37,102 bases of DNA from Actinomycetota bacterium (GTDB lineage Bacteria; Actinomycetota; Coriobacteriia; Anaerosomatales; Anaerosomataceae). The stretch lies in NCBI GenBank assembly GCA_009668945.1, contig SBEH01000013.1, forward strand, positions 1 to 37,102, in the 5' to 3' direction. Made by a program: the position numbers and the translations under genes. The notes under the pieces were generated by a model. That model was not told the origin of the DNA. It did no database searches and saw only the letters and a program-made list of their open reading frames with translations. This document shows positions 1 to 37,102 of this stretch, one piece after another. The first letter of the stretch is position 1. The number at the start of each line of letters is the position of its first letter.

Positions 1-549
1 GTTGTGAAGGCGGAAGCCGACAACTCCACGGAAGATCCTGCGGCGGCGGCCGATGAGCTTGAGGCTGCAGTCGCAGCGGATCCGGATGACATGCAGGCTC
101 GCAGGGACCTCGCCCTCGCACTCGTGGCTGCAGGAGAGTACGACGCAGCGATCGAACAGTACGAGGTGATGGTGAAGAACGATCCCACCGATGGCGCGTT
201 GCTGGCCGAGATGGCAAGTCTCGAGCAACGCGCCGGCAAGGCGCGCGATGCCGCGTTGCATTTGGAGGCGGCGATCAAGGAGGAGCCGGCGGAGCCCGCA
301 TACTACCTCAGTCTTGCGCCGATACGTGTATCATTGGGTGATTGGGCAGCAGCTATCGAGGTGTGGACCGAGTACCTGGAGGTCGGCAAGCCAGACGCCG
401 TTCGCCAGGCGGAGATTCACGCCGCGATGGCCTCTGCCTATGACGGCATGAAGGACTATGCGAACGCGCAGGCGGAGCTGGAGCAGGCGATATCACTTGA
501 TCCGGACAACGCGGACTACACGGTCCGACTCGAGGGTTATGCGAACTGA
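1..549 (+). CDS. TPR-repeat protein, 5' end probably cut by the window
   Basis: The frame is open to the first base. A GTG at 4-6 could start it, but no upstream sequence is available to judge, so I treat the gene as 5'-partial. The visible 181 residues are almost entirely tetratricopeptide repeats: four to five helix pairs with the usual small/aromatic pattern (for example LALALVAAGEYDAAIEQYE and ASAYDGMKDYANAQAELEQA). TPRs are protein-docking scaffolds. The stop lies 50 bases before the giant cytochrome gene on the same strand, so the two may be co-transcribed. TPR proteins are common partners in cytochrome c maturation and in assembly of secreted electron-transfer proteins, but no specific role can be read here. 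No signal peptide or membrane segment is seen in the visible part, though one may lie upstream of the window. Confidence 0.8.
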   Translation, partial: VVKAEADNSTEDPAAAADELEAAVAADPDDMQARRDLALALVAAGEYDAAIEQYEVMVKNDPTDGALLAEMASLEQRAGKARDAALHLEAAIKEEPAEPAYYLSLAPIRVSLGDWAAAIEVWTEYLEVGKPDAVRQAEIHAAMASAYDGMKDYANAQAELEQAISLDPDNADYTVRLEGYAN

Positions 550-583
550 GTGATGGCGACGATGCGGACATCGCGGGCGCTGG

Positions 584-603
584 CCACGGGTGATCACCCG
601 TGG
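584..603. promoter_or_regulatory. Perfect 20-bp palindrome across the start of the cytochrome gene
   Basis: Bases 584-593 (CCACGGGTGA) are the exact reverse complement of 594-603. The palindrome is centred on TGATCA and covers the proposed GTG start at 600-602. In DNA it could be a dimeric repressor or activator operator. In RNA it can fold as a 7-bp stem with a TGATCA loop that would hide the start codon. No T-tract follows, so it is not a typical terminator. The binding factor is unknown. Confidence 0.45.
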
Positions 604-3600
604 TAGCCGCCGCCCGCATCGTGAAGAGCTGGTGGCGGAAGCACCCCGTGCTCGGATGGGGTGCTATCGGCGTTCTGGCGGCGGCACTGGTGGTCGGCGC
701 GTTTGTGTTGCCGGCGGGGGCGGCCACCACGTGGCGGCTCACTCCGAGCGGCGAGTATCTCGCCAACGCTAACTGGACCTGGGTTCCGGCAGGCTCTCAG
801 GCCACCGCGTGGGACTCCAACGATGGTGATACGACGCGTGCCTATACGGCGACCGCAAATTCGTGGCAGTACATGAGCATCGACGACGTTTCGGCCGCCC
901 AGAACCCGGGTGCAATCAACAGCGTGACTGTCTACTACCGGGTGAAGAAGAGCGCAGCCGGTGATAGTTCCACAGTCAGAGCGCGCATTCGGGTCAGCGG
1001 CGTGACCGTAGCCACCAATGCACTTCACGCCGTAACCACCGACTACAACACGCTGTATTCGCTCACCGACACAGCGCGGGCCTGGACGTGGGCGGATGTC
1101 AACAACCTCGATGTGGGAATCCAGATGGGCACCGGGACGACCGGTACGATCTCGGTTACCGAGATGTACGTAGTGGTCGACTACACCCCAGCCGTCACGT
1201 CGACGATCACAGTCACGGATGGCGCAGTCGCGGTGTCGAATGCCTTCGTTGCACGGTCTCAAACCGTCGCCGCTGATGCCTTTCGGCTGCAGCGTACTGC
1301 CGGAGCCAATTCGTATGTGTGGGCGTTCATCGTGGAGAACGCGGGCACGGGTGCTCCCGCATCCACGGTCTCCGCGGTTGACATCTACGCTGACGCCAAC
1401 GGAAACGGCATCTTCGACGCGGCTACGGACACCAAACTCAATACAGCCTCGGGTGTCTTCAGCGGAACCACCGCCTCGGTCGTTCTGACCACACCGCTGT
1501 TGGTGGATGCAACCGTTCGTACCTATTTCGTTGTCTACACGATTTCGGCCACTGCGACGGATGGGGTCACGGCGACAGCGCGAGTGTCGGATATGACCTC
1601 GAACGCAGTGACGCATGCAGGACTCCCGGCGGCCACTGGAGGCACGTTCACGGTGGACGTGAACAACCCGGCTGCTGTGATCACGTCGCCGGCAATCAAC
1701 TACCAATACACCACCGCGAGCCCCGGAGTGATCAGCGGCACAGCTTCGGACTCGGTGCCCGGCTCTCTGAGTTCCGTCGGCGTTTCAATCCAAAGGTCGG
1801 GTGACAACCTGTACTGGAACGGCACCTCCGGCGTCTGGGGGGCTGCTCAGGTGTTCAACGCCGCCACAACCAGCAACGGCTGGGCGAACTGGAGCTACAG
1901 CTGGGTGTTCAACCCGCTGACGCAAACGGGGACACCAACGTATACGATCGTTGCTCGAGCCACGGATGCGGTCGCGCACACGGGAGACTCCACCTCGGTC
2001 ACCGGGGTCACGATCAACAATGGTGTTGCTGGGACCCTCACCGTCACCCAGGGCGCCGACGCCGGCCGTCCGACCGTCAAGGTCTTCTCCGCCCGTTCGA
2101 CCGACAAGGTCGTAGATGAACTATCGCTCGCTGCCGCCACTGGAACCATGACGCTCACGCAGATCGTCGTGCGGGGCCTTGACACCGTGGCCGGCAACCT
2201 CACCACCGACGTCACAGGCGTCAGGCTCTTCAGAGACAACGGCGGCACGGTCGGGCAGTGGGACGGGACCGACACGCAGCTCGGCACCACGCAGACCTTC
2301 ACAGGCGGTCTCGCGACCTTCTCCGGGCTCTCGCTTGCGATACCGGCAGGTACGACCGAGAAGGTCTGGGTCGTGTACACGGTAGGCGCGAGCGCGGTCG
2401 ACGGCGATATCGTCGGCTCGCAGGTCAACGTAGGGGACGTGACCGCCACCGGAGGCACCGTCACCCAGGCAGCCAACATAGTCTCGGCCGGAACCCCGGC
2501 GGGTCAGACCATCCAGATAGATGCGGTCGCACCGACCGCCGACACATCGGACCCGCTCAACAATGCGGTGCTGACAGGCGCGAGCAAGACGATCTCGGGC
2601 ACCGCCTCAGACGGGACGGGCTCGGGCGTCGGTTCTGTACAGGTCCAGATCGCCCGCTCTACCGGCGGCTACTGGACCGGTACCGATTGGACTGGGACAT
2701 CGGCCACGTGGCTCACCGTCACGGGCACGGCGAGCTGGACCTACGTGTGGACGCTCGACGCAGGCCAGAACAACGGGCCCGCCACCTACACCATCACCGC
2801 GCGTGCCACCGACAATGTCGGTCTTGTGGGCACCGACGCCACGCCGGTCACCGGCGTCAAGGTCGACAACGTCGCGCCGACCGTCTCCTCGGCCTCGGCG
2901 AAAAGCGCCACCACGGTGGACATCGTCTTCTCCGAGGCGATTGCTGCGGGGTCGGTGCCGTCCAACGGGGCGGGCTTCACGATCGCCGGGCTCACCGTCT
3001 CGGCCGCGACCCTCCAGTCGGCCAACACCGTGCGTCTAACGACCTCGTCGCAGACCCCCAGTGCCTCCTACCCCGTCTCGGTCGCCGCCTCGACGGTCAC
3101 CGACATCGCAGGCAACGGGAACGCAGCGGGAAGCGCTGCCTTCACCGGATACGTGGTCGACACTCAGGCTCCGACAGTACCGACCGGCCTTACGGCCACG
3201 GCCGGCGGCGCCTCGCCGACGATCGCGAGCCTGTCTTGGACGGCCTCCACCGATAACGTAGGTGTCACCGGCTACCGCATCTACAGAGCGGTGTCGGCCA
3301 CCGGAACCTTCACGAGTATCGGGACGTCGGCATCCACGTCATTCAACGACACCAACGGAGTCCCGGGGCAAGACTACTGGTACAAGGTCAGCGCGTACGA
3401 CGCCGCAGGGAACGAGTCCGGTCTGTCGGCCTCCGCCGGACCGGTCGTCTCGACCTGGACGCTGCTGCCGCACGCGGTCTACTCGAGTGCCACGACGTAC
3501 TGTGGGTTGTGCCATGAATCGCACCAGGCGGTCACCGCGCGCTACCTCATACGCGATGCGGGCGCGGGTAGGAGCGAGGTTGCGGTCTGCTACGTCTGCC

Positions 3601-6600
3601 ATGACGGGTCCGGAGCGATCGCCAACGTCAAGACCGGCACCTACAACTCCTTTGCGCTTGCGAGCGGGCACTACCTCGAGGACGTCGATACGGCGACCGA
3701 CCTCACCAACACCTGCTCGGCGTGTCACAACCCGCACAAGGTGCCCACCCTTGGCAACCCGGTCCCGCAGTCGGTGATCAACGGAGCCACAGTCACCGGG
3801 GCGAACAACACGTGGTGCTTCGCCTGCCACAACACGACCAGCGACTGGTACACGAAGACGACTCCGGCGAAGACCTACCCGTCCACGGCCACGCGTGATG
3901 CCTCGGGCTACACGTTCCTCGGCACGTTCCCCGGTCCGACCGCGTACGAGGCGACCACGAACCCGCACTACACCGTCACGGCCTCGTCGCACTACTTCCG
4001 CGGCTCCACCACAGCGGACTGGGTGGTCCGAGAGCAGAGGGACTGCCTGTACTGTCACGAGGCGCACAGGGGTACTCAGACCGGGACGCAAGACGGACTC
4101 ATCGCGCAGTTCAGCGCATCGAACTTCACGTTGTGCTTCCAGTGCCATGGCACCGCCAGCGGCGGGCAGCTCACGCCGTCGCAGCTCGCGGCGGCCGGCG
4201 CCGTGAACATCCAGCAGTTCTATCCGACGACGGCAGGTGGCACCGCGACGCAGAGCGGGACCTTCCCGGCCGGCACCCGGTACGGTCATCGCGTGAGGAG
4301 CAATGTAGCGGGAGCGACGCTGTCCCAGGACGAGGCGGTGCCGTGCTACGACTGCCACAACCCGCACGGGTCCTCGGCGGCACGCTACGGCCTGCTGGTG
4401 ATCGCCGCAACCGGCTATTCCGGCGGAGCAACGACCTACACGGTCGTTGGCGACGGGGCGGGTGAGCTTGACGTCTCAACAGCTGCCGGCGTCCGCAACT
4501 TCTGCTTCACCTGCCACACCACGTCGGACACCTCGGCGGGCTGGAACGGCTCGGTGATGGCCCTCGTGCCGGCGAACGCGGCTTTCGAGGGGATCGCTCG
4601 GAGCAATGCCAGTTACCGTCTGCGGCTGCCCGCGGCCAACGGTCACGCTGCGGCCGATACGCAGTCCTGCAACGTGTGCCATGGATCGAGCTACGCCGCG
4701 GGCGGCAGCAACGTACACAACCCGACGGGCGGGGTCTCCAACGGCGGCCAGACCTGCTACGCGTGCCACCCCGCCTACAAGGACCCGATGGAGCGCACGG
4801 GCGCCACGCGCACCACCTACTACCACCACGTGCTCGGCACAGCGGTGATGTCGGGCGACATCGCGCCTAACACGGGCGCCTACCCGACCTCTTCGACAGA
4901 CGTGTACTGCGTGAGCTGCCACACCGACCACAACTACTTCAACGCGAACAAGGGCGCGAACCTGAGAAGCAGCATCACCGCCGCCGGCTCGAGCGTCATG
5001 AGCACCGACTACAACGCGACCACGAATGCGGGCATCTGCACCTCGTGTCACGCGGCCTCGCTCACAAAGGAGGTCACCGGCCTGCAGAAGAACGACACCT
5101 CCACGGCCACGCCCAAGATCGTCACGGGCGACTACAGCTCTTCCGCCCACTACTACGGGGTGTCCTCGAGTTTCATCAGCTCGCCGTTCAGCGCCAACTG
5201 CTCCAAGTGCCACAACGACGAGCAGTCCAAGGAATACCAGACGTCGACCTACAAGTTCGGCACCCACTACTCGAGCGCACGTCGCGTCATCTCGGCGTTC
5301 GGTGCCGCGGTCACGGACCCAATCGGCGAGGACCGCTGCTACAAGTGCCACTCGGGAGCAACCGCCGGTACCGACTACTACGGGACCGAGCCGATGAGCA
5401 TCGGCGCCCACTACACGCAGGCGCAGTTCTCGCTTTCAAGCCGCCACCCGGTCGCCTCGGGCGACCAGGGTACCGGCGACGCGGTGGAGTGCGAGAGCTG
5501 CCACAACCCGCACGTGGTCGACCGGGCGTCCTCCGGCTCGCCGGTGACCGACCCGGACAACGGCTACAACACGATCGCGTACGCCACCGACGCGAACATA
5601 GCGACGTTCTGCCTGAAGTGCCACGACGGAGCGCTGCCGGCCTACACGGTGAACGGCGCGACCTACATCCCGTACACGGTGACCCAGGCGAACACCGCTC
5701 TGAACAACAAGTCCACGTACGGCGCGCGCGGCCACTGGAACCTCGCCGGCTCCACAGTCGGAGGCGCGAATGCCGCAGCGGTCACCGCGCCGGTCTCCTG
5801 CGCCGAGTGCCACGACAACCACGGCTCCGCAGCCCCCAAGCTTCTCGGTGCCTTCGACACCACCGACAAGCGCAACGAGATCAATGCGGACGCCATCACC
5901 GCCAACAACAACACAGTGTGCTTCGCCTGCCACGAGTATGCGGACAGCGCCTGGTCCACGTTCACCCTTGACGCAACGGGCTACCCGGTCACCGGTACAT
6001 GGCCGGGCAAGACCGTCTACGAGGACGCGACCGCGAGCGGTACCAAGGAGAAGGGAATCCACCGCGCCGACGGCAACGCTGCTGACGGCAGCGTCGTCTG
6101 GCCAGGTTCGGCCTATGCCGACGGCATGTGCTTGAACTGCCACGACGTCCACGGCACCGCCAACACGTACGACGAGCTCCGCGGTACCTACAACAGTACC
6201 GATTTCACGCTGTGCTTCACCTGCCACGACGCTGCTCCCGGATTCGACATCAAGCAGTACTACCCGACCTCCGCCGGCGGTAGCGCGACGCAGAACGCGT
6301 TCTCCGTCCCGCTGACCAGCCGCTACGGCCACCGCACCAAGAGCGTGGGTACCCTTCCCGCAGGTTCGGCACTGCCCTGCTACTACTGTCACCAACCGCA
6401 CGGGTCAGGCGGGTACTTCGGCCTGATGGTTCGAAGCGAGATCGTGGCCGGCACGCCGCTCATCCTTGGGGACGGCTCGCTAGAGATTGGGATCGACCAG
6501 GTCACTGGCGAGTCGGCGAACCTCGTCCGCAGGTTCTGCTTCGCCTGCCACACCACCTCTGGCATCACGAACGGTAACGCGGACACGACGTCGTACGCCT

Positions 6601-8555
6601 GGAACGGCGGTGCAAACGCGACCGAATCCAACAACTACACGGCAACGACAAACGGTACGATCGCCGGTATCAGCCGCACCAGCAACGCCGGCAACGCCGT
6701 CCTCAAGCTCCCGCGCGTCTCCGGTCACTACCGCGACGACACGCAGAGCTGCTACCAATGCCACGGCAACAGCTACGCTGCCGGCGGCAGCAACGTGCAC
6801 AACCCGACCGGAGGGGTTTCTGCAGGCGGAGTCTCGTGCTACGCGTGCCACTCCGCCTACAAGGACCCGATGGAGCGCACCGGCGCCACGCGGACCACGT
6901 ATTACCACCACGTGCTCGGCACAGCGGTGATGTCGGGCGACATCGCGCCTAACACGGGCGCCTACCCGACCTCTTCGACAGACGTGTACTGCGTGAGCTG
7001 CCACACCGACCACAACTACTTCAACGCGAACAAGGGCGCGAACCTGAGAAGCAGCATCACCGCCGCCGGCTCGAGCGTCATGAGCACCGACTTCAGCTCA
7101 TCGTCGAACAACGGTGTGTGTACCTCATGCCACGTCGCAGCACTTACGAAGGAAAGCGGTTTCCAGAAGAACGACGGCACGACCACCACGCCGACTATCG
7201 CAACGGCCGACTACGGCGCATCGGCACACGACTACTACGCGACCTCGACCTTCGGCACGGGCAACACCTTCTACGCAAACTGCTCCAAGTGCCACAACGA
7301 CGAGCAGACGAAGGAGTACCAGACCTCGACGAACAAGTTCGGTACTCACTACTCGAGTACGCGACGCGTCCTCGCGGCAATGGGCATCACGGTGGCCGAT
7401 CCGCTGGCCGAGGAAAGCGAGTGCTACAAGTGCCACTCGCTGACGGCGAGCGGCGCAAAGACGGCCACAAACAACAACGATTGGTACGGCACGATCACGA
7501 ACATGACCGCGGCCTCACAGGCCGTCCAGGGGCTGATGGGGTCCACCTACAGGCACAACGTCGCCGGGTACATAGGCGTGCACCGGCCGTCGCCAACGGA
7601 CGAGACGCGTACATACATCTCTGCCAACAAGCACGTGGAGTGCGCCGACTGCCACGATGTGCACGCGGCCACCACGACGCGGCACACTGCTATGGCTGGT
7701 TACCAGTCGGCGACAGGCTACGCCGTCTCCGGTGCGCTTGCCAGCGTGCCCGGCGCAAGTGCGACGTTCTCCGCCACCAACTGGACAGCGCCCACGGCCT
7801 ATGCCTCGGTGTCGGCCGCCACCTATGAGTACCAGATCTGCTTCAAGTGCCACTCCGGCTACAACACAAACGTGACCACATGGGGCGGCACCGGAGCGGC
7901 GGCCTGGACAGATCAGGGCCTGGAGTTCTCGACAGCCAACAATGCGTACCACCCGGTGGTGGCTGCAGTTCCTGTCGGGAGGCAGCTCACTGCCGGGGAG
8001 ATGCGTGCGGCCGGAACGGCGGGTGGCCAGGCCGTCGGTGGGTGGGCTCCCGGAGACACGATGTACTGTTCCGACTGCCACGCGCAGAGCAGCACGGGCT
8101 CCCTCGGTCCGCACGGCAGTGCTGTGAAATGGATGTTGAAGGGTCCGAACCAGGCCTGGCCCTACACCACCGCGGCGGCCAACGGGACGAGCACCGGCAC
8201 GTATCGGACGCTTGACGCCTGGACTACCAACGACGGTACGGCGGACGGCCTGTTCTGCTACAACTGCCACAACAGGGGCAGCGGCACCGGCAATCATTTC
8301 GCCTGCACCTACTCTCACGGCACCTATGCGTGCATGTCCTGTCATATACGGGTGCCACATGGTGGGAAGGTCTCGGGTCTGCTCTGTGCGGTCGACCTTG
8401 CCGGCACGAGCAGCGGGAATATGCCCGCTCGTTACGCCGCGGACGGGAACGGGACCATGTTGAGCAACCATATGCGGCGGGTCTCGAAGCCATGGGGAGA
8501 GGCCAACTGTGTTGACAACTGCAACCACAACGGCACTGGAGCAGAGACCTGGTAG
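600..8555 (+). CDS. Giant secreted multiheme c-type cytochrome (33 CxxCH) with Ig-like and FN3 domains
   Basis: This 2651-residue protein probably carries electrons outside the membrane, for extracellular electron transfer or as a surface conduit. Residues about 19-41 form a membrane/signal segment. Residues about 180-960 are beta-sandwich modules: two alternating pairs of a repeat and an Ig-like domain, a Big_5-like segment (about 760-855) and an FN3 domain (about 857-955). From residue 968 to 2582 there are 33 CxxCH motifs, many followed by NPH or HG as in paired-CXXCH domains; abundant extra histidines could give bis-His ligation. No LPXTG or C-terminal membrane helix is seen, so N-terminal anchoring or release are both possible. 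The C-terminus has a degenerate CTYSH and an odd CVDNCNH. An in-frame TGA at 591-593 limits the start to GTG 600 or GTG 621; neither has a clear ribosome binding site. System II maturation genes lie 1.9 kb downstream. Confidence 0.93.
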   Translation: MVAAARIVKSWWRKHPVLGWGAIGVLAAALVVGAFVLPAGAATTWRLTPSGEYLANANWTWVPAGSQATAWDSNDGDTTRAYTATANSWQYMSIDDVSAAQNPGAINSVTVYYRVKKSAAGDSSTVRARIRVSGVTVATNALHAVTTDYNTLYSLTDTARAWTWADVNNLDVGIQMGTGTTGTISVTEMYVVVDYTPAVTSTITVTDGAVAVSNAFVARSQTVAADAFRLQRTAGANSYVWAFIVENAGTGAPASTVSAVDIYADANGNGIFDAATDTKLNTASGVFSGTTASVVLTTPLLVDATVRTYFVVYTISATATDGVTATARVSDMTSNAVTHAGLPAATGGTFTVDVNNPAAVITSPAINYQYTTASPGVISGTASDSVPGSLSSVGVSIQRSGDNLYWNGTSGVWGAAQVFNAATTSNGWANWSYSWVFNPLTQTGTPTYTIVARATDAVAHTGDSTSVTGVTINNGVAGTLTVTQGADAGRPTVKVFSARSTDKVVDELSLAAATGTMTLTQIVVRGLDTVAGNLTTDVTGVRLFRDNGGTVGQWDGTDTQLGTTQTFTGGLATFSGLSLAIPAGTTEKVWVVYTVGASAVDGDIVGSQVNVGDVTATGGTVTQAANIVSAGTPAGQTIQIDAVAPTADTSDPLNNAVLTGASKTISGTASDGTGSGVGSVQVQIARSTGGYWTGTDWTGTSATWLTVTGTASWTYVWTLDAGQNNGPATYTITARATDNVGLVGTDATPVTGVKVDNVAPTVSSASAKSATTVDIVFSEAIAAGSVPSNGAGFTIAGLTVSAATLQSANTVRLTTSSQTPSASYPVSVAASTVTDIAGNGNAAGSAAFTGYVVDTQAPTVPTGLTATAGGASPTIASLSWTASTDNVGVTGYRIYRAVSATGTFTSIGTSASTSFNDTNGVPGQDYWYKVSAYDAAGNESGLSASAGPVVSTWTLLPHAVYSSATTYCGLCHESHQAVTARYLIRDAGAGRSEVAVCYVCHDGSGAIANVKTGTYNSFALASGHYLEDVDTATDLTNTCSACHNPHKVPTLGNPVPQSVINGATVTGANNTWCFACHNTTSDWYTKTTPAKTYPSTATRDASGYTFLGTFPGPTAYEATTNPHYTVTASSHYFRGSTTADWVVREQRDCLYCHEAHRGTQTGTQDGLIAQFSASNFTLCFQCHGTASGGQLTPSQLAAAGAVNIQQFYPTTAGGTATQSGTFPAGTRYGHRVRSNVAGATLSQDEAVPCYDCHNPHGSSAARYGLLVIAATGYSGGATTYTVVGDGAGELDVSTAAGVRNFCFTCHTTSDTSAGWNGSVMALVPANAAFEGIARSNASYRLRLPAANGHAAADTQSCNVCHGSSYAAGGSNVHNPTGGVSNGGQTCYACHPAYKDPMERTGATRTTYYHHVLGTAVMSGDIAPNTGAYPTSSTDVYCVSCHTDHNYFNANKGANLRSSITAAGSSVMSTDYNATTNAGICTSCHAASLTKEVTGLQKNDTSTATPKIVTGDYSSSAHYYGVSSSFISSPFSANCSKCHNDEQSKEYQTSTYKFGTHYSSARRVISAFGAAVTDPIGEDRCYKCHSGATAGTDYYGTEPMSIGAHYTQAQFSLSSRHPVASGDQGTGDAVECESCHNPHVVDRASSGSPVTDPDNGYNTIAYATDANIATFCLKCHDGALPAYTVNGATYIPYTVTQANTALNNKSTYGARGHWNLAGSTVGGANAAAVTAPVSCAECHDNHGSAAPKLLGAFDTTDKRNEINADAITANNNTVCFACHEYADSAWSTFTLDATGYPVTGTWPGKTVYEDATASGTKEKGIHRADGNAADGSVVWPGSAYADGMCLNCHDVHGTANTYDELRGTYNSTDFTLCFTCHDAAPGFDIKQYYPTSAGGSATQNAFSVPLTSRYGHRTKSVGTLPAGSALPCYYCHQPHGSGGYFGLMVRSEIVAGTPLILGDGSLEIGIDQVTGESANLVRRFCFACHTTSGITNGNADTTSYAWNGGANATESNNYTATTNGTIAGISRTSNAGNAVLKLPRVSGHYRDDTQSCYQCHGNSYAAGGSNVHNPTGGVSAGGVSCYACHSAYKDPMERTGATRTTYYHHVLGTAVMSGDIAPNTGAYPTSSTDVYCVSCHTDHNYFNANKGANLRSSITAAGSSVMSTDFSSSSNNGVCTSCHVAALTKESGFQKNDGTTTTPTIATADYGASAHDYYATSTFGTGNTFYANCSKCHNDEQTKEYQTSTNKFGTHYSSTRRVLAAMGITVADPLAEESECYKCHSLTASGAKTATNNNDWYGTITNMTAASQAVQGLMGSTYRHNVAGYIGVHRPSPTDETRTYISANKHVECADCHDVHAATTTRHTAMAGYQSATGYAVSGALASVPGASATFSATNWTAPTAYASVSAATYEYQICFKCHSGYNTNVTTWGGTGAAAWTDQGLEFSTANNAYHPVVAAVPVGRQLTAGEMRAAGTAGGQAVGGWAPGDTMYCSDCHAQSSTGSLGPHGSAVKWMLKGPNQAWPYTTAAANGTSTGTYRTLDAWTTNDGTADGLFCYNCHNRGSGTGNHFACTYSHGTYACMSCHIRVPHGGKVSGLLCAVDLAGTSSGNMPARYAADGNGTMLSNHMRRVSKPWGEANCVDNCNHNGTGAETW
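3501..5485 (+). repeat. Cytochrome haem unit 1 (haems 1-14)
   Basis: The first 14 CxxCH motifs (residues 968-1584) match motifs 15-28 one for one in order and in the residues after each motif: haem 6/20 with the xQ-YPT-AGG segment after it, haem 7/21 followed by xPHGS, haem 9/23 followed by the SNVHNPTGGVS stretch, haem 10/24 followed by YKDPMERTG, and haem 13/27 as CSKCHNDEQ. Boundaries are set at the first Cys of haem 1 and just before haem 15. Confidence 0.8.
4821..5010 (+). repeat. 190-bp perfect direct repeat, copy 1
   Basis: All 190 bases are identical to 6903-7092, an offset of 2082 bp, which is a whole number of codons. The match breaks at 4820 (c versus t) and at 5011 (a versus t). 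Flanking sequence remains alike but diverged, so the exact core is younger than the unit duplication or has been homogenised by gene conversion. Confidence 0.95.
5490..7635 (+). repeat. Cytochrome haem unit 2 (haems 15-28)
   Basis: This is the second copy of the 14-haem unit, beginning with CESCH at residue 1631 and ending after CYKCH at residue 2275. The match to unit 1 is strongest from haem 19 to haem 28 and becomes nearly exact across haems 24-25. Haems 29-33 (7641-8345) begin a third, truncated round (CADCHDV, then CFKCHSG) before the C-terminal segment. Confidence 0.8.
6903..7092 (+). repeat. 190-bp perfect direct repeat, copy 2
   Basis: This is the second copy of 4821-5010. It encodes the haem 25 region (CVSCHTDHNYF) and the alanine/serine stretch after it, identical to the haem 11 region in the first unit. 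Confidence 0.95.
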
Positions 8556-8577
8556 CGTGCTTCATCTGTCCACTAGG

Positions 8578-9114
8578 ATGCGCCGTGTTCTTGTGGTTGC
8601 GATTGTGTTCCTTGGCTGCGGTGTCGCAGCGGCGCTATCGATGTGCGGATCCGGCGGAGGGTCGTCATCCGCGGACGAGGCAGCTATCCGTGCGCTGATC
8701 GTGCAGTACAACGAGACGCTGATCAGCGGGTATCGGACCATGGACATGAATCCGATGCAGGAAGTCGCTACCCTTGAGCAGGCGGAGGATGAGTATATCT
8801 ACATGTCCTCACTTGCTGAAGGCGGCGTGCGCTTGGACGCGACCTTGGTGGACTTGGCGTTCGTGCGCTTCAGCATCGAGACGATGAGCGCTCAAGTAGA
8901 GACTCGGGAGACGTGGGACTACCGGCACTATGGTCGTGAGGACGGCAAGCTGCTCCTCATGCAAGAGGGCCTCATTTATGACCTCGCCTACGATCTCGAG
9001 AAGCAGGCCGACGGACGATGGCTGGTCTCGGATGTCCGCGCAATCAGCGCAACCTCGACGGTGGAGCCGACGAGGATCGCCACGCCGACGCCCATTCCGT
9101 CTGAGAATCCCTAG
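8578..9114 (+). CDS. Small secreted or lipid-anchored protein of unknown function
   Basis: The 178-residue product starts MRRVLVVAIVFLGCGVAAAL, a clear signal-type hydrophobic segment followed by SMCGSGGG. The cysteine could be a lipidation site, but Met at -1 is unusual for a lipobox, so plain secretion is also possible. The mature part (about residues 30-155) is mixed alpha/beta with a final strand ending in DGRWLVSDVRAIS, which resembles NTF2-like or IMS-type folds; this is a weak impression. The tail is Thr/Pro-rich. I chose ATG 8578 because it begins the signal sequence. GTG 8557 is in frame, and an ATG at 8509 would overlap the cytochrome gene by 47 bases. It lies 22 bases after the cytochrome stop and 6 bases before the radical SAM gene, so it probably belongs to the same operon. 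Confidence 0.75.
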   Translation: MRRVLVVAIVFLGCGVAAALSMCGSGGGSSSADEAAIRALIVQYNETLISGYRTMDMNPMQEVATLEQAEDEYIYMSSLAEGGVRLDATLVDLAFVRFSIETMSAQVETRETWDYRHYGREDGKLLLMQEGLIYDLAYDLEKQADGRWLVSDVRAISATSTVEPTRIATPTPIPSENP

Positions 9115-9120
9115 GGTCGC

Positions 9121-10461
9121 GTGATGCGCGTCCTCCTCATTGCTCCGCCGATGCCCTTCTCGGGGCGCGTTCCAATCGCTCCTCCGATCCTCGAGTACCT
9201 GGGCGCGCTCACGGTGCGCGCCATGCCGGATGCTGAACTGCGGCTCCTCGACGCCAACGTCACGTCCTTTGATCTCGCTTCCGCCGAAGCCGACCTGGTC
9301 GGCATCTCCGCGATGACCGCGACCGCCACGTGGGTGTACGCGACCGCGAATGCCCTGCGTGCTCGCGGGCTGCGAGTGGTCCTCGGCGGCATCCATCCCA
9401 CGGCGCTGCCGCGTGAGGCGTCGCAGCACGCCGATGCGGTGGTGGTGGGAGAGGCCGAGTCGGTGTGGGCACAGGTGCTAGCCGATGCAGCCGCCGGCAC
9501 GCTCGAGCGCTTCTACCACGGCGAGCGGCTCCCGCTCGACGGCCTGCCGCAGCCCCTGTTCGGCGCGCTCGACGGGCCGTACCGGTTCCGCGCCATCATC
9601 ACTACGCGCGGGTGCCCGTATCACTGCACGTTCTGCTCGGTGCGGCGGTTCTTCGGTGACACCGTGCGATTTCGGCCGATCGACGAGGTCGTGGCCGAGA
9701 TCGCGAAGGTGCCGGGCTCGCTCTACTTCAACGCCGACGACAACATCTGGGGCGCGGACACCGACCGCTCGATCGCGCTTTTCAACCGGCTTGCGAGCGA
9801 GGCCAAGAAGCCCTGGTACGGCTTCGGTGATCTCAAGTCCGTACAGGGCGAGCGGGGAGACGAGCTGATCCGCGCCGCCAAGCGCAGCGGGCTCTTCTCG
9901 GTCTGGGCGGGCTGGGAGGCGGACTCGCAGCAGCTGGGCGCGTACCACGCGAGCGCAAAGCAGGGGCGCGACCGTGAGGAGGCTGTCAAGCGCATCAAGG
10001 CCGTGGGAGTCGACGTCACGCTGTTCGTGGTGCTCGGCGGCCGGAACGAGTCGTTCGAAGACTTCGAGCGTGCGGTGGAGCTGGCCGACCGCCTCGATGT
10101 GGGCGTTCATCCGGCGCTGCTCACGCCGTTTCCCGGGACCGAGCTCTGGGCCGAGTACGAGCCGTTCCTGCTTCCCGGACTTGGCTGGGACCGGTTCACA
10201 GGCGTGAGCGCGGTGTTCACCCATCCCGACCCGCGCATGACGCCAGAGGCGCGCGAGCGCGCGTACTACACCACCTCGCTCGACTTGCTCTCGCTGCCGC
10301 GTATCCTCGGCCACGCGGCGCGCATTCCCGCGGCGGGCTTTCCGACCACGCACTTCCTCTCGATAATGAAAGCGCTCCCGGTCCGGCGCGCCATGCGCAA
10401 GGCCTACGCCGAGTGGGAGAGCGCACGTGTAGGCGCGGCGGAAGGGGCGGGCGGCGAGTGA
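9121..10461 (+). CDS. B12-binding-domain radical SAM protein
   Basis: The protein has the two-part layout of cobalamin-dependent radical SAM enzymes. Residues about 1-130 form a Rossmann-like B12-binding domain with GGIHPTALP and the VVVGEAE signature. A radical SAM domain begins near residue 155 with the cluster motif CPYHCTFC (Cys165, 169, 172), which binds the 4Fe-4S cluster that cleaves S-adenosylmethionine. The classic DxHxxG cobalamin ligand is not evident, as in many members of this class. Length (446) is typical. The substrate cannot be inferred. GTG 9121 is followed directly by ATG 9124, and either may be used. The stop overlaps the resB start in GTGA, so the enzyme is translationally coupled to cytochrome maturation genes, which hints at a haem- or envelope-related substrate. 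Confidence 0.88.
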   Translation: MMRVLLIAPPMPFSGRVPIAPPILEYLGALTVRAMPDAELRLLDANVTSFDLASAEADLVGISAMTATATWVYATANALRARGLRVVLGGIHPTALPREASQHADAVVVGEAESVWAQVLADAAAGTLERFYHGERLPLDGLPQPLFGALDGPYRFRAIITTRGCPYHCTFCSVRRFFGDTVRFRPIDEVVAEIAKVPGSLYFNADDNIWGADTDRSIALFNRLASEAKKPWYGFGDLKSVQGERGDELIRAAKRSGLFSVWAGWEADSQQLGAYHASAKQGRDREEAVKRIKAVGVDVTLFVVLGGRNESFEDFERAVELADRLDVGVHPALLTPFPGTELWAEYEPFLLPGLGWDRFTGVSAVFTHPDPRMTPEARERAYYTTSLDLLSLPRILGHAARIPAAGFPTTHFLSIMKALPVRRAMRKAYAEWESARVGAAEGAGGE

Positions 10462-11756
10462 AGGCGATGTGGCGTCTCCTGCGTTCGCGGAAGCTGGCCG
10501 TCTGGACGATCATCGCGTTCGTCGTCTATGCCGCGGTGGCCACGCTGATCTCCGACGGCGACTGGTCCGTGCCCTACAGGAGCCCGATCTTCCTCGCGAT
10601 TGCCGCGCTTCTCGGTCTCAGCACCTTCGCGTGTGCGTGGGAGCGGACGCGAGCGGCGCTCAAGCAGGCACCTATGCGCGAGCCCTCGGAGGCGACCGTC
10701 GCCCGGCTCCGCGAGCGGCCGGGGATCGTGCTCGATGTGACCGGCGCGACCGGTCCGCTAGCACAGGCCGAGCGCGCCTTACGCGGTCTGCATATGCGCG
10801 TCGCTCGCTACGGCAACCTGGTCGAGGCGCGCGCCGGTCTCGCCGGGGCGTTCGGCAGCCCGGTCTTCCACTGGGCGCTCGCTCTTCTGCTGGTTGTAGT
10901 CGCACTCGGCCAGCTCACACGTGCCGAAGGGATCATGGGAATCGTTGCGGGGTACTCGAAGGCCGACGCTGCCGAGTCGTACGGCTCGCTCGAGACAGGG
11001 CCGTTGGCCGGCGAACTCAGCGGACGCATCATCGCCGTGCCGAGCATCGAGAGCAGCTACACCGCGAACGGTGTGGATCAAGGCGTTACGCCATTCGTGG
11101 AGATTCAGACTCCCGCAGGCGAGGTGCTCGCCAGCGGATACGCCTATGCAAACCATCCGATTCGCTACCGTTCGATGCTTGTGCACATGAACACCGACGG
11201 CCTCGGCGCGGTGGTTCGCGTGAGTGGCGAGGGCGGCGTCTTCACCGAGCAGGTGACGCTGGACTACAACGACGACCGCACGGCCGTGGAGCCGGTGGAC
11301 TTCGTGCTGGAGGGTGGGGCTGGCGCGCTTGCGACCGTGGTGTTCGAGCCCGCTCCGGGCAGTACGCCCGGAGCGCCGACGGTGAGGATCCGTGCCGCCG
11401 AAGGAGAAGTCCCGGGGGGTGCCGAGTACGCTGTCGACCAGGTGCTCCCCGAGGGCGGGTCGATCGAGATCCCGGGCGGCTTCACCCTGACCATCGTCAA
11501 GCTCACGAAGTACGCGCGGCTCTCTGTTGTCAACGACTGGTCGGTCTACTGGATCTACGCGCTGTTCGCACTGGCCGCGATCGGGCTGGTACCGGCTGTC
11601 TTCGCGCCGCTCAGGGGCGTCAGGGTCTTGCTCGTTCCCGATGCCGAAGGAACTCGCTTGCACGTTGCGGTACGGCACGGCCGAGGCGACCCGCACTTCC
11701 CTGGTAGAGTAGAGACCGCGCTCCGGGCCGGGCTTGGACTCGAGGAGGACTCGTGA
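10458..11756 (+). CDS. resB: ResB-like cytochrome c biogenesis protein (System II)
   Basis: This 432-residue membrane protein matches the ResB/Ccs1 layout. Two transmembrane helices lie near the N-terminus (LAVWTIIAFVVYAAVATLIS, then SPIFLAIAALLGLSTFACAW). A third starts with FHWALALLLVVVALGQL. A large extracytoplasmic beta-rich domain of about 220 residues follows, with a last helix in the WSVYWIYALFALAAIGLVPA region. With CcsA it forms the System II synthase that moves haem across the membrane and attaches it to CxxCH motifs. I chose GTG 10458 because it overlaps the previous stop as GTGA and sits behind a G-rich stretch; ATG 10467 is the alternative. The 3' end overlaps ccsA by 4 bases. 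This pair would mature the 33-haem protein upstream. Confidence 0.87.
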   Translation: MKAMWRLLRSRKLAVWTIIAFVVYAAVATLISDGDWSVPYRSPIFLAIAALLGLSTFACAWERTRAALKQAPMREPSEATVARLRERPGIVLDVTGATGPLAQAERALRGLHMRVARYGNLVEARAGLAGAFGSPVFHWALALLLVVVALGQLTRAEGIMGIVAGYSKADAAESYGSLETGPLAGELSGRIIAVPSIESSYTANGVDQGVTPFVEIQTPAGEVLASGYAYANHPIRYRSMLVHMNTDGLGAVVRVSGEGGVFTEQVTLDYNDDRTAVEPVDFVLEGGAGALATVVFEPAPGSTPGAPTVRIRAAEGEVPGGAEYAVDQVLPEGGSIEIPGGFTLTIVKLTKYARLSVVNDWSVYWIYALFALAAIGLVPAVFAPLRGVRVLLVPDAEGTRLHVAVRHGRGDPHFPGRVETALRAGLGLEEDS

Positions 11757-12592
11757 GCAACACGACCGAGATCATCATCATGTGGGCGGCCGTCAGCGGG
11801 TACGCGCTCTCGGCGGCGCTGTTCATCGTCGGCTTCGTCTTCAAGAAGGAGAAGTTGACGTTCGCAGGCCTCGCGGTTGCCGCCGCCGGCCTCGTGCCGC
11901 ACGTGATTGCGATGGGCGGGCGTTGGGTGCGCCTCGGACACGGGCCCTACCTGGGCTTCTACGAGGTCATCTCGAGCTACGCGTTCTTCGGTGTCGTGAT
12001 CTTCGCCCTGCTCGTGTGGCGCTTCAAGCAGCTGAGACCGCTCGGGATCGTGCTCATGCCGATCGCGTTCCTGGTGCTGGGCGGAGCGATGCTTGCGCCG
12101 AAGAGCGAACTTGAGGTCACCGCGAAGCTCGCGAGCTACTGGTTGGCCGTCCACGTGACGTTTGCGAAGCTCAGCTACGGATCGTTCATCACATCGTTCG
12201 GGCTGGCTGTCATCCATCTGGCACGCTCGCTGAAGCCGCAGGGGGCCATTGCCACGAGGCTCACCAAGCTTCCGCCGCAGGATGTCGTCGACGACCTGAC
12301 GTTCAAGTTCATCGCGGCCGGCTTCATATTCCTCGGCATCATGATCGCCGCCGGGGCAGTGTGGGCGAACGAAGCATGGGGACGCTACTGGGGCTGGGAC
12401 CCGATCGAAACGTGGTCACTCATCTCCTGGCTGTGCTACGCGGTGATTCTGCACCTGCGTCTCACGATGGTCTGGAAGGGCGACAAGTTCGCATGGGCGG
12501 CCGTCGCCGGACTGCCCATCAACCTCTTCGCCGTCGTGGGCGTGGCGATCGTCTACAACTCCATCCACGGCGCATACATGACCGGGTACTAG
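11753..12592 (+). CDS. ccsA: Cytochrome c biogenesis protein CcsA (haem handling)
   Basis: The 279-residue polytopic membrane protein has the WWD haem-binding loop diagnostic of the family (W209 GRYWGWDPIETW 221), flanked by membrane helices carrying conserved histidines (His134, His234, His272). CcsA presents haem to apocytochrome on the outer face of the membrane and works with ResB. GTG 11753 overlaps the resB stop in GTGA and is preceded by a strong ribosome binding site, CGAGGAGG, at 11741-11748. About seven to eight helices can be counted. The length is usual for the short bacterial form. It closes the electron-transfer block. Confidence 0.95.
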   Translation: MSNTTEIIIMWAAVSGYALSAALFIVGFVFKKEKLTFAGLAVAAAGLVPHVIAMGGRWVRLGHGPYLGFYEVISSYAFFGVVIFALLVWRFKQLRPLGIVLMPIAFLVLGGAMLAPKSELEVTAKLASYWLAVHVTFAKLSYGSFITSFGLAVIHLARSLKPQGAIATRLTKLPPQDVVDDLTFKFIAAGFIFLGIMIAAGAVWANEAWGRYWGWDPIETWSLISWLCYAVILHLRLTMVWKGDKFAWAAVAGLPINLFAVVGVAIVYNSIHGAYMTGY

Positions 12593-12635
12593 GCGCAGCG
12601 GGGGGCGCGTTGGGCCGCATGCCTGTGTCGTCGAA

Positions 12636-12660
12636 ACGCGATGTATACTATACATCGCGT
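12636..12660. promoter_or_regulatory. 25-bp perfect inverted repeat, probable toxin-antitoxin operator
   Basis: Arms 12636-12647 (ACGCGATGTATA) and 12649-12660 are exact reverse complements around a single central C at 12648. The palindrome contains TATACT (12644-12649), a possible -10. It also sits just upstream of TACACT (12677-12682), another possible -10. Either way it overlaps the likely promoter of the RHH antitoxin gene that begins 57 bases later. RHH antitoxins usually bind such palindromes to repress their own operon. Confidence 0.75.
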
Positions 12661-12716
12661 CGCATTCACACTCGGCTACACTCGGGTTTCGCTCCCGGCA
12701 AGGACGGTGGCTCATC

Positions 12717-13007
12717 ATGGCTCGCATGGTGCGCAAACAGGTGTACATAGATGCCGAGCATGACCTGATGCTCAAGCAGCAGGTTGCGCAGACGGGTCGC
12801 ACGGAGAGTCAGCTCATTCGCGATGCGATCGAGCTGCTGTACGACTCCGAGGCCGCCCGCGCTCGGCGCATGAAGGCAGCGGAGGACATGATCGCGATCG
12901 CGGAGAGTATGGCCGGCGTTGCGGAGGCGAACGGGATCATCGGCCCCGCCTGGCCCGGCCGCGCTGCGCACTACGAGCCTCCCCGCGGGATGCCCAAGTC
13001 GAAATGA
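12717..13007 (+). CDS. Ribbon-helix-helix (CopG-like) antitoxin
   Basis: This 96-residue protein has an N-terminal RHH DNA-binding fold: strand VRKQVYIDAEHD (about 5-16), then helices LMLKQQVAQ and ESQLIRDAIELLYD (about 17-43). The C-terminal half, rich in Ala and Glu and then Pro and Gly, is the expected toxin-binding tail. RHH antitoxins dimerise through the first strand, bind an operator, and neutralise a partner nuclease. ATG 12717 follows the purine-rich AAGGACGG. The stop overlaps the toxin start by 4 bases (ATGA), the usual antitoxin-first arrangement, and the 25-bp palindrome upstream is the likely operator. Confidence 0.87.
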   Translation: MARMVRKQVYIDAEHDLMLKQQVAQTGRTESQLIRDAIELLYDSEAARARRMKAAEDMIAIAESMAGVAEANGIIGPAWPGRAAHYEPPRGMPKSK

Positions 13008-13444
13008 TGGACGTTCTCGCCGACACGAATGTGGTGGTGTATGTCGAGGATGATCGCGACCCCTGGAAGCAGCGCCAGGCCATGGGCTTGTGGCGCACCC
13101 TGACGGCACGTCCGGGTACCTTCGTTTCCTCTCAGGTTGTCTCGGAGTCAGCCAGCACTGCACTGCGCCTGTGGCGAGATCCGCTCAAAGTCGACCGATT
13201 CATCGCGAAGCTTGAGAACAGCGCAACCGTAGTCCCCGTCATGCCCTCCACAGTCCGCCTCGCCATCGACGGCTGCGCCCGCTTCGGCTTCTCCTTCTAC
13301 GACGCCCAGGTCTGGGCCTCGGCGCGCGAGTGGGGCGCCTCGGTCGTGCTCTCAGAGGACTTCCCTGACGGCCTCGTGGCTGACGGCGTGCGGTTCGCCG
13401 ATCCGTTCGCTCCCGGCTTCGATCTCGAGGCGCTTCTTGCGTAG
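13004..13444 (+). CDS. PIN-domain toxin (VapC-like ribonuclease)
   Basis: The 146-residue protein fits the PIN nuclease family. Its acidic metal-binding residues are visible: Asp7 in LADTNV, Glu48 in VVSES, Asp100 in FSFYDAQVWASA, and Asp119/Asp122 in LSEDFPDG. PIN toxins cleave RNA (often tRNA or rRNA) using Mg2+ when not held by the antitoxin. The ATG overlaps the antitoxin stop; a second ATG follows directly at 13007. All catalytic positions are intact, so the toxin is predicted to be active. The pair sits between ccsA and hisS with no mobile-element genes beside it. Confidence 0.88.
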   Translation: MMDVLADTNVVVYVEDDRDPWKQRQAMGLWRTLTARPGTFVSSQVVSESASTALRLWRDPLKVDRFIAKLENSATVVPVMPSTVRLAIDGCARFGFSFYDAQVWASAREWGASVVLSEDFPDGLVADGVRFADPFAPGFDLEALLA

Positions 13445-13464
13445 CCGCTCACCCTCGCTTCGGC

Positions 13465-13470
13465 TACACT
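13465..13470 (+). promoter_or_regulatory. Possible -10 element upstream of hisS
   Basis: TACACT occurs in the 67-base gap before hisS, inside GGCTACACT. The same GCTACACT string precedes the toxin-antitoxin genes (12677-12682) and the DUF948-like gene (20763-20768), which suggests a recurring -10. No good -35 is visible at standard spacing. Confidence 0.35.
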
Positions 13471-13511
13471 CTGAACGCCGCTGATAACCACCGCCGAAAG
13501 GCCCCCATCGC

Positions 13512-14795
13512 GTGAACGCACAGGCGCCCAAGGGTACCGCCGACATGCTTCCCGACGTGGCTCGCGCCTGGGAGCACATGCAGCGCGTGGCGCAGGACCT
13601 CTTCGCGCGGTACGGCTACGAGCCGGCCTACACGCCGCTCTTCGAGCACACCGAGGTCTTCACGCGTGGCATCGGCGAGGCCACAGACATCGTGTCCAAG
13701 GAGATGTACACCTTCGAGGACAAGGGCGGCCGCTCGATCACACTGCGTCCTGAGGGAACCGCGGGCGTGGTTCGCTCGGCGCTCGAGAAGAACCTCACCG
13801 CGAACGGCGCGCAGGCCAAGCTCTACTACTCCGGCCCGATGTTCCGCTACGAGCGTCCGCAGAAGGGGCGCATGCGGCAGTTCTGGCAGATCGGCATCGA
13901 GATCCTCGGCGCCGCCGAGCCTTCGGCAGACGCTGAAGTGATCGCGATCCTATGGCGGTACTTCGAGGCCCTTGGCATCCCGGCGGCGAGCATGCGCCTG
14001 CTGCTGAACTCCATGGGCGACGAGGCGTGCCGCCCACGGTACCGCGAGAAGGTAGCCGCCTTCATCCGCTCGCACGGCGCTGAACTCTGCGAGGAGTGCA
14101 ACCGTCGCGCGGACACCAACCCGCTGCGCGCATTCGACTGCAAGAAGTCGGCGTGCGTCAAGATGATGTCCCAGGCGCCACTCCTGCGCGATGAGCTCTG
14201 CAACGCATGCTCGGCGCACTACGCCGCGGTAAAGGCGCTGGTGGACGATCTCGGCATCCCGTACACCGAGGAGCCCAAACTCGTGCGCGGACTCGACTAC
14301 TACACGCGCACCGTCTTCGAGATCCAGGTCGACGCCGGCCTCGGCTCGCAGAACGCGATCGGCGGGGGCGGGCGCTACGACCGCCTCATGGAGGAGTATG
14401 GCGGCCCGCCGACCCCGGGACTCGGCTTCGCGCTCGGCTTCGAACGCACCCTGCTCGCGATGCAGGCCGCGGGCGTCGAGGTGCCGTCGCCGGCGCGCGC
14501 GGAGGTGTACGTCGCGGCGGTGGACGACAGCGTGCGCGACGCGGCGTTCGCACTCGCGCAGTGTCTGCGGGATTCCGGCGTCGCGGCCGAGCTCGACCAT
14601 CAGGCGCGCAGCCTGAAGTCGCAGATGAAGCAGGCCGACCGGCTCGGCGCGCGATTCGTCGCTGTGCTCGGGCCCGACGAACTCGCAGCGGGGGAGATCA
14701 CGCTCCGCAACATGGGCACCAAGGAAGAGACTCGCGTGGCGCTCGCGTCGGCTCCGGCCGCTGTCGAGGCCGCTCTCGCCGCCGCACTCGGGTAG
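13512..14795 (+). CDS. hisS: Histidine--tRNA ligase
   Basis: The enzyme charges tRNA-His with histidine. The 427 residues carry class II synthetase signatures: the N-terminal [10 protein letters not shown] stretch, a motif 2 region ([22 protein letters not shown]), the histidine-binding [14 protein letters not shown], the glycine-rich GGGGRYD, and motif 3 around [14 protein letters not shown]-terminal anticodon-binding domain starts near residue 325. Length is typical. GTG 13512 is preceded by AAAGG at 13496-13500. It is followed 15 bases later by aspS, the common hisS-aspS pairing. Confidence 0.97.
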
Positions 14796-14810
14796 GAGGA
14801 GACGCACCGC

Positions 14811-15722
14811 ATGTTCGACGCACGCTACTCGATCCGCTCGCACACAGCCGGCTCGCTTTCGGCCGCCGACGTCGGCGCGGATGTAACGCTCGCCGGCTGG
14901 GTGGCCAAGCGCCGGGACCACGGCGGCCTGATCTTCGTCGATCTGCGCGACCGAACCGGGATCGTGCAGTGCACGTTCGACCCCGAGGCTTCAGGGGCTG
15001 CGTTCGCGCTCGCCGAGACGGTGCGTCCCGAGTGGGTCGTGAAGCTCTCGGGCACCGTGCGCCGCCGCCCGGAGGGGACTGAGAACCCGAACATGGCGAC
15101 CGGCGAGGTCGAGGTCGTGATCTCCTCGGCGGAGGTGCTGAACCGCAGCGAGACGCCGCCGTTCGAGGTCGAGGCGGGCATCGACACCGACGAAGTGACC
15201 CGCATGCGCTACCGCTACATCGACATCCGCCGCCCCGAGGTCTTCGGCGCGCTCGTGCTGCGCGACCGCGTGGTACAGCGCTTCCGCCGCTCGCTCGAGA
15301 GCCGCGGCTTCATGGAGGTGGAGACGCCGATCCTCGGCAAGTCCACGCCGGAGGGCGCACGCGACTTCATCGTGCCGAGCCGTATGAACCCGGGCAAGTT
15401 CTACGCACTCCCACAGTCGCCGCAGCTGTTCAAGCAGCTCTTCATGGTCGCCGGCATCGAGCGCTACTACCAGATTGCACGCTGCTTCCGTGACGAGGAC
15501 CTCCGAGCCGACCGCCAGCCCGAGTTCACGCAGGTGGACATCGAGATGTCGTTCGCCACCGAAGACGACATCCTCACCATGATGGAAGACGTCATGCGCG
15601 AGGTCATGAAGGAGGCGGATGTCGACCTGCCGGTGCCGCTTCGCCGTATAACCTACGCCGAGGCGATGGACCGCTTCGGCTCCGACCGGCCGGACACGCG
15701 CCTCGGCATGGAGCTGCATTGA
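14811..15722 (+). CDS. aspS: Aspartate--tRNA ligase, N-terminal part up to an in-frame TGA
   Basis: These 303 residues are the N-terminal half of bacterial AspRS: an OB-fold anticodon-binding domain (about 15-130), motif 1 (about 150-175) and motif 2 (FRDEDLRADRQPEFTQVD, about 222-239). Translation then meets TGA at 15720-15722, codon 304, just inside the GAD insertion domain. The same frame continues without another stop to 16580. The total of 590 codons, counting TGA as one and the final stop, equals a normal full-length AspRS. ATG 14811 has the ribosome binding site TAGGAGGAG. AspRS is normally essential, so a truncated product would not support growth unless read-through occurs, another copy exists, or the stop is a sequence error. 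Confidence 0.9.
   Translation: MFDARYSIRSHTAGSLSAADVGADVTLAGWVAKRRDHGGLIFVDLRDRTGIVQCTFDPEASGAAFALAETVRPEWVVKLSGTVRRRPEGTENPNMATGEVEVVISSAEVLNRSETPPFEVEAGIDTDEVTRMRYRYIDIRRPEVFGALVLRDRVVQRFRRSLESRGFMEVETPILGKSTPEGARDFIVPSRMNPGKFYALPQSPQLFKQLFMVAGIERYYQIARCFRDEDLRADRQPEFTQVDIEMSFATEDDILTMMEDVMREVMKEADVDLPVPLRRITYAEAMDRFGSDRPDTRLGMELH
15720..15722 (+). other. In-frame TGA inside aspS
   Basis: The local sequence reads GAG CTG CAT TGA CTG CGC GAG, then continues in the same frame into VSEFKVFA. Related AspRS proteins usually have Asp here (ELxDL). CAT GAC CTG becomes CAT TGA CTG by lengthening T to TT and shortening CC to C four bases later, two opposite homopolymer changes that keep the frame. 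TGA ends many other genes in this window, so a genome-wide TGA reassignment is unlikely. Confidence 0.9.
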
Positions 15723-15740
15723 CTGCGCGAGACGTTCGCC

Positions 15741-16580
15741 GTGAGCGAATTCAAGGTCTTCGCCAGCGCGCTCGCCGCCGACGGCGCGGTCAAGGGCATC
15801 AACGCCAAAGGCGCTGGCGACTGGAGCCGGAGCCGCATCGACGCGCTCAACCAGGTCGCCCTCGACGCTGGCGCGAAGGGCCTCGCGTGGATCGCGTTTC
15901 CCACTGATGGTGAGGTCCGTTCGCCCGTGGCCAAGTTCCTCTCCGAGGAGGAGGTGGCCGGCCTGAAGCGGACCCTCGCCATCGAGCCCGGCGATCTCGC
16001 ACTCATGATCGCCGACGAACATGACCTCGCGAACGAGGTCCTCGGCGTGCTCCGCTTGCACATGGCCGCTGAACTCGAGCTCCCGCGGGAGGGCTACGAC
16101 GCGCTGTGGGTCGTGGACTTCCCGATGTTCAAGTACGACGCCGAGGAAGACCGCTTCGCCGCCAACCACCACCCGTTCACCATGCCGAAGGCCGAGGACG
16201 TCGACAAGATCGAGACTGAGCCGCTCGCGGTGGGCTCGTACAGCTACGACCTGGTGATGAACGGCTACGAGATCGGCGGAGGTACGCTGCGCATCCACAA
16301 CGCCGACCTGCAGATGCGCGTCCTGAAGCGTCTCGGCCACTCGGAGGAAGAGGCGCGCACGCAGTTCGGCTTCCTGCTCGAAGCACTCTCGTTCGGAGCA
16401 CCGCCGCACTGCGGCATCGCGCTCGGTCTCGACCGGCTCGTAATGCTGCTCTCCGGCTCGGCATCGATCCGTGACGTGATCGCGTTCCCGAAGACGTCGT
16501 CCGGTGCCGATCCGCTCACCGGCGCGCCGGACAGCGTCACCGCGCGGCAGCTCAAGGAAGTGCACCTGAAGCAGGACTAG
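15741..16580 (+). CDS. aspS: Aspartate--tRNA ligase, C-terminal part after the in-frame TGA
   Basis: This is the same frame as the aspS N-terminal part and supplies what it lacks: the GAD insertion domain (from [10 protein letters not shown]) and the C-terminal catalytic core with [11 protein letters not shown], the [14 protein letters not shown] stretch, motif 3 ([12 protein letters not shown]) and the final [15 protein letters not shown] region. GTG 15741 is the first possible start after the TGA, but no ribosome binding site precedes it, and the product would lack motifs 1 and 2. It is best read as one gene, 14811-16580. Coding continues unbroken through 15723-15740 (LRETFA), which argues for a recent or artefactual stop rather than two genes. 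Confidence 0.88.
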
Positions 16581-16627
16581 GTGACTGCGCCCTGCGGGGC
16601 CCGGGACACGACGATGGGGGCGAGGGC

Positions 16628-18634
16628 TTGGCGAGCAACTCGGAGGGCCGACCCGAAAGCCGCGTGCTGTGGATTCCGCTGCTGTTGTTGCCGCTGTTGG
16701 TTCCGATTGCGACGACGAACACGACGCTGCTCGGCGCCGAGATTCCGCTCACGTACGACACTCTGCGGCTCGTCAAGTCCGTCGTAGTGGGGGTCTGTGC
16801 GCTTGCGGCCGTCGTCATGTGGTCTCGGGCCGCACGGGCCGACGGTCGTGCCATCGTCTGGCCGAGGGCGATGTGGCTTCTGGTCGCGATTCTGGGTCTG
16901 GCGACGGTCTCGGCGGCCTTCTCTGTGAACCGACCGAGTGCCTTCTTCGGGAGCTACGACTACCGGCAGGGCCTGATCATGATCGTGGTGCTGGCATCGC
17001 TGCTCTTCCTTGCGGTGCAGCTCAGGGGGGACGGCTGGGGTGCACGGGCGTTGGCGTCGGCCGTCGTCATCGGCAGCATCCCCGTTGCCATCTACGGTCT
17101 GCTGCAGGTGTTCGGGCTGGGCTTCGGAGACTGGGGGGCGCCCGAGTGGGCGATCGCCCGCGGATTCTCGACGCTCGGCAACCCGGACAACTACGGCGGA
17201 TACCTCGTCTTCCCTGTGGCGCTTGCCTTCGGCCTGGCGATGAGCGAAGAGCGTATCCGGCTGCGGCTCGCGTGGTGGGCGGCGTTCGGTGTGGTCTCCG
17301 TCTCGGTGCTGCTCACCCAGGTGCGGGGTGCCTGGCTGGGCGTTCTAGCGGCAGGCGTCGTGGGAGTGGTGTTCCTGGTACGGCGTCGCGTCAAGTTCCG
17401 GCACGAGGATCTTGTCGCGCTGGCTGTCGCGATAGTCGTGCTCGCGGGGGCGGGCGTGTGGGCGGGTGACAGCATCCAGCAGCGTGTCGCAGACATGTTC
17501 TCGGGGGAGAGCGATGCGGGTTCGGGCCGAATGGCGCTGTGGGCCACCGGGATCCGCGCCGCGGCCGAGCGTCCGCTTCTTGGCAACGGTCCCGACTCTT
17601 TCCGCTTTGGGTACTACATGGCGCGTGGGACGGACCACGAGGTGCTCGGAGGGTACCGCACGGTGGCCGATGATGCGCACAGCCTGCCGATCATGGTGGC
17701 GGTCACGCTCGGCGTCCCCGCCTTGCTCGTCGCGCTCGCCTTCGCTGCCAGCGTGTTCTCCGGAAGCGGGTCGGTCCTGTTCGACCGGGACTCGAAGCGT
17801 GCAAGCACCGTGGAGGGCGCGTGGTTTGCGGCTGTGATCGGGCACCTCGTGTATCTGTGCTTCGGGCCGTCATCCATCACCACGAACCTGCTGCTGGCGC
17901 TGGGCACCGGGATCCTTCTCGGGCTTGCAGCCGGCGCGGAGAAGGAACTCGACGCCGGTTGGGTCCGCTGGATCGGCGGCGGACTGGCCGCGATCGCGGC
18001 GGCTCTCGTGCTCACGAGCTCGCTCAGCATGGTTGCAGACCACGCCTTCATGCGGGCACTGAACTCTGAAGGCGACGAGGCGGTGAGCGCCGCTGAGTCG
18101 GCTATTGCGCGCTCGCCGTGGACGTACCGCTACCGGGCGCTGCGGGCCGGTCTGCTCGGGGAGGCTGCGCGCCATGCGTCGGCGGAAGGTCTGCTCGACG
18201 CGGCAGAGGCCGTCGTCGTCGCGTACGAGGACCTGGCGCGGTTCTCTCCGGCCGAGTACCAGGCCTACGTCGGCTACGCGAGCACAATGCTCGACCTGAC
18301 GGACCTGGAGGATCGTGGTGCGCGGGTCGCGCTTGATGCGGCCGTGCGTGGTATCGACGTCTATCCAAGCGGCCTTGAGGCGCGTACGTACGGTGCCGTG
18401 GCGTGTCTTCGGCTGGGGAGTCCGGAGGACGCGGTGACGCTTCTCAAGGACGATTGGAACACGGATCCGAAGTACGCCGATCCGATGGTGATGTACGCAT
18501 TCGCTCTGATCGGCACTGGCGATCCCGACGGGGCATCGGCTGTGGTCGACACGCTCGAAGAGACGAACCCCGACGACGAGCGGATCGAGAGGCTCCGGGA
18601 GGCGATCGGAGAGGCGCGGTCGCAGACGCAGTAG
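16628..18634 (+). CDS. O-antigen ligase/polymerase-like membrane protein with C-terminal TPR region
   Basis: This 668-residue protein has about 10-12 transmembrane helices in residues 15-470 and a soluble C-terminal part with TPR-like helix pairs (about 485-665). The family signature is visible in the Wzy_C-type region: FSTLGNPDNYGGYLVFP, LLTQVRGAWLG, and the loop GSGRMALWATGIRAAAERPLLGNGPDSF with the conserved arginine and glycine residues. Such proteins join or polymerise surface glycans on the outer face of the membrane. In a Gram-positive-type cell the substrate would be an exopolysaccharide or glycoprotein glycan rather than LPS. TTG 16628 is chosen as start because CGAGGG lies just upstream. 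The TPR tail may recruit partner proteins. Confidence 0.8.
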   Translation: MASNSEGRPESRVLWIPLLLLPLLVPIATTNTTLLGAEIPLTYDTLRLVKSVVVGVCALAAVVMWSRAARADGRAIVWPRAMWLLVAILGLATVSAAFSVNRPSAFFGSYDYRQGLIMIVVLASLLFLAVQLRGDGWGARALASAVVIGSIPVAIYGLLQVFGLGFGDWGAPEWAIARGFSTLGNPDNYGGYLVFPVALAFGLAMSEERIRLRLAWWAAFGVVSVSVLLTQVRGAWLGVLAAGVVGVVFLVRRRVKFRHEDLVALAVAIVVLAGAGVWAGDSIQQRVADMFSGESDAGSGRMALWATGIRAAAERPLLGNGPDSFRFGYYMARGTDHEVLGGYRTVADDAHSLPIMVAVTLGVPALLVALAFAASVFSGSGSVLFDRDSKRASTVEGAWFAAVIGHLVYLCFGPSSITTNLLLALGTGILLGLAAGAEKELDAGWVRWIGGGLAAIAAALVLTSSLSMVADHAFMRALNSEGDEAVSAAESAIARSPWTYRYRALRAGLLGEAARHASAEGLLDAAEAVVVAYEDLARFSPAEYQAYVGYASTMLDLTDLEDRGARVALDAAVRGIDVYPSGLEARTYGAVACLRLGSPEDAVTLLKDDWNTDPKYADPMVMYAFALIGTGDPDGASAVVDTLEETNPDDERIERLREAIGEARSQTQ

Positions 18635-18681
18635 CACCGCCGTCTCCTGCGCCGCACAGTGCGTGCAGGTCGGCATGGTGC

Positions 18682-18690
18682 TACGATAAT
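18682..18690 (+). promoter_or_regulatory. Extended -10 promoter for the 6S RNA
   Basis: TGC followed by TACGATAAT ends at 18690, giving an extended -10 with a close TATAAT match (GATAAT at 18685-18690). A start near 18694-18698 would fall at the base of the 6S closing stem. No clear -35 is seen. Confidence 0.55.
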
Positions 18691-18860
18691 GGTGCCTTGC
18701 CTTGCGTGGCATCGGTGTCAGTGGTTGAGCCAACGCTTCGTTTTCGGGAGCCTTACATTTCGCGAGGGAACGGTAGCCCTTCGGGGAAGCGCGCAACTCG
18801 CGGTGCGGGCACCCACCTGCTCAGGCAGGTTCACCCGGCCGACCACGCAGGGCGGGGTTC
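18691..18860 (+). ncRNA. ssrS: Probable 6S RNA (SsrS)
   Basis: This 256-base gap has no gene but folds as expected for 6S RNA, the long hairpin that binds and sequesters sigma-A RNA polymerase. A closing stem of about 15 bp pairs 18695-18709 with 18843-18857 (Watson-Crick plus G-T). Inside are a hairpin ACCTGC-TCAG-GCAGGT at 18815-18830 and a stem CGCGAG/CTCGCG (18761-18766 with 18797-18802). The strings GGGAGCCTTACATTTCG and CACCCACCTG...CAGGTTCACC resemble conserved 6S segments as I remember them. Position also fits: in Bacillus subtilis a 6S gene lies between aspS and the rarA homologue, and here it lies between aspS and rarA. Ends are approximate; no covariance-model search was possible. 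Confidence 0.75.
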
Positions 18861-18890
18861 GTTGTCCCCGGTAGCCACTGGAGGATACAG

Positions 18891-19442
18891 ATGCGCAAAG
18901 TCGTCGTAGCACTCGTTGTAGCAGCGCTCGCGCTGACCTTGGTCGGCTGCGGTGGCAAGAAGGAAGAAGAGGCGGCCACGGACGCCGCCGCAACAGACAC
19001 CGCTGCCGCTGCAGCGCCGGTCGCAGAGGAAGTCCCGCCGACGCCTGACAAGTCGGCCAACGACACAGACATCGCGCCCGCGGCCTTCCCGTCATTCACC
19101 ACCACCGAGACGCCCGCGGTATTCCAGGAGAAGCTAGATGCGAATCGCCCGATGCTGATCCTGTTCTACGATGACGCGCAGCAGGTCACGCCGACACTCC
19201 GGCAAGGCGTGGACGCTGTGGCGAACGACTATCGCGGGCTGGTCGACTACCTCACCTTCAGTGTCGGTGGTGCTGCCACGGATCCCGCCACGCTGGCCGC
19301 CGTGCAGTATGCCTCCGAGCTCGGCGTTCCTAGCACGCCGTACATCATCGTGGTGGACCGTGATGGCTTCATAACCTGGCGCTGCAAGGGCTACGTGGAG
19401 AAGGCGGTCATCCAGCGCGAGGTGGAGCGCGCCTCGCGGTAG
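18891..19442 (+). CDS. Lipoprotein with thioredoxin-like fold lacking the CxxC motif
   Basis: Residues 1-20 form a lipoprotein signal with a good lipobox (LVGC, Cys20). A disordered Ala/Glu/Pro linker runs to about residue 65. Residues 75-180 look like a thioredoxin fold: strand MLILFYDD where the WCGPC active site would follow, then helices, then GVPSTPYIIVVDRDG with the cis-proline loop (Pro150) and the last two strands. The redox cysteines are absent; apart from Cys20 only Cys165 remains, so disulfide exchange by CxxC is not expected. A binding or chaperone-like role outside the membrane is possible. ATG 18891 has GGAGG at 18880-18884. It is the first gene after the 6S RNA and ends 2 bases before rarA. 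Confidence 0.78.
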   Translation: MRKVVVALVVAALALTLVGCGGKKEEEAATDAAATDTAAAAAPVAEEVPPTPDKSANDTDIAPAAFPSFTTTETPAVFQEKLDANRPMLILFYDDAQQVTPTLRQGVDAVANDYRGLVDYLTFSVGGAATDPATLAAVQYASELGVPSTPYIIVVDRDGFITWRCKGYVEKAVIQREVERASR

Positions 19443-19444
19443 CC

Positions 19445-20749
19445 GTGCGCGATCTCTTCGACGAATCAGCGGAGCGGCGCCTCGAAGCCGAGGCGCCGCT
19501 TGCTGCTCGCATGCGGCCGCGTACGCTCGATGAGTTCGTCGGCCAGGCACAGGCACTGGGACCCGGGACGGTGCTGCGGACCGCGATCGAGATCGACGCT
19601 CTCACGTCACTCATCCTGTACGGGCCTGCCGGGACGGGCAAGACGAGCCTCGCGCGTATCATCGCCGGAATGACGCAGTCGCACGTCACGGAGCTGTCGG
19701 CTGTGAGCGCCGGGGTGAAGGACGTGCGAACCGTCATCGAGCAGGCGCGCGAGCGCCTGAAGATGACGGGTCGCAGGACGGTACTCTTCATCGATGAGAT
19801 CCACCGGTTCAACAAGTCGCAACAGGACGCGCTCCTGCATGCCGTAGAGGACCGCCTAATAGTGCTGATCGGTGCGACGACCGAGAACCCGTTCTTCGAG
19901 GTCAATGCGCCCCTGATCAGCCGCTCGCGCATCGTCGAGTTCGTGCCCCTCGCAGACGATGACATCCGCACGATCGTGCTGCGTGCGCTGGCGGATCCGA
20001 AGCGGGGACTCGGAGACGCGGCAGCACTCGAGGCGGACGCGCTGGACGCCATCGCGACGCTGGCGGGAGGCGACGCGCGCATCGCACTCACGACACTTGA
20101 ACTCGCTTTTCAGCTCGCCGAGGCCGAGGGCGCCAGCACGATCTCGCCCGACCACGTGGCGCGCGCGACCGCAGTCCGCGCGCTTCCGTACGACAAGACC
20201 GGGGATGTGCACTACGACGTCATCTCGGCGTTCATCAAGTCGATGCGGGGCAGCGATCCTGATGCGGCGGTCTACTGGCTTGCGCGAATGGTGCATGGAG
20301 GCGAGGACCCGAAGTTCATCGCCCGGAGGATGCTGGTCTTCGCCTCCGAGGACATCGGGATGGCCGACCCTCAGGCGTTCCTCATCGCGCATGCGGCGTT
20401 CAAGGCCGCCGAGTCTGTCGGCTGGCCCGAGGCGCGCATCAACCTCGCCCATGCCGCCATCTACCTCTCCCTTGCTCCGAAGTCCAACGCCGCGTACCTG
20501 GCGATCGACGAGGCGCTGAGGGACGTCCGCGAGGGTGACGCGACGCTGGTGCCCGATCATCTGCGTGATCGCCATCGCCCCGGAGCCGACGCGTACCCGC
20601 CGTACAAGTACCCGCACGACTTCCCGGACGCCCGGGTGGAGGAGCAGTACCTTCCCGACGGTCTTGCCGGGCGCCGCTACTACCGGCCGAAAGGCAAGTC
20701 GGCCGCCTTCGAGCCAGGACCTGACAGCTCGGAGTCCGATACGTCGTGA
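19445..20749 (+). CDS. rarA: Replication-associated recombination AAA+ ATPase RarA (MgsA)
   Basis: RarA acts at stalled replication forks and is related to clamp-loader ATPases. The 434 residues show Walker A GPAGTGKT (60-67), Walker B with FIDEIHRFNKSQQDALL (DE at 117-118), a sensor 1 region (LIGATTENPFFEVN), and the family's C-terminal domain, which includes DPDAAVYWLARM, RRMLVFASEDIGMADP and the closing EEQYLPDGLAGRRYY. Length is usual. GTG 19445 follows the lipoprotein gene by 2 bases. No separate promoter is visible, so expression probably runs from upstream, perhaps by read-through past the 6S RNA. Confidence 0.96.
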   Translation: MRDLFDESAERRLEAEAPLAARMRPRTLDEFVGQAQALGPGTVLRTAIEIDALTSLILYGPAGTGKTSLARIIAGMTQSHVTELSAVSAGVKDVRTVIEQARERLKMTGRRTVLFIDEIHRFNKSQQDALLHAVEDRLIVLIGATTENPFFEVNAPLISRSRIVEFVPLADDDIRTIVLRALADPKRGLGDAAALEADALDAIATLAGGDARIALTTLELAFQLAEAEGASTISPDHVARATAVRALPYDKTGDVHYDVISAFIKSMRGSDPDAAVYWLARMVHGGEDPKFIARRMLVFASEDIGMADPQAFLIAHAAFKAAESVGWPEARINLAHAAIYLSLAPKSNAAYLAIDEALRDVREGDATLVPDHLRDRHRPGADAYPPYKYPHDFPDARVEEQYLPDGLAGRRYYRPKGKSAAFEPGPDSSESDTS

Positions 20750-20762
20750 GCACGGCCTTTGC

Positions 20763-20768
20763 TACACT
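20763..20768 (+). promoter_or_regulatory. Possible extended -10 promoter before the DUF948-like gene
   Basis: TGC then TACACT lies in the 60-base gap after rarA. A 12-bp palindrome, TCGCGATCGCGA, follows at 20787-20798, where it could act as an operator. No -35 is recognisable. Confidence 0.35.
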
Positions 20769-20809
20769 GAGCGGGTAGTTCGAAGGTCGCGATCGCGAGG
20801 GGACGTGCG

Positions 20810-21142
20810 GTGGACGTTCAGGGTGCTCTCGGCATCACGCTGACGGTCGTGACGATCGTCCTCGTGCTGGTCGCACTGTATGCCGTGTACGCGCTCGTGA
20901 AGGCGCTCCGCAACCTGCTGAGTGCGGTCGAGGACATCAGAAGCCGACTGGTACCGCTGCTCGACAAGGCCGACATCACGGTCGATGCGTTCAACGCCGA
21001 GCTGCTTCGGCTCGATGCCATAGTCACGCAGGCCGAAGGTGTCGGCGACGCGGTATCCACCGCGAGCGAATTCCTGCGCTCTCCGGTGAACTCGGCGGCA
21101 AGGGGTGCCGCTCGGCTCATCCGCGCATTCGGCAAGAAATGA
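20810..21142 (+). CDS. DUF948-like small membrane protein
   Basis: The 110-residue protein has one N-terminal transmembrane helix (about residues 7-30, ITLTVVTIVLVLVALYAVYA). An amphipathic, probably coiled-coil segment follows (about 31-85) and a basic tail ends in GKK. This matches small DUF948-type proteins found in Gram-positive bacteria, often near general-stress genes; their function is unknown. GTG 20810 is preceded by GAGGGGA. It lies 39 bases before the anti-sigma-like and sigma factor genes, in line with the stress-regulon association. Confidence 0.72.
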   Translation: MDVQGALGITLTVVTIVLVLVALYAVYALVKALRNLLSAVEDIRSRLVPLLDKADITVDAFNAELLRLDAIVTQAEGVGDAVSTASEFLRSPVNSAARGAARLIRAFGKK

Positions 21143-21181
21143 CGCCCCTGGCACTGCCGGTGTCACGCTCGAGGAGGACCC

Positions 21182-21580
21182 ATGGGTAAGGACCGTGTCA
21201 CGCTCACCGTCCCGGCACGGGGAGAATACGCGCGGACAGTGCGGATGACGGCGGCGGAGCTCGCCGCACGGATCGGCATGTCGTACGACGAGGTGGACGA
21301 CGTGCGTATGGCCGCCGAGGAGGCCTTCGTCTACGCATGCGAGTGCGCTGGCGGGCAGGAGGCCGTCACGTTCGCATTCGAGATCGAGGACGGCTCGCTT
21401 GTCGTGGAGGTCGGTCCGCTCCCGGCCTGTTGCGTGCCCGAGAAAGGACACTCGGCGTCCGAGAGCTATGCCGAGTTCATCCTGCGGTCCGTGTGCGACG
21501 AATTCGACATCACGCACGAAGCAGGCGCCTGCAACATGCGCTTCTGTCGCCGTGCCACGACAGAGGTAGCCGGTGCCTAG
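21182..21580 (+). CDS. Degenerate RsbW/SpoIIAB-like anti-sigma protein, cysteine-rich
   Basis: This 132-residue protein has the overall layout of GHKL-fold anti-sigma kinases: N-terminal strand, helix AAELAARIGMSYDEVDDVRMAAEEA, and beta sheet. The ATP site appears lost. The N-box Asn is Tyr51 (EEAFVYACEC), and no DxGxG (G1) or G-rich G2 box is seen. It has seven cysteines (53, 55, 83, 84, 105, 117, 122), unusual for the family and suggesting metal or redox sensing. The next gene is a SigB/SigF-type sigma factor whose start overlaps this stop by 8 bases, so it is very likely that sigma factor's regulator. ATG 21182 has GAGGAGG just upstream. The call rests on fold pattern and context. Confidence 0.75.
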   Translation: MGKDRVTLTVPARGEYARTVRMTAAELAARIGMSYDEVDDVRMAAEEAFVYACECAGGQEAVTFAFEIEDGSLVVEVGPLPACCVPEKGHSASESYAEFILRSVCDEFDITHEAGACNMRFCRRATTEVAGA

Positions 21581-22358
21581 GACCGCCAAACGCCAGGAGC
21601 GACGGCTGGTCTGGGACAAGGCTCGCACGCGCGAGCTGTTCCTGCACTATCGGGCCCACGGGGACGAGCAGTCTCGCGACGAGCTCATCACGATGTACCT
21701 GAACCTCGTGAAGTACCTCGCCAGCCGCTTCCGCAACCGCGGTGAGCCGATCGACGACCTCATCCAGGTCGGGACTATCGGCCTCATCAAGGCCATCGAC
21801 CGCTTCGACACCGACCGCGAGGTGGAGTTCACGACCTACGCCACGCCGACGATCGTCGGCGAGCTCAAGCGCTACTTCCGCGACAAGGGCTGGGCGATCA
21901 AGGTCCCGCGCCGGCTTCAGGAGCTCTCCTTCCGCGTGAACCAGGCGATCGACGCGCTCACCCAGGAACTCCAGCGCTCGCCGAGCATCATCGAGATCGC
22001 GGCGTATCTGGGCGTGACAGCAGAAGACGTCCTTGCCGCTCTTGAGACGAGCGAGGCGTACAACTTCGTCTCGCTCGAAAGCGACCGCAACGTTGACGGC
22101 AGCGACTCGTTCTCGATCCTCGAGTACATCGGCGAGGACGATCAGCTGATGACGCTGGTCGACGACAGAACCACGCTGGCCGATGCACTCAAGTTCCTGG
22201 CGCCGCAGGAGCAGCACGTACTCTACCTGCGGTTCTTCCAGGGCCTGACACAGACTGAAATCGCGGCGGCTCTCGGCATCTCGCAGATGCAGGTATCGCG
22301 GCTGCTACGCAAGACCTTGAGGGCGCTTCGCGAACACATCGCGATCGAGGAGGCCTAG
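21573..22358 (+). CDS. SigB/SigF/SigG-type alternative RNA polymerase sigma factor
   Basis: The 261 residues contain sigma-70 region 2 (LVKYLASRFRNRGEPIDDLIQVGTIGLIKAIDRFD, with FTTYATPTIVGELKRYFRDKGW for -10 recognition), region 3 (SFRVNQAIDALTQELQRSPS) and region 4 (LAPQEQHVLYLRFFQGLTQTEIAAALGISQMQVSRLLRK, the -35-binding helix-turn-helix). This set is typical of the stress and sporulation sigma group controlled by partner-switching anti-sigma factors. GTG 21573 overlaps the upstream anti-sigma-like gene by 8 bases, implying coupled translation. The usual anti-anti-sigma gene (RsbV/SpoIIAA-like) is not in this window. Confidence 0.93.
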   Translation: MPRTAKRQERRLVWDKARTRELFLHYRAHGDEQSRDELITMYLNLVKYLASRFRNRGEPIDDLIQVGTIGLIKAIDRFDTDREVEFTTYATPTIVGELKRYFRDKGWAIKVPRRLQELSFRVNQAIDALTQELQRSPSIIEIAAYLGVTAEDVLAALETSEAYNFVSLESDRNVDGSDSFSILEYIGEDDQLMTLVDDRTTLADALKFLAPQEQHVLYLRFFQGLTQTEIAAALGISQMQVSRLLRKTLRALREHIAIEEA

Positions 22359-23588
22359 ATGTCCACCCTGGTGCGACACGAGCCGAAGGACCGATGGCTG
22401 AGGGTGCTCATAGTCACGTGGTCCATGGTGGGGATGTGTCTGATTGTAGCGGGTGCCGGCTGGGTGCTGGGGAAGGTCTCCGCCGCGCTGGCACCCTTCC
22501 TCCTCGCGGTCGTCGTCGTGCTGTTGCTTCGCTCGCCGGTTGCCGCGCTCGAGCGGCGCGGCGTGAAGCGCGGGCTGGCGGTCGGGCTGTGCTACCTGGT
22601 CGGGCTTGCGGTGATGGGCATCGCACTGGGCTTCCTGGTTCCAGTGCTGGTCGACCAAGTGAGGCAGTTCGTGCTCGCGTTCCCGGGCTACTACGACAAG
22701 GCGAGCACCCTCCTGCTGCAGATGCAGGACAAGTACCAGGCGCTGGTGGTGCCGCCCTGGGTCGAGGACGCGCTGGCGAACCTCCAGGACACCATCACGA
22801 AGCAGTCGGCCACATGGTCGAAGGCGCTGGCGAGCAAGGTGTTCAGTGCGGGCGGCTCTGCGATCACCCTGCTCGGATACGGCGTCATGTCGCTCGTGGT
22901 GGCGTTCTGGACGCTGAAGGACCTGCCCACGATGAACAGGGAGGCGCTGCTGCTGGCCGGGCCGCATCGCGAGGAAGAGATGCGGGTCGTCATGGAGAAG
23001 GTGTCCCGCATCCTCAACGGTTACGTGAAGGGACAGGGGCTGCTCTCACTGTCGACGGGCGCGATCGTCGCAATCGGGCTCACTATCCTCGGCGTGCCGT
23101 ACTCGCTAGTGATCGGCCTGCTCGCCGCGTTGCTGAACATCATCCCGTGGGTGGGGCCCGCTCTCACCACGGTCATCGCGGGCATCGCAGCCGCGTTCGT
23201 GAGCCCGCTGCACATCCTCGGTGCGGTCCTGGTCTGCGTCGGTGCGCAGCAGATCACCGAGATCTTCGTCCAACCGCGAGTGATGTCCGACCAGGTCGAC
23301 CTGCACCCGCTGCTGGTGATATTCTCGCTGCTCGTCGGCGGCAGCGTGTTCGGGTTCACCGGACTGGTCCTGGCCATCCCGGTCGCGGCCGTCGGCAAGG
23401 GCCTGTTCGTCTACTACTTCGAGAAGTACACGGATTCGAAGCTTGCCACCGAGGGTGGCGCACTGTTCCGGGCGAGTACCGGCGCCCAGTGCGAAGATGC
23501 GACCGACCTCGAAGGTGAGCCTCGCCGAGACGCGACAGCACAGGTTACCGTGGTGAACGACGATTCCGAGGAGAACGCACGGAAGTGA
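22359..23588 (+). CDS. AI-2E transporter-family membrane protein (PerM/TqsA type)
   Basis: The 409-residue protein has about eight transmembrane helices arranged as in the AI-2E permease family: two early helices around WSMVGMCLIVAGAGWVLG, an amphipathic middle (VRQFVLAFPGYYDKASTLLLQM), and a conserved C-terminal membrane part with VKGQGLLSLSTGAIVAIG, NIIPWVGPALTTVIAG, QQITEIFVQPRVMSDQVDLHPL and the last helix. Members export diverse small molecules or ions; true autoinducer-2 export is shown for few. The tail (about 360-409) is acidic and soluble. ATG 22359 has GAGGAGG upstream, and the stop overlaps alaS by 4 bases (GTGA). Confidence 0.9.
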   Translation: MSTLVRHEPKDRWLRVLIVTWSMVGMCLIVAGAGWVLGKVSAALAPFLLAVVVVLLLRSPVAALERRGVKRGLAVGLCYLVGLAVMGIALGFLVPVLVDQVRQFVLAFPGYYDKASTLLLQMQDKYQALVVPPWVEDALANLQDTITKQSATWSKALASKVFSAGGSAITLLGYGVMSLVVAFWTLKDLPTMNREALLLAGPHREEEMRVVMEKVSRILNGYVKGQGLLSLSTGAIVAIGLTILGVPYSLVIGLLAALLNIIPWVGPALTTVIAGIAAAFVSPLHILGAVLVCVGAQQITEIFVQPRVMSDQVDLHPLLVIFSLLVGGSVFGFTGLVLAIPVAAVGKGLFVYYFEKYTDSKLATEGGALFRASTGAQCEDATDLEGEPRRDATAQVTVVNDDSEENARK

Positions 23589-26212
23589 AGTCCGCCGACA
23601 TCCGAGAGAGCTACCTGTCGTTCTTCGAGAGCAAGGGCGCCAAGCGGCTGCCCTCCAGCTCGCTTGTGCCAGACGATCCCTCGCTGTTGCTCACATCGGC
23701 CGGCATGGTGCAGTTCAAGCCGGTCTTCCTGGGACTGCGGGACATCGGAGTGACGCGTGCGGCTACATGCCAGAAGTGCGCGCGGACGACCGACATCGAC
23801 ATCATCGGTACGACGGGGCGCCACCACAGCTTCTTCGAGATGCTCGGCAACTTCAGCTTCGGCGACTACTTCAAGAGCGAAGCGTGCGCGTGGGCCTACG
23901 AGTACTCGACGAGCGTGCTCGGCATGGACCCCGACCGCCTGTGGTTCTCGGTGTATGAGGACGATGACGAGGCGATCGCCGTGTGGCGCGACGAGGTCGG
24001 CGTGCCGGCTGAGCGGATCGTGCGCCTAGGCGCCAAGGACAACTTCTGGTCCGCGGGTCCCACGGGTCCGTGCGGACCGTGTTCGGAACTCTACTACGAC
24101 CAGGGTGCAGAGGTCGGTTGCGGCAAGGACGACTGCGCGCCGGGCTGCGATTGCGACCGCTTCCTCGAGTACTGGAACCTCGTGTTCATGCAGTTCGACC
24201 GCAAGGACGACGGTACGCTCGAGCCGCTGCCCAAGAAGAACATCGACACCGGCATGGGACTCGAGCGCGTTGCGGCGATCATGCAGGGCGTGCACAGCAA
24301 CTTCGAGACTGACGACCTCCGCGCGCTTGTCGGCCTTTCCGAGGAGCTGTCCGGGGTCAGTCTCGGCGCGGGGGAGAAGAGCGATGTCTCGCTGCGGATC
24401 CTCGCCGACCATTCACGTGCGGTGACATTCCTCATCGCCGACGGCGTGCTGCCGTCGAACGAGGGCCGTGGTTACGTACTCCGGCGCCTGTTGCGCCGCG
24501 CGATCCGTCACGGGCGGCTGCTCGGCGTGGAGGATGCGTTCATGGTGTCCCTCGCCGAGAAGGTGATCGAGATCTGGGGCGAGCCGTATCCGGAGATCGT
24601 CGAGCACGCGGATCTGATCCGCGGAATCGTTGCCGCCGAGGAAGAACGCTTCGGCGCCACGCTGCGGCAGGGCCTTGCGTACCTTGCCACTGCCATCGAG
24701 CGCGCGAAGACCGCCGGTGCGTCTGTCCTGGACGGGACCGAGGCGTTCACCTTGCACGACACGTACGGCTTCCCATACGAACTCACCTCGGAGATCGCTT
24801 CAGAGGCGGGGCTCGAGGTCGACTCGGATGCGTTTGACAGGGCCATGGAGGCTCAGCGCGAGCGGGGACGCGCGTCAGTCAAGGACGAGTCGTGGTCCTT
24901 CGGGAGCGCGTTCGATGAGATTGCTCGCGCGGTGGGCGCCACGGAGTTCGTCGGGTACCGCGATGACGAGACGGAGACCCGCGTGGTCGGCATCGTCGTC
25001 GGGGGATTGCGCGTCGAGCGTCTGGAGGCGGGGACCGCTGCCGATGTAGTGCTCGCAGCCACGCCGTTCTACGCTGAGCAGGGCGGCCAGGTAGGCGACA
25101 CCGGCACGATCCGCACCTCCGATGCGGTCTTCAGCGTCCGCGACACGCGTTTTCCCGTGCCGGGACTCGCAGCTCACTCGGGCTCTCTGGAGTCAGGCTC
25201 GCTCGCCGTGGGTGATACGGTCACGGCCTCGATCGATGTCATGCGTCGCGAACGCATCCGCCGGAACCATACCGCGACGCACATCCTGCACTGGGCGCTC
25301 CGCCGGATACTCGGCGATCACGTACGACAGTCCGGCTCGCTCGTGGCCCCGGACCGGCTCCGCTTCGACTTCACGCACTTCGAGGCGGTCTCTGCCGAGC
25401 AGCTTCGGCGCATCGAGGAGATGGCGAACCACAAGGTCATGGAGAACCACCCGGTGCGCAACTACGAGACGTCGCTTGCGACCGCGCGCGAGATGGGCGT
25501 GACGGCGCTGTTCGGCGAGAAGTACGGAGAGATCGTGCGGGTGCTCGAGGTCGGCAACTTCAGCAAGGAGCTTTGCGGAGGCACGCATGTGGCGCGATCG
25601 AGCGAGATAGGGCTCATCAAGATCGTCTCCGAGGGCAGCGTCGGCGCGAACCTGCGCAGGATCGAGGCGGTCACGAGCTTCGATGCGCTGTCGTACCTGG
25701 AACGCGTGGAGGCCGAGCTGGTCGAGGCGTCTTCGGCCATGCGCGTGGGCAAGTTCGATGTGGCCGACCGGGCGAACACGCTGGTACGGCGTCTCAAGGA
25801 ACTCGAGGGGACCGGGCAGCGGGCCAAGGGCGCGGCGTCCAGCTTCGACCCGCTGCTGCTGCTGGACGGCGCACTAGACGTCGGGTATCGGGCTGTGGTC
25901 GCGCGCGTTCCGGACTCCACCGCGGCCGGGCTCAGAGGTGTGTGGGATGCGCTCCGGGACAAGCTCGGTGACCAAGGCGCCGTCGTGCTCGGCTCCGTCG
26001 ACCCCGAGTCCGGGGCGCCACTGTTGCTCGCAGCCGGCACGAAGGCCGCGGTCGATGCAGGATTCGATGCCACCGCGGTCATCAGGTCGATCTCCCCGCA
26101 TATCGGCGGGGGCGGTGGAGGCAGGCCCGAGATGGCGCAAGCGGGCGGCAAGGACGCCGTCGGCATCGATGCGGCACTGGCCGAGGCCCGCTCCACGCTT
26201 GGAGCTGGCTAG
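23585..26212 (+). CDS. alaS: Alanine--tRNA ligase
   Basis: The 875-residue enzyme charges tRNA-Ala. Domains in order are the class II catalytic core (GRHHSFFEMLGNFSFGDYF and GPTGPCGPCSELYYD), the tRNA-binding middle domain, the editing domain that clears Ser- and Gly-tRNA-Ala with its zinc motif HTATH and CGGTHV, and the C-terminal DHHA1-type domain ending in GGGGGGRPEMAQAGG. Length is typical. An extra Cys cluster in GCGKDDCAPGCDCD (near residue 180) matches insertions seen in many AlaRS. GTG 23585 overlaps the permease stop by 4 bases. It precedes ruvX and mltG, a widespread order. Confidence 0.97.
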   Translation: MKSADIRESYLSFFESKGAKRLPSSSLVPDDPSLLLTSAGMVQFKPVFLGLRDIGVTRAATCQKCARTTDIDIIGTTGRHHSFFEMLGNFSFGDYFKSEACAWAYEYSTSVLGMDPDRLWFSVYEDDDEAIAVWRDEVGVPAERIVRLGAKDNFWSAGPTGPCGPCSELYYDQGAEVGCGKDDCAPGCDCDRFLEYWNLVFMQFDRKDDGTLEPLPKKNIDTGMGLERVAAIMQGVHSNFETDDLRALVGLSEELSGVSLGAGEKSDVSLRILADHSRAVTFLIADGVLPSNEGRGYVLRRLLRRAIRHGRLLGVEDAFMVSLAEKVIEIWGEPYPEIVEHADLIRGIVAAEEERFGATLRQGLAYLATAIERAKTAGASVLDGTEAFTLHDTYGFPYELTSEIASEAGLEVDSDAFDRAMEAQRERGRASVKDESWSFGSAFDEIARAVGATEFVGYRDDETETRVVGIVVGGLRVERLEAGTAADVVLAATPFYAEQGGQVGDTGTIRTSDAVFSVRDTRFPVPGLAAHSGSLESGSLAVGDTVTASIDVMRRERIRRNHTATHILHWALRRILGDHVRQSGSLVAPDRLRFDFTHFEAVSAEQLRRIEEMANHKVMENHPVRNYETSLATAREMGVTALFGEKYGEIVRVLEVGNFSKELCGGTHVARSSEIGLIKIVSEGSVGANLRRIEAVTSFDALSYLERVEAELVEASSAMRVGKFDVADRANTLVRRLKELEGTGQRAKGAASSFDPLLLLDGALDVGYRAVVARVPDSTAAGLRGVWDALRDKLGDQGAVVLGSVDPESGAPLLLAAGTKAAVDAGFDATAVIRSISPHIGGGGGGRPEMAQAGGKDAVGIDAALAEARSTLGAG

Positions 26213-26217
26213 CGGCC

Positions 26218-26643
26218 ATGCGCGCGCTCGGCCTCGACATCGGCTCCGTACGAGTCGGCGTCGCCGTCTCGGACCCGGCGGGCGCCGTCGCGTCGCCCGT
26301 GGCGGTGCTCGACGCGCGGTCGCTCGAGCGGGACCTCGCGCCGCTGGCGCGCCTCGCCGGGGACTACGACGCCGACGTGCTGGTCGTCGGTCTTCCCCTC
26401 ACGCTGGCTGGCGCGGAAGGAACACAGGCAGCCGAGACACGTGCCGCGGCTGCACGGTATGCGAGGGCCCTCGGAGTGCCGCTGGAGTTCCAGGATGAGC
26501 GGAACTCGAGCGCCGAGGCCCGTCGCACGATGCGGGCCGCCGGCCTGAGCGAGAAGGAGCAGCGCGGCTCGCTCGACAAGGTTGCCGCGGCCATCGTGCT
26601 TCAGGCGTGGCTAGACGCGAGGCGAAAGCCGGGCGTGCGATGA
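26218..26643 (+). CDS. ruvX: RuvX/YqgF-type putative Holliday junction resolvase
   Basis: The 141-residue protein has the RNase H-like fold of the YqgF family: LGLDIGSVRVGVAVSD (with catalytic Asp in the first strand), VLVVGLPLTLAG, a strand ending in FQDERNSSAEARR (second acidic site), and the final DKVAAAIVLQAWLD with its Asp. Members process nucleic acids, in pre-16S rRNA maturation and possibly Holliday junctions. The ATG is 5 bases after alaS, and the stop overlaps mltG by 4 bases (ATGA). The alaS-ruvX-mltG order is common in Gram-positive bacteria. Confidence 0.95.
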   Translation: MRALGLDIGSVRVGVAVSDPAGAVASPVAVLDARSLERDLAPLARLAGDYDADVLVVGLPLTLAGAEGTQAAETRAAAARYARALGVPLEFQDERNSSAEARRTMRAAGLSEKEQRGSLDKVAAAIVLQAWLDARRKPGVR

Positions 26644-27737
26644 AGCGCATTCCGGAAGGATCGAGCCCGTCCAGGGGCGTGAGACGGCCGGATTCCCGGT
26701 CTCGTCGACGCGCACTGTTGAGCGTGGCGGTACTCGTCCTCGCCCTAACGCTGGTGGCCATTCCCGTGTTCGCCGCGTGGCAGCTGTTCATCATCCCCGA
26801 GACAGACCTCCCGGCCGGTCAGCCGGTACAGGTGGATATCCCGGAGGGCGCGGGCACGGCCGAGATCGGCGAGGCGCTCGCCACGGCCGGGGTGGTCGAC
26901 AACTCCGCGATGTTTCGCGTTCGCGCCCGAATCCAGGGTGTGGACGGCGAGCTCAAGCCCGGCGTGTACGACCTCACGACAGGCATGTCGTACGCAGAGG
27001 CGCTCGCGCAGCTGCTCGAGGGACCGCCCCTCGACTACGTCACGGTGACGATTCCCGAGGGCCTGACCGCCGAACAGATCGCCGCGCGCGTGGAGGAGTC
27101 CGTGGGGATTCCCGCATCCGAGTTCACGGCGCTCGCACTCGGCCGGGCCGCCGAGTTCGCTCCCGGTCACCCGTATCTCGCGGGCGTCTACAACGGTTCG
27201 CTCGAGGGGTATCTGTTCCCCAAGACGTACCGTGTCGTGAGAGGGGCATCCGCCGCCGAAGTGATCGAGATGATGCTCGACCAGTTCGATGCCGAGATCG
27301 CTGTCGTGAACCTGTCGGTAGCCGAGTCACGAGGGCTGTCGCTTCATCAGGTGGTCACACTGGCGTCCATGATCGAGCGTGAGGCCAAGATCGCTGAAGA
27401 ACGCCCGTTGATGAGCTCCGTCATCTACAACCGGTTGGCAGTGGGGATGAATCTGGAGATCGATGCGACGATCGAGTACGTCATCAAGAAGAACCGCCCG
27501 AGGCTGCTCAACAGCGACCTCAAGATCGAGAGCCCGTACAACACCTACAAGTACCCCGGTCTGCCGCCGGGGCCGATCGCAAGCCCGGGTCTGGCTTCGT
27601 TGCAGGCCGCGGCAACGCCCGCAGAGACGCCGTACATGTACTACGTCCTCACCGGCGAGGACGGGTCACACACATTCTGTGTCACGCTCGAGGAGTTCCT
27701 CGTGGCGAAGGAGAAGTCGAGAGAGGTGACTCCCTAG
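26640..27737 (+). CDS. mltG: Endolytic murein transglycosylase MltG (YceG-like)
   Basis: MltG cleaves nascent peptidoglycan glycan strands at the membrane. The 365 residues have a basic cytoplasmic head, one transmembrane helix (about 25-45), a LysM-like region, and the YceG catalytic domain with GSLEGYLFPKTYRV, LASMIEREA (catalytic Glu) and SPYNTYKYPGLPPGPIASPG. I chose ATG 26640, which overlaps the ruvX stop. An upstream in-frame start at 26607 would add 11 residues inside ruvX and is less likely. It ends 10 bases before the ABC transporter genes. Confidence 0.95.
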   Translation: MKRIPEGSSPSRGVRRPDSRSRRRALLSVAVLVLALTLVAIPVFAAWQLFIIPETDLPAGQPVQVDIPEGAGTAEIGEALATAGVVDNSAMFRVRARIQGVDGELKPGVYDLTTGMSYAEALAQLLEGPPLDYVTVTIPEGLTAEQIAARVEESVGIPASEFTALALGRAAEFAPGHPYLAGVYNGSLEGYLFPKTYRVVRGASAAEVIEMMLDQFDAEIAVVNLSVAESRGLSLHQVVTLASMIEREAKIAEERPLMSSVIYNRLAVGMNLEIDATIEYVIKKNRPRLLNSDLKIESPYNTYKYPGLPPGPIASPGLASLQAAATPAETPYMYYVLTGEDGSHTFCVTLEEFLVAKEKSREVTP

Positions 27738-27747
27738 CAGGGAGGCA

Positions 27748-28697
<950 letters not shown>

Positions 28698-28701
<4 letters not shown>

Positions 28702-29435
28702 TCGGACGGATCTGGCCCATCGCGATCGGCATCGTCACCGACAGCATCAAGCGCAAGGTCGTATACGTCGTGCTCGTGTTCGCCGGATTCCTCGCGCTGG
28801 CGATCCCGTCTCTGCCGAACTACGGTCTGGGGGTCGAAAGTGCGGTCTTCCGGGAGGTCGCTCTGGCGCTCGCCTTCGTGACCGCGCTGGTGGTGAGCCT
28901 GTCGCTTGCGGCGAACCGCGTTCCGGGCGAGGTGGAACGCCGGACGGTGTACAACGTCGTGGCCAAGGGCGTCAGCCGATGGGAGTATCTGGTCGGCACG
29001 TGGACGGGCGTGTTCCTTGTCTCAGGCGGCGCGATTGCAGCGTTTGCCGTGATCGAGCAGGTCGTTGCGGTCATCACGTACGGGGACCCGATGTGGCGCC
29101 TCTGGGAAGGGGCATTGGCGATCTGGCTGGAGATGGGCGTAATCTCTGCGTTCGCCGTCGCCGTGTCCTCCCGTACCGGCCCGGTGGTCGTGGTCACTGC
29201 TTCGCTCGCCGCTCTGTTCGCGGGACACTCGCGAAGCACTTTGCTCGGCGGTGAGGGAGCGCTGGCGCTCAAGCCATTCACGATCTCGCTGGATTCGTTC
29301 AACGTCGTGAACCCAGTCGCCCACGGATCGGGAGTGCCGGGGGTCTACGTCCTGAGCATGCTCATGGTCTTCGTCGGCCTGTCCGCCGCCTGTCTAATCG
29401 TCGGCAGCCTGGTCTTCTCAAGGAGGGATCTCTAG
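28698..29435 (+). CDS. ABC-2-type transporter permease
   Basis: This 245-residue membrane protein has about six hydrophobic helices: near residues 15-35, 50-75, 105-130, 140-165, 170-185 and 215-238. It is preceded by an N-terminal segment typical of ABC-2 permeases (IWPIAIGIVTDSIKRK). EVERRTVYNVVAKGVSRWEYLVGTW is the amphipathic coupling region of this group, which includes proteins annotated as NosY-like or ABC-2. The substrate is not inferable. It begins inside the ATPase stop and ends 2 bases before a TPR membrane protein, so all three are probably one operon. Confidence 0.87.
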
Positions 29436-29437
29436 GC

Positions 29438-30073
29438 GTGTCGGAGCGGGCCTCGCGGAACTGGCTGGTTCTGGCTGCTGCGCTCTGCGTTGCGCTGGCG
29501 CTCGCGGGGCAGGCGCTCGGGGACTCAGTCGTGCCCGAGGCGTCCGGCGCCGAGACTGACCGCGCGATCGGGCGCGCGGCATCGTCCTATTTGACGGGCA
29601 TCCGGAGCTACGCCGCCGCGGCGCTGTGGAACCGCCTGGATCCAGTGATGCACGGCTACTACACCGCCGTCTCGCTCAGCGACCAGAAGTACATGCTCAG
29701 CACGATCGCTGCGGTGCAGGCGCTTGATCCGCATGCCGTCATGTCGTATCCGGTGGGCTCGTGGATCCTCGTGGAGAGCGAGCGGGTCTCGGACGGCATC
29801 CTGATGGCCCGACGAGGGGTCGAGGCCAACCCGAAGTCCGGCGTGCTGAAGATGAACCTCGCGCAGCTGCTCATGCTGTACGGCGACGACATGCCCGGCG
29901 CCCTCGAGGTGGCGGAAGCGGGACTTGCGGATGACATCGTATGGACCGACGCCGCGGAGCAGTACAACTCGTACGCTATCTTCGGCTCGATCTTCAAGGC
30001 GGGAGGCAGAACGGATCTATACGACTACGTTCAGGCAGAGATCGAGAGGATAGACGCCGAAGCCGGAGACTAG
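29438..30073 (+). CDS. TPR-like membrane-anchored or secreted protein
   Basis: The 211-residue protein begins with a hydrophobic segment (about 9-29, WLVLAAALCVALALAGQALG) acting as signal or anchor. The rest is helical with TPR-like pairs (for example ISDGILMARRGVEANPKSGVLKMNLAQLLMLYG with small variations). No enzyme motif is visible. Two bases separate it from the permease gene, so it is probably an accessory subunit of that transporter, on the outer face if the segment is an N-in anchor. GTG 29438 follows AAGGAGGG at 29419-29426. Confidence 0.75.
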   Translation: MSERASRNWLVLAAALCVALALAGQALGDSVVPEASGAETDRAIGRAASSYLTGIRSYAAAALWNRLDPVMHGYYTAVSLSDQKYMLSTIAAVQALDPHAVMSYPVGSWILVESERVSDGILMARRGVEANPKSGVLKMNLAQLLMLYGDDMPGALEVAEAGLADDIVWTDAAEQYNSYAIFGSIFKAGGRTDLYDYVQAEIERIDAEAGD

Positions 30074-30137
30074 GTCGCTCCCGAGTGCCACGACGACTGT
30101 CAGGACGGCTTGTCGGACTACCAGGAGGAGGGACGCG

Positions 30138-30626
30138 CTGCTCAGACCCGACTACTACTACGCCGATGTGCGCAGCATCGAGTTGGATATGCTGCGCGCG
30201 CGTGGCATCCGGGCACTCCTGATCGACGTGGACAATACCGTCTCTCCCCACCATTCGCCTGTCGTGATCCCGGAGATCCGCGCATGGCTCGATAGTCTCG
30301 CCGTACAGGGCTTCGCGGCGATTCTCGTTTCGAACAACTGGCACGGCGACATCGCCGATCGCGCCGCCGACCTGGGGCTGCCCGTGGTCTCAAAGGCGAA
30401 GAAGCCCCTGCCGTGGGGCCTCAAGCGTGCGGCGAACATGCTCAACCTCCCGATCTCTGAGTGTGCCGTGGTGGGCGACCAGCTGTTCACAGACATCCTC
30501 GGCGGCAACCTGGCGGGAGCGGTGACGGTGCTGGTCGTGCCGCTCACGACCATCGATCTGCCCCACACCCGTATACTGAGACGGCTAGAGCGGGTCATAA
30601 TGAAGGGGCGAGTCGCCAAGGCGTAG
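30138..30626 (+). CDS. YqeG-family HAD-superfamily phosphatase, probable CTG start
   Basis: The HAD III-A fold is clear: motif I DVDNTVS, motif II in VSNN, the lysine-bearing AKKPLPWGLK, and the acidic GDQLFTDILGG. YqeG-type proteins are phosphatases of unknown physiological substrate, often beside aroE as here. The first ATG/GTG in frame is GTG 30168, but translating back gives LLRPDYYYADV, the typical YqeG N-terminus. The strong ribosome binding site AGGAGGAGGG (30122-30132) sits 5-6 bases before CTG 30138. No ATG, GTG or TTG start fits between. I therefore place the start at CTG 30138, giving 162 residues; GTG 30168 would give 152. Confidence 0.85.
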   Translation: MLRPDYYYADVRSIELDMLRARGIRALLIDVDNTVSPHHSPVVIPEIRAWLDSLAVQGFAAILVSNNWHGDIADRAADLGLPVVSKAKKPLPWGLKRAANMLNLPISECAVVGDQLFTDILGGNLAGAVTVLVVPLTTIDLPHTRILRRLERVIMKGRVAKA

Positions 30627-30647
30627 CGACCCGGGAAGGCAGCCCAC

Positions 30648-31550
30648 GTGGAGATCAACGGACGCACGCGCCCGACAGCGGTTATCGGCTGGCCCGTCGC
30701 GCAGTCACTGTCACCGGCCATGCACAATGCGGCGTACGAGGCGCTGGGACTCAACTGGGTATGTCTGCCATTCGGCGTACCGGACCAGCGCGCACTCATC
30801 GCGTTCGTCGAGGCGGCCAGACGACTGCCATTTGTCGGATTCAACGTCACGATGCCGCACAAGCAGGCCGTGGCCGAGCTGTGCGACGAAGTCGCCACGC
30901 TCGCTCAGATGGCGGGCGCCGTGAACACCGTGCACTGCGTCGACGGTCAGCTGATGGGTTACAACACCGACGGGCGCGGGCTGCTGGAGACACTCACCGA
31001 GGACGCGGGCTTCGATACGACCGGCAAGTCGGTCGCGATCATCGGCTCGGGCGGCGCCGCCGGGGCGGCGGTCACCTCGCTCATCCTCGGGAAGGCCGCC
31101 AGTCTCGCGCTAGTGAACCGCGACCCCGACCGCGCAGAAGCGCTCGTCGAGCGAGTGAGAGACCGGCTTCGGGGCATGTCGGTAGGCGTGCACGCCCTCG
31201 ACCCCGGGGCCGCGGAAGCGGTGCGTGGCGCCGATCTGGTCATCAACGCGACACCCGTGGGGATGGGTCCCGACGACCCGAGCCCGATTCCCGCGGACTG
31301 GGTGCGCGAGGGGCAGGTCGTTCTGGACATGGTCTACCGTGCTGGCACGACCGCACTCGTTCGCGAGGCCGAGCAAGCTGGTGCGACCGCGCTCGGCGGG
31401 CTCGGCATGCTCGTGGCCCAAGGCGCGCTGGCTATCGACATCTGGGGAGGGGCGGAGCGCACCACGCTGCGCGCGCCGAGGGACGTCATGCGCGCTGCGG
31501 CCGAGAAGGCGATGTCCGAGCTTGCGATGGCGCAAGAGGCCGCCGAATGA
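30648..31550 (+). CDS. aroE: Shikimate dehydrogenase
   Basis: AroE reduces 3-dehydroshikimate to shikimate with NADPH in aromatic amino acid synthesis. The 300 residues contain the substrate site (GWPVAQSLSPAMHNAAYEAL; NVTMPHKQAV with catalytic Lys), NTDGRGLL, the nucleotide-binding GSGGAAGAAV, and the C-terminal GLGMLVAQGALAIDIW. Length is a little above average because of a C-terminal helix. GTG 30648 is preceded by GGGAAGG. The stop overlaps the pilB start by 4 bases (ATGA), linking a housekeeping gene to the pilus locus. Confidence 0.96.
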   Translation: MEINGRTRPTAVIGWPVAQSLSPAMHNAAYEALGLNWVCLPFGVPDQRALIAFVEAARRLPFVGFNVTMPHKQAVAELCDEVATLAQMAGAVNTVHCVDGQLMGYNTDGRGLLETLTEDAGFDTTGKSVAIIGSGGAAGAAVTSLILGKAASLALVNRDPDRAEALVERVRDRLRGMSVGVHALDPGAAEAVRGADLVINATPVGMGPDDPSPIPADWVREGQVVLDMVYRAGTTALVREAEQAGATALGGLGMLVAQGALAIDIWGGAERTTLRAPRDVMRAAAEKAMSELAMAQEAAE

Positions 31551-33220
31551 CCGCGGCCGCTTCGGGAAAGCGGCTCGGCCGCGTACTGGTCCAATCGGGA
31601 CTGATCAACCAGGAGCAGCTCGATTCGGCGCTTGCCGACACTTCCGGGCGTTCCCTTTGCGCGGTCCTGGTCGAGATGAAGGTCGCCGATGAGGGCGCCA
31701 TCGCCCGTGCAATCGCCGAGAGCATGGGTCTGCCGTTCGTCGACATCGGCGCCATCGAGATAGACCCGACGGCGACCACGATGGTGTCGGTCGATATCGC
31801 GCGCCGCCACATGGCGCTGCCCATCAAGATCCAGGACGACGAGCTGATCGTGGCGCTGTCTGACCCTGCGAACATCTTCGCGATCGACGACTTGCGGATC
31901 GTCACCGGCTACGACATTCGCCCTGTGGTTGCGCCTGAAAGCGATTTACTGCAGGCCATCGAGCGCTTCGCCACCATGTCCGAGAACGTCGAGGACATGA
32001 TGGGAGGAATCGAGGGAACGACGGATCTGACGGCTGAGGAGGTCTCGGCCGGCGAGGACGCAGAGGCGCCGGTGGCCAAGATCCTCAACCATATCGTCAC
32101 CGAGGCCATACGTCAGGGTGCGGGCGACATCTACATCGAACCCGGAGAACATGACCTCCGGGTCCGGTACCGCGTGGACGGTGTGTGTCAGGAGATCATG
32201 CGCAGCCCCAAGAAGATCCACCGGCAGCTGATGAGCCGGCTCAAGATCCAGTGCGCGATGGACATCGCCGAGAAGCGGATTCCGCAGGACGGGCGCTTCG
32301 GTGTGGTGCTGGACGGCAAGTCGGTCGACTTTCGCGTGGCGGTGCTGCCGACCGTGCACGGCGAGATGTCGGTCATGCGACTGCTGCGCAAGGACGCGAT
32401 CATGATGTCGCTCGAAGACCTCGGCTTCCTCGAGCAGCCCATGGAACGCGTGATGGACGCGATTGACAAGCCCTACGGTGCGCTTCTCGTCACTGGCCCC
32501 ACGGGATCGGGAAAGTCGACGACCTTGTACGCGGCGATCAACAAGACGACGAAGCCGACCGTGAACCTCATAACCGTCGAGGACCCGGTGGAATACCGGC
32601 TCGAGGGTCTCTCCCAGGTGCAGGTGCACGAGAAGGCCGGCCTGACCTTTGCGGCCGCACTTCGTTCCATCCTCCGCCAGGACCCTGACGTCGTGATGAT
32701 CGGCGAGATCCGTGACAAGGAGACCGCCACGATCGCCATCGAGGCGGCGCTCACCGGTCACCTCGTGTTGTCCACGCTTCACACGAACGACGCACCTTCG
32801 GCGCTCACGCGGCTCACGGAAATGGGAGTGGAGCCGTTCCTCTCGGCGTCGGCCATCAACTGCGTGCTCGCCCAGCGTCTGGCACGGCGGCTGTGCAAGG
32901 ATTGCAGGGAGAAGTACACGCCGGACGAGGAAGCGTTGCAGCGGATCGGATTCCCGTACGAGCCGGGTCATCCTCCGCAGCTGTTCCGGGCGGTGGGTTG
33001 TACCAAGTGCAACAACATCGGCTACAAGGGCCGGATGGGCGTCCACGAAGTGATGTCCGTGACCGAGGAGATCGAGCGCGCGTGCGTGAACCATGCGTCA
33101 GGCGATGAAATCGGGCGCATCGCGGTCGAGCAGGGGATGAAGACGCTGCGTGATGACGGTTTCGCGAAGGTGGGTATGGGACTCACCTCCATCGAAGAGA
33201 TCATGCGCGTCGTCGTCTAG
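31547..33220 (+). CDS. pilB: Type IV pilus assembly / type II secretion ATPase (PilB/GspE family)
   Basis: The hexameric ATPase powers pilus extension at the cytoplasmic face. The 557 residues start with an MshEN-type domain (about 5-145, LGRVLVQSGLINQEQLDSAL), which in some relatives binds c-di-GMP. A second N-terminal domain follows, then the motor with Walker A GPTGSGKST (317-325), Asp box, Walker B VVMIGEIRD (382-390), His box (His405, His412) and the four zinc cysteines (450, 453, 485, 488). All catalytic features are intact. ATG 31547 overlaps the aroE stop; the frame stays open far upstream through aroE, but the MTAAASGKRLGRVL start is typical. PilB is preferred over GspE because of the genes that follow. 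Confidence 0.93.
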   Translation: MTAAASGKRLGRVLVQSGLINQEQLDSALADTSGRSLCAVLVEMKVADEGAIARAIAESMGLPFVDIGAIEIDPTATTMVSVDIARRHMALPIKIQDDELIVALSDPANIFAIDDLRIVTGYDIRPVVAPESDLLQAIERFATMSENVEDMMGGIEGTTDLTAEEVSAGEDAEAPVAKILNHIVTEAIRQGAGDIYIEPGEHDLRVRYRVDGVCQEIMRSPKKIHRQLMSRLKIQCAMDIAEKRIPQDGRFGVVLDGKSVDFRVAVLPTVHGEMSVMRLLRKDAIMMSLEDLGFLEQPMERVMDAIDKPYGALLVTGPTGSGKSTTLYAAINKTTKPTVNLITVEDPVEYRLEGLSQVQVHEKAGLTFAAALRSILRQDPDVVMIGEIRDKETATIAIEAALTGHLVLSTLHTNDAPSALTRLTEMGVEPFLSASAINCVLAQRLARRLCKDCREKYTPDEEALQRIGFPYEPGHPPQLFRAVGCTKCNNIGYKGRMGVHEVMSVTEEIERACVNHASGDEIGRIAVEQGMKTLRDDGFAKVGMGLTSIEEIMRVVV

Positions 33221-33366
33221 CGTGTCCGACCTGCGACTTCACGGTTGTTTCACCCTACCTGACGTGAGAAACTGAAACCGTTCGCCCCACGGGCCGGACT
33301 GTTGTCGTGCGCCATGAGAACGGTATCGAGGCCCGGGGTGTCGCGTCTTACGGAGCTGAGGTGACC
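33221..33366. other. Intergenic region between pilB and the roadblock gene
   Basis: These 146 bases hold no gene. A weak promoter is possible: TTGTCG at 33302-33307, a 16-base spacer, and TATCGA at 33324-33329. Earlier there is a short imperfect inverted match (GTTTCA near 33246-33252 and TGAAAC near 33274-33279). Neither is strong. The gap breaks the tight overlaps of the preceding operon, so the regulatory genes may have their own promoter. Confidence 0.3.
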
Positions 33367-33993
33367 ATGGTAGACAAGGGTGTTGGCGACTACTTCATCA
33401 GCGACACCGACGACGAAGCGTTCGAGGATGATGATCTTCTCGGCGCTCCGGTGGTAGTACCCATCGTGCCTCAGCGTGCCGCCAAGCCCGAGCCGGCGCC
33501 GCAGCCTGCCGTCGTGCCCGCGGCCGCCGAGCCGGCACCCGCGTCGCAGCCGGTAGCGTACGTGGCGCCTGTCGTACCTCCCGTGGCTGCTACTGCCGCT
33601 CGCCCGCAGGTGACTACGCGTCAGGCTACGCGCGAGGAGCAACTCGCGGAGGCGCTGGACGACCTGATGCACAACGACGGAGACATTCAGGCTGCGGCAC
33701 TGGTCAGTCTCGACGGATTCACCATGGCCTCCGCCCTTCCGGAAGGCATGCAGGCCGATCGTGTCGGTGCGATGTCTGCCGCGATCCTCGGCCTGGGCGA
33801 GCGCGCAGCGGCCGAGCTGGGCAGAGGCCACCTCTCACAGGTGTTCATCGAGGGGGAGACCGGCTACGTGCTCCTGATCGCAGCCGGGGACCGTGCGGTG
33901 CTGACCGCAATGGCGGATCCTGCGGCGAAGCTCGGACTGGTTCTATATGACATGAAGGCCACCGCGGAGCGCATCGGCCAGATCCTTGGCTAG
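33367..33993 (+). CDS. Roadblock/LC7-domain protein with N-terminal disordered linker
   Basis: The 208-residue protein has an acidic N-terminus (DTDDEAFEDDDLL) and a Pro/Ala-rich linker (about 35-80). A roadblock/LC7 domain fills the rest, from EEQLAEALDDLM through IQAAALVSLDGFTMASALPEG and AAAELGRGHLSQVFIEGETGYVLLIAAGDRAVLTAMAD. Roadblock proteins (MglB, CvnB) form dimers that bind small Ras-like GTPases and regulate their nucleotide cycle. Such a GTPase lies three genes on. I chose ATG 33367, five bases after GAGG (33358-33361, part of GAGGTGA); GTG 33361 is the alternative, and a longer start at 33307 lacks a ribosome binding site. Confidence 0.88.
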   Translation: MVDKGVGDYFISDTDDEAFEDDDLLGAPVVVPIVPQRAAKPEPAPQPAVVPAAAEPAPASQPVAYVAPVVPPVAATAARPQVTTRQATREEQLAEALDDLMHNDGDIQAAALVSLDGFTMASALPEGMQADRVGAMSAAILGLGERAAAELGRGHLSQVFIEGETGYVLLIAAGDRAVLTAMADPAAKLGLVLYDMKATAERIGQILG

Positions 33994-34048
33994 CTTCCCG
34001 GGTACTGTCCGCAACACACGATGCGCCGAGGAGTGACGGCAAGGATCC

Positions 34049-35962
34049 ATGGCACTGCGCGGCAACCTCAAGGACTTCAGCCTCCCCGACGTCTTCCAGC
34101 TCGTTCAGCTGAGCGGGAAGACGGGTGTGCTGCGCATTCAGGGGGTCGAATCCGAGGGCAGCATCTGGTTCCGCGACGGGGATGTCTTCTTCGCGCAGTC
34201 GAACTGGCGGCGGGAGCAACTGGGCGAGCGGCTCGTGTCGGCCCAGCGCATCACGCCCGCCGCACTTGCCCGCGCCCTCGAGCTGCGTGAGTCGGAGCCC
34301 GAAGGCGGCCGGCGCCTCGGCGAGATCCTGGTCAACGAGGGCTACATCACCCAACAGGTGCTGGAGACGTTCGTCCAAGAGCAGATACAGGACACCATCT
34401 TCGACCTCATGCGCTGGGACGAGGGCGAGTTCGATTTCGAGGTGCTTCCCGAGGTGGTTCACGAAGACATCGGCCTGTCGGTGTCCGTCGAGAACATCGT
34501 CATGGAGGGCAGCCGCCGGCTCGAGGAATGGCAGCGCATCAAGAAGAAGGTCCCGTCCACGGACATGGTCTTCAAGATGGCCACCGCACCGGGCGAGGGC
34601 ACGTTCGAGATCTCGCTCAAGCCCATCGAGTGGGCTCTGCTGCTGCTGATCGACGGCACGCGGTCCGTCCGTGAGCTCGCGACCGAGACGCACAGCACGG
34701 ACTTCGAGGTGGCACGAGTGGTGTATGGGCTCTTCTCGGCGGGTCTGCTCGAGGTCCCGAGCGACGAGGAGATCGAGAAGCTGCGCGCCGACCGTGCCCG
34801 ACGCGCGGACAAGCGGGCCGAACTCGACGCGAAACGCGCCGCCAAGGAAGCCGAGCAGGGCGCCGAGGCGCTCGATCTCGAGGCGCAGCTGGCGGCGCAG
34901 GCCGAAGCGCGCCGGGCGCAGTCCGAGGAGTTGCCCGCAGCCGAGGCTGCCGAGCCGGAGGAGGAGGCGGTCGCGGAGGAACCGCCTGCGATCGTCGAGC
35001 CGCCGGCAGAACCGAGAGTGGTCGAGGAACCGGAGTTCCTCGGCGTAGCTGCCGAAGCGCCGAGTTCCGAGGACATGGCCGTCTTCGAGCAGATGATGGC
35101 GTCGGTACTCACTCCGCAAACGGCCGAGGAAGCTCCCGAGGTCGCGGAGCCCGAGGCGACGCCCGAGCCGGAGCCGGAGTTCGTGCTGGGGCTGGACTTC
35201 GTTCCCGAGCCTGAGCCGGCGCTTGAGCCTGAGCCGGAGCCGGAGCTGCTTGCTGTTCCGGAAGCGCCGCTCCCGGAGGTCGAGCTCTCCATTGCCGAGA
35301 TCGAGGCCGCGGCGGCGGCCGCTGCAGCAGCGCAAGCGGAAGCGGAAGGGGAGGCCATCGGCTTCGGCGCCATCCCGGCGTCTGACATCGAGAGTATCCC
35401 TGCACCCCCCGTAGCGGAGGGCGAGCCCGAGTCAGAACCGGTCGCCGCAACTGGCGACTTCGAGACAGACTTGCGTGCACTTGGGCTCGGGGAGTATCCG
35501 GAAGAGCTACTGCAGCCTGAGCCTCCCACCGAGACGCGCCTGCCGATGTCCGAGGTTGAAGCTGGAGTGACAGAGGCGCCTCCGTCGGTCGTGGAGACGC
35601 CTGCGGAACCGGGGGCTGTCGGCGATGAGCTCGACTCTCTTCTCGCGTCGCTCGACTCAGGCGAAACCACCGGCGTCATATCGTCCGGCACGGACTACGG
35701 CATGGCCGGCGATACGTCCGGCGGGGTTCTCTCCACCGATGCATTCCTGGCCGAGTTCGACAGCGGTGTGGGTCTTTCGGGCGGACTGGGCGATGAACTG
35801 ACGGCACTGACGGGCGGAGCGAGCGGATCATCCGGCCGTGCGCGTCCCCAGGCCACCGTCACGAGGCTTCCGGAGGCGGGAGCGGCACACGTGTTGCATC
35901 GGGACCAGATGGTCGACAAGAGCCTCCTCGAGAAGATCATCGAAGGCATCGAGAACCTCTAG
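34049..35962 (+). CDS. DUF4388 (PATAN-like) protein with long acidic Pro/Glu/Ala tail
   Basis: Residues 1-110 are a DUF4388 domain (MALRGNLKDFSLPDVFQLVQ, LSGKTGVLRI, GSIWFRDGDVFFAQ), a module common in regulators of gliding, pili and two-component systems. Residues about 90-235 hold a second helical part with LGEILVNEGYITQQVLETFVQEQ, which resembles MshEN repeats, and a winged-helix-like segment (LLLLIDGTRSVRELATET...VVYGLFSAGLLEV). Residues about 240-470 are charged and repetitive (PEPEPE, AAAAAA), probably coiled coil then disorder. A conserved C-terminal peptide (HVLHRDQMVDKSLLEKIIEGIENL) ends the protein and may bind a partner. ATG 34049 follows GGCAAGGA. It sits between the roadblock protein and the GTPase, which suggests a scaffold role. 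Confidence 0.85.
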   Translation: MALRGNLKDFSLPDVFQLVQLSGKTGVLRIQGVESEGSIWFRDGDVFFAQSNWRREQLGERLVSAQRITPAALARALELRESEPEGGRRLGEILVNEGYITQQVLETFVQEQIQDTIFDLMRWDEGEFDFEVLPEVVHEDIGLSVSVENIVMEGSRRLEEWQRIKKKVPSTDMVFKMATAPGEGTFEISLKPIEWALLLLIDGTRSVRELATETHSTDFEVARVVYGLFSAGLLEVPSDEEIEKLRADRARRADKRAELDAKRAAKEAEQGAEALDLEAQLAAQAEARRAQSEELPAAEAAEPEEEAVAEEPPAIVEPPAEPRVVEEPEFLGVAAEAPSSEDMAVFEQMMASVLTPQTAEEAPEVAEPEATPEPEPEFVLGLDFVPEPEPALEPEPEPELLAVPEAPLPEVELSIAEIEAAAAAAAAAQAEAEGEAIGFGAIPASDIESIPAPPVAEGEPESEPVAATGDFETDLRALGLGEYPEELLQPEPPTETRLPMSEVEAGVTEAPPSVVETPAEPGAVGDELDSLLASLDSGETTGVISSGTDYGMAGDTSGGVLSTDAFLAEFDSGVGLSGGLGDELTALTGGASGSSGRARPQATVTRLPEAGAAHVLHRDQMVDKSLLEKIIEGIENL

Positions 35963-35980
35963 GACAAAGGACGGGTAGGC

Positions 35981-36508
35981 ATGCAGTCTGTCAAAGTCGT
36001 GGTCACCGGGCCCTTCAACGCCGGCAAGACGACCTTCATCAAGGCGGTCAGCGAGATCACCGTGCTTTCGACCGAGCGGCAGATCTCGGACACCTCCGGT
36101 GAGGGTTCCGGTGAGACGACTGTGGCGATGGACTTCGGTCGCATCACGATTTCGGACGACGTCGTGCTCTACTTGTTCGGCACGCCCGGTCAGGAACGGT
36201 TCTCGTTCATGTGGGAGACGCTTTCCGAAGGAATGCTCGGGTTCGTGCTGCTGGTCGATGCCGAAGACAGGGCCTCGTTCGAGGACGCCAAGACGATGAT
36301 CGCCTTCTTCCGGAACATGTCTGACGTGCCTTTCGTCGTGGCAGCCAACAAGGTTCCGGCGACCGACATGAAGACGCTCCGCCAGGTCAGGTCCGCCATC
36401 GAGCTGGAGGACGAGATCCCGTTGCTCCCCGTCGACGCGAGGGAGAAGGAGAGCGTCAAGGCGGTGCTCCTGGGGCTGCTCTACCGGATTCTCGACAGCA
36501 TGAGCTGA
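35981..36508 (+). CDS. Small Ras-like GTPase of the CvnD/MglA type
   Basis: The 175-residue protein has G1 GPFNAGKTT (10-18), a TTVAMDFG segment (47-53) in the G2 position, G3 FGTPGQERF (66-74; Thr-Pro-Gly-Gln in place of the usual DTAGQ) and a G4 region ANKVPATD (122-129) in which the NKxD Asp is displaced. These features match the GTPases of Streptomyces conservons (CvnD) and relate to MglA, the polarity switch for type IV pili and gliding in Myxococcus. With the roadblock protein two genes upstream it should form a GTPase/regulator pair. ATG 35981 follows AGGACAAAGGACGG. All binding loops look functional apart from the atypical G4. Confidence 0.92.
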   Translation: MQSVKVVVTGPFNAGKTTFIKAVSEITVLSTERQISDTSGEGSGETTVAMDFGRITISDDVVLYLFGTPGQERFSFMWETLSEGMLGFVLLVDAEDRASFEDAKTMIAFFRNMSDVPFVVAANKVPATDMKTLRQVRSAIELEDEIPLLPVDAREKESVKAVLLGLLYRILDSMS

Positions 36509-36510
36509 GG

Positions 36511-37102
36511 GTGGACGAGCGTTACTACATTCTGGCGGGTCTGGGGCTACTGCTCGTAGTCCTGGTCATCTACTTCATCGTCGCCTATGCGCGCTATCGT
36601 TCGGCGGTGAGGCGGGCGCGCGCGTCGTCGGTCATGACCTCCGCCAACGGCGAAGCCAAGTACCTCGGACCTCAGGCCGAACACGCCGAGGACCTGTTCG
36701 CCGTTCCCGCTGGCCGGACGATTCCGGCTCCGTCTGCGGCGACCGTCCCTGCTCCCCCACAAGCCCCCTTCGGGGTCCACGACTTCGATATCCCGAAGGT
36801 GCACTCTGCCGCCGGCGTACCGGCGGTGTCGGTGTCCCCCTCTCGGGTGCCCGCCGCAGTCTCCGCATTCGAGCCGGAACCAGACTTCGAACCCGACTTG
36901 GACTCCGTTTCAGCGACAACCGGCGCGACGGTCTACCACGATGCGGTCTCGGCAGCGGCGATACCCTTCGTGAGCCCCGCGACGCCCACGGCACCCGAGC
37001 CCGCGCCCACACCCGAGCCCGCACCGGCACCGGCGCCCACACCCGAGCCCGCACCGGCACCGGCGCCCGCGCCCGAACCCGCACCCGCACCCGAACCGGC
37101 AC
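36511..37102 (+). CDS. Membrane-anchored Pro/Ala/Glu-rich protein, 3' end outside the window
   Basis: An open frame begins at GTG 36511, two bases after the GTPase stop, with GAGG just before it. It runs to the window end without a stop, giving 197 visible codons. Residues 7-28 form one transmembrane helix (LAGLGLLLVVLVIYFIVAYA), followed by a basic stop-transfer segment (RYRSAVRRARA), so the rest is probably cytoplasmic. From about residue 50 it is low complexity with PEPD and PAPTPEP repeats. No domain is recognisable yet; any folded domain would lie beyond the window. It follows the GTPase so closely that it is probably part of the same regulatory operon, perhaps anchoring the complex to the membrane. 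Confidence 0.82.
   Translation, partial: MDERYYILAGLGLLLVVLVIYFIVAYARYRSAVRRARASSVMTSANGEAKYLGPQAEHAEDLFAVPAGRTIPAPSAATVPAPPQAPFGVHDFDIPKVHSAAGVPAVSVSPSRVPAAVSAFEPEPDFEPDLDSVSATTGATVYHDAVSAAAIPFVSPATPTAPEPAPTPEPAPAPAPTPEPAPAPAPAPEPAPAPEPA
37006..37065 (+). repeat. Two perfect 30-bp tandem repeats encoding Pro/Ala/Glu
   Basis: Bases 37006-37035 and 37036-37065 are identical, coding PTPEPAPAPA twice. Shorter degenerate copies (PAPEPAPAPEP) continue to the window edge. The unit is a whole number of codons, so copy-number change would keep the reading frame. Such coding minisatellites often vary in length between strains. Confidence 0.9.

What the first reader, a model, noticed from the sequence alone, without database searches (positions are those of the whole stretch)
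600..8555. A 33-haem cytochrome built from two 14-haem units plus a remnant
Aligning the residues after each CxxCH shows that haems 1-14 and 15-28 match one for one, and haems 29-33 begin a third round. A modular 14-haem repeat in a single chain would stack many haems in a fixed pattern, as in conductive cytochrome filaments. Such large proteins are known in this part of Actinomycetota, but I know of no description of a 14-haem repeat architecture.
Basis: partly seen in the sequence, partly recalled or inferred. Interest (0 to 1): 0.85.

Follow-up and report, generated by a model that had tools for sequence, protein, structure and literature searches.

The report
Giant cytochrome built of 14-haem repeats
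A Gram-positive-type bacterium carries one giant secreted protein that should hold 33 haems, built as two copies of a 14-haem block plus a separate 5-haem end piece, and its relatives carry one to five copies of that block, so evolution seems to lengthen a possible molecular electric wire by whole segments.

Summary
The observation largely holds: the 2651-aa protein at 600-8555 has 33 CxxCH motifs, and haems 1-14 and 15-28 are a tandem repeat (46% identity; linker similarity peaks only at an offset of 14 haems). The "remnant of a third unit" is wrong. Haems 29-33 match a 5-haem C-terminal cap found in all 14 single-unit homologues used as reference and, partly diverged, in the 2- to 5-unit ones; they do not match haems 1-5. 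Homologues in the same order (Anaerosomatales, Actinomycetota) have 1 to 5 units plus cap: 19, 33, 48, 61 and 75 haems, i.e. 19+14(n-1) with one extra haem at n=3. Every unit keeps 14 haem motifs and 14 distal histidines, so the unit haems are probably all bis-His. Unit starts differ between first and later units, unit ends between internal and cap-adjacent units, as expected if neighbours dock. Best explanation: a secreted single-chain haem wire for extracellular electron transfer through a Gram-positive wall, its reach set by unit number. Stacking and function are inferred; AlphaFold models were too poor to test them. Tandem haem-module cytochromes are known (GSU1996); I found no description of this module or series.

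The parts
600..8555 (+). 33-haem cytochrome, 2651 aa, start GTG, stop TAG
   Evidence: 33 CxxCH in one frame
600..725 (+). Sec-type signal / hydrophobic N-terminus (aa 1-42)
   Evidence: read from the sequence; N-terminus homologous in G016
726..3464 (+). haem-free stalk, Ig/fn3-like (fn3 at aa 861-939); aa ~477-959 occurs in two or more copies in 4- and 5-unit relatives
   Evidence: Pfam fn3; blastp among relatives
3465..5453 (+). 14-haem unit 1 (haems 1-14): first-unit type at haems 1-5, closer to later-unit type at haems 6-8
   Evidence: unit14 profile E=2e-196
5454..7604 (+). 14-haem unit 2 (haems 15-28), later-unit type
   Evidence: unit14 profile E=6e-145 over haems 17-28; A1 profile over the whole unit
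7605..8552 (+). 5-haem C-terminal cap (haems 29-33)
   Evidence: cap5 profile E=4e-80; conserved cap columns
4821..5010 (+). 190-base stretch of unit 1 identical to 6903-7092 in unit 2
6903..7092 (+). matching 190-base stretch of unit 2
1..549 (+). TPR protein, cut by the contig end; relatives of it lie upstream of 4- and 5-unit cytochromes
   Evidence: Pfam TPR; tblastn
8578..9114 (+). probable lipoprotein, weak NTF2-like match; homologues near the cytochrome in most relatives
10413..11756 (+). ResB-like protein, system II cytochrome c maturation
   Evidence: Pfam ResB; synteny
11753..12592 (+). CcsA-like cytochrome c assembly protein, system II
   Evidence: Pfam Cytochrom_C_asm; synteny

Best explanation
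It is a secreted c-type cytochrome made of a haem-free Ig-like stalk, a head-to-tail array of 14-haem units (n=2 here) and a 5-haem C-terminal cap. Each unit should hold 14 bis-His haems. The most likely working: the array forms one continuous haem chain that carries electrons from the membrane side through the thick Gram-positive wall to an acceptor outside (for example Fe(III) minerals or a partner cell), and the number of units sets its reach. Shown from sequence: motif number, repeat, cap, 14+14 conserved ligand columns, unit series in relatives, junction-specific unit ends, nearby maturation genes. Inferred: haem stacking across unit junctions, orientation, location in the wall, electron acceptor.
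For: Repeat at offset 14 only. Haem totals 19, 33, 48, 61, 75 with n=1 to 5 units plus cap. All 19 haem columns align in 14 of 14 single-unit proteins. 14 distal His columns conserved in 26-27 of 27 units, all present in both window units. Units tile with gaps as short as 3 nt. Unit starts sort by first/later (1 change on the tree, shuffled mean 12.6, none of 2000 shuffles as low); unit ends by last/internal (3 changes, shuffled mean 12.5, none of 2000; multi-unit proteins alone 2 of 2000, P=0.001). ResB and CcsA genes nearby. Cultured Anaerosomatales have a Gram-positive wall and 17-18 multihaem cytochromes, and one isolate depends on Fe(III) (PMC9686372).
Against: No confident structure (pLDDT 47 and 42), so linear stacking is unproven. 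No wall-binding or membrane anchor was recognised apart from the N-terminal hydrophobic segment. No expression or redox data. One cultured member of the order with a similar set of cytochromes does not reduce Fe(III) (PMC9686372). Many single-unit relatives with 19 haems exist, so length is not essential to the basic function.
Confidence: 0.55

Rival explanations
1. It is the subunit of a polymeric cytochrome filament (OmcS/OmcE/OmcZ-like), and the tandem repeat only makes the subunit bigger.
For: Many bis-His haems; pili-like appendages are reported on cultured Anaerosomatales (PMC9686372); a weak match of haems 21-24 (unit 2) to chain 7tfs, which I recall as OmcE (E=0.0006 for the whole sequence, 0.013 for the stretch).
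Against: The 7tfs match is no better than matches to reaction-centre cytochromes and NrfA and falls on other haems with the unit-1 profile. Distinct conserved stalk and cap at the two ends do not suggest open-ended polymerisation. The 14 distal His per unit need no ligand from a neighbouring subunit, though OmcZ also lacks such ligands (PMC9473688).
Confidence: 0.2
2. It is an electron store (haem capacitor) at the cell surface; added units raise capacity, not reach.
For: Haem number scales in steps of 14. Geobacter nanowire-type periplasmic cytochromes have been discussed as aiding survival when acceptors run out (PMC10138318).
Against: Junction-specific unit ends suggest ordered unit-to-unit contact, which mere storage would not need. 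The stalk is also longer in the 4- and 5-unit relatives, which fits reach better.
Confidence: 0.15
3. It is a terminal reductase for a soluble or mineral substrate, with the cap as the reactive end.
For: The cap is conserved across unit numbers. PF22113 (MtrC/MtrF domains II/IV) matches 25 of 27 units.
Against: PF22113 matches several different haem groups of each unit, so it looks generic. All unit haems have a conserved distal His candidate; the cap has 9 well conserved extra His for 5 haems, so no open site is evident.
Confidence: 0.1

Closest known systems
GSU1996 / GSU0592 / GSU2210 of Geobacter sulfurreducens
   Same: Single-chain cytochromes with many haems; GSU1996 is four tandem 3-haem domains with the haems in a line (PMC10138318).
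   Different: Module has 3 haems, periplasmic, one His-Met haem per domain; here the module has 14 haems, 14 distal His columns, a separate cap, a stalk, and a Gram-positive-type host.
OmcS / OmcE / OmcZ filament cytochromes
   Same: Multihaem electron carriers outside the cell.
   Different: Small subunits that polymerise; only one weak match (7tfs), of the size expected from CxxCH motifs.
ANME and Methanoperedens giant cytochromes (up to 86 and 113 haems)
   Same: Very large cytochromes thought to carry electrons across the outer layer (PMC9012536, PMC7327174).
   Different: Archaeal, partly S-layer fusions; no 14-haem tandem unit described in the passages read.

Membership tests
Tandem 3-haem (c7-type) nanowire cytochromes, GSU1996 type | repeat unit of 3 haems | tested here: not met
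   offset 3 mean Z 0.08, offset 14 mean Z 9.6
Tandem 3-haem (c7-type) nanowire cytochromes, GSU1996 type | one His-Met haem per domain | tested here: not met
   14 conserved distal His columns per 14-haem unit; ligands inferred from conservation
Tandem 3-haem (c7-type) nanowire cytochromes, GSU1996 type | linear haem packing | tested here: inconclusive
   models of pLDDT 47 and 42
OmcS/OmcE/OmcZ filament cytochromes | sequence relationship to solved filament proteins | tested here: inconclusive
   one weak match to 7tfs (OmcE, from memory), E=0.0006-0.002, high bias, similar to unrelated cytochromes; no OmcS or OmcZ chain listed
OmcS/OmcE/OmcZ filament cytochromes | polymerises into filaments | not testable with these tools
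   needs microscopy
MtrC/MtrF decahaem cytochromes | pentahaem domain II/IV (PF22113) | tested here: inconclusive
   above cut-off, but matches several different haem groups of each unit
MtrC/MtrF decahaem cytochromes | two pentahaem and two beta domains in alternation | tested here: not met
   one haem-free N-terminal stalk, then 33 haems with linkers of 25-76 residues and no room for a beta domain between
ANME S-layer cytochromes | S-layer domain | tested here: not met
   no S-layer Pfam match

The most novel reading that the evidence does not exclude
A genetically length-set, single-chain haem wire: in-register gain and loss of 14-haem segments, with matched docking ends, tunes how far electrons travel through the cell wall.
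Probability: 0.35. Interest if true: 0.85.

Novelty: new variant of a known kind. Interest (0 to 1): 0.62.

Why it matters
How Gram-positive bacteria pass electrons across a thick wall is an open question. A family whose members differ by whole 14-haem steps offers a natural length series (19 to 75 haems) to test whether reach, capacity or substrate is being selected, and a template for covalent haem wires of defined length.

Tried and rejected
Third-unit remnant: rejected. Smaller internal repeat, such as 2x7 within the unit: no signal at offset 7. Membership in solved filament families by sequence: only a weak, unspecific match. Structure prediction: two AlphaFold jobs, both too poor; a Foldseek search of the first found nothing. 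Recoded TGA as the reason for the broken aspS: rejected, since other genes of the window end with TGA and the second TGA seen is the end of lysS. Literature: nine searches with varied terms found no description of the 14-haem unit or of the 19+14(n-1) series; the library lacks most subscription papers.

Full report
Observation. The frame 600-8555 (+) encodes 2651 aa with 33 CxxCH motifs at aa 968-2578; the only other frame of the window with any has one. Self-comparison of aa 956-1618 and 1619-2335 gives one in-register alignment, 556 bits and 46% identity; out-of-register alignments reach at most 74 bits. To remove the effect of the motif itself I compared only the linkers: mean Z is 9.6 at an offset of 14 haems and below 1 at any other offset. 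Individually, linkers 3-14 match 17-28; linkers 1-2 do not match 15-16. Haems 29-33 match neither 1-5 nor 15-19.

What haems 29-33 are. A search of 99 relatives and a scan of the GTDB genome contigs found the family mainly in the same order; record titles name Anaerosomatales and Coriobacteriia. Fourteen single-unit proteins have 19 haems and all 19 columns align. Profiles made from them split the protein into a 14-haem unit and a 5-haem cap. The window protein is unit + unit + cap, with the cap at E=4e-80. The last five haems are therefore a conserved end piece, not a remnant.

The series. Complete proteins have 19 (n=1), 33 (n=2: window, G054), 48 (n=3: G036, with one extra haem in the first unit), 61 (n=4: G016) and 75 haems (n=5: G010, G052). 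G028 is split over two contigs with 16 and 45 haems, which would add to 61. Tandem members tested peak at offset 14, and those with three or more units also at 28; the units tile closely. Not all relatives fit: some have 17 or 18 haems, some share only part of the unit and lack the cap (G055, L051-L053, L058, L068; G041 ends in a second unit near a contig end), G048 and G047 have other arrangements, and a contig named Geothermocultor repeats at 13. In proteins with n of 3 or more only the first four cap haems align well and the ending differs.

Haem ligands. In 27 aligned units there are exactly 14 conserved histidines outside the CxxCH motifs, each in 26 or 27 of 27, and both window units have all 14. 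That fits bis-His ligation of every haem in the unit, though ligands were not seen directly. The cap has 9 well conserved extra histidines for 5 haems.

How the array evolves. In a tree of units, first and later units separate. In trees of parts, haems 1-5 divide perfectly into first and later units, while haems 9-14 divide mostly by whether the unit is followed by another unit or by the cap (the shuffles treat units as exchangeable, so they are a guide and not an exact probability). I read this as matched docking ends. In the window, unit 1 is first-type at haems 1-5 but nearer the later type at 6-8, and shares 190 identical bases with unit 2 inside otherwise diverged DNA. Recombination or conversion between units in register is the simplest explanation and could also change unit number. 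A caveat: the single-unit protein G009 also falls with later units at haems 6-9, so that part of the split is not absolute.

Surroundings. Upstream is a TPR gene cut by the contig end; its relatives lie upstream of 4- and 5-unit proteins. Downstream are a probable lipoprotein (8578-9114) with homologues beside most relatives, a B12-binding radical SAM gene, ResB and CcsA of system II cytochrome maturation, and then hisS and aspS. Several single-unit homologues also lie near hisS, so the window gene and these probably share a chromosomal position.

Mechanism. A secreted protein with a stalk, an ordered array of 14-haem units and a cap is best read as a single-chain haem wire. With 58 A per 8 haems as in OmcZ (PMC9473688 gives the rise), 19, 33 and 75 haems would span roughly 14, 24 and 54 nm if fully extended, a range that could cross a Gram-positive wall. 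This is arithmetic, not a measurement. Cultured Anaerosomatales have a Gram-positive wall and many multihaem cytochromes, and one depends on Fe(III) (PMC9686372).

Limits. A profile search against solved structures gave only weak matches, among them 7tfs, which I recall as the OmcE filament protein, aligned over its whole length to haems 7-10 of the unit; matches to unrelated multihaem cytochromes score as well, so I do not build on it. The relatives are mostly metagenome assemblies; units within one protein differ enough that assembly collapse is unlikely, but the 190-base identity in the window deserves long reads. Novelty is limited by the literature library: tandem haem modules are known in GSU1996 (PMC10138318) and larger haem numbers in archaea (PMC7327174, PMC9012536).

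Noticed in passing
window 14811-16580: aspS, apparently the only copy in the genome, has an in-frame TGA at 15720-15722 where five relatives have D, C or E; TGA is a normal stop elsewhere in the window. Sequencing error, nonsense mutation or a split enzyme.
   Followed up: partly
window 9121-10461: B12-binding radical SAM gene between the cytochrome and ResB; a weak relative follows the 28-haem cytochrome in two Geomonas genomes (L050, L055).
   Followed up: partly
L042 4982-13726: Relative in a contig named Geothermocultor whose haem pattern repeats at 13, not 14; frame open at the contig end.
   Followed up: partly
L060, L061, L062, L065, L066, L069: Proteins of 1067-1108 aa with 42 CxxCH each in several phyla (Zixiibacteriota, Eisenbacteria and others), about 25 residues per haem.
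   Followed up: no
window 726-3464 and the N-termini in G010, G016, G028: The haem-free stalk is also modular: a block of about 400-480 aa occurs two or more times in the 4- and 5-unit relatives.
   Followed up: partly
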